A stretch of 64,000 nt of DNA from Dromiciops gliroides (Eukaryota > Chordata > Mammalia > Microbiotheria > Microbiotheriidae). This document shows positions 1-64,000 of this stretch, one piece after another (the first letter of the stretch is position 1; each line of letters opens with the position of its first letter). The notes beneath the pieces were generated by a model. It did no database searches. It saw only the letters and a program-made list of their open reading frames with translations, and had not been told where the DNA came from. The stretch lies in the NCBI RefSeq assembly GCF_019393635.1, contig NC_057867.1:62689492-62753491 (forward strand). Reading direction: 5' to 3'. Both the position numbers and the translations under genes were made by a program.

Positions 1-239
1 TGGCAGCTGCTGGGCTGTAGTAGGTGAGGCAAAGGGAAGAGTCAAAGATGATAATCAAGTTCCCAGTGTTCTCTGAATCCCTTCCAGCTCTAAATTACAC
101 ATTCTTGCTGGCCTGAAGCTTCTGTGGGTAAGGTCTCTTGTGCTTTTCTTTTGTCTCCAGATTTGAGCCATGTGTACACACGTAGTTTGCAAATGCCTTA
201 ACATTTAGTAATGCTTAGTAACACTCTTCCCTCTCCCTT

Positions 240-470
240 CATCTCCATCCCACTTCGAGTCATTTGCCAAATCTGATCAGTGCAACCTCTGCAACATCTC
301 TTGCATTTGTCCCCTTTTCTCCTTTCAGCTGACCATGACCCTATTACAGCCCTGAATCACCTCTCACCGAGGCTATTAGAATCACTTCCTTGTTGTTCTC
401 CCTGCTTAAAAGATCTCTTTTCCAATCCATCTTCCACACAACCACCAAATTAATATTCCGAAGACATAGG
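240..470 (+). mobile_element. L2-like LINE remnant
   Basis: Diverged text in the order typical of L2 (CAACATCTCTTGCATTTGTC, then a pyrimidine-rich run and CCAATCCATCTTCCACACAA) marks an old L2 3' region in sense. Boundaries are approximate. Confidence 0.5.
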
Positions 471-689
471 TCTGCAGATGTTTCTTAAATTCAACATGTA
501 TAAAATGGAATTACTTATCTTCTCCTCTCCCCCTAAAAAAGCCACCCCTCGAACCTATCTTGCCTATTTCAGCTGAGGACACTGCTATCTTTTCAGTCAC
601 TCACATTTACAGTTTCACAGTCATTCTCATTATTCCTCCCCATAGCCAGTCACAGGTTCAGAAAAAATCAGCTTTATAAGTACGATATT

Positions 690-1355
690 GAAGTGACATG
701 GTTAGCAATAGCTATGAAAAGTACTGAGAGCTTTTAGCGGACTCCAGGGTCAATATGAGTCAGTAGTGTGTGTTGTGGTAACCATAAAAGTTAATGTGAT
801 CTGGGGCTCCAGGAAAAGAAGTATAACTTGCGGGCAGAAGCGGGTGATAGACCGTCTTTCTGCTTTGCCTCAGAGTGTTGTACTTGGTTTTGAGCACCAC
901 AGTTGAGGAAGCATGTTGACTAACTAGAGAGTGTTCAGAAGGGAACGTTCAGGATGGGGAATTGGCCTTAAAACACATGAGAATTGGTTGGAAAAAAATG
1001 TGGGAATGTTTAACCTGGAGAAGAAAAAATTGAGAAGGAATATGTGCTAGTTACCTTCACGTATCTGAAAGACTGACTGTCATGTGGGAAAGTATTCGAG
1101 TTGTTCCATGTGGTTCCTGAGAACCAGCACCAAGAGCAATGCATGGAAGTTGCCAAAAGGAAGATTGAGACTTGCTATCAGGGGAAAAATTCCTAATAAT
1201 GAGATTTCATCAAAACTAGAAGGGGTTACATTGGAGGTCTTTGAGCAGAATCTGAATGATCGCTCCTCAAATATGTGATGATGGGAATTCCTTTGAGTAG
1301 CTTGGGCTACATGGCCACTGAAGTCCCTCCCAGGGCTAAGATTCTGGGAGTCTTG
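690..1355 (+). mobile_element. L3/CR1-like LINE remnant
   Basis: The order of motifs (GTTTAACCTGGAGAAGAAAA, then GCATGGAAGTTGCCAAAAGG, then GGAGGTCTTTGAGCAGA) follows the 3' end of an L3/CR1 element in sense. It is heavily diverged and has no long open frame. Confidence 0.65.
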
Positions 1356-1641
1356 CTCATTCCACTGCTTAAAAATTGTCATTGGCTCTCTTTTGCAGCT
1401 GAGATCACATACAAATTCTTCAGCTTCACATTAAAAACTCTCTAAAACCTGGCTCCACCAGCATTTATATGCTTGATACATATTATTTGGTGGAATTACC
1501 CTGTGTATGCTCTTCCATCCAGCTAAATGGGCCTACTGGCTCATTTCCATTTGATAGTCCATCTCTGTGCCCTTACACAACCTGGCCTTGCCTTAAATAT
1601 GCATTCTTTTCTCACCTCCACCTCTTAAAATCATTAGCTCT

Positions 1642-1790
1642 GGGGCAGCTAGATGGCGCAATGGATAGAGCACCGGCCCTGGAGTCAGGAGTACCTGGGT
1701 TCAAATCCAGTTTCAGACACTTAACACTTACTAGCTGTGTGACCCTGGGCAAGTCACTTAACCCCAATTGCCTCACTAAAAAAAAAAAAA
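1642..1790 (+). mobile_element. tRNA-derived marsupial SINE
   Basis: This is a full-length SINE with GGGGCAGCTAGATGGCGCAA head, internal GGTTCAAATCC box and an A tail. It is flanked by the target-site duplication TCATTAGCTCT (1631-1641, 1791-1801). Confidence 0.95.
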
Positions 1791-1930
1791 TCATTAGCTC
1801 TAAGACTCAACTCTTAGTACTATCTCCTATGTGACTTATTTCACTCTTTCCCTTCTTAAATTACTTTTATATTTTGTTTACATTTTGTGTTCCTCCTCTC
1901 TCCCCACCCTCCATTAGAATCTAAGTTCCT

Positions 1931-2083
1931 GGGGCGGCTAGGTGGCGCAGTGGATAAAGCACTGGCCCTGGATTCAGGAGGACCTGAGTTCAAATCCGGC
2001 CTCAGACACTTGACACTTACTAGCTGTGTGACCCTGGGCAAGTCACTTAACCCCCATTGCCCCGCAAAAAAAAAAAAAAAAAA
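1931..2083 (+). mobile_element. tRNA-derived marsupial SINE
   Basis: Full-length copy with a 19-base A tail and TSD TCTAAGTTCCT on both sides. It lies 180 bases upstream of the MTMR1 exon at 2267. Confidence 0.95.
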
Positions 2084-2266
2084 TCTAAGTTCCTCAAAGG
2101 CTGGGACTTTTTTCATCTTTGTATGCCCATGTAACATGATCTGGAATTGTTATATAGTTATTAGAGGTATCAATTTATTTCCTTGTTCCAATCTTATTCG
2201 ATAATTCTTGTGTATATCATGAAAATGTGGAAGAGAAATTGATTTGTTTTTCCATTTATCTTCCAG

Positions 2267-2443
2267 GGTGTGAATACAAAAACTATATCTTTATGGTCTT
2301 ATATCAACAGCCAGCTGGATGAGTTTTCCAATCCCTTCTATGTGAATTATGAAAACCATGTTTTATATCCTGTTGCCAGCCTGAATCATTTGGAATTATG
2401 GGTAAACTATTATGTCCGATGGAATCCACGAATGAGACCTCAG
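2267..2443 (+). CDS. MTMR1: MTMR1 penultimate coding exon (end of phosphatase domain)
   Basis: This 177-base exon holds 59 whole codons between a pyrimidine-rich acceptor ending TTCCAG and a donor CAG|GTATTG. It encodes the conserved C-terminal end of the myotubularin phosphatase domain, with segments such as [33 protein letters not shown] and [12 protein letters not shown]. From family knowledge, myotubularins remove the 3-phosphate from PI3P and PI(3,5)P2 on endosomal membranes; the catalytic CX5R loop lies in an upstream exon outside the window. The residues fit MTMR1 better than MTMR2 or MTM1 ([10 protein letters not shown] and [14 protein letters not shown], as I remember the paralogues). 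Both ends are phase 0, so it joins in frame to the exon at 13743. No damage is visible. The exon begins at GGT, 3 bases before the GTG-initial open frame. Confidence 0.95.
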
Positions 2444-3467
2444 GTATTGTGGGGGTATCATTGATTTTTTTTTAAAAGCATTTCTCTTGCTTTCTAGTAA
2501 AAATAGTATTTAAAAAGTACATATGATAAACATTGACATATAATGATGGTGAAAATTTGCTTCTCTTCTCTCATTTTTGAGGGATCTTTTATTTGTTCTG
2601 CTGATCTTGACAAGGTATTTTCTGATAGTACACACTAACTCACACTTTATGTACTAATCTCAACATTGTTGTTATTTTCAGTAGCTGTGAGTGTATTGTT
2701 TAGGAGTTTACCAGGGATCTATACTATTCTGTTAGGAATGTTTTTTAAGTGACTGTGCTTAGGTATTTAGATTTCTCTGTTATCTCATCCAAGCCTTCTT
2801 ATCCTATATAAGTGCTATATAACATGATTCATCCCTTACTAGGTATTGTGTTTGAACCTTGATTGTCTTGCTTTATATAATGCTATCCACTAGAGGAGGT
2901 GAAGAGTGGGAGGAGAGTAATGCAGAAAGTATTTGAGTACCTCAAATATGTATAATATTTGTATATTAGATTTGTATAATATGAAACAACTATATTTGAA
3001 ATGGTCTGACAGGTTTGTATAAATAGTTTGTAAATTTGGTGGTGTATTTGTGATTCATGAAACAAGTACTTGCCTTTAAGAAATATTGAAAGATGTTTTT
3101 TTCCCTTAGATACTTAAAATTTCCCTCAGGGTAACAGAAAAATTAAATAATGGTCATTGCAGGGATAAGCAACCCTGGCAAGTACAGCCAGCCCAGTATG
3201 CCCATTTCTGGTTATTTGTCTCCTGCCACCCTAGGTTCCTGATGCCTTGCTACAATCCATTCCTCTGCTAAGACATATGTCCTGTTTTTTCTTGTTTCCT
3301 TCATTTTTATGTGTGTGGGGGAACAATAAGATCACAAATTGAATTTCCATTACCATTGCCTCTCAAAACGAGCTAATTTCTTTACATACATCTTTTCCTT
3401 CACTTGGCTTTGGGCTTACAAGATATGGAACATGTGTCAGTATCTTTTTGCTGTCATCATTGTCATT

Positions 3468-3644
3468 GTTGTTGTTGAGTTGTTTTCAGTCATGTCCAAC
3501 TCTCCGTGACCCCCATTTAGGGTTTTCTTGGCAAAGATACTGAAGTGTTTTGCCATTTCCTTCTCCAGCTCATTTGATAGATGAGGAACTGAGGCAAACA
3601 GGGTGAAGTGACTTGCCCAGGGTCACACAGCCAGTATGTGATTT
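3468..3644 (-). mobile_element. CORE-SINE (MAR1/MIR-like), antisense
   Basis: Motifs CATGTCCAACTCTCCGTGAC, GTTTTGCCATTTCC and CCCAGGGTCACACAGC are the reverse complement of the 3' half of a marsupial CORE-SINE. It is truncated at the tRNA-like head. Confidence 0.8.
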
Positions 3645-3777
3645 CATCAAAGTGGGTATGGATCATAAGCTATCCAAGCCTTTTTATTTTGTATAGCTCT
3701 TGCCCAGATCTTCTAAATCCTCTACAAGGGATCCATGAAACATGCTAGGGATCATCTCTTTGAAATTCTTTCACATC

Positions 3778-3970
3778 GGGCCAGCTAGGTGGCGCAGTGG
3801 ATAGAGCACCGGCCCTGGAGTCAGGAGGACCTGGGTTCAAATCCGACCTCAGACACTTAACACTTACTAGCTGTGTGACCCTGGGCAAGTCACTTAACCC
3901 CATTTGCCTCACTATAAATAAATAAACAAATTAATTAATTAATTAATTGATTGATTGATTGATTAATTAA
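3778..3970 (+). mobile_element. tRNA-derived SINE with ATTA/ATTG tail
   Basis: Full-length SINE whose tail has become (AATA), (ATTA) and (ATTG) tetranucleotide runs. TSD ATTCTTTCACATC lies at 3765-3777 and 3970-3982. Confidence 0.93.
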
Positions 3971-4020
3971 TTCTTTCACATCATTTAGATACCAATGGAA
4001 CATATAGGCAGTCCACCTCA

Positions 4021-4141
4021 GCCCTGGAGTCAGGATAACCTGAGTTCAAATCCAGCCTTAGACACTTAATACTTACTAGCTGTGTGACCCTAGGCAAGTC
4101 ACTTAACCCCAATTGCCTCACCAAAAAAAAAGAGAGAGAGA
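4021..4141 (+). mobile_element. 5'-truncated tRNA-derived SINE
   Basis: It begins inside the SINE at CCCTGGAGTCAGG and ends in a short A tail with an AG microsatellite. Confidence 0.85.
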
Positions 4142-5124
4142 GAATCTTGGGGTTATTGTTCATTTTCCCAATTGGAATCCAGCCCACTCTTTATTCCTCT
4201 TCATGTCTGGGCCCACTTAATTGTCCATCTGTGGTATTTGTCCAAGATATATGAATGATAGACCAGCGCCAAAGGTTGCCTATCCAACTGCATATCATAG
4301 TTTGGACAACAGGAATTCTTGATTTTTCTTCTACAGATAGGTCAAATTCTTTTGAGTGATTATAAATCTTATTTGGGAGGCTGTGAAATATTCAGGGGCT
4401 TGTTAGAAGCAGCACAGTATTACCTCAGGCAAGCAGATTACCTCACTATAGGTAGGCAGTCAACCCCTTTGCCATTTGGATTTTATGCTCGACATCCTCC
4501 CTGACAGCAGCAGATACCTTTGAGCATATCTCTAATTGTTTTATACTTCACTTTGTAGTAATAATCGGAGGATCATCAAAGCTATCTCTGTGGGATCCAA
4601 CAAGGAAACTTTACTTCTCTTACCACATACATGAGAAACACTTTGTTAGTGAGGAGTGTTTAAGACTGCATTTCGATCTACTCAATCAAATGCTTAAAAA
4701 AAAATTTAAACAATTAGAACAGAGCTTGTATTCTCTCTATTTTTCAGTCATTTGTGTTTATGTAAAGTTATGGTTCATTGTAGGTAGAGTATTGCACGTG
4801 AAATTCTTCCTGTTCTCTTCTCATATTTTCTTTAATAATGTCCTCTATACTCGGGTAGGTTATTCTGAGCTCTCATAGCTCAGTAGACATATGAGTTGGT
4901 AGCTACTGATACCCCATTGATTGATTGCCTTTGATGGTAGTAATAACATCTGTGATATTTTGAGATCACTCAGTCTCTTCCCCTCTTTCAGATAACTTGA
5001 GAGTCAATTTTTCAACACCCTCCAAACTGCTGCTTCTAGCACAGACTTCCTCTATGTATATTGCATACAGTTCAGATACTGTTACTCTCTCTTTTCTTTA
5101 GTACCACTTACACTTCTTGTGTAG

Positions 5125-5230
5125 TACCTTGAGAAGCTCATGGCATAGTGGATAAAGTGTTGTGCTCAAAATTAAGAACTGGGTTCAAGTCCTGCCTCTT
5201 GATCCATAATGTCTGGGAGGCCCTGGCAAA
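5125..5230 (+). mobile_element. MIR-like SINE remnant
   Basis: GGCATAGTGGATAAAG followed by GGGTTCAAGTCCTGCCTCTT is the diverged tRNA-like head of a MIR-type SINE. Confidence 0.5.
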
Positions 5231-5594
5231 CCTCAATGCAGGTCTGCATTAGTACAGAAGTTTGCTATAGCATCAAAGTCAAAGATCCAGTCAAACACTG
5301 TAGCATGTTGTAGTCCATGATTTTAGTATCCAATTGGGATGATGCCAGTGTCATTGATGGAGAAATTAGTTAGCTATAAATAGATGGACAGATCTTTTCC
5401 TGTTTTCATCTGTTGTCCTCCACATTTGATCTTTGAAGGCTCTTGGGACGATCTGGATTCATTAGGTCTTAGGCCAGTATTTCTGTCTTACACTTGTTTT
5501 ATAAGTCAGTACTATTGAAAATCTTCTCCTAACCTCCTACATAGAATTGTAAGGGTCTAAAATTCCAGCTAGTCTGTCTAAAATATCTAATGAG

Positions 5595-5742
5595 GGGGCA
5601 GCTAGGTAGCGCAGTAGATAGAGCACTGGCCCTGGATTCAGGAGGACCTGAGTTCAAATTTGACTTCAGACACTTAACACTTACTAGCTGTGTGACCCTG
5701 GGCAAGTCACTTAACCCCAATTGTCCCACAAAAAAAAAAATT
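5595..5742 (+). mobile_element. tRNA-derived marsupial SINE
   Basis: Full-length copy with TSD AAATATCTAATGAG (5581-5594 and 5743-5756). Confidence 0.95.
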
Positions 5743-6204
5743 AAATATCTAATGAGTGGTCACTATTAAATTAGAAGCTTTAGCAAGAGTTTAGACTTTT
5801 AAACATTTATTAAGGAGAATAAGAATTTGGTGAAGAGAGAGAGAGGCCTAGATTCAGTTGTCTATCTCGGGGAGCCAGTGTCTCCTGCTCCGCTCTCCAC
5901 GAGAGTCCTGACAAAAGAGAGAAAACCACCCCTCCTTCATCCCACAAGCCTCCTGTGAAACTGGGAACATCCCATCCACTCGCACACACACAGCTCCAAG
6001 CTAATTGGCTGGTAGCTTTGATAGACAGTACCCATGAGCAAACATCACTTCCTGATGCCAAGGAAAAGCTACATGGCTTGCCCTCAGACGCCTTCTCCTC
6101 ATGGCGGAGTTTTCCTACAGTAGCTCTCCAGCAGATGGTGTCATTCCAATCACTACAGGAGTTTGAAAATAAGTTTATATTCTAAGCTGGGGCTTCTATA
6201 TCAG

Positions 6205-6452
6205 TTGTTTTTCTGTCATTTAAGTTGTGTTCGACTCTTTTGTGACCTTGTTTGAGGTTTTCTTAGCAAAGATACTGGAGTGGTTTGCCATTTCCCTCTC
6301 CAACTCATTTTATAGTTGAGGAAACTGAGGCAAACAGAGTGAAGTGACTTGTCCAGGGTCACACAGCTAGGAAGTGTCTGAGGCCAGATTTGAACTTGGG
6401 TCTTCCTGACTCCAGGCCCAGCACTCTAGCCACTGTGCCACCTACCTGTCAT
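6205..6452 (-). mobile_element. CORE-SINE (MAR1-like), antisense
   Basis: A near-complete antisense copy: GTGTTCGACTCTTTTGTGAC tail side, GGTTTGCCATTTCCCTCTCC middle, then the reverse-complement tRNA-like head ending CCACTGTGCCACCTACCTGT. Confidence 0.85.
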
Positions 6453-8082
6453 ATTGGGATATGTGGCAAAAATCAAGCGTTCGCTGGCTCTGAGGCAGTT
6501 TCTCGGTTTTTGTTGTTCTCACTGTGGCAGTTTCTGTACATTGGTTAAGCTTTGTTTAAAAATGATTATGGTCCAATCAGCTCCTTTATCCATTTCTCAT
6601 TTTGTTACCTTTAGTCAAAATTGTCACTATTTTAATTGAACAGTATTTGTTTCTTCTACTTTGATCTTGATTTTTATTTCTGTGCTCTCAGAAATCAGTG
6701 GTCTTGACTAATATAGCTGATTTTGAAAGAACTCATGTTGGGAACCAGGCAGTTTACTATTAAGATATTATCAATTTGGTTTTGGAGGGATTTCGTTCAT
6801 TGTTCAAAATGGTCAGTGTCTCCTGACTTTCTTCAAAAAGCATGTGTGAGATGTAGATTTGAGTTTCTTATGTTGTCTGCCAGCCTTTTATTTCTTTCAT
6901 TGCTTAAACCTGACCCATATTTTTCATGGTAGTCTCCTATGCCCTCCTTTGCACTGAAATCACTGAGTGTTAAGTACATGTTAGATAATAATTTGGAGTT
7001 CTTATTGCGTTCTTCAGATAATTTCTCCACTTCATCTTCTGTAACAGATTAGTATAAAAACTGTGTCTATCTTTATGGTGATCTTTTTGCTTGTACTTAT
7101 GAGCACTGTAAGATAAGATGACCAAGAGTCCTAAGAAATGCTTGTTGTTGCTTTTGTGTATTTGATCAAATGAACTCTTATCAATTTTTATTTGTATTTC
7201 TGAGAACCTATGACCCTTTCTTCCATTTAGGTGCAACCTACTAATGGTTTCATTTAAGTTGTCCCTTTTGATATATTTCAATTCCTATAGTAGTATGCTA
7301 ATTCCATGGGCATTGAACAAGGATTTCACATTGAGTTCCAGTAGCCAAGTTAATGTCTCTAAATGGTCTGAAAGCTGTATGATTTTTTAGCACCTTTTTG
7401 CTAAATGTTACTGTAGAAGGAGGAAGCCTCACAGGACTAAGAGCCATTTGATATTTTTCTTTATTTCGTCCCTAACTTGCCAGCCTCCTGCTAATTTTGT
7501 CACTTGGACATGTTATAGTAGGTGTTAATTTCAGGGTGTAGATTAGAGTAGTTGATCGTGGAGGTCCTTTATAACTAAAATTCTATGAAATTAAATTATC
7601 TTTTATATCCCTAGTGCCTAACACAGTATCTTGTACCTAGACACTTAACAGACTGTGTTGCACTGGTTGGTTTTTGGGTGGTTTTGGGGGGGGGGCATCA
7701 GCTTAATCTGAGAGGAGTTGAAAGCACACTGTACCATAGCCACTCCTACTTTTTTGCTTATGTCTTTATTTGTACCCGTTTTATTTTCTATTATGTGTAT
7801 TATGTTTTGGTTCTAGGCCAATAGTAGTGGAAATTGACTTTAACTAGCCCTGTACTCTATGTTTAAGAATGGTGTACTTCTTAGTCACGCTAGGCAGGTT
7901 TTTAGAGATGTCAGTTGATATTACCATTAACTAATTCCATACTTGTATGTATATAAGAACTTCATTTCCTTCCTTTTTCATTTTAGTGATGAAAATGGTT
8001 ACATGCTTCAAGGTTATGTATCTTTTAGTTCTTTAGAAGAAAGGTACTGCCTAAAAGGGAGGGTGTGGAGATGAAAATATGA

Positions 8083-8180
8083 GGTGTCCCAGAAGTCTGA
8101 GCATTTTTAATAGCATAAAACTGTACTGAGGCAGTTAATGGAATCAAAGAGGTGGGAAAGTCCCTTGAGCTCATATGACT
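8083..8180. mobile_element. mariner-like terminal fragment
   Basis: GGTGTCCCAGAAGTCT resembles the mariner-type terminal GGTGTCCCAAAAGTCT also seen near 15556. Only one end is visible. Confidence 0.35.
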
Positions 8181-8500
8181 AACTTGCCAAAGGTTACATT
8201 CATTCATTTGTGCAACAAATATTTAATTGCTGAATGCCTATAGTATGTGCAAAGCACTTTGCTAGACCCTTTAGAGGACAAAAGGTACATTTTTTTCTGC
8301 ATTCCAGGAGCTTACAAGTCTACCAGGGCAGGTATTCAGCATTCATTAAACACCTGTTGTCTACTGGACATTGTACTAAGTATTGGGAATGTAAATACAA
8401 GCCAAAAAAGAAAGACAAAGATGTGTATACAAATAACGATAAGATACTATGTGATAAGTACCATAGTAGAGCTACCAGTAAAGTGCTCTGTGCATTCAAA

Positions 8501-8748
8501 GGAGACAGCTAGGTGGCAGAGTGGATAGACTGTTGAACCTGGAGTCAGGAAGACCCGAGTTCAAATCCAGCCTCAGATACTTTCTAGCTGTGTGACCCAG
8601 GACAAGTCACTTGACCCTGTTTGCCTCAGTTTCCTCATATGTAAAATGAACTAGAGAAGGAAATGGCAAACCACTCCAGTATCTCTGCCAAGAAAACCCC
8701 AAATCGGTCACAGAGAGTCAAACATGACTGAAACCACTGAACTTCAAC
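8501..8748 (+). mobile_element. CORE-SINE (MAR1-like), full length
   Basis: The sense copy has head AGACAGCTAGGTGGCAGAGT, a GAGTTCAAATCC box, then GCCTCAGTTTCCTCATATGT and GGCAAACCACTCCAGTATCT, which is the order of a marsupial CORE-SINE with an L2-like tail. Confidence 0.85.
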
Positions 8749-9329
8749 ATTCATCGGATAAAAAGATCACAGGGTGAAAAGGTAAGTTGGCTTTAGTTCT
8801 CCTTTCCTTGTCATAGCTTTTAAGTCATTGTTTTTAAGTTTTTCACAAATTCCTTGACTTTCTCAATAATGGTCATTTAAACCGTATCTCTTTCAATGAT
8901 TGAGGATCTAATTTGAAACTTAATTTAACAAAATGTATTTTAATTAGAATAGATTCTGTTGGGTTCCCTATTAAAGGAGCTATGGTTTTAAAAAAACCAT
9001 TGTTTTTTTAAATCACAATAGAAACTTTATTGAACTGTCTATGTAATCCAAATCAAGCAGTGAATTCAAAATAGTTTCTCCTTTGTGGGCTCTGGTCTCT
9101 TTTGGAAAAACAGATATGATAAATTTAAAGAAAAACTTGAAGTGAGCCTAAGTGTTTTATGAGAGGAATTGTCCTTTGAGTAGATTCAAATGAAAGGCAG
9201 TGCTTTCGTGCCTTCCCTTAAAAGGACTTTTTTGGCGACTCCTCAAACTGACAGTTATGTTTGGAGTGCGCAGAAAGTGTGAGAAGTACACAGAACTCTT
9301 CCAATATCCAGAGGGCAGCAGGGTGGTGA

Positions 9330-9640
9330 AAAGCCTTGAGATCATGTCATAGAAGGATCAGATCAGGTGAAGAAACTGAAGCTAGCCTAGAGAAAGAGAA
9401 GATTCCAAAGGACAGTGATAGCTTTTTGCAAGGACTTGAAGAGTCTCCGTGTGAAAGGGATTAGACTTGTTCTTTTTGGCCCCCAGAGAACAGAAGTGGC
9501 AAAGAGGTAAATGTTGGCTTCCTGACAATTGCAGCTGTCCAGGAGTAGAGTTGGGGGAGCTTTTGGAGGCAGAGAGGGAGGAAGTCTTTCAGCAGATGTT
9601 GGTAACTGAGGATTCTCTCCATCAGGTATGAGGTTGTGAA
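9330..9640 (+). mobile_element. L3/CR1-like LINE remnant
   Basis: Motifs CTTGAGATCATGTCATAGAA, GGGATTAGACTTGTTCTTTT and ATTGCAGCTGTCCAGGAGTA follow the L3 3' region in sense. Confidence 0.65.
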
Positions 9641-9823
9641 AGTCTATGATTTAGAAAAATGAATTGTCTTTTGCACAGTTTTTTTTTAGTTTTAGAAGTG
9701 TTTTCTTTGGGAAAATTTTTGATAGCTGTACAGATGAAGAATTTCATCTATATCATTCTCTGTGTCATGAATGTCACCAGTACTAAGCATATGTGTGTGT
9801 TTATATAACTATGTGTACATGCG

Positions 9824-9825
<2 letters not shown>

Positions 9826-9864
<39 letters not shown>
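9826..9864. repeat. (CA)n microsatellite
   Basis: About 19 uninterrupted CA units, next to a T-run. Confidence 0.98.
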
Positions 9865-9866
<2 letters not shown>

Positions 9867-9879
9867 TTTTTAAATCATG

Positions 9880-9995
9880 AAAGCATGGCATAGTACCAGC
9901 CTCAAAGCCAGGAAAGCCTGAATTCAAATCCCATCCCTGGCAGAGTGATTATGGGACCCAGAACAAGTCACTTAACCTGTCTGCTCTTGCAGTGA
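9880..9995 (+). mobile_element. MIR-like SINE remnant
   Basis: AGCATGGCATAGTACCAG, then GAATTCAAATCCCATCCCTG and ACAAGTCACTTAACCTGTCT give the MIR order in sense. Confidence 0.6.
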
Positions 9996-10594
9996 AATCA
10001 CAGGTCCTTTCATATATTTGTCCCTTAGTACATTTGACTGGCTTTGTAGACACGGTTGCATTCCGTTTAGGGATTTTAGGTCATTGAAGGTAGGTCATCT
10101 GTTGACAGAAGCAGGAAGTATTCTATAATAATAGCTATTAGAATGGCCAGGAAGTATATTAGTAGATTCTACATTAATTTTTTAAAGTTTTCTTTTTCCT
10201 TTTTATATATTTACATATATGCAAAGTTAAGTCATTGAGATAAGTGTACATGCATCATCAAAAGAGTTTATTTTAGAAACATGAAAAAACTGTGGTCAAC
10301 TTTATATCGAAACAATGGGAAACTCCATGTTCACACATAGTAATGTAGATATGAATCAATAATATAAACATACGTGACAAATGGTCGTCCAGTCTTTGCT
10401 TGAAGACCTTTAGTGAGAAGTGTTCCTGGCCTCCTTTTCTTTTTTGGCAGGGTCATTAGACCGGCAAAGCAGAGCAGTGCTGTAGATCTAGTTTACCTAG
10501 ATTGAAGCAAAGTATTTCTTCAAATGCTGTCTCATACTCTTTTTCTTTTTTCTTTTCATGCTATTTTTCCTAGAAAACATGGAGGTGTGGGATT

Positions 10595-11262
10595 GATGTG
10601 TATTTGAGACTGGTTGAATGACCAGACCCAAGAAATAATCATTAATTATTTGATGTCAGCTTGAACATCAGTCTCCAGTACAATGCCTCAGGGCATCTTT
10701 GCTTGGTCCTGTGCTGTTTAATATTATTATTGACTTGGATAAAAATATAGATGGAATAGCTATGAAAGATACAGATGACAAGGCTGGGAAAGATAGCTAA
10801 CACTGGATAACAAAATGTCAGGATTCAAAAAGATCTTGACAGGTTAAAACGTTGTGCCAAACTCTAATAAGATGAATTTTATTTGGTAAAAAAGGAGTCT
10901 TAAGCTTGTGTTTAAAAAAAATCAAATTTGCAACTGGAAGACGCAGAGTGTTTGGCTAAATACCTGCAGCTCTGGGAGGTGTTAGTGGGCTGCACAGTGT
11001 GAGTGAATATTGTAATATGGCTACCAGGAAAGCTAATGTGATCTTAGGATGCATTAAGAGAGGCAGAGTGTCCAAGACTAGGAAGTGGCAGTCTTAGTGT
11101 CCTCTGTCCTGGGCAGCCCATAGCTGGAGCATTGTGTTCAGCTATGGGCACCACATTTTAGCAAAAACATTGAGAAAGTGGTGAACATCCAGAGGAGGAG
11201 AGTCAGAATGGTGAAGGGCCACAAGATCCGGTCGTAAGAGGATCAATTTAAATAATAACTAG
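10595..11262 (+). mobile_element. L3/CR1-like LINE remnant
   Basis: A long sense remnant including TTGACTTGGATAAAAATATA, GGCTACCAGGAAAGCTAATG and TTCAGCTATGGGCACCACAT. It is interrupted by the SINE at 11266 and continues to about 11560 (GCATGTGGAAGAGGGA-type motifs near 11465). No intact reverse-transcriptase frame remains. Confidence 0.75.
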
Positions 11263-11265
11263 AGG

Positions 11266-11399
11266 GGTAGCAGATTCAGGCCCTGGATTCAGGAGGACCT
11301 GAGTTCAAATCCGGCCTCAGACACTTGACAGTTACTATCTGTGTGACCCTGGGCAAGTCATTTAACCCTCATTGCCCTGCAATAACAACAACAACAACA
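11266..11399 (+). mobile_element. tRNA-derived SINE, internally deleted head
   Basis: GGGGTAGCAGATTCAGGCCC shows loss of part of the tRNA-like head; the rest is typical and ends in a (CAA)n tail. It is inserted into the L3 remnant. Confidence 0.85.
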
Positions 11400-12103
11400 A
11401 GAGATATTTTGTCTGGAGGAGAAAGGACTCAGAGTGATACTGCACTCTTTGAGGATTGGAAAGCCTGTCATGTGGAAGAGGGAATTACATTTGTTCTGCT
11501 TGGCCCCAGAAAGCAGAACAGAGAACAATCTGAAAAAGCTGCCAAGAGGCAGGTTGAGAACAAAGAAGTATTTCTGAGTACGTCCTCTGTGCTAGGAATT
11601 CTCCTAAACCCTGAGGATACGGGTACAGAAAGGGAAAGACTCCAAGAGCTCACATGATAATAAGGGGAGCGAGCACATAAGGGAGTGCTAGACAGGCAGG
11701 GAATGGTCAGGAGACATGGGATGCTGAGGTAATCCATGAGGCTCTCATTTGAGACACCCTTCCCAGTACAGTGGTCGTGTTGATTTGATTACTGTACCCA
11801 AAGGCAGAGGTGGAAAAAGATGGGGCAGAGACTAGGGCAAACAGACATGGCAGTACAGGAGATAACAAGGCAGTCTGGATAGACAGAGGGATGGCTTGTG
11901 AAGCCTAGAAATCTCCCGTAAAGGATGCTGGTCCATGTGTGTGAGGTCTCTTCCACTTCTAAGGTTCTCTTTCCTGTTCTAGATATTCACGAACCATCTC
12001 TTTAATAAGTTCTAGAATATTTGCCAGAAATTCTCTGGGCATGTGTTCATTCTCTTTCCTTTCTCTATCTTCCCTTTCTCTTTCCCCTTCTGCTCATCTA
12101 GAT

Positions 12104-12298
12104 CAGGGCTTCTTAAACTTTTTCCACTCATGATCTCTTTTGGCCCAAGAAATTTTTACACAGCCCTGAGTATATAGGCACATGTATTTTGGTCATCGAG
12201 CATTTAGAAACCTTTTACTGTTGCCAGATTTTTTACCACCCCCACATTCAGTTATGTGACCCGATATGGGCTCATGACGCACAGTTTAAGAAGCTTTG
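12104..12298. mobile_element. hAT-like MITE
   Basis: A 195-base element bounded by CAGGGCTTCTTAAAC and GTTTAAGAAGCTTTG, which are inverted repeats matching at 13 of 15 positions. Flanks ATCTAGAT (12096-12103) and ATCTAGGG (12299-12306) fit a decayed 8-base target duplication typical of hAT transposons. There is no coding capacity. Confidence 0.7.
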
Positions 12299-13742
12299 AT
12301 CTAGGGGGTGTCTCTCTTGCCCCATTTTTTCTGTCTTTGCCCATCCAGCGATAACTGCTTGGAACAAAAAAAGAGAAACTGAGGGTCGGGCAACTCTGCC
12401 TCCTCTTGAGACAAAATCATGGCCTGAATTGCCCTGAACAGGGTGCACCTTAGGATGGGACTTTCATGTTTACCATCCGTTGCCTGTTCTTCCTTCTGTT
12501 GTCGACTTTATGTATCTTATAAAATTTCCTATCTGTCCACAAGCTCCTTGTGTATCTGTATAGGTCTCTTTAGCTGACTCCTTGTCTTCGTCATCAGAAT
12601 TGTTCTGAAGAATATCATTTATCTTCAGGGCTTCCTATCCTGACTTCCCTTGCAAAATTGAAGGTGAAAGGACCTATCTAGTTTTTCTCCAAAGATCTAG
12701 AAATGTGTTCTCCCAAAGACCGAGTTCATGGCCAGCTAGGCCTGGTTTTCCTTTCCTTTCTTTTTCTCTATCACATATTTGACCAGGGAGTGTTTACTCC
12801 CACGCAGTTCCCATTCTTTCCATACCAGTAACCAGTTGGTGAGAATCTGATCCAGATTACATGGTCTTCTTACTGGTTCCTTCAGCTTTTGAAGGAAATG
12901 TTCAAACTTAATCTCATTTAATGTTGAGCTATTGAAGTTTTGTTTGTTTGTTTTTGGTTTTTTGCTTAGTTCCCATTCCATGCCTGCTAAGAAACCACCA
13001 CACAACTATTTAATTGTATAAAATGAAAGTAGCACATTTTGTCAGTAAATCTACATACAAATTCTACAATATGTAAGATATATCCATATGTAATTGTGTA
13101 TTATTGAGTCATCACTTATGTTGTTGAATTTATCATGCTTACATACAGCAAGATAGATTTTCTTTTTTATTCTTCACCTTGATTTTTTCACACCCTGTTC
13201 TCCTTGTTTCCTATAAAACTCTACAAATTAGGCTGTCATGCACATGCTACCAAGAGAGCTAGAACTGAGGTGGAAAGCAAAGTTATCACGAAATGTGCTT
13301 TGTTTGGAGGGTTTTTGGGGGGGGAGAGGGGTAATTGTGTCAGGAAGTCTGAGCAGTTACTCACCAAATGTGCTTTGAATGTGCTGTTACTCTTTCCATT
13401 ACTATAGCTATTTAGGGTGACTAAGTTTTGATAGCCTATTGTTTAAAAAGATAATTTTTTCTTCTTCTCTGCTTTTATGTTTTCTCACCCTTTTCTATTA
13501 TTCCTATGGACAAGCATTCTAAACTTTCCTACAGCTCAGATTTCTGATTTTGGAAGACAGAGAATTCACTGTGCATGTTTTAAAGTATCCAAAGAAGAAG
13601 CCATTCTCTGATTGAGAGTTTGGCCTCACAGATAGTCATGATGTTGGGTTAAAAACAAACTGTAGTTTTGCCAGGATCTAGGTGATGGTAAATAATGTTC
13701 TTATGTCTAATAAATATCACTGTGTTTCTGTCGACTTACCAG

Positions 13743-13907
13743 ATGCCAATTCACCAGAATCTGAAGGAGCTGCTTGCCATCAGATCAGAACTCCAGAAGA
13801 GGGTGGAAGATTTACAGCGAGAAGCTGCTACAAGATCTATTTCATCCTCTTCGGATCGAGGGTCCTCTCCTTCCCACTCAGTCACTCCAGTACATACGTC
13901 TGTGTGA
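13743..13907 (+). CDS. MTMR1: MTMR1 last coding exon (coiled coil and PDZ-binding tail)
   Basis: The exon starts after acceptor TTACCAG and ends at a TGA stop, giving 54 codons plus stop in phase 0 with the preceding exon. It begins [20 protein letters not shown], a heptad pattern continuing to [11 protein letters not shown]; this is the C-terminal coiled coil that mediates dimerisation in myotubularin-related proteins. A serine-rich linker follows ([15 protein letters not shown]), and the protein ends VTPVHTSV. The terminal TSV fits a class I PDZ-binding motif (S/T-x-hydrophobic). The start methionine of this frame is an internal residue, not a translation start. The reading frame is intact. 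Confidence 0.95.
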
Positions 13908-15553
13908 TGTGGCATGGAAGCCAGGAATGCTTCTGAAAATAGGATTCTCCATACCTAGAGTGTACTTGTGAGACCTTCGTATCCCCTAAATATCCACGTC
14001 CCACTCCCTGCAAAATCCACACAGTTGTGAAGTGGGGCGCGGTTGGACTTGTTAGGACAGGATTTTGTCATTTTAGACTTAGGCCAAGAGTTTCTTTAAT
14101 CTCTATCGTGGTGTTTGCAATAATTGATCTTTTGTGTGGCTACTTTGACATCTTTGCAGAACTCTGTTTTGTGAGCAACCGTGACTTAATTTGGAATTGC
14201 CAACAATTTCTCCATCTTTAAAAGTATTCTATCCAAATTATTCTATGAGAAAGCACTTATGCCTTAGGCAGCTTTTGAGAATCCAGTGCGAATGGACTGT
14301 CATGCTTACCTTGAAGGCAGCTTCAAGGTGTTTTTCAAAAGCAAATGCATTACAAAACAAGACATTTTGTACCTAAAGATTATGTGTCAGCCAGCAAAGT
14401 GATTTCTCTAGGTTATTTGATAAAACTTAAACCAACTTTTAAGTATTTTATGGGGAAAGAAAAAGCATTGTTATATTTGTGGTGAGATGTTTCCTTGACA
14501 AAAGGAATAACCCTTGACAAGTGATGACGTACATGTACAAAATTGTTCTTTTAAAGAGCCAATTCTTCTCCATGCTTTTTCACACTTAAAATGGACGTGT
14601 TCACATTCCTTGTGAAGGTGTCAGATGAGTTGTGCTGTATATGAAATTATTTTAGCTAAATCTCATGGCAATCTTTAGAGTACGGTACATTGGGATCAGG
14701 TTCTCAAAAATTTATATATCAATAGCATAGAAGCACTTTAAGTCTTGAAACATGCACACCAGTCTAGTATTATTTATTTGCATGAATATCAATGGTTGCA
14801 CATTGTTTCCTGCATTTCCAAACTGCTGAACATAAAGGACTTCTTTAATTTTGTTTTTAATATTATCTGTTTAATTGGATTCCTTTAAGTTCGAATTATT
14901 ACTTTCTCAGTATATATTTTATATCAAATATTTCTAATTTTATTGGAATACCTTTTCTCAAGTTTATTTCTTATCTACTACATGTTATCCTTTTTTAAAA
15001 AACAAAGTCATCAGTTATAGACTCTGGGTGTAAAAATTTTTGTTTAGTTTTCCTTTTCAGCCACTAAAGCCAAGTTGTTTTAAAGCTAGTCATTTCTTTT
15101 ATGGGGAATTTTCTGTGCAGTTACCTCACACAGCTCTACTTCCCAGCCTTGAGCTCCATGACTCAATCAGGGTTTCCATGAATGTAGTACTAATCAGTTG
15201 ATTGTATGTGCTAGGAGTATAGCTCTTAATCGCATTATATGGTATATATTTTATAGCATTGATATTGTAGGTTTCTACCATGTGCCAACATATTAACACT
15301 TGTTCATTATCCCAAGTGAAATGTACATTAATGTACAGTACTCAGAACACCAACCAATGTCACCAATTTAGAACAAAGAGATAAGCCATCCTTTATCAAG
15401 AGAAGAACATCAACTGTCCTCAGGAGACTTTAGTTGGCCTAAAATTACTGTACATTAACAATGACATTAATGGTGACCTCATTTTGGAGAATTACAGTCA
15501 AATAATTGAAAAACAGACATGTTTCAATAAGTTTCGAGCCTAGCTTTTAAATA

Positions 15554-15620
15554 CAGGGTGTCCCAAAAGTCTTACTGTGTGTGTCTTAGATTTTCTGTTA
15601 CAAGAAGTTATTTTCTTGTA
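15554..15620. mobile_element. mariner-like terminal fragment
   Basis: CAGGGTGTCCCAAAAGTCTT is a mariner-type terminal repeat. The partner end was not found, so this is a fragment in the probable MTMR1 3'UTR. Confidence 0.5.
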
Positions 15621-16337
15621 TGGTGCCAGAAACATTTATATTAATATCTAAAGAAAAAAGTATTCAAGGTAATTGTTTGATAGTTTCAGTTGATTCTTAC
15701 TGTCTATGGTAGGTGCCTGAATAGTATGTTTAATAATAATTGTTTAAGGGAAATTAGTGCTTGATTTCAGCCAGCAAACGTAAGTGTCCTCCCCAAATAT
15801 AAGGGATTACCGGAGTAGTGGATGAATGGCTAAGGGATTATTTATTCCATTTCATTTGGGGGTAGATGATAGTAAGCAAAATTGTTCAAAATTGTTCAAA
15901 TCAAGTTTTAAAATGAGTACTGTGATGTATTTCCCTCATTTAATGGGTTGTCATTCTAGACTGCAGATGATGATGAGTGGAAATTGCTTTTTAAAAATCC
16001 ATTTCCCTTTTTTTGCTTCCTATTATTTGATGCAATCATACAGCTACAGCAATCCTGTTAACATAGAGTGGGTTAAATGGCCATTTGGATAAAACCAGAT
16101 CATTTAATCAGGTACGTTAGTTATTCTTGACTAGATATGCTGGCCTTTTCTTGGGGAGAATGGCCTGACTAGGGCATTGGTGCCTTCCTAGCCACTTCAC
16201 CCTAGTGGACCACACTTTGAGGCCAGGGCATGAATTCTCAGAACATCCAAGGTCCAAGGTCATAGTCTAGGTAAGATTACCTCTAGTCTTAAGGAAATCT
16301 CTTCTAGTGATCTGAAACAAGCACAACATAGCTTTTT

Positions 16338-16360
16338 GGGGGGGGGGGGGGGGGCGGGGC
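16338..16360. repeat. G-rich homopolymer run
   Basis: A run of G interrupted only by one C (GGGGCGGGGC at its end), on an AT-rich background; it is prone to length error. Confidence 0.9.
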
Positions 16361-16525
16361 ATTCCCTCTGTATCTAAAAGCACTTGAATTTTCATTTTGT
16401 TATACAAGGGATTACCTTTCCATTTTATTTTTAGGGGTATGATAGTAAAAAAAAAAATTTGTAAACTTCAAGTTTTAAAATTGCTACCATATTGTATTTG
16501 CCTCATCTGAAAGTTTCATTCTAGT

Positions 16526-16531
16526 ATTAAA
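16526..16531 (+). promoter_or_regulatory. MTMR1: candidate polyadenylation signal ATTAAA
   Basis: ATTAAA is the commonest variant of the poly(A) signal and lies downstream of a long repeat-poor tract after the MTMR1 stop. No AATAAA was seen earlier, so this is one plausible 3' end; others are possible. Confidence 0.25.
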
Positions 16532-17244
16532 ATTGATACATGTTTACTTTGGCAGTTTTCTTTTTTTAACTGTATTTAAGGGTTTGTATTCCTTTAAGGG
16601 GAAAATAAGTAAGTACTTGAACTGTGTTTATCACAGGGCATGTGTGTTTTAACTACAATTGTAAGTACCTTGGCTTTCACATGTATTTTATATTTGCTTG
16701 GCTTATCTTCAATTCCTGGTCCTTATCCATTTCCCTATTTGCTAAAAACAAAACCAGGATCAGAGGAAAGAGTTCATGCAATCAGTTCCCCCCAAACTTT
16801 GTATGTACATACTTTGGGGGGGGGGGTTGCTCTTTAAATAGGGTCTCTTGCAAGGACGTATAGGAAGGAATCAGAAAAGCTCTGGGACTCTGGGGAACTG
16901 ACATACTTGGGAAGGCCCCTCATGATATTAACGAAAGCATTTATGCAGGACCTTAAGGTTTGGAAAGTGCTTGTACAGTATCTCATTTTATCTTCCCAAC
17001 AACTCTGGCATGCTATTATATACATACATACATATGTGTGTTTATGTGTATATATATTATACACACACATTGCGTGCTAGCATAAATTAAGTTTCACTGT
17101 CTCTTAGATCATTCACTTTTAGATCTATCCCTAATCCCCACTGAACCCTCTCCCATAACAAAGAAAATGAAGCTAAACAAAGCCAGGTGCCTGACTGGCT
17201 GTGTATACTTCCTGTCTTCCACCTTCCTCCCAAAGGGCAGACTG

Positions 17245-17410
17245 CTCATTCTCTATGTTCAGTGGCTGTCACATTTAGCAAGAACACCTTAGTGTTCTTT
17301 TCATTTACACAATTGGGATCATTGTATGTATACTGTTTTCCTGGATGTGTGCTTATTTCACTTTGTATCAGTTTCTTACACGATTGGCCCCTTTCTCTGC
17401 ACATTGTTAC
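17245..17410 (-). mobile_element. L1 3' remnant, antisense
   Basis: TTTTCCTGGATGTGTGCTTA and TTTCACTTTGTATCAGTTTC match the antisense 3' end of the marsupial L1 also seen at 22229 and 49545. Related text resumes near 17560-17790. Confidence 0.55.
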
Positions 17411-17999
17411 ACACACTGCTTAGAGCATGGAGAGTTCTCCTGTCCAGGATGGGTCAAAGACAGGATTAGAAACAAGGGCCCCCTGGCTGCTTAGATCTCG
17501 ATCTACTACATTGAACTTCATCTCATACTTTCTGGAATGGTTGGACCAGTTGAAAAGTTTGATTACAAGTGCATTAGGGTTCTTGTCTTCTCATAACCAT
17601 TCTATATCTATTCTTTCTTCTCTAGCAGATTTCTCTAATCCTCAGTCTCTCCCTATTTCATATTTTGCTGTTCCACATTAATTAATGGTTGTGAAGTAAA
17701 ATCCTAGAGTTCTGTTAATCTGTATCTCTTTTATTCATTTACTGACCGGAACCGTTTGTTCACATGTCCATTTATAGAGACAGTCTGATAAGATGCTATG
17801 TTGGCGGTGGAGTCGAGAAGATGTGGGTTCAAGTTCAGCTTCTGACATTTAAAGTCCATGTGACTTTAGCAAGCCATTTAATCTCCATGACCTCAAGCAA
17901 CTTCTTAAGACTTAGCTCCAGAATCACAGTGACTTCTGCATGTGAGTTCTCACAATGGGTGTATACTCACACTCAGTAAACCATATTATCTGCCTTTGA

Positions 18000-18480
18000 A
18001 AATGCTTTCTTCCTATCCTTTGGCCTTTAACTTATTGAGCAATGATTCTTTTTTTTGGGAGGGAAGGAGGGCGGGGCAATGAGGGTTAAGTGACTTGCCC
18101 AGGGTCACACAGCTAGTAAGTGTCAAGTGTCAAGTGTCTGAGACCAGATTTGAATTCAGGTCCTCCTGAATCCAGGGCCGGTGCCTTATCTACTGTGCCA
18201 CCTAGCTGCCAGAGCAATAGTTCTTAATCTTACATGCCTATCAATTCCATATGTATCTTGAGTATTGGCAATATTTGATATAAAGATTTTCCCCCAATCA
18301 TATATTTTGTTATTACTAGTCTCTTTGGCTCATGTAAAAGCTTCTCAGTTTCATGTGCCAGTTTCTCCTGTATGGTTGCCTGTACCCCTTGTTTTGAGTT
18401 AGAATTCTCACCCTTGACATGGTTGCAAAGTCTCTTAATTTCTACTATGATGTGTCAAGTCAGGTAGAAGAAAGGTTGTT
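18000..18480 (-). mobile_element. L1 3' remnant, antisense, split by a SINE
   Basis: AAAGATTTTCCCCCAATCAT and GGCTCATGTAAAAGCTTCTC follow the antisense L1 order. The SINE at 18050 interrupts it. Confidence 0.55.
18050..18210 (-). mobile_element. tRNA-derived SINE, antisense
   Basis: Full-length reverse copy from T-rich tail to GCCACCTAGCTGCC, flanked by GAGCAATGATTCT and GAGCAATAGTTCT (12 of 13 match). Confidence 0.93.
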
Positions 18481-18773
18481 CCATATCTTATAAAACCCAG
18501 CATATGCCACCCCCACTCCTCCTCTCAGCATCTGGGAGTTTCTTTTTATTGTTCTCTTCTAATTACCCTCAAGAAATCACAATGAAAGTTTAGCTTTCTT
18601 GAGAATTGGAATGACACCCCCTGCTGGGAGGGGCATTGTGAGCTGTGGCCTGAAAAGAAAGCATGTGACTTTAGTGTCCAGAAGTGACCTTTTCTGGGGT
18701 TTCTCAGCATCAGGAAGTGATGTTTGCTGCCCCATGAGTCCTGTCAATCAGAGCTAACAACCAATTAGCTTGG

Positions 18774-18775
<2 letters not shown>

Positions 18776-18864
<89 letters not shown>

Positions 18865-18889
18865 CCCCCCTCTCCCCCCCCCCCTTTCC
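18776..18889. repeat. compound (TG)n(TC)n(C)n microsatellite
   Basis: About 22 TG units, then about 22 TC units, then C-runs broken by TCT. The TC/C part is a mirror-type polypyrimidine tract that could form triplex DNA. Confidence 0.97.
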
Positions 18890-20379
18890 TGTTTCACAGG
18901 AGGCTTTTGGGAGGAGGTGGGAGTGAGGCCTTTTTCAGTTCCTGACTTGGGCTCTCTGAGAGATAGTTAGATGAAGTTTGCCTTTGACCTCTCTCTCTAT
19001 TCACTAACTTCTAATGCACTTAAACACTTAAAAGTCTAAATTCTTGCTAAAGCTTCTACTTTAAGGTGACCACTCATTAGATTTTAGACATCACAGCTAG
19101 AATTTTAGCCCCTTACATTTCTCTTAAAACCTGTCTCCACCTTTCCCCTTCACTTAACTACTTTCCCCCTATAAGTTGACCCTCTTACTCCTCCCTCCCT
19201 GCCCCCCGTGATTCAATTAGGGAATAAGTTTTGAGACTATGTAACATTAGATTCTTTCTTCACTTTTCCAGGATCTTTTAGTCTAGATTTGTTGTTTTGT
19301 TTTTTCCCTGCCCTATGAAATCTTGATTTCATTGTTAAGAAAACACTCACCTGCTTTTATGTGTGTGGTTAGGATTTGGGTTTTTGTTTGTTTTTGAGGA
19401 ATGCTTCAAATGCCTTTTTGACATCTTCTTAAACTGATGATTTGACTCAAACTCAAAGCTTTTTAGAAAATTTTTTTGGGGGTATAATCTTGCTCTTCAG
19501 AATATCATTCTAAAAAAAAACATTCTAGTCTTTGACTTTAAAAGATGAGAGTAGAGGGCTATCTGAATTGACTTCACTTCTTGGCTAAAGACTTTTGTCT
19601 TGGTTATCTTGAAATTGTAACTGAAATTCTGAATTTTAAATTGGGATTTTAAGAGTTAAAGATAGCAGTTGCCTCTTCTCTCCCCCAATACTTCAGGATA
19701 ATGTTCTATTGCTATTTCTGGCAGATGATATTGTAGCTGTTCATTGGATCCTCAAAGAGACAGGAAATGTGCACACCAGAGAAGTTAGGGGACTTGTCCC
19801 AAATCATACACAAATAGTAATGTGGCAGGGTGAGATTTGAATCCAGTTCCTGTGACTCCACGTTCAGTACTTTTCTGGAAAACAGATTATTTCTCCCCAT
19901 TCTGCCTCTAGCTTAGCTCCTTTGACATGAATTTGTGTTCTTCTAACTCTGCTGGCCCATTTCCTTCCACAGCATTGTTTTACATTTCCTTGTTTAGTTT
20001 TTAAATCTGCTTTTCTTTTTCAGCGTCTCTACTGTCATGGAGATACTTTCTCCCTATGTATTCTAAATTTTCTACTCCCTCTCACTCATTTTTTCAAACC
20101 ATACTTACTTTGGAGAATTTGTTTTCTTGCTTTCTTGTTTGCAACTGCTATTGCAGCAGATGGATCAATTTGTACTGCTGAATCTCCATACACATAGGTT
20201 TTCACCCTTTCCATCGTTGCGCTACAAGAGGACCGAGTCTACCCAAAGTTCAAGATGGAAACCTGTAGGGCTTCTCCCATATCTTTCATCTTCTCAATGA
20301 AATTTTCGTTACTATATTTCTCATGTTTATTGTTGATTTGAGATGGTGATATTAGCAGTTTGATTTTCAATAACATTCT

Positions 20380-20510
20380 TTTCTACCTGGTCATCTTTTG
20401 AAAACTGATAAAATTTTCTTGTTAATCCATCTGGCCCCTGGTTTATTTGTTTTTTCCTTAGGGATTCATTTATTTCCCATCTCATTTTCACTCTCTTCTG
20501 TATGCCTTGG
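20380..20510 (-). mobile_element. L1 ORF2-region remnant, antisense
   Basis: TTGTTAATCCATCTGGCCCC and CCTTAGGGATTCATTTATTT resemble the antisense of the L1 reverse-transcriptase region. Boundaries are uncertain. Confidence 0.4.
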
Positions 20511-20589
20511 TTGCAAGATCCTTATCCATTTTCTGCTTCATTTGGGTGTTTCCTAAGGTTTGAGGATCATTTCAACACTAATGTGTAAC

Positions 20590-20890
20590 CTCACACATCA
20601 GCTGCTTGCTGGCTGACTTTCCCCTTCTTCCAAACGTAACAGTTTTTGTTAAGGACAATACCACTATGCTTCATTCCAGGTTCATAATCTTGAAGTCATC
20701 TTTGACTTTTCACTGTCACTTACCATGGGTTGATAAGTTGTCAATTGTGTTACCACATCCTAGATGTATTATTCTGTTCTCATATGCAGTGGCCACCTCT
20801 CCCTTGGCCTCCTGTAATAGTTCCTAAGTGGTTTCTCAAAAACGTAACTGTAGCTGTCACCATGTCAAGGCTGTTTTCTGCCACAATTTG
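20590..20890 (+). mobile_element. L2-like LINE remnant
   Basis: Text such as ATCTTGAAGTCATCTTTGAC followed by TAAGTTGTCAATTGTGTTAC parallels other sense L2 copies in the window (for example 54970-55150). Confidence 0.5.
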
Positions 20891-21102
20891 TGATTTGGAC
20901 CACCCTTTCTGATTAAGGTCATGGGTATCATACCATACATAAAAGAACAAAAGGGATAGATGAGAAATCTTAGGGGCCATCCTTATATGCAACCGAAGGT
21001 GTGGCTATCTTTACCTGTTGGGGGGCATGGATGAGAGAACAGACTGAAAGGGAGGCAGGGGGAGAAGGGACACCTTGAAGGAAATTATTTCTTTATAAGG
21101 TG

Positions 21103-21108
21103 TTTATT
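21103..21108 (-). promoter_or_regulatory. CD99L2: CD99L2 distal polyadenylation signal
   Basis: TTTATT on the + strand reads AATAAA on the CD99L2 strand, about 1.95 kb after the stop codon. Cleavage would fall near 21080-21090. Other AATAAA copies on this strand at 21298-21303, 22094-22099 and 22235-22240 could give shorter 3'UTRs. Choosing the distal one as the gene end is an inference. Confidence 0.5.
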
Positions 21109-22228
21109 AACAGTGTTATCACAGCTTTAAACCTAAGGAATTACTTCCAAAAAGTTTTACAAGACATTTCTTATATGAGAGTATTATGGTTCCACTAATT
21201 TAAAAACATTTAGAAAGCAGAATGGTTAAGACTTGTATGAATCTGCCAATCCAGGTAAGCACAGCTACAATGTTAAGAGGTTCTATGCAAATAGAAATTT
21301 ATTTGCCCTGTGAAATGTTTATCTTCTAAAATTGCTCTTGATGGTTCACCTTTAAGCTACTTTGTTCCTATTCCAAATAGGTCTCAGATTTTGAGTGGAA
21401 AAGAACCCTTACTGATTGGTTCAAATCTCTCATTTTGTAGGGAAGGAAACTGCAACAAGGTCCCTTGCACCAAATTTCTTTCAACTTGACAAACACACAG
21501 AAAATATTTTTGCATCCTGCTCCTTGGACATGTGTTCAGGTCCTGGGATTGACTTTTTTTTTTTTTAAACTGCAGTGGATTCAGTTTTCCATTTTCAGCA
21601 ATCCATCTTGCTGTCAAAAAAATTTGGTGTCGTCGTGTCCCCCCCCCCCCCCGCCACAATGTCTGGAAAGATGAGTGTGTAAAGTAGCCACAGGTATGTT
21701 CAGTCATGCTCTTTTACAGATATAAACACATTCCCATATCCTGACAGGTCAAAAGTGCTTGCCGCAAAATAATACAAGTAAATAAATGACAATACTACAG
21801 ACACCGTTGTCTAGAAATGATTTTGCTAGGGTGGAAAACTAACAAACACCTGCATGTCCCACTTTGAGAAAGCTGAAGAGGGGTCAGGTTTCATATACTG
21901 AAGACCACAGCCTCCAAGTTTCAGGGGAAAAAAAAGTCCAGGTGAGTACCCTGGAATGGATAAGATGGTACTGCAATGTGGATTTCTCTAAGTCTACTCA
22001 GTGACCTTGGCCTCATTTGTATCCATTTCTCATGCTTAATTTGGTTTTTTCCTTTGTTCTAGGTCTGTATCACCCCTAAGTTCCTAAGCTTATTTTATTT
22101 CAATCTCACAACTGTACCAGAGAAGCATAAGCCTGGGTTTTCATCAGCTTCATCCTAAACACTTCTCTATTCCATCAGGGGCTGGGCCAGTTATCTCACA
22201 GAATATCTGCACTTTATAACCCCAATCA

Positions 22229-22895
22229 TATTTTTTTATTTTTTTTTCCAATTACATGTAAGGATAGTTTTCAACATCCATTTCTAACATGCTGAGTTTC
22301 AATTTGTTCGCTCCCTCCCAAAGCCAGCAAGCAATCTGATATTGATTATATATTATAATCATGTACATATTTCCACATTAGTCATGTTGTGAGAGAAGGA
22401 TCAGAACACAAGAAAGCAGAAACAACAACAAAAGGGAAAATACTATTCAATCTGCATTCACACTCCATAGTCCTTTTGTGAATGTGGAAAGCGTTTTCTA
22501 TCATGAATCTCTTAGATCTTGGGTCATTGTATTGCTGAGAAGAGCTAAGTCTGTAATAGTTGATGATCACTCCGTGTTGTTGTATATAGTGGTCTGCTGG
22601 TTCTACTCATTTCACTCTGCATCAATTCATGTAAGTCTTTCCAGGTTTTACTAAAATCTACCTGCTCATGCTTTCTTACAGCACAATAGTATTCCGTTCA
22701 TATACTACAACTTGTTTGGCCATTACCACTTTTTTTGGCTGCAATAAATATTTTTCTACATGTGGGTCCTTTTCCCTTTTTAAAACCTCTGTGAGATATA
22801 TAGCTAGATGGTATAGCCAAATGGATAGGTGTGAGGTGGTAGCACAGTATTGTTTTAATTTGCATTTCTCTAATAGGAACTGCACAAATCACTAA
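22229..22895 (-). mobile_element. L1 3' end inside CD99L2 3'UTR
   Basis: The + strand begins with a T-run then CCAATTACATGTAAGGATAG, the reverse complement of the marsupial L1 tail seen at 53110. CACAATAGTATTCCGTTCAT and GGTGTGAGGTGGTAGCAC follow. The L1 is 5'-truncated and in the same orientation as CD99L2, so its AATAAA-type sequences can act in the transcript. Confidence 0.75.
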
Positions 22896-23054
22896 ATTTT
22901 TTCAGCCCAACATAAATATTCACATCCTCACCACCCCAAAAAAGGCCTATGTCAATAAGAAGCCACTTATTCCATAGAGCTTGAAAACAGCATTCAATTA
23001 AATAAATGAAATTGTACAAGCATGGGAATTGTGTATGTGGAGATTTTTTTGAAC

Positions 23055-23115
23055 TTAAATCTTTAGAGTCTCTTCCAAGGGTTTCTCTGCAGACTGGGTT
23101 GGCAAGGCTGAAAAT
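23055..23115 (-). CDS. CD99L2: CD99L2 terminal coding exon
   Basis: On the - strand, acceptor TTTTTTGGTCTTCCTAG precedes this exon, which completes an AGA codon begun in the previous exon and encodes FSALPTQSAEKPLEETLKI then TAA. The TQSAE block and final I match the cytoplasmic C-terminus of CD99L2 as I remember it from eutherians, where a proline-rich run follows TQSAE; here the run is replaced by KPLEETLK. The upstream intron is almost entirely the purine-rich array (polypyrimidine on the + strand). A candidate branch-point sequence, TTACTGC, lies upstream of the acceptor. Confidence 0.92.
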
Positions 23116-26100
23116 CTAGGAAGACCAAAAAAGAGAAGCAGTAAGTAATGTCACTCTGACTCCTCTCACTCTTCACTCTCTCATTCTGCTCTGTACTGAT
23201 TTCTCTCAGTCTTATCCCTCTCTGTCCCCCCTCTTTCTGACTCTTGACCCAATCCCCTCTCCATTCACTAACACTTCTTCCTCTCTTCTTTCCAACTCAC
23301 TCCTCCATATCTATCTCTCCTCTCACTCTCATTCCTCTCTTTCTCTCCTCTTTCTAACTCTAACCTCAATCCTGTCTCTATAACTCTCTCCCCTCTAACT
23401 CCTCTGTCTCTCCCCTCTAACTCCTCTCACTCTCAACCCCTTCTCCCTCTCCACTCAATCCCCTCTGTCTTCTCACTGCCTCTCCTCTCCATCTTGTCCC
23501 TCTTTCTCTCTCCCCTCAATCCTGTCTCTATAATTACTCTCCACTCAATCCCCACTCTCCTCTGTCTTCTCACTGCCTCTCCTGTCTCTCCCCTCTAACT
23601 CCTCTCACTCTCAACCCTTTCTACCTCTACACTCAATCCTCTCTCTCTTCACTAACTCTCCTCTCCATCTTGTCCCTCTTTCTAACTCTCTACCCTAACT
23701 CTCCACTCAATCCCCTCTGTCTTCTCACTGCCTCTCCTCTCCCTCCTGTCTCTATAACTCTCCTCTCAATCTTGTCCCTCTTTCTACCTCTACACTCAAT
23801 CCTCTCTCTCTTCACTAACTCTCCTCTCCATCTTGTCCCTCTTTCTAACTCTACACCCTCTAACTCCTGTCTTCTCACTGCCTCTCCCTTCTAACTCCTC
23901 TCACTCTCTACCCTCTAACTCCTGTCTCTCCCCTCTACCTCCTCTCACTCTCAACCCTTTCTACCTCTACAATAACTCTCCTCTGTATCTTGTCCCTCTT
24001 TCTAACTCTACACCCTCTAACTCCTGTCTTCTCACTGCCTCTCCTGTCTCTCCCTTCTAACTCCTCTCACTCTCATCACTTTCTAACTCTCTACCCTCAA
24101 TCCTCTCTCTATAATTACTCTCCACTCAATCCCCTCTGTCTTCACTAACTCTCCTCTCCATCTTGTCCCTCTTTCTAACTCTCCACCCTCTCACTCTACC
24201 CTCAATCCTCTCCCCTCAATCCCCTCTGTCTTCACTAACTCTCCTCTGTATCTTGTCCCTCTTTCTAACTCTCCACTAACTCTCCTCTGTCTTCTCACTG
24301 CCTCTCCTGCCTCTCCCCTCTAACTCCTCTCACTCTCATCACTTTCTAATTACTCTCCAACTCTCTACCCTAACTCTCCTCTGTATCTTGTCCCTCTTTC
24401 TAACTCTCCACTCAATCCCCTCTCTCTTCACTAACTCTCTCCTGTCTCTATAACTCTCCTCTCAATCTTGTCCCTCTTTCTAACTCTCCACCCTCTAACT
24501 CTTCTGTCTCTCCCCTCAATCCCCTCTCTCTTCACTAACTCTCCTCTGTCTTCTTTCTCACTGCCTCTCCCCTCTAACTCCTCTCACTCTCAACCCTTTC
24601 TACCTCTACACTCAATCCTCTCTCTCTCTTCACTAACTCTCCTCTGTCTTCTCACTGCCTCTCCCTCCTCTTTCTAACTCTTCCTAACTCCTCTCACTCT
24701 CAACCCTTTCTAACTCTCCTCTCCCTCCTGTCTCTCTTTCTAACTCTCTACCCTAACTCTCCTCTGTCTTCTCACTGCCTCTCCCTTCTAACTCCTCTCA
24801 CTCTCATCACTTTCTAACTCTCTACCCTCTAACTCTACCCTCAATCCTCTCTCTCTTCACTAACTCTCCACCCTTTCTATCTCTCTACCCTCTCACTCTT
24901 CTGTCTCTCCCCTCAATCCTGTCTCTATAATTACTCTCCACTCAATCCCCTCTGTCTTCACTAACTCTCTACCCTCTAACTCCTGCCTCTCCCCTCTAAC
25001 TCCTCTCACTCTCATCACTTTCTAACTCTCCTCTCCCTCCTGTCCCTCTTTCTCTCTACCCTCTACCTCCTCTCACTCTCAACCCTTTCTACCTCTACAA
25101 TAACTCTCCACTCAATCCTCTCTCTCTGTTCACTAACTCTCTACCCTCTCACTCTTCTGTCTCTCCTCTGTCTTCTCACTGCCTCTCCTGTCTCTCCCCT
25201 CTAACTCCTCTCACTCCCTCCCCTTTCTAACTCTCCACTCAATCCCCTCTCTCTTCACTAACTCTCCTCTGTCTTCTTTCTCACTGCCTCTCCTCTCACT
25301 CTCATCACTTTCTAACACTCTCCATTCAATCCCCTCTGTCTTCACTAACTCTCCACCCTCTCACTCTTCTCACTCTCAACCCTTTCTATCTCTCTACCCT
25401 CTCACTCTTCTGTCTCTCCACTCAATCCTCTCTCTATAATTACTCTCCACTCAATCCCCTCTGTCTTCACTAACTCTCCTCTCAATCTTGTCCCTCTTTC
25501 TAACTCTCTACCCTCTAACTCCTGTCTCTCCCCTCTACCTCCTCTCACTCTCAACCCTTTCTACCTCTACAATAACTCTCCTCTGTATCTTGTCCCTCTT
25601 TCTAACTCTTCTGTCTCTCCCCTCAATCCCCTCTCTCTTCACTAACTCTCCTCTGTCTTCTTTCTCACTGCCTCTCCCCTCTAACTCCTCTCACTCTCAA
25701 CCCTTTCTACCTCTACACTCAATCCTCTCTCTCTCAACCCTTTCTAACTCTCCACCCTCTAACTCTTCTGTCTCTCTCTTCACTAACTCTCCTCTGTCTT
25801 CTCACTGCCTCTCCTGCCTCTCCCCTCAATCCTGTCTCTATAATTACTCTCCACTCAATCCCCTCTCTCTTCACTAACTCTCCTCTGTCTTCTCACTGCC
25901 TCTCCCTTCTAACTCCTCTCACTCTCATCACTAACTCTCCACCCTCTAACTCTTCTCACTCTCAACCCTTTCTATCTCTCTACCCTCTCACTCTTCTGTC
26001 TCTCCCCTCAATCCTGTCTCTATAATTACTCTCCACTCAATCCCCTCTGTCTTCACTAACTCTCCTCTCAATCTTGTCCCTCTTTCTAACTCTCCACCCT

Positions 26101-29100
26101 CTCACTCTTCTCACTCTCAACCCTTTCTATCTCTCTACCCTCTCACTCTTCTGTCTCTCCACTCAATCCTCTCTCTATAATTACTCTCCACTCAATCCCC
26201 TCTGTCTTCACTAACTCTCCTCTCCATCCTGTCCCTCTTTCTAACTCTCTACCCTCTAACTCTACCCTCAATCCTCTCTTCACTAACTCTCCTCTCAATC
26301 TTGTCCCTCTTTCTAACTCTCTACCCTCTAACTCCTGTCTCTCCCCTCTACCTCCTCTCACTCTCAACCCTTTCTACCTCTACAATAACTCTCCTCTGTA
26401 TCTTGTCCCTCTTTCTAACTCTCCACTCAATCCCCTCTCTCTTCACTAACTCTCTCCTGTCTCTATAACTCTCCTCTCAATCTTGTCCCTCTTTCTCTCT
26501 ACCCTCTACCTCCTCTCACTCTCAACCCTTTCTACCTCTACAATAACTCTCCTCTGTATCTTGTCCCTCTTTCTAACTCTTCTGTCTCTCCCCTCAATCC
26601 CCTCTCTCTTCACTAACTCTCCTCTGTCTTCTTTCTCACTGCCTCTCCTCTCACTCTCATCACTTTCTAACACTCTCCATTCAATCCCCTCTGTCTTCAC
26701 TAACTCTCCTCTCAATCTTGTCCCTCTTTCTAACTCTCCACCCTCTCACTCTTCTGTCTCTCCACTCAATCCTCTCTCTATAATTACTCTCCACTCAATC
26801 CCCTCTGTCTTCACTAACTCTCCTCTCCATCCTGTCCCTCTTTCTAACTCTCTACCCTCTAACTCTACCCTCAATCCTCTCTCTTCACTAACTCTCCTCT
26901 CAATCTTGTCCCTCTTTCTAACTCTCTACCCTCTAACTCCTGTCTCTCCCCTCTACCTCCTCTCACTCTCAACCCTTTCTACCTCTACAATAACTCTCCT
27001 CTGTATCTTGTCCCTCTTTCTAACTCTCCACTCAATCCCCTCTCTCTTCACTAACTCTCTCCTGTCTCTATAACTCTCCTCTCAATCTTGTCCCTCTTTC
27101 TCTCTACCCTCTACCTCCTCTCACTCTCAACCCTTTCTACCTCTACAATAACTCTCCTCTGTATCTTGTCCCTCTTTCTAACTCTCCACTCAATCCTCTC
27201 TCTCTGTTCACTAACTCTCTACCCTCTCACTCTCAACCCTTTCTACCTCTACAATAACTCTCCTCTGTATCTTGTCCCTCTTTCTAACTCTTCTGTCTCT
27301 CCCCTCAATCCCCTCTCTCTTCACTAACTCTCCTCTGTCTTCTTTCTCACTGCCTCTCCCCTCTAACTCCTCTCACTCTCAACCCTTTCTACCTCTACAC
27401 TCAATCCTCTCTCTCTCAACCCTTTCTAACTCTCCACCCTCTAACTCTTCTGTCTCTCTCTTCACTAACTCTCCTCTGTCTTCTCACTGCCTCTCCTGCC
27501 TCTCCCCTCTAACTCCTCTCACTCTCATCACTTTCTAACTCTCTCCCCTCAATCCTGTCTCTATAATTACTCTCCACTCAATCCCCTCTCTCTTCACTAA
27601 CTCTCCTCTGTCTTCTCACTGCCTCTCCCTTCTAACTCCTCTCACTCTCATCACTTTCTAACTCTCTACCCTCTAACTCTACCCTCAATCCTCTCTCTCT
27701 TCACTAACTCTCCACCCTCTAACTCTTCTCACTCTCAACCCTTTCTATCTCTCTACCCTCTCACTCTTCTGTCTCTCCCCTCAATCCTGTCTCTATAATT
27801 ACTCTCCACTCAATCCCCTCTGTCTTCACTAACTCTCTACCCTCTAACTCCTGCCTCTCCCCTCTAACTCCTCTCACTCTCATCACTTTCTAACTCTTCT
27901 CTCTACCCTCTACCTCCTCTCACTCTCAACCCTTTCTACCTCTACAATAACTCTCCACTCAATCCCCTCTCTCTTCACTAACTCTCCTCTCAATCTTGTC
28001 CCTCTTTCTATCTCTCCCCTCTACCTCCTCTCACTCTCATCACTTTCTAACTCTCTACCCTAACTCTCCACTCAATCCCCTCTCTTCACTAACTCTCTCC
28101 TGTCTCTATAACTCTCCTCTCAATCTTGTCCCTCTTTCTAACTCTCCACCCTCTCACTCTTCTGTCTCTCCACTCAATCCTCTCTGTCTTCACTAACTCT
28201 CCTCTCCATCCTGTCCCTCTTTCTAACTCTCTACCCTAACTCTCCACTCAATCCCCTGTCTTCACTAACTCTCCTCTGTCTTCTCACTGCCTCTCCTCTC
28301 CCTCCTGTCTCTATAACTCTCCTCTCAATCTTGTCCCTCTTTCTAACTCTCCACCCTTTCTATCTCTCTACCCTCTAACTCCTGTCTCTCCCCTCTACCT
28401 CCTCTCACTCTCAACCCTTTCTACCTCTACAATAACTCTCCTCTGTATCTTGTCCCTCTTTCTAACTCTCTACCCTCTAACTCTTCTGTCTCTCCCCTCA
28501 ATCCCCTCTCTCTTCACTAACTCTCCTCTGTCTTCTCACTGCCTCTCCTGTCTCTCCCCTCTAACTCCTCTCACTCTCAACCCTTTCTACCTCTACACTC
28601 AATCCTCTCTCTCTTCACTAACTCTCCTCTGTCTTCTCACTGCCTCTCTTCTCCCTCCTGTCTCTATAACTCTCCTCTCAATCTTGTCCCTCTTTCTAAC
28701 TCTCCACCCTCTAACTCTTCTCACTCTCAACCCTTTCTATCTCTCTACCCTCTCACTCTTCTGTCTCTATAATTACTCTCCACTCAATCCCCTCTCTCTT
28801 CACTAACTCTCCTCTGTCTTCTCACTGTCTCTCCTCTTTCTAACTCTTCTGTCTCTCCCCTCAATCCTGTCTCTCTTTCTAACTCTCTACCCTCTAACTC
28901 CTCTCACTCTCATCACTTTCTAACTCTTCTGTCTCTCCCCTCAATCCTGTCTCTATAATTACTCTCCATTCAATCCCCTCTGTCTTCACTAACTCTCCTC
29001 TCAATCTTGTCCCTCTTTCTAACTCTCCACCCTCTCACTCCTGTCTCTCCCCTCTACCTCCTCTCACTCTCATCACTTTCTAACTCTCTACCCTAACTCT

Positions 29101-29978
29101 CCTCTGTATCTTGTCCCTCTTTCTAACTCTCCACTCAATCCCCTCTCTTCACTAACTCTCTCCTGTCTCTATAACTCTCCTCTCAATCTTGTCCCTCTTT
29201 CTAACTCTCCACCCTCTCACTCTTCTGTCTCTCCACTCAATCCTCTCTGTCTTCACTAACTCTCCTCTCCCTCCTGTCTCTATAACTCTCCTCTCAATCT
29301 TGTCCCTCTTTCTAACTCTCCACCCTTTCTATCTCTCTACCCTCTAACTCCTGTCTCTCCCCTCTACCTCCTCTCACTCTCAACCCTTTCTACCTCTACA
29401 ATAACTCTCCTCTGTATCTTGTCCCTCTTTCTAACTCTCCACCCTCTCACTCTCATCACTTTCTAACTCTCTACCCTCTAACTCTTCTGTCTCTCCCCTC
29501 AATCCCCTCTCTCTTCACTAACTCTCCTCTCAATCTTGTCCCTCTTTCTAACTCTCCACCCTCTAACTCTTCTCACTCTCAACCCTTTCTATCTCTCTAC
29601 CCTCTCACTCTTCTGTCTCTATAATTACTCTCCACTCAATCCCCTCTCTCTAACTCTTCTGTCTCTCCCCTCAATCCTGTCTCTCTTTCTAACTCTCTAC
29701 CCTCTAACTCCTCTCACTCTCATCACTTTCTAACTCTTCTGTCTCTCCCCTCAATCCTGTCTCTCTTTCTAACTCTCTACCCTGTAACTCCACCCTCAAT
29801 CCTCTCTCTCTTCACTAACTCTCCTCTCAATCTTATCCCTCTAACTACTCTCATCCCTGTCTTTCTTTCCCCTTTCTAACTCTACACTGAATCCTTTCTC
29901 TATACCTGTCCTCTCAATCTTATCACTCTTTCTAACTCTCCCTGTCCTTACTCTAGACAATTTCAAGTATCCTCTTAC
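23116..29978 (-). other. CD99L2: last intron of CD99L2, filled by the array
   Basis: The intron is 6,863 bases, with donor AAG|GTAAGAG and acceptor CCTAG. Only about 40 bases at the acceptor side and about 20-40 at the donor side lie outside the low-complexity array. The pre-mRNA would therefore carry an almost pure GA-rich intron. Reading through the donor gives AGG TAA, so retention would end the protein after EKTSR. Confidence 0.9.
23155..29960. repeat. 6.8 kb polypyrimidine (CT-rich) mosaic tandem array
   Basis: The + strand is almost wholly C and T with isolated A, and by eye every G sits in TG (TGT, TGC). No CpG was noticed. The array is built from recurring words of about 10-35 bases, such as CTAACTCTCC, CACTCAATCCCCTCTGTCTT, CTTGTCCCTCTTTCTAAC, CTCTCACTCTCAACCCTTTC and CTGTCTCTATAATTACTC, shuffled in varying order. 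Longer blocks recur nearly exactly (26161-26580 with 26761-27182; about 25585-25830 with 27269-27510), which shows internal duplication. The ends are degenerate (23155-23400; 29840-29960). Open frames across it start with TTG in the word CTTGTCCC and are by-products of a stop-poor repeat. I do not recognise it as a named satellite. Confidence 0.95.
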
Positions 29979-30048
29979 CTTGATGTTTTCTCGTCAGTGC
30001 TCACACCTTCCAGGCTTTGTCCTTTGACGTAGTCTCTATTGGCACCCT
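29979..30048 (-). CDS. CD99L2: CD99L2 cytoplasmic-tail exon
   Basis: This 70-base - strand exon lies between acceptor TTCTAATTCATAG and donor AAG|GTAAG. With a C carried over from the transmembrane exon it reads QGANRDYVKGQSLEGVSTDE then KTS, and its last two bases open the AGA codon finished by the terminal exon. The pattern QG-N-DYVKG-LE matches the CD99L2 cytoplasmic tail just after KKFCFSIQ. Its length is not a multiple of three, so skipping it would shift the terminal exon out of frame. The donor lies about 20 bases from the edge of the polypyrimidine array. Confidence 0.93.
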
Positions 30049-32392
30049 CTATGAATTAGAAGAAAGGAAAATTAGTAACAGAAATGAACACAATCTTGTA
30101 CTATTAAAGAGTCATGGCGTTCTCAGAACCTTCCATTTTCTCTACTTTTTCAGATATGTGAATCCAATAAGACTTCAATTTTTTCCCCAATATTAATAAT
30201 ATTGTTAAATGTCCCAAATCGGCCTTTCATTGAATTAGGCTTCTTATAGGTGTCCTATTTCAAGGAAAGATATATTCCAAATGACAGGAGCAACATATTT
30301 CAGGCAAGCAATCAATGCTTAGTTTCCATGCCTAGACATGCTTGGCACATTGCTGAAGAAAGCTAAGGCAGATAAGCCAAATGGGAATATGGATGGGTTC
30401 ATTGGGAAATGGTCACAAAGTATACAGTTCAAGGCTAGCAGTCATAAAGAGCTGCCTTCATGTCATCCTAGCTTGTCAGTCTCAAAAGTGCTACCCTCCC
30501 CCATCCCCATCAGGGCCTTCTTCAGACCACATCGGGCAACAGGCTCCCAGTCACCCATGTGAGAGCCTGTACTTCTTGCCTTCTTTGAAGGAAGTCCAAA
30601 AGAACAGTGTCCTCTGAACTTGGTGTCTACGAAGCTGGTCCAGAACAGGAGTGAATCAGTCTTCACTGTAGAGAAAGATTCACTCCACATTGTTTCTAAG
30701 AAATGAAAGCAGCTCTGAAAGGAAGAGGCCATATCCTATCTACAGGTAACCTGGGAAACCAATATTGTCTAACACCATTGCAAACTGATAAAGATGGGGC
30801 CAGGAAAAACAAAACAGGCAGGGGAAAAAGTTAGTCTTTTATGCTGCTGATGGGAGATGACAGTGCCCTTATCATCTCAGTCTGATTTGCTTTTTCTGAA
30901 AAAGTGCAGGCAAATTCCTTATACAACAGATTCTCTGGCATCTTTTCCAAAAGCCTACAATGGTGATCAGGTGCTGCTTTTCAGCACATGAAAATGCCTT
31001 CTGCTTGATGGTAACCTGACTTCAGTTAAAACTCCCTTTAGAGTTTACTAACCTTCCCATAGCTGATAGCAGCTCAACAAAAAAGAAAAATTAAGTGTAA
31101 TCTGGGCCCACAAATCCTAGTCCAGTCAGCAACATAGGATGCACTGAGTGAGCTAGTTATTCCGTAAGTATAGCTGAGTTAAGACTATTAAGCCGAGCAA
31201 AATATCTTGGCTCTTTCTGATACCCCTAAGTTGCTTAAGGGAAGAACCAAATAGACTCCTTGTACTTTCCACTCTGCCTAGGCCATCCCCCTGGACAAAC
31301 AATTAACCTGTTCTTTTTCTCCCCTCACTCGAGTTAAAATGCTTGTTCCAAGCAATCTTCCCAGTGCCTCGGAAGGCAAGCAGCGGTGCTTGTTGTCTTC
31401 CACAAAGAACTAACTGTTAATGTCATGACATCCAAGTCAGTTACTGCCTTCCTTCATCAGCCCTTACCTGGAAAGATATGGAAACCTCTTCCCCACAGTG
31501 ATCTCTCCTTGTCTCAACCCAAGCACACATCATTCCAGGTGCACTGTTCCAAGGAGATGTTCCTTTCTGTCAAACATCAAATGCTTTTCAAAGGACAATG
31601 GGTTAAAAAAAAATGGCACAGGAGGAATGGGGTCACAACAGGAGAAAGTGTGAAGATGGAGCAGTGATTAAGCAGGAGAAAGGGACTCCAAGAGCCCAAG
31701 CACCATGTTTACCTTCACCCTCTGCTGCATCGGAGGACAAGGCATAAAGCTTACAACCCTAGAACAAAAACTGAAGACCATGACTGGCAAAACAGACCGA
31801 ATTCCCAAGAAAGTTACTCATTGAAAATGTCTATCATGGCTTATCGATTTCTGTGTCCCTCTCTTTCCTTGGCTGCTATGACCCAGCTCATAGTTCAAGT
31901 AACTATTATTCTATGCAAGTCTAGCTACAGAATTCAGTGCCAGTGACCCTAGAAACTACCTTAGGGATTTCTATACCTCTGGATGCCTGTCGGATCCCCT
32001 CATCCAGCATATTCCAAAAGTCCAAGTGCAGCTCCTTGACCTGAGAGACTTTCCGTTTGCCTTTATATACACAATGCCTGCCACATAGCTTTGTTCATTT
32101 CCTAAAGGCTTCCTAACATGGGAGACTACAAGAATAAATACATTAAACATAGTTCAGAGGAATGTGGGGTTTTTGCTTGCATGTAAAGAATCAGTAATTT
32201 CCTTTGAAGTTAATTTTATTTTTTTTGCTAAAAGTTCACCTGCTGTTCCCTCCCTCCCCCCTTTCTTAGATAATACAACTCTTCGCAAGGTTGTTGTCAG
32301 GCTCCTACCTGACATGGACATCCTATCCACTCCAAGCTAGCAGCCATCTGCCACGACTATTGTTTAGTTCCCCCTTCAAAATCTAAAGCCAC

Positions 32393-32537
32393 GGGGCAGC
32401 TAGATGGCGCAGTGGTTAAAGCACCGGCCCTGGATTCAGGAGTACCTGAGTTCAAATCCGGCCTCAGACACTTGACACTTACTAGCTGTGTGACTGTGGG
32501 CAAGTCACTTAACCCCCATTGCCTTAAAAAAAAAAAA
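32393..32537 (+). mobile_element. tRNA-derived marsupial SINE
   Basis: Full-length copy flanked by AATCTAAAGCCAC on both sides. Confidence 0.95.
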
Positions 32538-32759
32538 TCTAAAGCCACTAAACTATTTGCAAAGTCCAAGCCACCCCAAAGAACAATCATCCGTAGAGAA
32601 AGATTGTCCACATCAAACATTAGCACTCAGTACTCCAAACCTTTTGAAGCACAAGTAGAATTGAAACTTTCTCTCACTCAGGCTCAACTGAGTGATACAC
32701 TGCAGCCAGCCTAGTGGCAGAGCTGTGACTTAGTTCAGCCATTCTCAAAAGCAATATGG

Positions 32760-33345
32760 AACTCTGCCCATAATGCCATATATTAAAGTAGCAGACCTTT
32801 CTGTAGTAGCAAAGAACTGGAAACTAAGGGGCTATATAGAATGATTGAAAGAGTTCTGGCATATACACGTAAAGGAAATCTTTTGTGCTGTAAGAAATGA
32901 AAAAAGGACGAAGTGGGGAGAACAAGTTATACAGGAACAACACTCAATGGAAAGACTTAAGAAGTCTGATCAAGGCCATGGCCCATCACAATTCCAAAAA
33001 TGATGGAAACTCCACCTCCTGCCAAAGTGATGGTGAACTCAGGATACATAAGGGGCCATATTTTTGACCAACGTGGCAGTCTATTTTACTTGAAATGGGT
33101 TTGTGTTACAAGGGTTCTGTTTTTCTTTTCCTCCAGTAAGGAAGGGGGCAGGGGGCAGGGAGCTGCTAGGTGGTGCATTGGATAAAGCACCAGCCCTGGA
33201 TTCAGGAGGACCTGAGTTCAAATCTGACCTCAGACACTTACTAGCTGTGTGACCTTGGGCAAGTCACTTAACCCTCATTGACCCACAAAAAATAAAAATA
33301 AAAATAATGAAGGGATAGGATATAGGAGAAAATTTATTTCTGGTC
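32760..33345 (+). mobile_element. L1 3' remnant, sense, split by a SINE
   Basis: GTAGTAGCAAAGAACTGGAA, TTTTGTGCTGTAAGAAATGA and GACTTAAGAAGTCTGATCAA give the L1 3' order. The SINE at 33158 interrupts its end. Confidence 0.7.
33158..33308 (+). mobile_element. tRNA-derived marsupial SINE
   Basis: Head GGGAGCTGCTAGGTGGTGCA, complete body with a small deletion before ACTAGCTGTG, and an (AAAAT)n tail. Confidence 0.92.
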
Positions 33346-33654
33346 ATTGAAAAGAAACGCTTCAATATAGTTTGCCCACTATAGACATAGGAGCTTATGG
33401 AACATAAAAGCCATTCTTCCACCCTTCTCCATCATGGGATACAGTCAATATATCAAATATATAGATCAAGTAAATAAATAAAACTTGCCTGGTCAGGCAA
33501 GTCACATGCCAAGCTCTTCTTTTACTCATTAGTGGCATGGTAGTAAGATCTACCAAATGACTATCAATTTGCTCCAGTTGGAATTATGCAAATAAAGTGA
33601 CTGCAATAATGAAATGTCCATGCCTTTAAAGCATATATCCCAAGGAGCCCCGTG

Positions 33655-34110
33655 ATCAAAAGAATGTTCCCATCTCCACCAAAGTATTTTTAGCAGCACT
33701 TTTTGTGGTAGTAAAGAATGGGAAACAAAGCAGAGGCCCATGCATTAGGGCACAGCTAAAGAGACTGTGTGTGGTACATGAACTGATGCAGAATGAAGTA
33801 ATCCGTCTCCAGCAAACGACGACAATGACAATGGAAAGGTTCTTTTTCAAGAACCACAACTAAAAATGTGACAATTCACAAGAACATAAAGCATGGCCCC
33901 AAAGAAGAGATAGGACAAAACACCTGCCTCACTCCTAGAAGGTGGGAGGCTCCATGAAGATGGAGTATTGCAGAAATGGTCAGACCTTTTCAATGTACTC
34001 ATCAGCTTGGCTGTTTCTTTTTTTTCTCTTTCAAAAAATGCTCATGATATGAGCTGGCTTGCTGGGAGGGGAAAGGTTAGGAGAAAATCAAAATTCCGCC
34101 CAGGACAAAT
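33655..34110 (+). mobile_element. L1 3' remnant, sense
   Basis: TAGCAGCACTTTTTGTGGTA, ACATGAACTGATGCAGAATG and GGTCAGACCTTTTCAATGTA are the L1 3' end in sense; it repeats the same region as the neighbour at 32760, so these are two separate insertions. Confidence 0.7.
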
Positions 34111-34309
34111 AGCTATGAAGATGTCATGGTTCTGTGGTCATTTACCAGCACACTCTCAAAAGTTCTTGGTCTAAGGCTCTAGTTCTGAGTTCTAGATCTC
34201 AGACTTGATTGACTTACACAACGATCTGAAGATCTTTACGTCTCTCTCCCTCACACTCTAACATGGGTATCTTTCATGTAAATAGAAATGCTAGCTAAAT
34301 TCTTATTTC

Positions 34310-34310
34310 G

Positions 34311-34357
<47 letters not shown>

Positions 34358-34425
34358 AAAAGTGTAGTTCCCAGCTCATTAAGAAATTTTTAAGGTTTAA
34401 CGTGTGTTAGTACTTTTGGGACCCC
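34310..34425. mobile_element. mariner-like MITE with (GT)n expanded in one end
   Basis: The right end ACTTTTGGGACCCC is the reverse complement of GGGGTCCCAAAAGT. The left end is the same motif split by about 21 GT units (GGG(GT)nCCCAAAAGT). It is 116 bases long with no coding capacity. Confidence 0.7.
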
Positions 34426-35509
34426 CTGCACACATATCGATACATATATATAAACATAGATCCTTCTCTCTAAGCCTATCCCTTTTTCCCCACTACCCAG
34501 GAGGTGCAGTGACTTGATTCCCCTCTCTGCCTCATCTAATCTGCATGTCCTTCTACATGTATACATCTTTTCCCAGGATAAAATGTAACAAATCAGAGGC
34601 CAAGGACACTTTCATCTTTGTATCCCCAGAGCCTGCTACAATTTCTGACAAACAATAGGCACTTAACACATGCTTGTTCATGGACAACGCCCTAGTATGG
34701 GATTGTATTCACTTATTGTATACTGAAACCACAAAATGCAAGCCTTATTTCAGCAGATTTCTAAAGAGAAAAAACATCTGTTTTAAATATGACTTATTGG
34801 GATCTTTTTTGCTTGCATGTGAAATCAATGTTGTCTTTGAAGGGCAGGTAGCCTTATAGTTTGCACGCTAGAAGTTCACTAATTTGTGTTTCAGTCAATT
34901 TTACAAGAGGTTCTTCACACCCCCCCCCCCAAACTGCCAAAGATCCACTCTGTTGAGAGAATATTCTGTGGATTCAGTACCGCCTGACCTCCAAATATAG
35001 AGGAATTGATGAATCATAAAGAGCCATTGTAGGTCTGGGAAGAATTTTAGTGGCACTTACATGGTGGTACACATTCCCATAGCCTCGACATCTGTGCTCT
35101 ATCTTTTGATAAAGCCGTGCTTATAGAGGTATCCCAAGGTGTATGAGAGACTCCATGCTTCTCTAGTCTCTAATATAATGTCCTCATATAACAGACAAAG
35201 ACCCCCTAACCTCCACCACAGTCTCTTTAGCTGTCTTTCTTAATATCTTTTCTATACCTCTCTAAGTCCATGTATGTCCATGTGTCTCTCTTTTTGTCTT
35301 ATCGACCTACAGCTCTCTTGGTTACACTCCTTTTTGAAGATCTATTTCCACAGCTAACTAGCTATGAAATCTTGATAGATAGATGAGAAAGACAATTTAC
35401 TGAGAACTGACTGATCCCCACCTACTCCCCATTCCCAGGCCAATGAATTGACTGGGACTAACCCATCTTTGTCAATTCCAGACTCTTGATTGACTTATGG
35501 ATCTATCCT

Positions 35510-35674
35510 GGGCAGCTAGGTGGTGCAGTGGATAGAGCACCAGCCCTAGAGTCAGGAGGACCTGAATTCAAATAGAGCCTCAGACACTTAGCACTTACTA
35601 GCTGTGTGACCCTGGGCAAATCACTTAACCCCAATTGCCTCACAAAAAAAAAACAACAACAACAAAAAAAAAAA
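35510..35674 (+). mobile_element. tRNA-derived SINE inside LTR-like C
   Basis: Full-length copy with TSD CTTATGGATCT (35494-35504) and CTTACGGATCT (35676-35686). The uninterrupted copy of repeat C at 44678 shows the empty site. Confidence 0.93.
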
Positions 35675-35724
35675 CCTTACGGATCTCCCCCAAACAAACT
35701 ACACCACCCCACCACCCAGCCCCG

Positions 35725-36261
35725 TGGTAAAAAGTGAAAGTTTTTAACTAAAATTTAAGAGTTGGCTAACAATAACTGAAGGACCACTGGTTTTTGAAGG
35801 ACCGCCCTTTCAGGGAGGAGACCATGATGAACAGCTGTGCACCTGCTGATGCTCGGGAGAGAGTGACCAAGCACTCCACTTCCAGGGTGCTAGCTTAAAA
35901 ATGAGGAGAGAACAGAAGTGGTCTCTCTCGCTCTCGGCACACATGCTGACTCAGGTCTGACAGCGGGTTCGGGCACGAGCTTGATGCTATTCTCAGCCTG
36001 AGAGGTAGCTTTGGGATTCAGTGAGTTTTATAAAAGAATATAGACTAAGCTTAGATCTAAGACTATTTATTTGTATTTCTACTTTCCTATTTCCCTAATC
36101 AATATCACCTGTTTGTTGGCTAATTAATTCCCAAACAATAAAAGCTAAGTAATCCATCTCTAATTAAAGCTCAGAGGTTTCTTTCTCTTACTGGTCTGGG
36201 AGATATATAAGGGAAAGGTTAAAGGGGAGTTTAATGCTCTTATATCCAATTTTAAATCTCA
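35725..36261 (+). mobile_element. LTR-like element D inside LTR-like C
   Basis: About 540 bases absent from the paralogous repeat C at 44678. It starts TGGTAAAAAGTGAAAG, has a TATA-like TTTTATAAAAGAATATAG near 36028, an AATAAAAGC near 36139, and ends TAAATCTCA beside a C-run. The structure suits a solo LTR; boundaries are approximate because C-runs flank it. No retroviral genes are present. Confidence 0.5.
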
Positions 36262-36554
36262 CCCCCCCCCCCAATCCCAAACATTCCCAAGCTTACTTCC
36301 TGGACTTTGTTATTATGTAAAAAGATTCATTTACATTAAGTAGTTTCTGTGTGAGAAACTTTCCCCTTTTCCCAAGGGCAGTCTCATAGCTCCCTCAGTT
36401 CTGTTACTGCATATCAACCCTGTCCTCAGTCCCCATCTTTGGGTATTCCTAGCATTCTTGCTTTGCCATACTCAGAGTTATAACTCTTCTGCCCTGATTA
36501 AAGACCTTATTTTCTCCTATATTGATTGTTTCATTAATTTCCAGGTTAACATAA

Positions 36555-37020
36555 TGCATCTTTCTAAAACTATTTCTTGAAAATTATTTGGAACAAATTT
36601 TTAAAAGTAGAAAAGTACATCAATAGAAAAGTAAAACTGATTTATAACAAGGAAAAATCAGAAATAACTAAACTCAAAAAACCCTCTAAAGACAACTTAT
36701 CTCAGAAAAGACTCCTTATTTGACAAGAACTGCTGAGAAAACTAGAAAGCGGTCTGAAAGAAATTAGATGTAGACCAACACCTTATACCATATACCACAA
36801 TAAACTCAAAATGGATATATGTCCTGAATATTAAGGTTACACCATAAAACAATTAGAAACTGGCATGGTCAGATACCCTTCACAGTTAAGAGTAGAGTGT
36901 ACATTCTTAACAAAATACAGGATAGAGGAGACAATAAAAAATTAGGTAATTCCAATTAGACAAAAGTGAAAAGCCTCCGCACAAGCAAAAATAATGAAAT
37001 CATATTATAAAAGCAATAGA
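36555..37020 (+). mobile_element. L1 ORF2-region remnant, sense
   Basis: CACCTTATACCATATACC, AACTCAAAATGGATATATGT and CACCATAAAACAATTAGAAA are typical of the distal part of L1 ORF2. Stops are frequent, so it is dead. The SINE at 37021 follows directly. Confidence 0.65.
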
Positions 37021-37174
37021 GGGGCAGCTAGGTGGCACAGTGGATAAAGTGCTGACCCTGGATTCAGGAGGACCTGAGTTCAAATCTGACCTCAGACACT
37101 TGACACTTAATAGATGTGTGATCCTGGGAAGTCACTTAACCCTCACTGCCCCACCAAGAAAACAACAAAAGCAA
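37021..37174 (+). mobile_element. tRNA-derived marsupial SINE
   Basis: Full-length copy with TSD AAAGCAATAG (37010-37019 and 37175-37184). Confidence 0.93.
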
Positions 37175-37290
37175 AAAGCAATAGGAAGGAAATATCAAAA
37201 AGGGTATACTAGGATCATGGGCTTAGTGCCCAGAGCTAGGCCAGCGACATCCAGAGCTGATCAGGCTTAACCCCTACATAGCTTTCCAAA

Positions 37291-37873
37291 TGTTAGGGGC
37301 CTAGCACCCCAGAAGTTCTCTAGGGTAAATCAAAGAACCTTCTCCTTGAGAAACTAAAGCAAAGGACAGACACACCTCAAGAGATAAGTGGCACCACATC
37401 AAGACTGAGTTAGCTCCAGGACCACCACCCTTCTTTCCAGTCTCCCCCACCCATGGGGAGATAAGATTAGGTGTAGCTGCTGCCTTTGTGGGGTAAGGAG
37501 GAGAGAGATGGTTTGGGAGATCTGCAGCCACCCCTCACCCAATTCCCCCACCCACCACCAGTGGGGGATGGTCCTCCCCTAATAAGGGAACTTTCCACAG
37601 TCAGATGATCACCCCCATCAGTCCTCTATAAAAGTACCTGCCTGTCTCCTGCTTGAGGAGATAGGTATCTCAGAGTCATGCCTCTGTGCTATGCCTTCTC
37701 CCCATGAGAAGAAGTCCAAGGATTTCTCTCTTGGTTTCCTTTCCCCAGCCCCTAAATAAACTAATTGAATTTGTGTGCAAGAGGGTGTAATTCTTTAAAG
37801 AGGAATTCCTAAGGACCCCAAACCCCTATCACAAGAACCCCTATCCCTAATCCCCACTTATTTCCCCATAACA
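37291..37873 (+). mobile_element. solo LTR B, copy 1
   Basis: A 583-base endogenous-retrovirus-type LTR from TGTTAGGGGC to CCCCATAACA, with inverted TGTT/AACA ends, TATA box CTATAAAAGTACC near 37626 and AATAAA near 37755. It is closely related to 42395-42966. The flanks CCAAA and CAAGC do not give a clean duplication. There is no gag, pol or env. Confidence 0.8.
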
Positions 37874-38210
37874 CAAGCCAGCAGTGTAAAGATCACCAAG
37901 AGCAGATATTAGGCATGATCCTCTAACCCAGCCCAGCCATATCAAACTACCCAAAAAAGACTGTTGGAAGAAGCATTAAGAGAAAGATGAAAAGCTATTA
38001 TGAGACTAGTAATTCCCAAGCCACAAACCCAGAAAAGGGAAATAAATCCAAAACACCTATAATAAAAATTTTCAAGAATCACTCCCAGTACCTAAGGTGA
38101 GTTTGTGTTAAATGATAATGGGATTAAATACACAGAGTTGGAAGGAGTTTGCCCAAGGCCATAAAAGCAGCCTTTGCAAAAGCCTTGCCTTCAAAAGTAA
38201 TAGCAGCACC

Positions 38211-38219
38211 AGCAGTAGT

Positions 38220-38260
<41 letters not shown>

Positions 38261-38261
38261 A
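38211..38261. repeat. (AGT)n trinucleotide repeat
   Basis: About 16 AGT units with one interruption near 38220. On the - strand it yields a poly-tyrosine open frame that is not a gene. Confidence 0.97.
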
Positions 38262-38274
38262 CAGCAGCTGTAGC

Positions 38275-38523
38275 TAACATTTATACAATGCTTTAAAGTC
38301 TGCACAACACATTACAAAAAAATCTCTTTTTATGCTAAATACTTTACAAATATTGCCTCAGTTGATCCTCACAAGAATCCTGGAGGTAGGTGCTATTAAT
38401 TAAATTTATTTAATAGATGAGGAAATGGAGACATAGCTAGTGGATGTCTGTGGCTGCAATTTAACTCAGGACTTCTTGACTCTGGGTCCCACTTTGCCTC
38501 CACTGCACCACTTAGTTGCCTCT
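38275..38523 (-). mobile_element. MIR, antisense
   Basis: ATACAATGCTTTAAAGTCTG, ATCCTCACAAGAATCCTGGA and CCTCCACTGCACCACTTAGT are the reverse complement of a full MIR. Confidence 0.75.
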
Positions 38524-39192
38524 ATGTAGAACCTGCAAAGAAGTGAACAGAAGGAAGTTTCCCTGCTCTGCACTTACCTCACCACCACTGCAAACTATCA
38601 GAGAGGAAATAAATAGCTGTCTCAACAGAATTCCACACTAAGCCACAAAGCTGGAGGGACCATCCACACATTGAGCTTCATTAGGACACTTGGTTCTTTC
38701 CTCAGTCACCCAGACAAAAACCTCACACACGTAACCTCAAGATTCTCTTCAGGCAGGCCTCCGAGGTGATGTGACACAATTTACTGTCTGTCAACAGATC
38801 TTACATTCTAGGCTGCTGGGGGCCTACCATTACCAACATGCCTGCCTGATGTCTCAAATTAATTCATCTTTCCCTGTCTTCCTGATAATCATTCCTCTCT
38901 AGGCTGCACTCTAGGCTTTCTCGAATATGTCCCCACCTTTTTCTGCTCCCTCCCCTCCAATCTGTAAGCTCCTTGTGGGTCGGTCAGGGACTGTTTTAAT
39001 TTCTACTGGTAATTTTTATTCCCAATCCTTAGCATAGTACCTGGCACATTAAGAAGTGCTTATTAATAAATGTTTATTGATTTGGCTCCTTTCACCTTTT
39101 TATTGCTCCTTGCCTGAATAGCATTTAAAATTGGAAAACCATACCAAGACCTTCATTGGAATCTTGACTTGGCTTTGCCTGCTGAGCCAATC

Positions 39193-39348
39193 TTTTTTTT
39201 TTGGGGGGGGGGGGTGAGACAATTGGGGTTAAGTGACTTGCCCAGGATCACACAGCTAGTAAGTGTCAACAGTCTGAGGCCAGATTTGAACTCAGGTCCT
39301 TCTAAATCCAAGACCGGTGCTCTAGCCACTGGGCCACCTAGCTGCCCC
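39193..39348 (-). mobile_element. tRNA-derived SINE, antisense
   Basis: Full-length reverse copy with TSD TGAGCCAATCT (39183-39193, 39349-39359) and a G-run next to its tail. Confidence 0.95.
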
Positions 39349-39599
39349 TGAGCCAATCTTTTAAGCTCCACACTTGGTGATTTTAGTAAACTGTGAAAAT
39401 AATGAATTTTCATTTAAACGGGGGAACATACACACACTGGGCCTATGATATAATGAAACTGATTTTCTGCTAGACATTATAACCAATATAAACCACAGCA
39501 TACTAATTAGTTCCCAAATAGTCTACATTCTACTTCTCTACTCTCACAGCTACTCCCCTACTTCGGCCTGATACCGTCATCTCTAGACTTCTATGCCTG

Positions 39600-39815
39600 C
39601 CTTCTATTTGGCAAATTTTGGCTGGGTATCAGGAGAAACTTCCTAACAAGTGTCCAAAAGTGGAATGCTTTGGCACAAAGCAGTACATCTCCCCACTCCT
39701 TGGAGCTCTTGAAGCACAAGCTGGAGGACCCTCATCAGCAGGCCTTTCTACTCGAGTTAGACTAGATGGCGACTGAGATCCCTTCCAACTATTACATTCT
39801 GGGAGTCACCAACTA
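39600..39815 (+). mobile_element. L3/CR1-like 3' end
   Basis: ATCAGGAGAAACTTCCTAAC, GTCCAAAAGTGGAATGCTTT and AGACTAGATGGCGACTGAGA, then CCCTTCCAACTATTACATTC, match the extreme L3 3' end. Confidence 0.75.
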
Positions 39816-40272
39816 TAATCTTCTCAATACGACAGAGAAGTATCAGGCCTTGGCATCTATCCTGCCACTGTTGCTCAGAAACCCCAGGTCTTACTCCACT
39901 CCACACCTTGCCATCACATCCACTAGCTTTGACCATCATCTGCCACATCACTACACTTTCTAGATCCCTGGGCAGGTTGGTTCTTGGGCAGTGCCACCGT
40001 GGCCATAGCCACTCGACCTAAGTACAAACAAGCCTTCGATCTGGCCTGTAGCTGTATGTTTTTCCTCCAATGACATTGTGAGCTCCTTGAGAGCAAGAAT
40101 TGTCTGGCTTCTCTACTGGTATCTCCTGCACTCAGCACAGTACCTGGTACACAGAAAGTACTTAATTAATGTGTTTTCAAGCTTTCACTAGTCTTCTAAT
40201 CAGCCTCCGTGCTTCCAGTTTCCCACCTTTCTAATCTAATCCTCTATAGCTTCCAAAATTATTTTTCTAAAA

Positions 40273-40334
40273 TATAGCTGTGTGGCTCTGGGCAAGTCAC
40301 TTAACCCTCAATGCCCTGCAAAAAAAAAAAAAAA
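40273..40334 (+). mobile_element. 3' fragment of tRNA-derived SINE
   Basis: Only the end AGCTGTGTGGCTCTGGGCAA through the A tail is present. Confidence 0.8.
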
Positions 40335-40590
40335 TCTTAATAAAAAAAACCTCAAGGTAAAATACAGGTCTGAGGTCACTTTTGTACTCAATGAACTAGA
40401 GTGGCTTTATTACTTTTAGGATCAAATACAAACTCCTCTGTTTAGCACTTCAAACCCTTCATATTAGAAAACACAGACCAAAAAAACAGAAAGATGAGCA
40501 ACGAAAAAGCATGCCTTGCTCTGCATTCAGACTCCATCAATTTTCTCCTGCACTTTCCATCCAAAGTCCTTCAAACCTGTCTTGGATCCT

Positions 40591-40738
40591 TTTTTTTTTT
40601 TGGTGAGGCAATTGGGGTTAAGTGACTTGCCTAGGGTCACACAGCTAGTAAGTGTTAAGTGTCTGAGGACGGATTTGAACTCAGGTCCTCCTGACTCCAG
40701 GGCAGGTGCTCTATCCACTGCGCCACCTAGCTGCCCCT
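40591..40738 (-). mobile_element. tRNA-derived SINE, antisense
   Basis: Full-length reverse copy with TSD TTGGATCCT (40582-40590, 40739-40747). Confidence 0.95.
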
Positions 40739-41829
40739 TGGATCCTATTTAAAGCCCTTCACAATCTGGTTCCAACAAAGCTTTCCAGCCCTATTAAACA
40801 CTACTCCCTCTAGCACAAGCAAGAGTCCAGGCAAACTAGCATTCCTCCTGTTTCTCACACACCAAACTCCATTTTCCAGTTCAGTGGCTTTTACATTAGC
40901 TCTTCTTCATGCATAGAAAGATCTCTCTCTGTTCACCTCTTTCTCTTACAAACCAAAGTTTCTTTGAAGGCTTTGATTTTCCAATTCTTCCCAGTTGCTA
41001 GGGCCTTCCCTCTCAAAATTACTTTGTATTTAGTTACATATGCACATGTTGTCTCCAGCCCCAACAGAATGTAAGCTCTTTGAGGGCAGAGCCTGTTTGG
41101 CTTTTGTCTCTGTATTCCCAAGGCCTGGCATTTGCTTGTGGGGTAATAACTGCCCTTACACTTGTGACATTGAAATACTTACTACAGACACAAGTTTGGG
41201 TAACCATGTTAGCAATTTATCCATTTCTATTGGTCAAGTGTCTCCTTAACTTCTTGAAGTCCCCAGAGTGAGTATGGGGCCCCAAGAGCACATGTGGTCA
41301 GTCCACCAGAGAGTCGGCATGTGGCCCCACAGAGACCCAAGAGAGGCAGAGGCCACATAGTCCCAGAGAGCCAACATGGCCGCCTAGCCAAGTGTTTTAT
41401 CCCTTTCTGATTTGGTTGCTGTCATTATACTCAAACCAAATCTAATCCGTTCACATTATTCAAATCTAGATGGCTGACTGGACTTGAAGGTAAGCTATGT
41501 TCAAATGAAGTACAAAGCTGATATCAGAGAAAGGATGCAAGCCCTCCCCCAGAGAAAAATCCATTCTTGGAGGTGTCCTTGGGCTATGTAGACAAAAGAA
41601 TGAGTCTCTACCTAAGGCTCCTTTGGTGAAGTAGGGTGGGTGGGTTTGACCTAGAGATCTGATAGAAGTCTCTCAAGGAGAACATTTTGGAGTGGGGGGA
41701 GAAAGAATTATAAAAGAGGCCCCCAACATATTATTAATAATTGTCACACACAGGGGGCAGCTAGGTGGCACAGTGGATAAAGCGCCGGCCCTGGATTCAG
41801 GAGGACCTGAGTTCAAATCAAGTCTCAGA

Positions 41830-43047
41830 TGATGTAGGAGGCAAAAAGGGATTAACAGAAAAACCTAAGATCCAAGCTCTAATTCAGATATGAGCTCTAA
41901 AAAGGATTCAGACCCCAGTTAATGGATAACTTACAAGTCAGGATGCTAAATTCTCTTACCCACAATAATCAGTACCCATAATGGGAACAGAGGAGCTAGG
42001 CTGTGAAGACCTTAAATAAAATGACAGGCTATAGAAATTCAGACTAGAAATAAATGATAAATGAAGATGTTTTGAAACTAAGCATGGGAATCAGAAAGAG
42101 ACATGCACAGAAAAGGCCAAATTTGTCTCCAGATTCACCTTATGACTTGTAAACCCTAAAAACACACCTCCACGGAAAAAGGTACCTACCTCAAGGGTTG
42201 GCTTAGGACCCCAGGAACTCCAAATTAGGATAAACTCTCCCTTGTACCTCCCCAAGGTGGAGATTATTATAGAGACTGATAAGCAATTTATCCGTACTAT
42301 GGATATAACTTTTTTCTTTCACTATTCAAGAGATACCTTTCCACTATTCTGGTTCTCTCCCTGTGGTCACTCACAGTATTGCAATAAAACTTGGTGTTAT
42401 GGACCCAGGGCACCCCAGAAGTTCTCTGGGGCACATCAAGGAACCTTCTCCTTGAGAAACTTATCCAAAGGACAGACACACCTAAAGAGATAAGTGGAAC
42501 CAGAGCTAGCTTCGGGACCTCCACCCTACATTCCAGTCTCCCAAAACCCTGGGGAGATAAAATTAGGTGTGGCTGCTGCCTTTGTGTCCTGAGGAGATGG
42601 CTTGAGAGATCTACAACCACCCCTCACCCAATTCCCCCACCCACCACCAGTGGGGGATGGTCCTCCCTCACTAAGGGAACTTTCCACAGTCAGATGATCA
42701 CTCCCATCAGTCCTGTATAAAAGTACCTGGCTGTCTCCTGCTCGAGGAGATAGGTATCTCAGAGCCATGCCTCTGTGCTATGCCTTCTCCCCATGAGAAG
42801 TCCAAGGATTTCTCTCATGGTTTCCCTTCCCCTTCCTCTAAATAAACTACCATCTTATTCTAATTGCTTTTGTGTGCAAGAGAGTGTAATTCTTTAAAGA
42901 GGAATTCCTAAGGACCCCAAACCCCTACCTCTATCCCAAACCCCCTACCCTATTTTCCCCACAACATTAGGAAACTGAGTCACTGAGTCTTGTAATTCTT
43001 TTGGGACAACTCACGATCAATTTGACCCCAAATTCCATCCCACATCA
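41830..43047 (+). mobile_element. solo LTR A inserted in a SINE
   Basis: The element runs from TGATGTAGGAGG to TCCCACATCA with inverted TGATGT/ACATCA ends and a perfect 5-base target duplication TCAGA (41825-41829, 43048-43052). AATAAA occurs at about 42383. LTR B sits inside it; without B its length is 646 bases. No viral genes remain. Confidence 0.85.
42395..42966 (+). mobile_element. solo LTR B, copy 2, nested in LTR A
   Basis: A 572-base LTR from TGTTATGG to CCACAACA, closely similar to 37291-37873, with TATA box GTATAAAAGTACC near 42715 and AATAAA near 42840. The flanks CTTGG and TTAGG are an imperfect duplication. It is in the same orientation as LTR A. Confidence 0.85.
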
Positions 43048-43780
43048 TCAGACACTTGACATTTACTAGCTGTGTGACCCTTGGGAAGTCACTTAATACT
43101 CATTGCCCCACCCAAAAAAAAAAAGTAATTGGGAATAATTCTCACACACTAAATAATTAATAAAATTATGGGAGAGGAAAAGAAGAGTCTATCTCTAGCC
43201 TCTCATGCCATTTCTGCTAAGCTCACATTTAGGTGGCACAAAGCTGTCTGTGACTGATCACCAAAAGATTATTCTGCACAAGGATCCTATGGAAACAAGC
43301 AGACTTCTCAGTTCTGACTTTCAACATCTAACATGTATATATTCAGTAAGAAAAACAACAGCAAAGTGCCTCTTATGCACCTTCATAATCTCGATGAGCA
43401 GAAGTGTAAGCCCAAGCTCAAAGGAGCATAGCTAATTTAATGTGCTCTTCTAGCATCCTGGAGATTCACCTAGAAGCTGGAGAAATTCAGCTCCAGGCCA
43501 GGATTAAGAGCCAGATCAGGAAGGTGTCGGGGAAAGGAGGCCCGGGCTAAGACCTGGTCAGAGTTGTCCCAAATTGTGCCTCCCCACAGGGAGCCTGAGG
43601 AAGGGGGGAGAGGAAATGATAGTCCCTCACAGCTGAGGTCATTTTTCAGCTAGAAACCAGGGTTCTCAAGGCCATCACATACACACCTGAGGTTAATTAG
43701 GGTGCTCTTGCCCCCTCCAAAGACTGAGGGCTCCACCCTCAAAAAAGCACTGCACTGTTTATCTCCAAAAACACTGTATA

Positions 43781-43925
43781 GGGGCGGCTAGGTGGTGAAG
43801 TGGATAAAGCACCAGCCCTGGATTCAGGAGTACCTGAGTTCAAATCTGGCCTCAGACACTTGACACTTACTGGCTATGAGACCCTGGGCAAGTCACTTAA
43901 CCCCAATTGCCTCACCAAAAAAAAA
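43781..43925 (+). mobile_element. tRNA-derived marsupial SINE
   Basis: Full-length copy GGGGCGGCTAGGTGGTGAAG with A tail, 15 bases ahead of a second copy in the same direction. Confidence 0.94.
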
Positions 43926-43939
43926 GAATATTGTATTAT

Positions 43940-44099
43940 GGGGGGCAGCTAGGTGGCACAGTGGATAAAGCACCGGCCCTGGATTCAGGAGGACCTGAGT
44001 TCAAATCTGACCTCAGACACTTGACACTTACTAGCTGTGTGACCTTGGGCAACTCACTTAACCCTCATTGCCCAACCAAAAAACAAACAAACAAAAAAA
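43940..44099 (+). mobile_element. tRNA-derived marsupial SINE
   Basis: Full-length copy with (AAAC)n tail; flanks AGAATATTGTATTA and AGAATACTGCATTA are its target duplication. Confidence 0.94.
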
Positions 44100-44296
44100 G
44101 AATACTGCATTAGGGTTAGCTAACTTTCACGTGTAGATTGTAAGCCTTAAGTAGCAGGCCAGTGAACAAGGGGAGGATCCATCTCCAGTTAGGGACTAGG
44201 GGATTAAAATGGGGCCTGCCCCAACTCTGCACTTGCTGGCTGTAGCATTTATTTGCAATTGTCCATTCTTGCAAGAGAAAAAATAAATGAGTCTTT

Positions 44297-44460
44297 GGGG
44301 GCGGCTAGGTGGTGCAGCAGATAAAGCACAGGCCCGGGATTCAGGAGTTCCTGAGTTCAAATCCGGCCTCAGACACTTGACACTTACTGGCTGTGTGACC
44401 TTGGGCAAGTCACTTAACCCCCATTGCCCCGCAAAAAAAAACAAAACAAAACAAAACCAA
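44297..44460 (+). mobile_element. tRNA-derived marsupial SINE
   Basis: Full-length copy with a 16-base duplication AAATAAATGAGTCTTT / AAATAAATGAGCCTTT at 44281 and 44461. Confidence 0.95.
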
Positions 44461-44677
44461 AAATAAATGAGCCTTTGACATATCGCTGCTGAGTTCCAGA
44501 GAATTATTGAGCAGGGGTGGACTTGCCCACTGCCTCCCACAAATCACTGTGGCTTAAAAGGCGCTTATATTTGTACACAGAACCAGCCATAAACTCAGAG
44601 CCAGAGGGTACCTCCAAAAGTCATCGCATCGCATGGCATCATGTCCCTTCTCTTTAGGAAGGTCTCCACTTAGTCCC

Positions 44678-45066
44678 TGATAAAGACAATTTACTGAGAA
44701 CTGACTAATCCCCACCTACTCCCCATTCCCAGGCCAAAGAACTGCCTGGGGCTAACCAATCTTTGTCAATTCCAGATTCTCCATTGATTTATGGATTTCC
44801 CCCAAAACAAAATATCCCCAAGTTTACTTCCTGGATTTTAGGTTATTATGTAAAAAGGTTCATTTACATTAAGTAGTTTCTGTCCGTGAGAAACTTACTT
44901 TTCCCAAGGGCAGTCTCACAGCCAGCCCCCTGTTCTGTTACCCCCTATGAACCCTGTGCTCAGTGGCCATCTTGGAGTATTCCTAGCATTCTTGCTTTGC
45001 CATATAACTCCTCTGCCCCGATTAAAGACCTTATATATTGATTGTTTCATTAATTTCCAGGTTAAC
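44678..45066 (+). mobile_element. LTR-like repeat C, copy 2, uninterrupted
   Basis: About 390 bases matching the outer parts of 35384-36551, without the SINE and LTR D found there. It begins TGATAAAGACAATTTACTGA and ends TTTCCAGGTTAAC, and lies 246 bases from the CD99L2 transmembrane exon. Confidence 0.7.
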
Positions 45067-45311
45067 GTGCCATATAAAATGATGTTTATCCTATTGCAAA
45101 TGTCTCCATCCATAACCTTTTCAGTAATTATCTTCCTTGGGTGGACACCGGCTTTTAATTTCTTAGTGATCTGGCCCCATTCCCTTCATTCTCCCGGGAA
45201 GACAACCAACTTCTGTCTTCCCTTTCATGGTATTTCATACTCATTGTTGTCAAGGAGAAGGATAAAGACTGAAGCTCCAGTAGAAAGAGAAGATCATTTC
45301 TAATCACTTAC

Positions 45312-45431
45312 GTTGAATGCTAAAGCAAAATTTCTTTTGTTGATAGGAAATGTAACTGGAGACTGCTCCAATGAGTGCCATTGCAAGGGCACTGGCTATG
45401 CCGGCAATCGTCCCAGTTTCTGCTACTGTTC
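45312..45431 (-). CDS. CD99L2: CD99L2 transmembrane exon
   Basis: This 120-base - strand exon follows acceptor TTTCTTTGGCAG and ends at donor C|GTAAGTG. It encodes TVAETGTIAGIASALAMALI followed by GAVSSYISYQQKKFCFSIQ. The hydrophobic helix IAGIASALAMALIGAVSSYI is small-residue rich, followed by the basic stop-transfer QQKK. This is the best-conserved part of CD99L2 and identifies the gene. From family knowledge, CD99L2 is a type I surface glycoprotein that helps leukocytes cross endothelium. Both ends are phase 1, so the exon is symmetric. Confidence 0.97.
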
Positions 45432-47142
45432 CTGCCAAAGAAAGAAGGGAAAGAGGCACAGCCAGGTGAGGCAAGACACAGAAAATCACAGAAACCCAAC
45501 GCACAGAAGTCTGCTTTTCTTTCGCTACTGACACCAAATCACATGACCACACTGCTCGGTTAATGGTGAGGGAGATGGACTTCAGAGAAGCACAGACTGA
45601 GAGTTAGAAAGGATCTCTCTCAGAGGACATCGAGTCCAATCCATACCTGAAGAAGAATCCCCATCAAACAACACATTAAAGTGAGCACTGAAGACCTCCC
45701 ATGGCAACCTATTCCAGTTTGAGAAAAGTCTAATGGTCAGAAAGGGTTTTTCTTGGCAAACCTCCATCTGACCAAGCAGAGTTAAATCTAATCCCTACCT
45801 CTGACTAACTAGTCATTCGTCAACATTCGAGGGGTTCCACACTGGCACTTTTGGTTTTTCACAGGTTGGCCACCAGAAATTAAAGGGAAATTTTTGGAGA
45901 TTTGCAGCATATTGCAGAAAATCGCAGACAATGCATGTATGTAAAGAAAACTAAAAAAAAGTTCAATAAGTCATAAATGCATAAATACTATATATTACTA
46001 ATCCATTTTTTCATTTATTACCTTACATATACACAAATAAATTCATTATGTAAACAGTTCAATTTGTAAAGCTTTCAGTGCACTAAAGAACTATGGGCTA
46101 CGCACTCTTTTGGGGAACGCCTCCTCTTTGTCTACCATCCAAACTCAATCAACTGATTCTCTCCCGCAGTGATCTTTGTATCTTGTGCTTTTTGTAGAAA
46201 AAATGCATGAAGCAGGTGCTGCAGCTACACAAACAGTGTGTTGTTTTAGTTGTGTTGTGCATTAAGTAAACATGAGCAGAATTCTTCCAAACAAAGCTTT
46301 GGGCTGGGGCCTAGAATTAGTCACAGTTGTTCACATTCGCTGGGATCCTACATCCCTCACCCCCACAAATGGCAAGGAATAACTGGACACTTCATCCAGC
46401 TATGGGCTTCATACGAAATTCACCTAAATTGTATATCTACATTTTTAAAATACTTCACTCTCTATTTTCCAAGTACTTATGACTTTTTCCCAAGTGTTAC
46501 CTTTTCAACAAACCTGTGAGACAGGTAGGACAGGCAGTAAGAGTTTCAACTTAGACACTTACTAGTTGTGTGACTTTGGGCAAGTCACTTGACTTCTCTG
46601 GGCCTAATGTCCTCCTCTGTTACCTCTTAAAATTGCTGTGACAACTCAGATGAGAGACCATATAAGTCAATGGTTTTTCAAACTTTAAAAACCTATTCAG
46701 ACCTTTTCAAAACTATTGGTTATTCTTCTCATTACTGTTTTACAGAAGAAAAGGGCAGCTAAATGAAGGTCATGTAGCTAGTAGCAAATTCTGACTGCAG
46801 GCCTATTGCTGCTCTTTCTTTTTTTTTAGAGGAGCAAGAAGTAAATAGTCGTACCCTTAAAGAGTGAGCATTGAATTCCTTAATCCTGTTCACTCGTATT
46901 TGAGATCACAGACACAGTTTGGAGGGATGCTTCAGGGCCCAGCTGAGTAACAATGACTGTCCCACAGAGGGACATCTAGACCAGAACGTCTTCACCCTTT
47001 TTGTATGTCATGGATCCCCTTTTAGAATTGTTTTTAAATGCAGAAGATAAAACATGTAGGTTTACAAATGAGACCAATCCCAAACAAACAACTTAATGGA
47101 TAACTGGTTAAGAACATTTGATCCAGACATACAGTAACTTAC
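45432..47142 (-). other. CD99L2: CD99L2 intron (1.7 kb)
   Basis: This short intron contains a MIR-like remnant at 46540-46680 and an old non-autonomous element around 46980-47090. 45590-45790 looks like an old interspersed repeat I cannot name. 45820-46530 is AT-rich with no recognised feature. Confidence 0.85.
46540..46680 (+). mobile_element. MIR-like SINE
   Basis: TTAGACACTTACTAGTTGTG, GGCAAGTCACTTGACTTCTC and CTGGGCCTAATGTCCTCCTC give the MIR core in sense. Confidence 0.65.
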
Positions 47143-47184
47143 CAGTCCCGGAGTCATCATTGCTGCTATCATACCTGCCATCAC
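47143..47184 (-). CDS. CD99L2: CD99L2 juxtamembrane 42-base exon
   Basis: This 42-base - strand microexon-sized exon lies between acceptor CCTTTTCTAG and donor ACTG|GTAAGTT. In phase with its neighbours it encodes GDGRYDSSNDDSGTG, matching the acidic Gly/Ser stretch outside the membrane in CD99L2 (GDGRY-SNDD). It is symmetric (phase 1 at both ends), so it could be skipped in frame. It was too short to appear as an open frame on its own; the match of both splice sites and the frame makes the call firm. Confidence 0.95.
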
Positions 47185-47983
47185 CTAGAAAAGGCATGCT
47201 AAAAATTAGTGTCTGCCTGTACTCTCAAAACTCAGCCCCTACTTCCAAGTCATTCTCTTCCCCTCCCACCCCCCCAACCCCCATACCAGCCTATGGATTG
47301 AAGGAAAACTATGCTTCTGACTCTCTCTGACACAGCCCTTGCCCCAAGCCAGCAGAACCTGAGAGACTATGACCCAGTCATGGGATCAGAGATCTGAAGT
47401 CGGAGGAGACTTCCAGAATCACCTAATCGAACCCTGGCATTACTTTATAGAGAAAGCCAGAAAAGTTAAGTGCCTCACTCATGATCCAAAAGGTGGCAAA
47501 GGAGAGAATGAAGCCAGGGCTTCCTCATGTCAAGTCATGCCATGCAATGGATTTACTATAGTGATGCTACAGTCAGCCAGGGATTTCTCATTCATGAAGC
47601 ACAAAAAGCCCAGTCTCCCAGGTGACTGAAAACTCTGAGTCTACATAGAACAAAAAGGTCACAATGGCGATTAGAATACCAACCCCAGGTATTCCAAATG
47701 AAAAAGACTTAACTGGCTGTGACTTTGGTTTTTGAGGGAAAGAAAACCATTGGACTCAATAGTACTAAGATGACACAATTAAGTCAGTCAAGAGGCCCTA
47801 GGATTGAAATTGATTTTCTACTAATGCAGACAGGCTAGTGTAGTCTTCTACACTGAGAGGAGATATCTATTCAATGGCCTTCTACACTGAAACCAAGTGA
47901 TTATTTGGGAAATAAAACCTCTCCCCAGGAAACACTCTCCAACCTCTTAACCAGCCAAGACGATCCTTTAAAAGAGGGCCAAT

Positions 47984-48140
47984 GGGGGTAGCTAGTAGGC
48001 GCAGTGGATAAAGCACTGGCCCTGGATTCAGGAGGGCCTGAGTTCAAATCCAGCCTCAGACATGTGACACTTGCTAGCTGTGTGACCCTGGGCAAGTCAC
48101 GGAACCCTCATTGCCCCGCAAAAAACCAAACAAACAAAAC
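47984..48140 (+). mobile_element. tRNA-derived marsupial SINE
   Basis: Full-length copy with a small rearrangement in the head (GCTAGTAGGCGCAGTGG); flanks AAAGAGGGCCAA and AAAGAGGGTCAA. Confidence 0.94.
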
Positions 48141-49369
48141 AAAGAGGGTCAAATCCATTAGTCTCGTGAAAACCAACTCTGAGAGGAACACCTTGGTTAT
48201 TTCAGGGAAGCCAGAGGTCTTCCAGAGCTACCTCACCTTTTTTTGTTGTTGTTAATTTTTATAACTCTTTTGAAGCCAGAACCTCTATTGTTAGTTGATC
48301 CTTATCCAATCCTGTGTCCCACTGATCAACAACTCACTATTTGCGAGCATCCTGGACTCTGAGAGGTGAGCTTTCACCTCATCATCCCTGGAAGCAGATC
48401 ACTGTGCCACTTCCTAGTCCTCTCCTGAACGTTGGCCCTCCACTTCCTCTCACTAAAATTTAGACTCCCACCTCTGGGACCCTGGGCTCTGGAGTTGAGT
48501 TTTCACCTTATCTTGCCTAGGATCAGGCCATTCATGCCATTTCTAAACCACAAGGCCTGCATTTTGGCTTCCACCTCCCCAGCTCCTGCTTACCCACTTT
48601 AGCCCGGCCTATGTGTGTTGTCTTTAGCTATCAAGGTAAGGGTCTTGAGGGTGGGTATTGTCTTTTTTGCTTGTTTTTGTATCCGGTATTTGGCAGAGGA
48701 CCTGGAACACAGTAAGTGCTTAATAAATGCCTTTTTCATTCGTTCAAATGATGTAGCTGAGGTTTTCCTTGAGGGGGGAAAAACCCACCAAAAACCACTT
48801 TTATTGAGGCAAGTGTTTGAAATGGCTATTTTAGATCAAAGCAGCCTTTAGGCCTACAGAGTAAGGAACTGTCCAAACTGCAAAGAATCTCACAAGTTCA
48901 GAAGCAGGAAGCCATCCCACAGCATCCATCCCCAAGCAGCCATACCACATGGCTAGCACAGCTAACTACTCAAGAGCCTGTTACAGAGGGTGCTTCTAAA
49001 TACATTCCCAGAGCCCTTGGGCTGTCCTATGAGATCTTGAAAGTTCTCCAGTCATGGAATTTCAGTGCTAAAAGGAGCTTGAGTGATCATCTAGTCAAAC
49101 TTCCTCATTTTACCAAGGGACTCAGAGGCACAAAGCAAGATAGTGGCAGGTTCTTTATAACAATGAAGTTGATGGCTTTTCCGTTAGACTTTCCAGGGCT
49201 CAGTCCTGGGCTCGTAAAGAGCCCTGGGTCAAGCATCTTTTCTCATTGATCTTTTCTTCTGATCATGGTGAGTATGACAGAGTAGCTTGGGGATCCATCT
49301 TATCTTCTCGGTCCCTCTTGCTATGGCCCTAGTTCAGCCCTACCCCCCCCCTTTTAAATTTTCTACTTT

Positions 49370-49516
49370 TTTTGTTTTGGGGCAGGGCAATGAGGGTTAA
49401 GTGACTTGCCCAGGGTCACACAACTAGTAAGTGTCAAGTGTCTGAAATCAGATTTGAGCTCAGGTCCTCCTGAATCCAGGGCCGGTGCTTTATCCACTGC
49501 GCCACCTAGCTGCCCC
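49370..49516 (-). mobile_element. tRNA-derived SINE, antisense
   Basis: Full-length reverse copy ending CGCCACCTAGCTGCCCC; the short duplication CTACTTT flanks it. Confidence 0.92.
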
Positions 49517-49544
49517 TACTTTATTTTTTGAAGCATAAAAACTT

Positions 49545-50515
49545 TTTATTCTTTTTTTTTTTTTAATTCCAAATTCTCTCGCCCCTCCTACCCTCTCACC
49601 CAACAAATAAGAAGGCAAGAAAAACAAAATCCTATCACAAATATCTACATTAGCTATACTCCCCCTTGTCCTCCACCACTACCAGCCCATAAAAAGCAAG
49701 AAAAAGGGGGCAGCTAGATGGCGCAGTGGTAAAGCACTGGCCTTGGAGTCAGGAGGACCTGAGTTCAAATCCAGCCTCAGACACTTGACACTTACTAGCT
49801 GTGTGACCCTGGGCAAGTCACTTAACCCTCATTGCCCCACAAAAACAAACAAACAAAAAACCAAGAAAAAAAGACAAAAGAATATCCTTCAAATCTATCC
49901 TTGTGAGTTCATCGACTCTCCTGGAGGTGGATAGTATGTTTCATCCTAAGTCCTTTGGAGCTGTGGTGGGTCTGGTGTTGACCAGTGTCTAGTCTTTCAC
50001 AGTTGATCATCATTTTATATTGCTATTACTCTATTAACTCCTCTTAGTTCTGCTCATTTCATTCTGCATCAATTTATACAGGTCTTCCCAGGTTTCTTCA
50101 GAACCAACCCCCTAGCCATTTCTTACAGCACAATAGTTTTCCATGACAATCATACACCAAAACTTGTGCAGCCATTTCCTAATTTATCTCCCCCCTCCAG
50201 TTTCCAAATCTTTGCCACCACAAAAAGAGCTGCTATAAATAGTTTTGTACATAAGGGTCCTTTTTCTTTTATCTCTTTGGGGAATAGAATATTGCAGGGA
50301 CAAACGATACATACAGCTTAACGGCTTTGAGGGTTTCATTTCCAGGATAGTTGGACTCGTTCCTAGCTCCATGAACAACGCATTAGTGTGCCTGCATTTG
50401 TCATTTTCCTTTTCTGCCATCTTAGACAACCTGATGGATGGAACGTGGTACCTCAAAGTTGTCTTAATTTGCATTGCTCTAATTATTAGTGTTTTAGACA
50501 GAGCATTTTTCCATA
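49545..50515 (-). mobile_element. L1 3' end, antisense, split by a SINE
   Basis: T-run, AATTCCAAATTCTCTCGCCC, then after the SINE TTTCATTCTGCATCAATTTA, AGCACAATAGTTTTCCATGA and AAAAAGAGCTGCTATAAATA: the antisense L1 3' region. Confidence 0.75.
49706..49860 (+). mobile_element. tRNA-derived SINE inside L1
   Basis: Full-length copy with (CAAA)n tail; flanks GCAAGAAAAA and CCAAGAAAAA. Confidence 0.93.
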
Positions 50516-50529
50516 TGGCTAGTTCAGGC

Positions 50530-50795
50530 CACCTGCCTGGACTACTGCTTTACTACCTACTCTTATTCTTTCCTCTATCCAATCTACCCTTCACATTGTC
50601 ACTAGACTAATATTCTGTATGGACTGACCTAATAACATCTCTCTTCTGCTGAAAATCCTCCTATGGCTGTCTGTTGTCACTCAAGATAAATTCAAACTCC
50701 TTAGCCCAGTAGTCCACACCCTACAAAATTTGGAGCCCCTTCTTCACTCCTATCCCCCACTACTCCCCCTCTTCTATGGGCTCTTGAGTTCCAGC
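50530..50795 (+). mobile_element. L2-like LINE remnant
   Basis: TTCTGCTGAAAATCCTCCTA and AGATAAATTCAAACTCCTTA are typical of L2 in sense. The L1 5' fragment at 50812 is inserted just beyond. Confidence 0.6.
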
Positions 50796-50811
50796 CTAAA
50801 TGGACTATACA

Positions 50812-51546
50812 GGGGGGCAGACCCAAGATGCCTGAGGGAAGACACTGAGTTGCCTGAGCTCTCCTTCTATTCCCTCAAAAAGAACATAAAGTCATGCCTC
50901 TGGACAGATTCTGAAACTACAGAACCTGCAAAGAAACAGAGACACACAGTCTTCCAACCAGAGATAATTTAGAAGACTTCAGGAAAGGCTGGTCTCACTC
51001 GGGCGAAAGGGAGGCACAGCGCAGCACAGAGGGGGCTGGGGCAAGTCAGCCTGAAGCTGTGGGCCACAGCCGAGTAACTGAGGCCCCTGGATCCTGGCTC
51101 AACAAGCTGGTGGCGCAGGACAGTGGCGAAACCCACCTGCACCAGCCAAGAGGGCAGGTTGCCAGCTAGAGGGCCACACACAGGACAGGTGCAACCAGAC
51201 CTGCTGATCCCAGTGAGCACCTCCAGCCAAGCCCAGGGCAGTGAGAAATCCACAAGCCATAGAGGCCTCAGTGTAGAAAGCCAGTGACACAGCCCCTACA
51301 CCCCAGCACAAGAAGCTTGAAACAGGGACCCTGGTGCCCCCAGAGCAGACCTCAACTTAAAAAAAAAAAAAAAGCTGCAATATGAGTAAGAAACAAAAAA
51401 GAGCTCTTACCATTGAGAGCTTCTGTATCAACAGAGAAGAGGCAAACACAAACTCAGATGAGGAAAATACTCCCAAATTGCCTACATGTGAAGCCTCAAC
51501 AGGGAAGATGAATTGGTCTTAAGAACAAAAAGCCTTCTTGGAAGAA
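50812..51546 (+). mobile_element. L1 5' fragment (5'UTR and start of ORF1) with TSD
   Basis: It starts GGGGGGCAGACCCAAGATGC, GC-rich like an L1 5'UTR, has an A15 run at about 51359, and then an ATG at 51384 opening MSKKQKRALTIESFCINREE, which resembles the start of a marsupial L1 ORF1 but reaches a stop after about 50 codons. A perfect 16-base repeat CTAAATGGACTATACA (50796-50811, 51547-51562) flanks it. It lacks a 3' end and poly-A tail, the reverse of usual L1 truncation. Confidence 0.65.
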
Positions 51547-51654
51547 CTAAATGGACTATACAACATCCCCTCTTCCCCCAAAACAGGGCACACAAGTCCT
51601 GCAGACAGCACAAGTACCATTAGCTTCATTTTTAAGATAGGGAAATGAACTCCT

Positions 51655-51895
51655 AGGGGCAGCTAGGTGACACATTGGGTAGAGCTCTGGGCCTGGCAAC
51701 AGGGAGATCTGAATTCAAATCAGCTCAGATACATTGTGGCTCTGTGACCCTGGGCAAGTCATTTCACTGATGTGCCTCAGTTTCCTCATCCATAAAATAG
51801 AGATAATAATAGCGCCTACACAATAACAGGGCTGTGGTGAGGATCAAATCAGATAATATTTGTAAAGTGTAGGTATTAGATAAATATTAGCTATT
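51655..51895 (+). mobile_element. MIR-type SINE, full length
   Basis: GGCAGCTAGGTGACACATTG, GCAAGTCATTTCACTGATGT, CTCAGTTTCCTCATCCATAA and TGTGGTGAGGATCAAATCAG give the full MIR order with the CORE and tail. Confidence 0.8.
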
Positions 51896-52361
51896 ACATT
51901 ATTATTACAAGGTGATTTGCTCGAGGCCACAGAACTACTTAAGTGTCAGAGGTATATTGGAATCCAGATCTTCTGACATCTCAGTCTAGTTCCCCTTCCA
52001 CTTCACTCCATGTCCTGATGAAACTGTCTCTGTGCAAACCCAGGACCTCACCAGCAATTGGCTTCGAATTCTCCTCTGGACTTTGGTCATTTTACTTTTT
52101 ATCACAGATATTGATGTGTCCTTCCAACTCCCTGCTAAATGGAAAGGAGCATTCAGGCAGGAGCTAGGGCACATGTCATCTCTGTATTCTGAGTGTGCAT
52201 TTCAGCTTCAACAAACCATCCTTAAGTGCTTATGCAGTACACAACATAAAGCCCTGGACTGAATTTTATAGGGCCAGTTTCCTTTCATTTCCTTTCTTCT
52301 ACCTCTGAACAAGTCAGAAGTACTAGTGTCTTTTGAAACCTCTTATCAAACCAGTGACCAC

Positions 52362-52528
52362 AGGACAGCTGGGTGGCGCAGTGGATAGAGCACCGGCCCT
52401 GGAGTCAGGAGGACCTGAGTTCAAATCCGGCCTCAGACACTTAACACTTACTAGCTCTGTGACCCTGGACAAGTCACTTAACCTCAATTGCCTCACCAAC
52501 AACAAAACAAACAAACAAAACCCCAAAA
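52362..52528 (+). mobile_element. tRNA-derived marsupial SINE
   Basis: Full-length copy with (CAAA)n tail; diverged flanks AAACCAGTGACCA and CAAATCAATGACC. Confidence 0.92.
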
Positions 52529-52559
52529 ATCAAATCAATGACCTATGTTGCTAAGCTTA

Positions 52560-52755
52560 AGCTTTGTTGGTTAGTCATTTTTCAGGCACATCTGACTCTC
52601 CGTGCCCCATCTGGGGTTTTCTCAGCAGAGATTCTGGAGTGCTCTGTCATCTCTTTCTCCAGTTCATTTTACAGATGAGAAAGCTGAGGCAAACAGGGTG
52701 AAGTGACTCCAGGCCTAGCACGCTATACACTGCAGCACCACCAACCTGCCCCAAG
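52560..52755 (-). mobile_element. CORE-SINE, antisense
   Basis: CATCTGACTCTCCGTGCCCC and GAAGCTGAGGCAAACAGG-type text mark an antisense CORE-SINE with a deleted centre. Confidence 0.7.
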
Positions 52756-52849
52756 CTTATGCTAGCCTTAAGATATTCATACAAGCAAAAAGGAAGAAAG
52801 ATTGTTTAGAAAAAATTATTCTTACTTTCAAGGAGGTCATTCTGTGTCT

Positions 52850-53135
52850 CAGAGTGGGAGGATAACTGAGAGACTAACTCTGCTAAAGGTAGCTGGAAAC
52901 ACATTGTGGTGGTGGTTGTTTCTTCTTGTGGTGTTTTTTTCTCCTTTTGTTCTGACTCTTCTCTTACAAGACTAATGTGAAAATATGTTTAACATGATTT
53001 TAATGTGTAAGCTGTATCAGATTGCTAGCTGGCTTCAGGAGGAGGGAAGGTGGGAGAAAAATCTGGAACTCAAAATCTTACACAAGTGAATGTTGATAGC
53101 TATCTTTACATGTAATTGAAAAAAAAATAAAGGTC
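52850..53135 (+). mobile_element. L1 3' tail, sense
   Basis: GTGTAAGCTGTATCAGATTG, GGAGGAGGGAAGGTGGGAGA and TTTACATGTAATTGAAAAAA with AATAAAGG form the L1 3' end and poly(A) signal. Confidence 0.75.
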
Positions 53136-53139
53136 TGAT

Positions 53140-53400
53140 ACAATGGAATCTGCCTCCAGAGAGAAAAATGATGAACTCTGTGAGCGCAAACTTAAAATAT
53201 AATTTTCTCACTTTCTTTATTATTCTTGCATTTTTGGCAACATGGCTAATACCGAAATGTGTTTGCATGATTTCACATGTATAATTGATATCATATTGCT
53301 TTGCCTTCTCAGTGGCTGGGGAAGGCGCTGGAGGGAGAGAGAGAATTTGGAACTCAACTGTTTTAAAGAATGCTAAACAAATAAATAATGGCTTTGGGAT
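53140..53400 (+). mobile_element. second L1 3' tail, sense
   Basis: TGATATCATATTGCTTTGCC, GAGAGAATTTGGAACTCAAC and AAATAAATAATGG repeat the preceding L1 tail in diverged form, so two L1 ends lie in series. Confidence 0.65.
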
Positions 53401-53849
53401 TTGTGGGTACTCAATGTTTAACAAATTATATTAAAATGCAACATAGATCAAAGGGGGGGGGGGAGAGAGAAGAACCTATATTTGCATCCATAGTCCACCA
53501 TTGGAAAAGGAAACTTCTGCAGTGATCGTCTCCTTGCCTGCTCTCTTAAGTGTATCGTGATTGCATTTACAAAACTGCCTCAGAAAATCAGATCACAAAT
53601 AATCTGGTCCATCCCATACTTCCCGTTTTATAGAAAGTAAAAACTGAGATCCAGTGGAAAGCAAGAACCTGCCAAATATCGCACAGTGAATCCCTGGCCC
53701 AGGTCAAGGTGACCCCATCTAGCACTTTTCCCACTCCGCCACATCCCACATCAGAGATGTGACTTGATGGTTGGTGTTTCTATGGCTTTGCCTCCTTCAT
53801 CTTTGAGCTACCTCACAACCAGGTTGTGAGAAAGGTCCTATAAGTATCT

Positions 53850-53945
53850 TATGAATGAGGAAACCAAGACCTAAAGAGGTGAAATTTCTTGCCCAGGGTC
53901 ACAAAGCTTCATCTGGATTCGAACCCATGGCTACATTCAAACTAA
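53850..53945 (-). mobile_element. MIR fragment, antisense
   Basis: ATGAGGAAACCAAGACCTAA, TTGCCCAGGGTCACAAAGCT and GGATTCGAACCCATGG are antisense MIR core. Confidence 0.65.
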
Positions 53946-54274
53946 CTCCAAATCCAGCACTACATCTCTGCACTACATCCCTCTACTTCTCTAGCAGCCG
54001 AAGGGCAGAATCGCCACTGTCCATGGAGCCGAAAATGAACCAGGCAGCCGTAAGTCTGGCTGAAGAACAGGAGTCTCACAACTTTAGCATACTGAAAAAC
54101 AAAATGAGTAGAGATGCAAATGCTCTCATCGGACTCCTCACAGCCTTTCTCCTACTCAAGTGGTTTTGTGTGCCCATGTTGAACCCTCAGCAGTATGGTC
54201 TGGATGCTGCAAGGACCATGCCAAAAAGGTCTCAAAACAGGAGCATGTGAAAGGAAAAGGGAAGCAGAACAGAG

Positions 54275-54490
54275 GGAAGGGAAAGTGCCAGGCACTGTGC
54301 TAGGTGATTTATGAATATTCCCTCAGGTGATCCTCCTCTCAATAATCATGGGAGGTAGGTGCTATTATCATCCCAATTGAGGTAGACGGGTGAGATGACT
54401 TACTTACCCAGAGTCCCACAACCAGTAAGGGTCAGAGGCTGGATTTCAATTCAAATCTTCCTGACTCCTGACGATTGCACCACATAGCTC
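54275..54490 (-). mobile_element. MIR, antisense
   Basis: GGCACTGTGCTAGGTGATTT, GGAGGTAGGTGCTATTATCA and CAGAGTCCCACAACCAGTAA give a near-complete antisense MIR. Confidence 0.75.
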
Positions 54491-54964
54491 AAGCCTTCTG
54501 CTTGAGGTTGTCCCGAGATAAAACTACTCCACTGGGAAACTGAGTCCTAGCAAGCTCCCAAAGATTGGGAGTTCCAAATCTCCCTCAGGCAGAGTGTGAG
54601 CTTAGTTAAGTGAAAAGGCAAGTCTTGTATTTTTCTCCAATAAGGTGCCACTTGGGTAGTGAGAGGTGTGAAAAAAAACAAGCAGACTGCCCCCACTGGA
54701 GGAAGCAACATATTCTCAGTTAATCTACCAGGAGGGTAGAAGAGGCTGATTACTAAAAGCTCTATTCAAGGACTGATGGTGGAAAGGTCTGTAGGAACAA
54801 AAATAGATCTGAGTATAATGGCTGCCATCTGATCCTCGCTGGGTTAACATTAAGTACCCAAAATATCGGAAAGACTTTATGCGTCAAACTCTATGAATGC
54901 TCTCAGATATAAACCAAGGCATTACCCTGGTGTCAGAAAGAAGGACAAATGACAACAACACATG

Positions 54965-55715
54965 CATTACACAGGCCCCCAGCCTAGGTGTCATTCCAGA
55001 TGCCTCATCCTATGGAATCTGTTGCTAAGACCTGTTGATTCTACCTTCATAACATCCCTTGGATCCATTCCCTTCTCAGTCCTCTGACACTGACACCACT
55101 AAGATACAGACCCCCATCACTTCATGCATTACCTTCTAGTTAGTCTCCCCACTACAATCCACACTCCATTCAGCTGGTAGAGGGACTTTTCCTTACGTAC
55201 AGTTGTGAGCACCTCACCCACTCCTAATCAATAAGTGCCCAGATCACACACTCAATGTCCCAACCTGTCATTTTCACTGGCTGTCCCCCCATTCCTGGAG
55301 TACTCTCCCTCATCACTGGCTTCCTGCAAGTGTCAGCTACAATGTCACCTTCAAAGCCTTTTCCATTGGCCCTTCCCCGTCAGAATGGTCTCCAATTTAT
55401 CCTGCATATGCCATTTCTACAGTCTCTCTTGCATATTCTCTCCCTAACTAGACTGTGAGGTCCTTGTCCCCGGTGCACAGCACAGTACCTAGTACCATAG
55501 TGGGACTAAAGAAATGTTCCCGCTTCTGATGCCCCTAGTTGTTAGCATCCCTATCCCTGCAAAGCCCTGAAATGACTTGGTATTTGTTTTTCTGTGATTG
55601 TGTTGCCTTCCCCAGGAGAAAATAAGCTCCCCGATGGAAGGGAACATTTTCCATGCTGTCTCTGTATACGGAGCACAGTATCAGAAACCCAGCTGGCACT
55701 GAAGAAATGCTTGGT
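54965..55715 (+). mobile_element. L2 LINE 3' region
   Basis: GACCTGTTGATTCTACCTTC, AGTCTCCCCACTACAATCCA, CTGGAGTACTCTCCCTCATC and, at the end, AAATGCTTGGTGAATGAATG follow the L2 order over 750 bases in sense. The open frames here are remnants. Confidence 0.75.
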
Positions 55716-57010
55716 GAATGAATGAATTCTGTATGAAGGCCCTGTGGGCCTTTCTCCTTGTTCTTCTCTGTGGTAAAACGTTTACCTAATCAAAAAGCCA
55801 AACAAACAGCCTCCCCCCAACAAAAAGGTCTTTTCTGCCTCCTCGCCATGACTAAACACGCCCACATTCACGCTGGAAACATCTGGAGAAACAGGCCAGA
55901 GCCCAGGAAGAGGTGGCCTTGGAAGAATCCTTCTTGTGACACGTTGGAGGTTGGACTCAGAGATCAGAGGGACCTCCTGCTAGAAACGAAGTGGCCAGGA
56001 AAGCAGTTCACGATCTAAGTTAGAAAGCCAGTGGTCTTTCCCAGTGGAACAGGCTGTTCCCACAGAGAAGTATGACTGCTGCCTTGGGCTCAGAGCAAAG
56101 ACAAGGCCTGTACAGTCTGCTATACAGAGGGGAGAGTCGCTGTCAGTGCCAAGGAGACAGAGGAGAGTCTGGGGCCTTGTTGTGCCCAGGAGACAAGGAA
56201 GAGGGTTGCCTGGACCACACAGTTTTCCCTTTACATAAGCGGACTATTCTGCAGACCTCTATATGAAGCGATTTATATGGAATGCAAATTTGCGCCTGGA
56301 CATGGGGAAGGGAAGAAGGAAAGGAAGAAAGGCCAGCACATGCTTCAAGGCCATGTTGGGGCTAGGGACAGAGAAGCACTAGCAGGAGGAGGAACACACA
56401 GGATGCAGACACATGGGGGCCAGACACAGACACCACCAGGAGAGGATGGATGCCACATGGGCAGTACCGAGTGCTGACAAACAGGCAAGGGCAGACGTGT
56501 GCGGGTGGGTGGAGCAGAGCAAAGGTGTCTCACAACTCTGGGTAGCTCCACAACAACAGTGCTGGTGCTGGTCTCTCCACAAGCTCTTCTGCTTCCACTT
56601 GGAGGGGGTTTTATTTTTTTAAGAGGGTTTTGCTTTGTGTGTGTGTGTGTGTGTGTTTTTTGGGGTTTTTTTTTGGGGGGGGGGGCAGGGAGGAAAAGCC
56701 ACAGACTGTTGTGTCAAGGGGCAGGAGCAGAGAAAGAGAGCACAGTACTGGACAGGAAAGTTCACATAAATGTGTTTTGGAATGCGGCTTTCTTTTAGAA
56801 TTCCTTACATAAAGTCAGATTTGTGTAATGTGAATTTACTGTAGGGATTCCTATCTCTTCCCTCACTGTCATGCAGGCACACTCTAAGAAAGGATTCAAG
56901 TCTTGCAGGTAGAGGTGGAATATACCAAGAAATGACTGTGATATAAAAATAAAAATATAAAACACTCTAAAAGAAGCAAAAACAAAAAAAATTTTTAAAC
57001 CCACCCCAAA

Positions 57011-57162
57011 GGGGCAGCTAGGTGGTGCAGTGGATAGAGCACTGGCCCTCGAGTCAGGAAGACCTGAGTTCAAATCCGGCCTCAGACACTTAACACTTAC
57101 TAGCTGTGTGACCCTGGGCAAGTCACTTAACCCCAATTGCCTCACTAAAAAAAAAAAAAAAA
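57011..57162 (+). mobile_element. tRNA-derived marsupial SINE
   Basis: Full-length copy with a long A tail; no clear target duplication. Confidence 0.94.
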
Positions 57163-58477
57163 CACCTCAAGCCCACAAAAGTCCCTTGGCTTGACTGGCA
57201 CGTCTCCTGTTCAAGCCTATGTGACCATATTCCCTTTCTCAATTCTCTTCCTCCACTCCCCAGCCCCCAAATAATTAGTCTTACTACCACACCAAGACCC
57301 AGCAATCGCTGATCTGGATCTCTCAGCTGAAATCAGAGGTTATTTAGCCCCTCACCACAAATGCAAGACATTCTATTTTGGCTCATTGTTTCAGTTCAAT
57401 TTCTTACTCCTCAAACCAGCTGCTTAGCTCCTATCAAAATGAAACTCTTATTTGAAATCTGGGATGGTGAGGAGAACTGCACTGCCCTCCCAAGAGCATG
57501 AAGACATGGGTAGTATGGGCGGGCAAAAAGAGCGGAAACCTACTTTCAAACTTTCAACTTGGCTCACCATCAAGTCCTTTAGCCAATTCCTGGACAGCAG
57601 TCTAGTCCTGTGGCCAGTAGAACTCTTTATGGTTATGAAGAAACTGCTCCTTATAAATAAGGTTGCCCTTAGTAGCAACCTGATTCTAACTATGGTAACA
57701 TCAGGTCAATTGGCCCATAAGGCTGCTTTTCAAACATGAAGGAAAAGGCAGTAAAATACATTTGCAAGGCTCTTGAACCTCTAGGTTCAATCTCCACAAG
57801 TTCCAAGTCACTGCCTCTTCTGTGTGCCTTACTCCTCCAGTCTCTTGAAGATTTAAGCAAATTCAGTCTCTTAGCCACCAGTACTAGTTGGGATCATTCA
57901 CTTGTTCTCATTTTTCCATTGCTCCCGTTCCTTCTTCCTTCCTCAGTTTTGAAAAATCCCTTTTCCTGATTTAGAGAAACAAGGTCCACACTCATCAGGA
58001 AATTGGGGAATTGGCTGGGATAACACACAGTATAATCACCTGGATGTAATATGGTAGAGGGAATGAATCTTCACATAGAGATTGAACAAGATGGCCGCTG
58101 AGGTCCCCAACAGCTCATAGCTGGGGCTAAAGCTAGAACAGCAGACTCCTCAGGAGCCAAGAGCTATGCCTTCTCCTGATCGTCCTTCCCAAATGGACCC
58201 CCACCCCTTGCAATGCCCTCTCAAGGATCAAGATCAAAGATCAAGTCTCCAAAGCCTGAGTCTATTCGCTATCCAAGCAGTCCAGGCCAGGTCAATTATG
58301 AGGTCAGCAACCCAGCCCTCTTATGGTTGGCAAATATCTATTTCTCTAAAGACAAGAGTCTGGATTTTGACTGCCAAAGAACAGCTCTTCCATTTACATG
58401 TTTGGCCTACAGTCCCATTTTCACAGAACTAAAGAATGACATTATTTCAATTTAGTTGGAAGAGTCAAAATTCCTAC

Positions 58478-58543
58478 CTCTGCCCTTATCCGGTTTGTAG
58501 CCACCACCGCCTAGAATATCTTCTAGATCTTTATCGGTTATTC
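58478..58543 (-). CDS. CD99L2: CD99L2 ectodomain exon
   Basis: This 66-base - strand exon lies between acceptor CTCTTTCACAG and donor AGAG|GTAGG. It encodes ITDKDLEDILGGGGYKPDKG then RG with the next exon, matching the SDKDLEDI-GGG-YKPDKGKG stretch of CD99L2 and its CD99 relatives. The acidic, glycine-rich low-complexity sequence is typical of the CD99 ectodomain. Both ends are phase 1. The donor is GTAGGA rather than GTAAGT, a weaker site. The next exon upstream (the repeated acidic DDGRRKP region) was not found before 64000, so it lies outside the window. Confidence 0.95.
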
Positions 58544-58737
58544 CTGTGAAAGAGAAAAAGAACAGAGCAATTACTGAGAGTCAGATCTTTCATATCCTCC
58601 CGATAGTTAACCACCCAATAAAAAGAACAAAAATACAAAGTTGGGGGGAGGGGGGGAGTGGAGAGACAGTTTTAAAAGGTTCTTTTTCCATCTCTTCAAG
58701 GATAGAGGTAAATAATTTTTTTTTTAAAGACACAATG

Positions 58738-58883
58738 GTTTGGGTTTCTTTTCTTTTCTTTTCTTTTGGGGGACAATGAAGGTTAAGTGACTTGCCCAGG
58801 GTCACACAGCTAGTGTCAAGTGTCTGAGGTCAGATTTGAACTCAGGGCCAGTGCTTTATCCACTGCTCCACCTAGCTGCCCCT
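58738..58883 (-). mobile_element. tRNA-derived SINE, antisense
   Basis: Reverse copy with (CTTTT)n tail and an internal deletion; perfect TSD AAAGACACAATG (58726-58737, 58884-58895). Confidence 0.94.
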
Positions 58884-59015
58884 AAAGACACAATGTTTTA
58901 AACCACACGACGGCTTCGATGTAGCAGTTTCTCTGGAAAATAATCTGAAGGCTTTAAAGGACTGCACTTGATATTTTAGGAAAAAAGCAACTGCACTAGG
59001 CATTAAGAGAGGCCC

Positions 59016-59170
59016 GGGGGGGAAGCTAGGTGGCGCAGTGGATAGAGCACCGGCCCTGGAGTCAAGAGTACCTGAGTTCAAATCCAGCCTCAGACACTTA
59101 ACACTTACTAGCTGTGTGACCCTGGGCAAGTCACTTAACCCCAATTGCCTCACCAGAAAAAAAAAAAAAA
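59016..59170 (+). mobile_element. tRNA-derived marsupial SINE
   Basis: Full-length copy with TSD GAGAGGCCC. Confidence 0.94.
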
Positions 59171-59224
59171 GAGAGGCCCAGGGACCAGGGCTACCAGGTA
59201 GGCGGACAATCCTGCTGAACTACA

Positions 59225-59580
59225 TATGCCCTGGAGTTAGAACACAACTGCAGTATTATGTTTAGGTCTGGGTACCACAGCTCAAAAAGGATTTGATAAG
59301 CTGGAAATCATCCAGAAAATGGCAAACAAGATAGGAAAGGGCTTCAGGTTCCTGTTGACTGAAGACTGAATGAAGGAAATAGGTAAGTTGAGCCTGAAGA
59401 AAAAAAGGCTGAGGGTGGGGGATCAAGGTTGTCTTCCAGCATTTGAAAGGCTATTATGAAAAAGGAAGAGTAAACGTGTTAGAGAAGAGGGCTACTGAGG
59501 TACCTTGCAACAAAGAAATTTAGTGATTCTGAATATTTACAGAATGTAATAACACTTAATAACCTTTAATGGGACACCCC
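59225..59580 (+). mobile_element. L3/CR1-like LINE remnant
   Basis: TTTAGGTCTGGGTACCACAG, AGCTGGAAATCATCCAGAAA and TTGTCTTCCAGCATTTGAAA are L3 in sense. Confidence 0.7.
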
Positions 59581-60780
59581 CCACCCCAGGAGAACCTGGT
59601 GAAAACCAAAATTTTGGTGAAAAATATCCCAATGTCTGCTCTAACCTCTATAATGTTTGGCATAAACTGAAAGCATTAAAGGAACGTGAAGATCAGAGGG
59701 AACAGGGCAACAGAACTGCCACACTGAATGCACATGGAAGTGGACCCCAGGGAAACAAATGAAACTGAAGGGACCAGTCTTAGGCCAAAGAAAGGGCTTG
59801 GGTGGCCTTTCCCACTTTCAGCCTCTACCCCAATCACATTCTCACAAACCGAAATAAGAAAGCATTATGCCTCCTACAGAGAACTTCTTTTAGGCTTTTA
59901 AACTGAATACCCACCACCACCTAGCACTTAAGAATAGCTAAAGTGAACTCTACACAAATTGCAATTCTGACCTCAAGATGATTTCAAACTGTCTGACAAC
60001 ACTGTTTGAATTTTCAAAGGTTCCCATTTGGACTCCTCCTTTGGGACTTGCCAGCAGTGGTGATAGCCATTTCTCACAGACTTCATAGCGTGATTTGGTA
60101 TTTCTTTCTATTCACAGAAGTTTATTTTCTCATGAAACTGCTAATTATAAAAATATGATTTTTTTCCTCCCCTAACCAGAAGCTTCAGAGTACCTATCTA
60201 AAGAGGGCGCTAGCATCTCTTCCACTCCATCCCACTACTCAGCCTTTAGAGGCCGTCATATGGGCCCTTTCCCTTCCACTAGATGGCACCCAAACCCTTC
60301 ATCTACTGCATGTTTATGTCTACCCACCCTGTGGACCCGGAAACCATTTGGCTTCACTCAAATCGGGATGAGCAGTTCATGCCCACTTCAAAGGGGGCTA
60401 TTCTGTGTGAAAGCTGGATGCTGAAACCTACTCAGAGATTTAAAAGCACAAAGCAAAATATTGACAACTGGTGGGCCATCTATCTATTAAAGAAAAATCT
60501 TGACTTCAGAAGACAAATTAAAAGCCTTTCTGAGTGCATTTAATGCATTGAACAAATCACACAAATGACATATCATTTCATTCAGGACATTTTTTGGTAA
60601 CAGAGGTGTTGCCAAAGACTTTATCAACTGTATTAAAGAAAACAGAATCCCAGAATTCTCCTTTATTTCTTCTTAGAATTGGTGAGTTGTGTATTGGCAG
60701 TATTCTTGATGCTGTAAAATATGTTCCTGGTGCTAATCTGCTCATTCCTAATATATCAGGCAGCTTAAAACAAAAATTCT

Positions 60781-60912
60781 TTTCCCCCCCCAGAGGAACG
60801 AGGGTTAAGTGACTTGCTCAGGGTCACACAGTGTCTGAGGCCAGATTTGAACTCAGGTCCTCCTGAATCCAGGGTCAGTGCTTTATCCACTGAAGCACCA
60901 CCTAGCCTCCCC
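60781..60912 (-). mobile_element. tRNA-derived SINE, antisense
   Basis: Reverse copy with an internal deletion; TSD TAAAACAAAAATTCT / TAAAACAATCATTCT. Confidence 0.92.
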
Positions 60913-60924
60913 TAAAACAATCAT

Positions 60925-61820
60925 TCTTGTAGGAAATCTTGCTCTTTCTGCTTTCATAACACCTCTCACATCAGGCATTCTTTTACAGAGCTACCACCAA
61001 AGAACAGGCACTCATCACATCACCTCTTGCCTAGATTATTGCTACAGAACCCTAATTAGTTCCCTTTCCTCAAGTCTCTCCAAGCTGTCAACCTTGCTAT
61101 ATACTGTTGGGGAAGTAATTTGACTTAGGTACAGACAATTTCCTTTAGGTAAACTTCCAAGCACATGATAACCCTGACTTAAGCAACTCCAGTGGTTCCC
61201 ATCAGGCTTTAGGAAACAGTATAAAATCCTCCATTACCATTTGAAATCCAAATCTAGCTTTCCAGGGTCACTGGATAGCACTTCCCTCCACATGCTCAAC
61301 GATCCAGCCAAACAGACCTACTCTATGTCCCTTCTGTTTTCATGCCTTTCCCACTGCTCATCCAACATTCCTAGAATGTAATCTCCTTGCTTATACCTCC
61401 AAGATCCCCTCTCATCCTTTAAGATGCAACTTAAGGGGCAGCTAGGTGGCTCAGTAGATAGAGCACTGGCCCTGGAGTCAGGAGGACCTGAGTTCAAATC
61501 CAACCTGACACTTAACAATTACCAGCTGTGTGACCCTGGGCAAGTCACTTAACCATAACTGCCTCACCAAAAAAAAAAAAAAGATGCAACTTAAGCAGTT
61601 ATCTTCTCCATGGAGCCTTCCCTGTATAGGGAGGGCCCTCGCTCCCAATCTACCTTGTACTAGTTAAGTAGTGCTTTGTACAAATTTGTTCACTTTGTGT
61701 TTATGCTAAATAGATTTTATATATACTTGTTGTCTCCTGCACTAGAATGAAAACTCCGGGTGCCCTCCTTGTACTTGTCTTCCTAGCACCTAGCACGGCG
61801 CCTGTTGATTATACAGGAAA
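60925..61820 (+). mobile_element. L2 LINE 3' region, split by a SINE
   Basis: CTCTTGCCTAGATTATTGCT, CCATTTGAAATCCAAATCTA, AGATGCAACTTAAGCAGTTA and TTCCTAGCACCTAGCACGGC follow L2 in sense. Confidence 0.7.
61435..61581 (+). mobile_element. tRNA-derived SINE inside L2
   Basis: Full-length copy with TSD AAGATGCAACTTA. Confidence 0.95.
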
Positions 61821-62026
61821 AATAGCAAGAAGACAAACAGGTCCCAGTTTCCAACATAAGAGACACCCTCTTTAGAGGGGGTATATTTTCAGAGGTTAGA
61901 ATGTCTAAGGAAGGAATCAAAAGAGGGAATACACTTCAGAACGACCAGTTCCAACAACTTCATTGAGCTGTGCATTCATAATAGAACATGCACTCAAACT
62001 GGAGTAAAAATAAGCCACAACAGAGA

Positions 62027-62180
62027 GGGGCAGCTAGGTGGCGCAGTGGATAGAGCACTGACCCTGGAGTCAGGAGGACCTGAGTTCAAATCCAGCCTCA
62101 GACACTTAACACTTACTAGCTGTGTGACCCTGGGCAAGTCACTTAATCCTAACTGCCCCACAAAAAACAACAACAACAAA
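62027..62180 (+). mobile_element. tRNA-derived marsupial SINE
   Basis: Full-length copy with (CAA)n tail; flanks TAAGCCACAAC and TAAGCCATAAC. Confidence 0.95.
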
Positions 62181-62829
62181 ATCAAACTAAGCCATAACAA
62201 GTTCTCTAGTATCTGTTACAAAACAATGGATGAATGGCTGGTGGACTATCAAGAATGAAAAAGCAAATGGTACAGCTGAACATGACAATACGGGATGGCA
62301 TTCACACAAGTATACAGAGCATGCAATTTAATCGAGATATCTAGAGCTCTCTTACTATCAAAGCAGAAGGGCTAATAATCTCTTGATTTGTCTTGGTGAT
62401 AATTTCATCATTCAAAAGGTTGATAAAGATTCATTTTAGGTCTGATTCTCACCTAGATGAAGGAACTCATTGATATGGAAGAAATAATGTGAAGCTTGGA
62501 AGAAAGTAACTTTTCAGAGTTTGTGACAGAAAAAAGAAAAGTCAAATGCAGAACAACCTTATACAACAGATTTAGGAAGAGCCGATTTCAATGGGATAAA
62601 AGATGGGAAGAATATAACTAAGAAAGAGGAGAATCAGAAATATGTATTTCTCATCCTGCCTTGGCTTTTTTCTGCAAGGAGAAATGACCTCAGAACTGGA
62701 AAAGGTCAAACAAAACAAATACATACCCAGGGTAAGTGAGGAGAAAGGAAGAGAGCACTTGACCAACCTTACTTGTTCAAGTCACCTGGCCTAGATGAAC
62801 TACATCCCTGGTTACTGAAAGAATCAATA

Positions 62830-63673
62830 GGGGCAGCTAGGTGGTACAGTGGATAAAGCACCAGCCCTGGATTCAGGAGGACCAGAGTTCAAATCTGGCC
62901 TCATTCACTTGACACTTACTAGCTGTGTGACCCCGAGCCAAGTCACTCTGTGAGGGGGATTTTCCCCAACCATTAGATATGTTTCGTCTCTTTAGGTACA
63001 CTATATCTAATCAGTATCATATACTACAAGTTGTGATTTAATAATCAGTATTTAGTGTATAAATTGTGATTTAACTTGGTCAAGTATTTCCTATAGAGCA
63101 AATAAGGCAGTGGTGATTATAAAGTGCTGTTAGATGAACACAAGATTGACTTTAGCCTTGACAATTTAGATATGAATTACTTATTGTGGACAATATCACA
63201 CTTGTTTGATATTGTGTTAAAGAAGAATACATGTTTTTAGACATACTAAAAAGTTAGACTGTCCAATGACACAACAGCATGTCAAATAAATTGACTATTC
63301 ATTTGTAGACTGTACGTCCAGACATATATTATTTTGATTGACTTTATGTGTCTAGGTAGACTGTAAAATGGGTGGAGTTTGTTTAAAATTAGTAGGGTAT
63401 ATAAGCCTTTAAGCCACATAGGGATATAAAAGTCTTAAACTGGTACTACTCGGGGTCTTCAGGTCCTAGACGTGAGACTGGCTTTATTGTAAGACAGGTA
63501 CCCTCTCACAATAAACCCATTTTTTATCGCTTAGAGACTATGCTGTTTCTTTTCCTTTGTCGGACTTAGAAATTTTCACAACTCATTGCCCCGCAAAAAA
63601 AGAAAAAGAAAAAAGGGAAAAAAAGAAAAGAAAAGAAAAGAAAGAAAGAAAAATTTTAAATGATCATCTAGTC
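62830..63673 (+). mobile_element. tRNA-derived SINE split by LTR E
   Basis: Head and body 62830-62948 and tail 63581 onward form one SINE. AAGAATCAAT occurs on both sides (62819-62828 and about 63675), which suggests that the tail includes a purine-rich run and some non-A sequence. Confidence 0.85.
62949..63580 (+). mobile_element. solo LTR E inserted in a SINE
   Basis: A 632-base AT-rich element from TGTGAGGGGG to AATTTTCACA with inverted TGTGA/TCACA ends and the 4-base duplication ACTC (62945-62948, 63581-63584). It has a TATA-like GGGTATATAAGCC near 63396 and CAATAAACCC near 63510, as expected of an ERV LTR. No viral genes remain. Confidence 0.85.
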
Positions 63674-63949
63674 CAAGAATCAATGGGTGTAATTGGTAAG
63701 CTACAGGTAAAAATATCTAAAATACTGTGGAGAACAGCAAAGGTATCTCAGCGTTGGAAAAGAAGGAATGTCCTAGGGTTTTGGGGCATTTTTTAAGGAC
63801 AAAAAAGGGAACATATAAACAGCAATCATTACTTTTCACACCTGGCAAAATTCTAGAATCAATGGCCAGAGAGATGGTTAATGAACACCTTAAAAAAGGA
63901 AATGAAGATCAAAAAGAGAAGCCTGGGTTCATCAAGAAGTAATGTCGGA

Positions 63950-64000
63950 GGGGCAGCTAGATGGCGCAGTGGTTAAAGCACCGGCCCTGGATTCAGGAGT
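63950..64000 (+). mobile_element. tRNA-derived SINE, cut by the window end
   Basis: GGGGCAGCTAGATGGCGCAG head through GATTCAGGAGT; the remainder is outside the window. Confidence 0.95.

What the first reader, a model, noticed from the sequence alone, without database searches (positions are those of the whole stretch)
23155..29960. A 6.8 kb CpG-free polypyrimidine array occupies virtually the whole last intron of CD99L2
The sequence shows an intron of 6,863 bases in which about 99 percent is C/T-rich mosaic repeat with G only after T. A tract this long could form triplex (H-DNA) or RNA-DNA hybrids, stall polymerase, and make a GA-rich intron able to bind splicing proteins. It ends only tens of bases from both exons. 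I know of no named satellite with these words. Functional effects are inference.
Basis: partly seen in the sequence, partly recalled or inferred. Interest (0 to 1): 0.75.

Follow-up and report, generated by a model that had tools for sequence, protein, structure and literature searches.

The report
Scrambled repeat filling a CD99L2 intron
Almost the whole last intron of a gene called CD99L2 is one 6.8-kilobase block of reshuffled short C/T-rich words that is probably related to two other blocks on the same chromosome; it looks like a fast-rearranging repeat rather than a triplex-forming tract, and any effect on the gene is unproven.

Summary
The array is real. The CD99L2 last intron runs 23116-29978 on the minus strand (6,863 nt); repeated words span 23159-29941. 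It has no CpG, and 182 of 184 G follow T. "Polypyrimidine" overstates it: 82% C+T, median pure C/T run 6 nt, longest 24, which weakens the triplex (H-DNA) idea. The sense strand is G/A-rich (GC skew +0.88) with 8 R-loop-forming motifs, against 1 elsewhere on the minus strand and 0 on the plus strand of the window, so R-loops are the better non-B candidate.

It is not an ordinary tandem array. Units of 30, 15 and 31 nt recur but no 30-nt register survives. Copies differ mostly by word switches (518) rather than indels (139) or substitutions (57). The edges are decayed and the interior holds a 460-nt copy at 99.1% identity, so it rearranged recently.

One 23-mer occurs 17 times in 3.3 Gb, all here. 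Two other loci on the same 85-Mb contig probably share its vocabulary, though some word tests fail. The census is incomplete: the genome search answered 3 of 50 requests. Function is unproven.

The parts
45312..45431 (-). CD99L2 transmembrane exon
   Evidence: AG/GT borders and open frame continuous with the next exons; Pfam CD99L2 7e-29 for the spliced 82 aa
29979..30048 (-). CD99L2 penultimate exon (70 nt)
   Evidence: splice borders and frame
23116..29978 (-). last intron of CD99L2, 6,863 nt
   Evidence: GTAAGAGG donor, TCCTAG acceptor, frame kept across the junction
23155..29960 (+). word-mosaic C/T-rich array (G/A-rich in the transcript); repeated 10-mers span 23159-29941
   Evidence: composition, k-mers, self-alignment
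23155..23380 (+). decayed left edge of the array
   Evidence: 0.88 of 12-mers single-copy in the first 200-bp bin and 0.27 in the second, against 0-0.16 in the bins from 23555 to 29555
29790..29960 (+). decayed right edge of the array
   Evidence: last bin (from 29755) 0.63 single-copy 12-mers
26123..26580 (+). longest near-identical internal duplication, copy 1
   Evidence: 99.13% over 460 nt with 26726-27185, 2 mismatches and 2 gaps
26726..27185 (+). longest near-identical internal duplication, copy 2
23141..23145 (-). only YTNAY branch-point-like site in the last 90 nt of the intron, CTTAC; its A is at 23142, 27 nt from the intron end and outside the array
23055..23115 (-). coding part of the CD99L2 last exon, stop codon 23057-23055

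Best explanation
The last CD99L2 intron holds a mosaic minisatellite. A small vocabulary of C/T-rich words (many about 15 or 30-31 nt, such as CTCTCCTCTCAATCTTGTCCCTCTTTCTAA) has been repeatedly duplicated, deleted and re-joined at very short matches or none. The words stay intact while their order and the period are scrambled. Growth has consumed the interior of the intron up to near the splice signals. The transcript strand is G/A-rich with few C, so transcription makes an RNA favourable for R-loops. I infer that R-loop or slippage-associated breakage keeps the array rearranging, and that the gene tolerates it, the intron having no AATAAA/ATTAAA that could end the transcript early. It is probably one of at least three related arrays on one chromosome, very likely the X. 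SHOWN: anatomy, composition, rearrangement signature, near-identical duplication, shared vocabulary above most controls. INFERRED: the joining mechanism, R-loop formation, tolerance by the gene, common descent, the X assignment.
For: Exons, frame and Pfam match. 188 TAA/TTA-delimited units, 83 distinct, commonest lengths 30, 15 and 31. Differences between copies: 518 switches, 139 indels, 57 substitutions among 714 maximal exact repeat pairs; 49, 19 and 8 among 76 interval junctions. No 30-nt register: autocorrelation excess at lag 30 is 0.007. In simulations from a 30-nt founder (4 runs per setting, 24 runs) the excess was -0.013 to 0.005 with no homology needed, -0.013 to 0.12 at 4 nt, 0.065 to 0.231 at 6 nt and 0.23 to 0.47 at 8-12 nt. 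Near-identical copy, 99.1% over 460 nt. Decayed edges. R-loop motifs: 8 in the intron, 1 elsewhere on the minus strand, 0 on the plus strand. One 23-mer: 17 hits in the genome, all in the array. Shared vocabulary with C7:52.95 Mb and C7:75.80 Mb: 6-mer excess correlation 0.30-0.31 or 0.20-0.26 with other borders, against a maximum of 0.164 and a median of -0.06 in 18 other C/T-rich loci. Mean local alignment score 37.2 against 30.9 (sd 1.0) for order-5 simulated L014, and 35.3 against 33.1 (sd 1.0) for L013.
Against: The simulations assume a 30-nt founder; another founder would change what loss of register implies. They do not fit everything: the longest exact copy in the array is 307 nt, against 432-1,037 in the 16 runs, and its best autocorrelation at any lag (0.116 excess) lies above all four homology-blind runs (0.045-0.088) though within the 4-nt runs (0.054-0.144). 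The junction-overlap statistic (median 43 nt) looked like evidence of homologous exchange, but homology-blind simulations gave medians of 51.5-96, so it is uninformative. Vocabulary sharing fades at longer words: order-3-corrected 8-mer correlation is 0.05 with L013, 0.005 with L014 and -0.10 with its GA arm, and exact shared 12-16-mers fall below an order-6 Markov null. The R-loop call follows from composition. Donor-like GTRAG sites are not depleted (83 against 88.3 shuffled), so tolerance is not explained by their lack. No reads, RNA or other species were available.
Confidence: 0.6

Rival explanations
1. It is a polypyrimidine H-DNA tract like PKD1 intron 21 and acts through triplex formation and replication stalling.
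For: Long, strand-asymmetric, intronic; some short mirror words; a review passage says that non-mirror and imperfect sequences can form triplexes too (PMC9483843, passages seen).
Against: 82% C+T against 97% quoted for PKD1 intron 21; longest pure run 24 nt, median 6; 6 purine mirror repeats with arms of 10 nt or more, one and the same word, in 6.9 kb.
Confidence: 0.1
2. The array regulates splicing of the last exon: the G/A-rich RNA recruits SR proteins or hnRNPs and controls retention of the intron, which would end the protein at the intron start.
For: 188 GGAGA and 98 GAAGA sites, and runs of three or more G at 218 against 157.4 shuffled; retention reads an in-frame stop directly at the donor (...EKTSR*) and drops the last exon's tail.
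Against: GGAGA and GAAGA counts equal the shuffled expectation; no RNA data; C-terminal loss by retention is generic for introns.
Confidence: 0.15
3. The array length or order is an assembly artefact.
For: Repetitive array, no reads available here; internal copies up to 307 nt exact.
Against: Correctly ordered intact exons on both sides; the longest near-identical copy is only 460 nt and has differences; decay at both edges is expected of a real array.
Confidence: 0.07
4. The likeness to the two other C7 arrays is convergence of low-complexity C/T-rich DNA, not common descent.
For: Low complexity; 64-65% alignment identity; exact shared 12-16-mers below an order-6 null and weak sharing of 8-mers; the flank of L014 was not found at CD99L2 in the 51 rows, and the L013-to-window rows shown (25) are nearly all one SINE-like piece.
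Against: 6-mer excess and alignment scores exceed reversed and simulated controls and, for 6-mers, all 18 other-locus controls; exact shared stretches of 18 nt or more: 28 with L013 and 7 with L014, while none containing an A was found in 8 of 8 other loci tried.
Confidence: 0.25

Closest known systems
Mosaic or complex tandem repeats (PMC10118999, PMC10502081; passages seen)
   Same: Several different units combined in one array that period finders resolve badly.
   Different: The passages seen describe runs of one unit followed by runs of another, mostly with units under 10 nt; here units of 15-57 nt are interleaved, over 6.8 kb.
Cryptic simplicity (Tautz, Trick and Dover 1986; seen only as a reference-list entry, content recalled)
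   Same: Scrambled arrangement of a few motifs without clean tandem order.
   Different: Words here are long and nearly exact, and the block is kilobases long.
Minisatellites or VNTRs such as those in ABCA7 and WDR7 (named in passages of PMC10502081; their intronic place is recalled)
   Same: Long arrays of units of tens of bases within genes.
   Different: No constant unit or register here; polymorphism not testable.
PKD1 intron 21 polypyrimidine tract (passages of PMC9483843 and PMC11696556)
   Same: Very long strand-asymmetric C/T-rich tract within one intron.
   Different: PKD1: 97% pyrimidine on the coding strand, 23 mirror repeats, 38 G4 motifs in the intron. Here: 82%, pyrimidine on the template strand, few mirrors, 0 three-tetrad G4 motifs with loops up to 7 nt.

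Membership tests
H-DNA-forming polypyrimidine tract (PKD1 intron 21 type) | near-pure pyrimidine strand (97%) | tested here: not met
   82% C+T, longest pure run 24 nt
H-DNA-forming polypyrimidine tract (PKD1 intron 21 type) | many homopurine mirror repeats | tested here: not met
   6 with arms of 10 nt or more, all one word, and 24 with arms of 8 or more, in 6,863 nt
Minisatellite or VNTR | head-to-tail copies of one unit in constant register | tested here: not met
   83 distinct units of 188; lag-30 excess 0.007
Minisatellite or VNTR | length variation between individuals | not testable with these tools
   one assembly only
Mosaic tandem repeat | several distinct units within one array | tested here: met
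Widespread satellite | exact copies of its words elsewhere in the genome | tested here: not met
   one word only was answered: an exact 23-mer, 17 of 17 hits inside the array
Widespread satellite | diverged copies at many loci | tested here: inconclusive
   whole-array DNA search: 44 rows, 40 of 997 first-look candidates scored. I fetched 20 regions; two shared the vocabulary and 18 did not reach their 6-mer level. The other rows and candidates were not examined.
R-loop-forming sequence (QmRLFS model) | G-cluster initiation zone, then 100-2000 nt with at least 40% G on the non-template strand | tested here: met
   8 hits in the intron by my own re-implementation (100-nt steps); rule read in passages of PMC4489302
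R-loop-forming sequence (QmRLFS model) | R-loop present in cells | not testable with these tools
   needs DRIP or S9.6 data

The most novel reading that the evidence does not exclude
A chromosome-restricted family of scrambled C/T-word arrays on the X of this genome. It has spread its vocabulary between distant loci, rearranges by joining at 0-4 nt matches, and in one case has replaced nearly all but the splice signals of an intron of a gene, making that intron a natural multi-kilobase R-loop substrate.
Probability: 0.25. Interest if true: 0.65.

Novelty: new variant of a known kind. Interest (0 to 1): 0.45.

Why it matters
If right, it shows that a repeat can lose its period but keep its words, so a period finder reports only a scatter of partial arrays (120 overlapping rows). 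It also shows that such a repeat can take over an intron up to near the splice signals while exons and splice sites stay intact. It offers a natural test of whether G-rich, C-poor transcripts drive repeat rearrangement through R-loops, and of whether related arrays on one chromosome exchange sequence.

Tried and rejected
Junction homology: the 43-nt median overlap (a switch-only version is) first looked like proof of homologous exchange. Homology-blind simulations gave even larger overlaps, so I dropped that inference.

Simulation: one search was a single run per setting (its 20-nt-homology run collapsed to 240 nt); I rely.

Shared exact k-mers between arrays: 12-16-mers lie below order-6 Markov nulls; 20-mers are 25 against 14 for L013 and 2 against 10 for L014. 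I report this against the kinship claim.

A shared left border between CD99L2 and the two other arrays was looked for; the best matches of the 285-nt left edge lie inside those arrays, not at their start.

Splicing motifs: no enrichment of GGAGA and GAAGA beyond composition. G-quadruplex: 0 three-tetrad motifs with loops up to 7 nt, 2 with loops up to 12. Rfam: 0 matches in the window at gathering threshold. Inverted repeats inside the array and array words elsewhere in the window: none by BLAST.

Ten paper searches. Those aimed at this array (7, 14, 15, 51) listed 1, 20 of 746, 1 and 0 papers; none of the listed titles or abstract openings concerns it. That is no proof of absence from print, since the library lacks most subscription papers. 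One search was read as a listing only (12 of 33).

Genome census by array words: 50 requests, 3 answers.

Full report
OBSERVATION. The window's minus strand carries the end of CD99L2. Exons at 45431-45312 and 30048-29979 and the last exon from 23115 splice in one frame to an 82-aa stretch ending at a stop at 23057-23055, and this matches Pfam CD99L2 with E = 7e-29. The last intron is 23116-29978, 6,863 nt. The C/T-rich array fills 23155-29960, and repeated 10-mers reach from 23159 to 29941. The one branch-point-like site in the last 90 nt, with its A 27 nt from the intron end, lies just outside the array. So the array has filled the interior and left little beyond the splice signals.

COMPOSITION. 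On the plus strand the array is C 44.4%, T 37.8%, A 15.2%, G 2.7%, with 0 CpG, and G follows T in 182 of 184 cases. It is therefore not a polypyrimidine tract in the strict sense: 892 pure C/T runs have a median of 6 nt and a maximum of 24. The G-after-T pattern rests on 19 distinct 7-mer contexts, the top three holding 126 of 184 G, so it looks like a founder effect of few words.

STRUCTURE. Tandem Repeats Finder reports 120 overlapping rows with periods from 8 to 447 and no dominant one. Splitting after TAA or TTA before CTC gives 188 units, 83 distinct, most often 30, 15 and 31 nt. The array parses into 284 LZ phrases, against 434-457 for three order-7 Markov versions and 1,175 for a same-length flank. 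Among 714 maximal exact repeat pairs of 30 nt or more, 518 end in a switch to unrelated words, 139 in an indel of up to 40 nt and 57 in a substitution. Pairs are not independent; at the level of 76 interval junctions the counts are 49, 19 and 8. Self-BLAST finds no inverted copies, no array words elsewhere in the window, and as longest copy 26123-26580 against 26726-27185 at 99.13%. Single-copy 12-mers rise to 0.88 and 0.63 in the two edge bins. Together this describes an array whose interior rearranged recently.

HOW IT REARRANGES. Starting from a 30-nt founder, duplication and deletion at matches of 8-12 nt kept the 30-nt register (lag-30 excess 0.23-0.47 in 12 runs). Matches of 6 nt gave 0.065-0.231, 4 nt gave -0.013 to 0.12, and no homology gave -0.013 to 0.005 (4 runs each); the array shows 0.007. 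The switch/indel/substitution shares of the array (0.73/0.19/0.08) fall within the range of the homology-blind runs (switch 0.62-0.83, indel 0.10-0.27, substitution 0.07-0.13). I conclude, with the founder assumption stated, that joining used very short matches or none, as in slippage or template switching. Misfits: the array's longest exact copy (307 nt) is shorter than in all 16 runs (432-1,037), and its strongest autocorrelation (0.116) exceeds all four homology-blind runs. Overlap at junctions (median 43 nt) did not discriminate, because homology-blind simulations gave 51.5-96.

NON-B POTENTIAL. In the transcript the intron has 3,031 G, 2,584 A, 1,054 T and 194 C, with GC skew +0.88. By my re-implementation of the QmRLFS rule (rule read afterwards in passages of PMC4489302) there are 8 R-loop-forming motifs in the intron sense strand, 0 antisense, 1 elsewhere on the minus strand and 0 on the plus strand of the window. 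Three-tetrad G4 motifs: 0 with loops up to 7 nt, 2 with loops up to 12. Pure-purine mirror repeats with arms of 10 nt or more: 6, all one word. PKD1 intron 21 is quoted as 97% pyrimidine with 23 mirror repeats (PMC9483843 passages), so this array is unlike it in the triplex respect. In the intron AATAAA/ATTAAA number 0 (0.5 expected); GTAAG 2 against 17, but GTRAG as a whole 83 against 88.3; GGAGA and GAAGA are at the shuffled level. If the intron were retained, translation would stop at the donor.

ELSEWHERE IN THE GENOME. The window lies at C7:62689492-62753491 of an unnamed 3.30-Gb, 17-contig assembly. A 23-mer of the array occurs 17 times, all inside it. The whole array as DNA query gave 44 rows, itself included (40 of 997 first-look candidates scored). 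I fetched 20 regions, mostly from the upper part of that list. Eighteen of these I use as C/T-rich controls; several are plain CT microsatellites. Two on the same contig differ. L013 (C7:52948500-52957300) holds an array of about 6.5 kb with an inserted SINE-like element (27 CpG in the 6,982-nt segment measured). L014 (C7:75801800-75809000) holds a C/T arm of about 4.2 kb followed by a G/A arm of about 1.5 kb, inside an inverted repeat whose outer flanks match at 92% over 498 nt. These two loci share flanks with each other at 84-88%. A search with 800 nt of that flank gave 51 rows; the four strongest are at these two loci and the other rows cover only parts of the query, mostly what I read as a SINE piece and a microsatellite (40 of 640 candidates scored). 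CD99L2 is not among those rows.

KINSHIP TEST. Order-2-corrected 6-mer excess correlates 0.31, 0.30 and 0.30 between CD99L2 and L013, L014 C/T arm and L014 G/A arm (nine controls there -0.02 to 0.13; simulated about 0, sd 0.04-0.05, highest 0.13; reversed 0.01-0.08). In one search, with other borders and 18 controls, it is 0.257, 0.239 and 0.204, against a control maximum of 0.164 (L018) and median of -0.06. With order-3 correction the 7-mer values are 0.09, 0.05 and -0.03 (control maximum 0.026) and the 8-mer values 0.05, 0.005 and -0.10 (control maximum -0.023), so the G/A arm fails both. 8-mers in excess (z above 3) in all three arrays: 19, against 9 in a reversed control. Mean local alignment of 45 pieces of 150 nt: 35.3 for L013 against 33.1 (sd 1.0, highest of 6 34.2) for order-5 simulation, and 37.2 for L014 against 30.9 (sd 1.0, highest 31.6); reversed 26.1 and 25.4. 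Exact shared 12-16-mers fall below an order-6 null; exact stretches of 18 nt or more number 28 (L013) and 7 (L014), against 22 and 4 in one order-4 simulation each, and none containing an A in 8 of 8 other loci tried. I hold common origin as probable (about 0.75), not proven.

VERDICT. A real, large, recently active word-mosaic repeat in a gene's last intron: a new variant of the mosaic minisatellite kind, probably with relatives on the same chromosome. H-DNA is unlikely, R-loops are plausible, and function is unproven. That contig C7 (85.16 Mb) is the X, and that the animal is a marsupial, are inferences from CD99L2 being X-linked in human (title of PMC12910011), the contig size and recalled SINE sequence; no call names the organism.

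Noticed in passing
L014 (C7:75801800-75809000), 168-6854: Large inverted repeat: a C/T-rich arm of about 4.2 kb followed by a G/A-rich arm of about 1.5 kb with outer flanks matching at 92% over 498 nt; it could extrude as a hairpin of word-mosaic DNA.
   Followed up: partly
L013 (C7:52948500-52957300): Related array of about 6.5 kb with a SINE-like insertion (L013 about 1380-1540) and a duplicated array-start/flank block at its high end (84% over 375 nt); shares flanks with L014.
   Followed up: partly
L033 1420-1890 (-) and 2227-2814 (+): Open frames that I recall as L1 ORF2 C-terminus-like, about 9 kb from the L013 array.
   Followed up: no
window 18776-18889: Compound microsatellite (GT)22 (TC)22 with a C-rich end, including a pure C/T run of 72 nt: the longest in the window and longer than any in the array.
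   Followed up: no
window 43781-44083 and other places: Dense SINE-like copies: 24 of the 25 rows shown (list cut there) match the SINE-like insert of L013 at 82-94%; one pair lies in tandem at 43781-44083.
   Followed up: partly
L017 (C5:284681000-284684700): A 2.5-kb array, 14% A, of TCTCTCTCTCAA-type words with one G in 2,511 nt; it does not share the CD99L2 vocabulary.
   Followed up: partly
L028 (C2:10838800-10841800): C/T-rich array with 42 CpG in 1,012 nt, the highest density among the 20 fetched.
   Followed up: no
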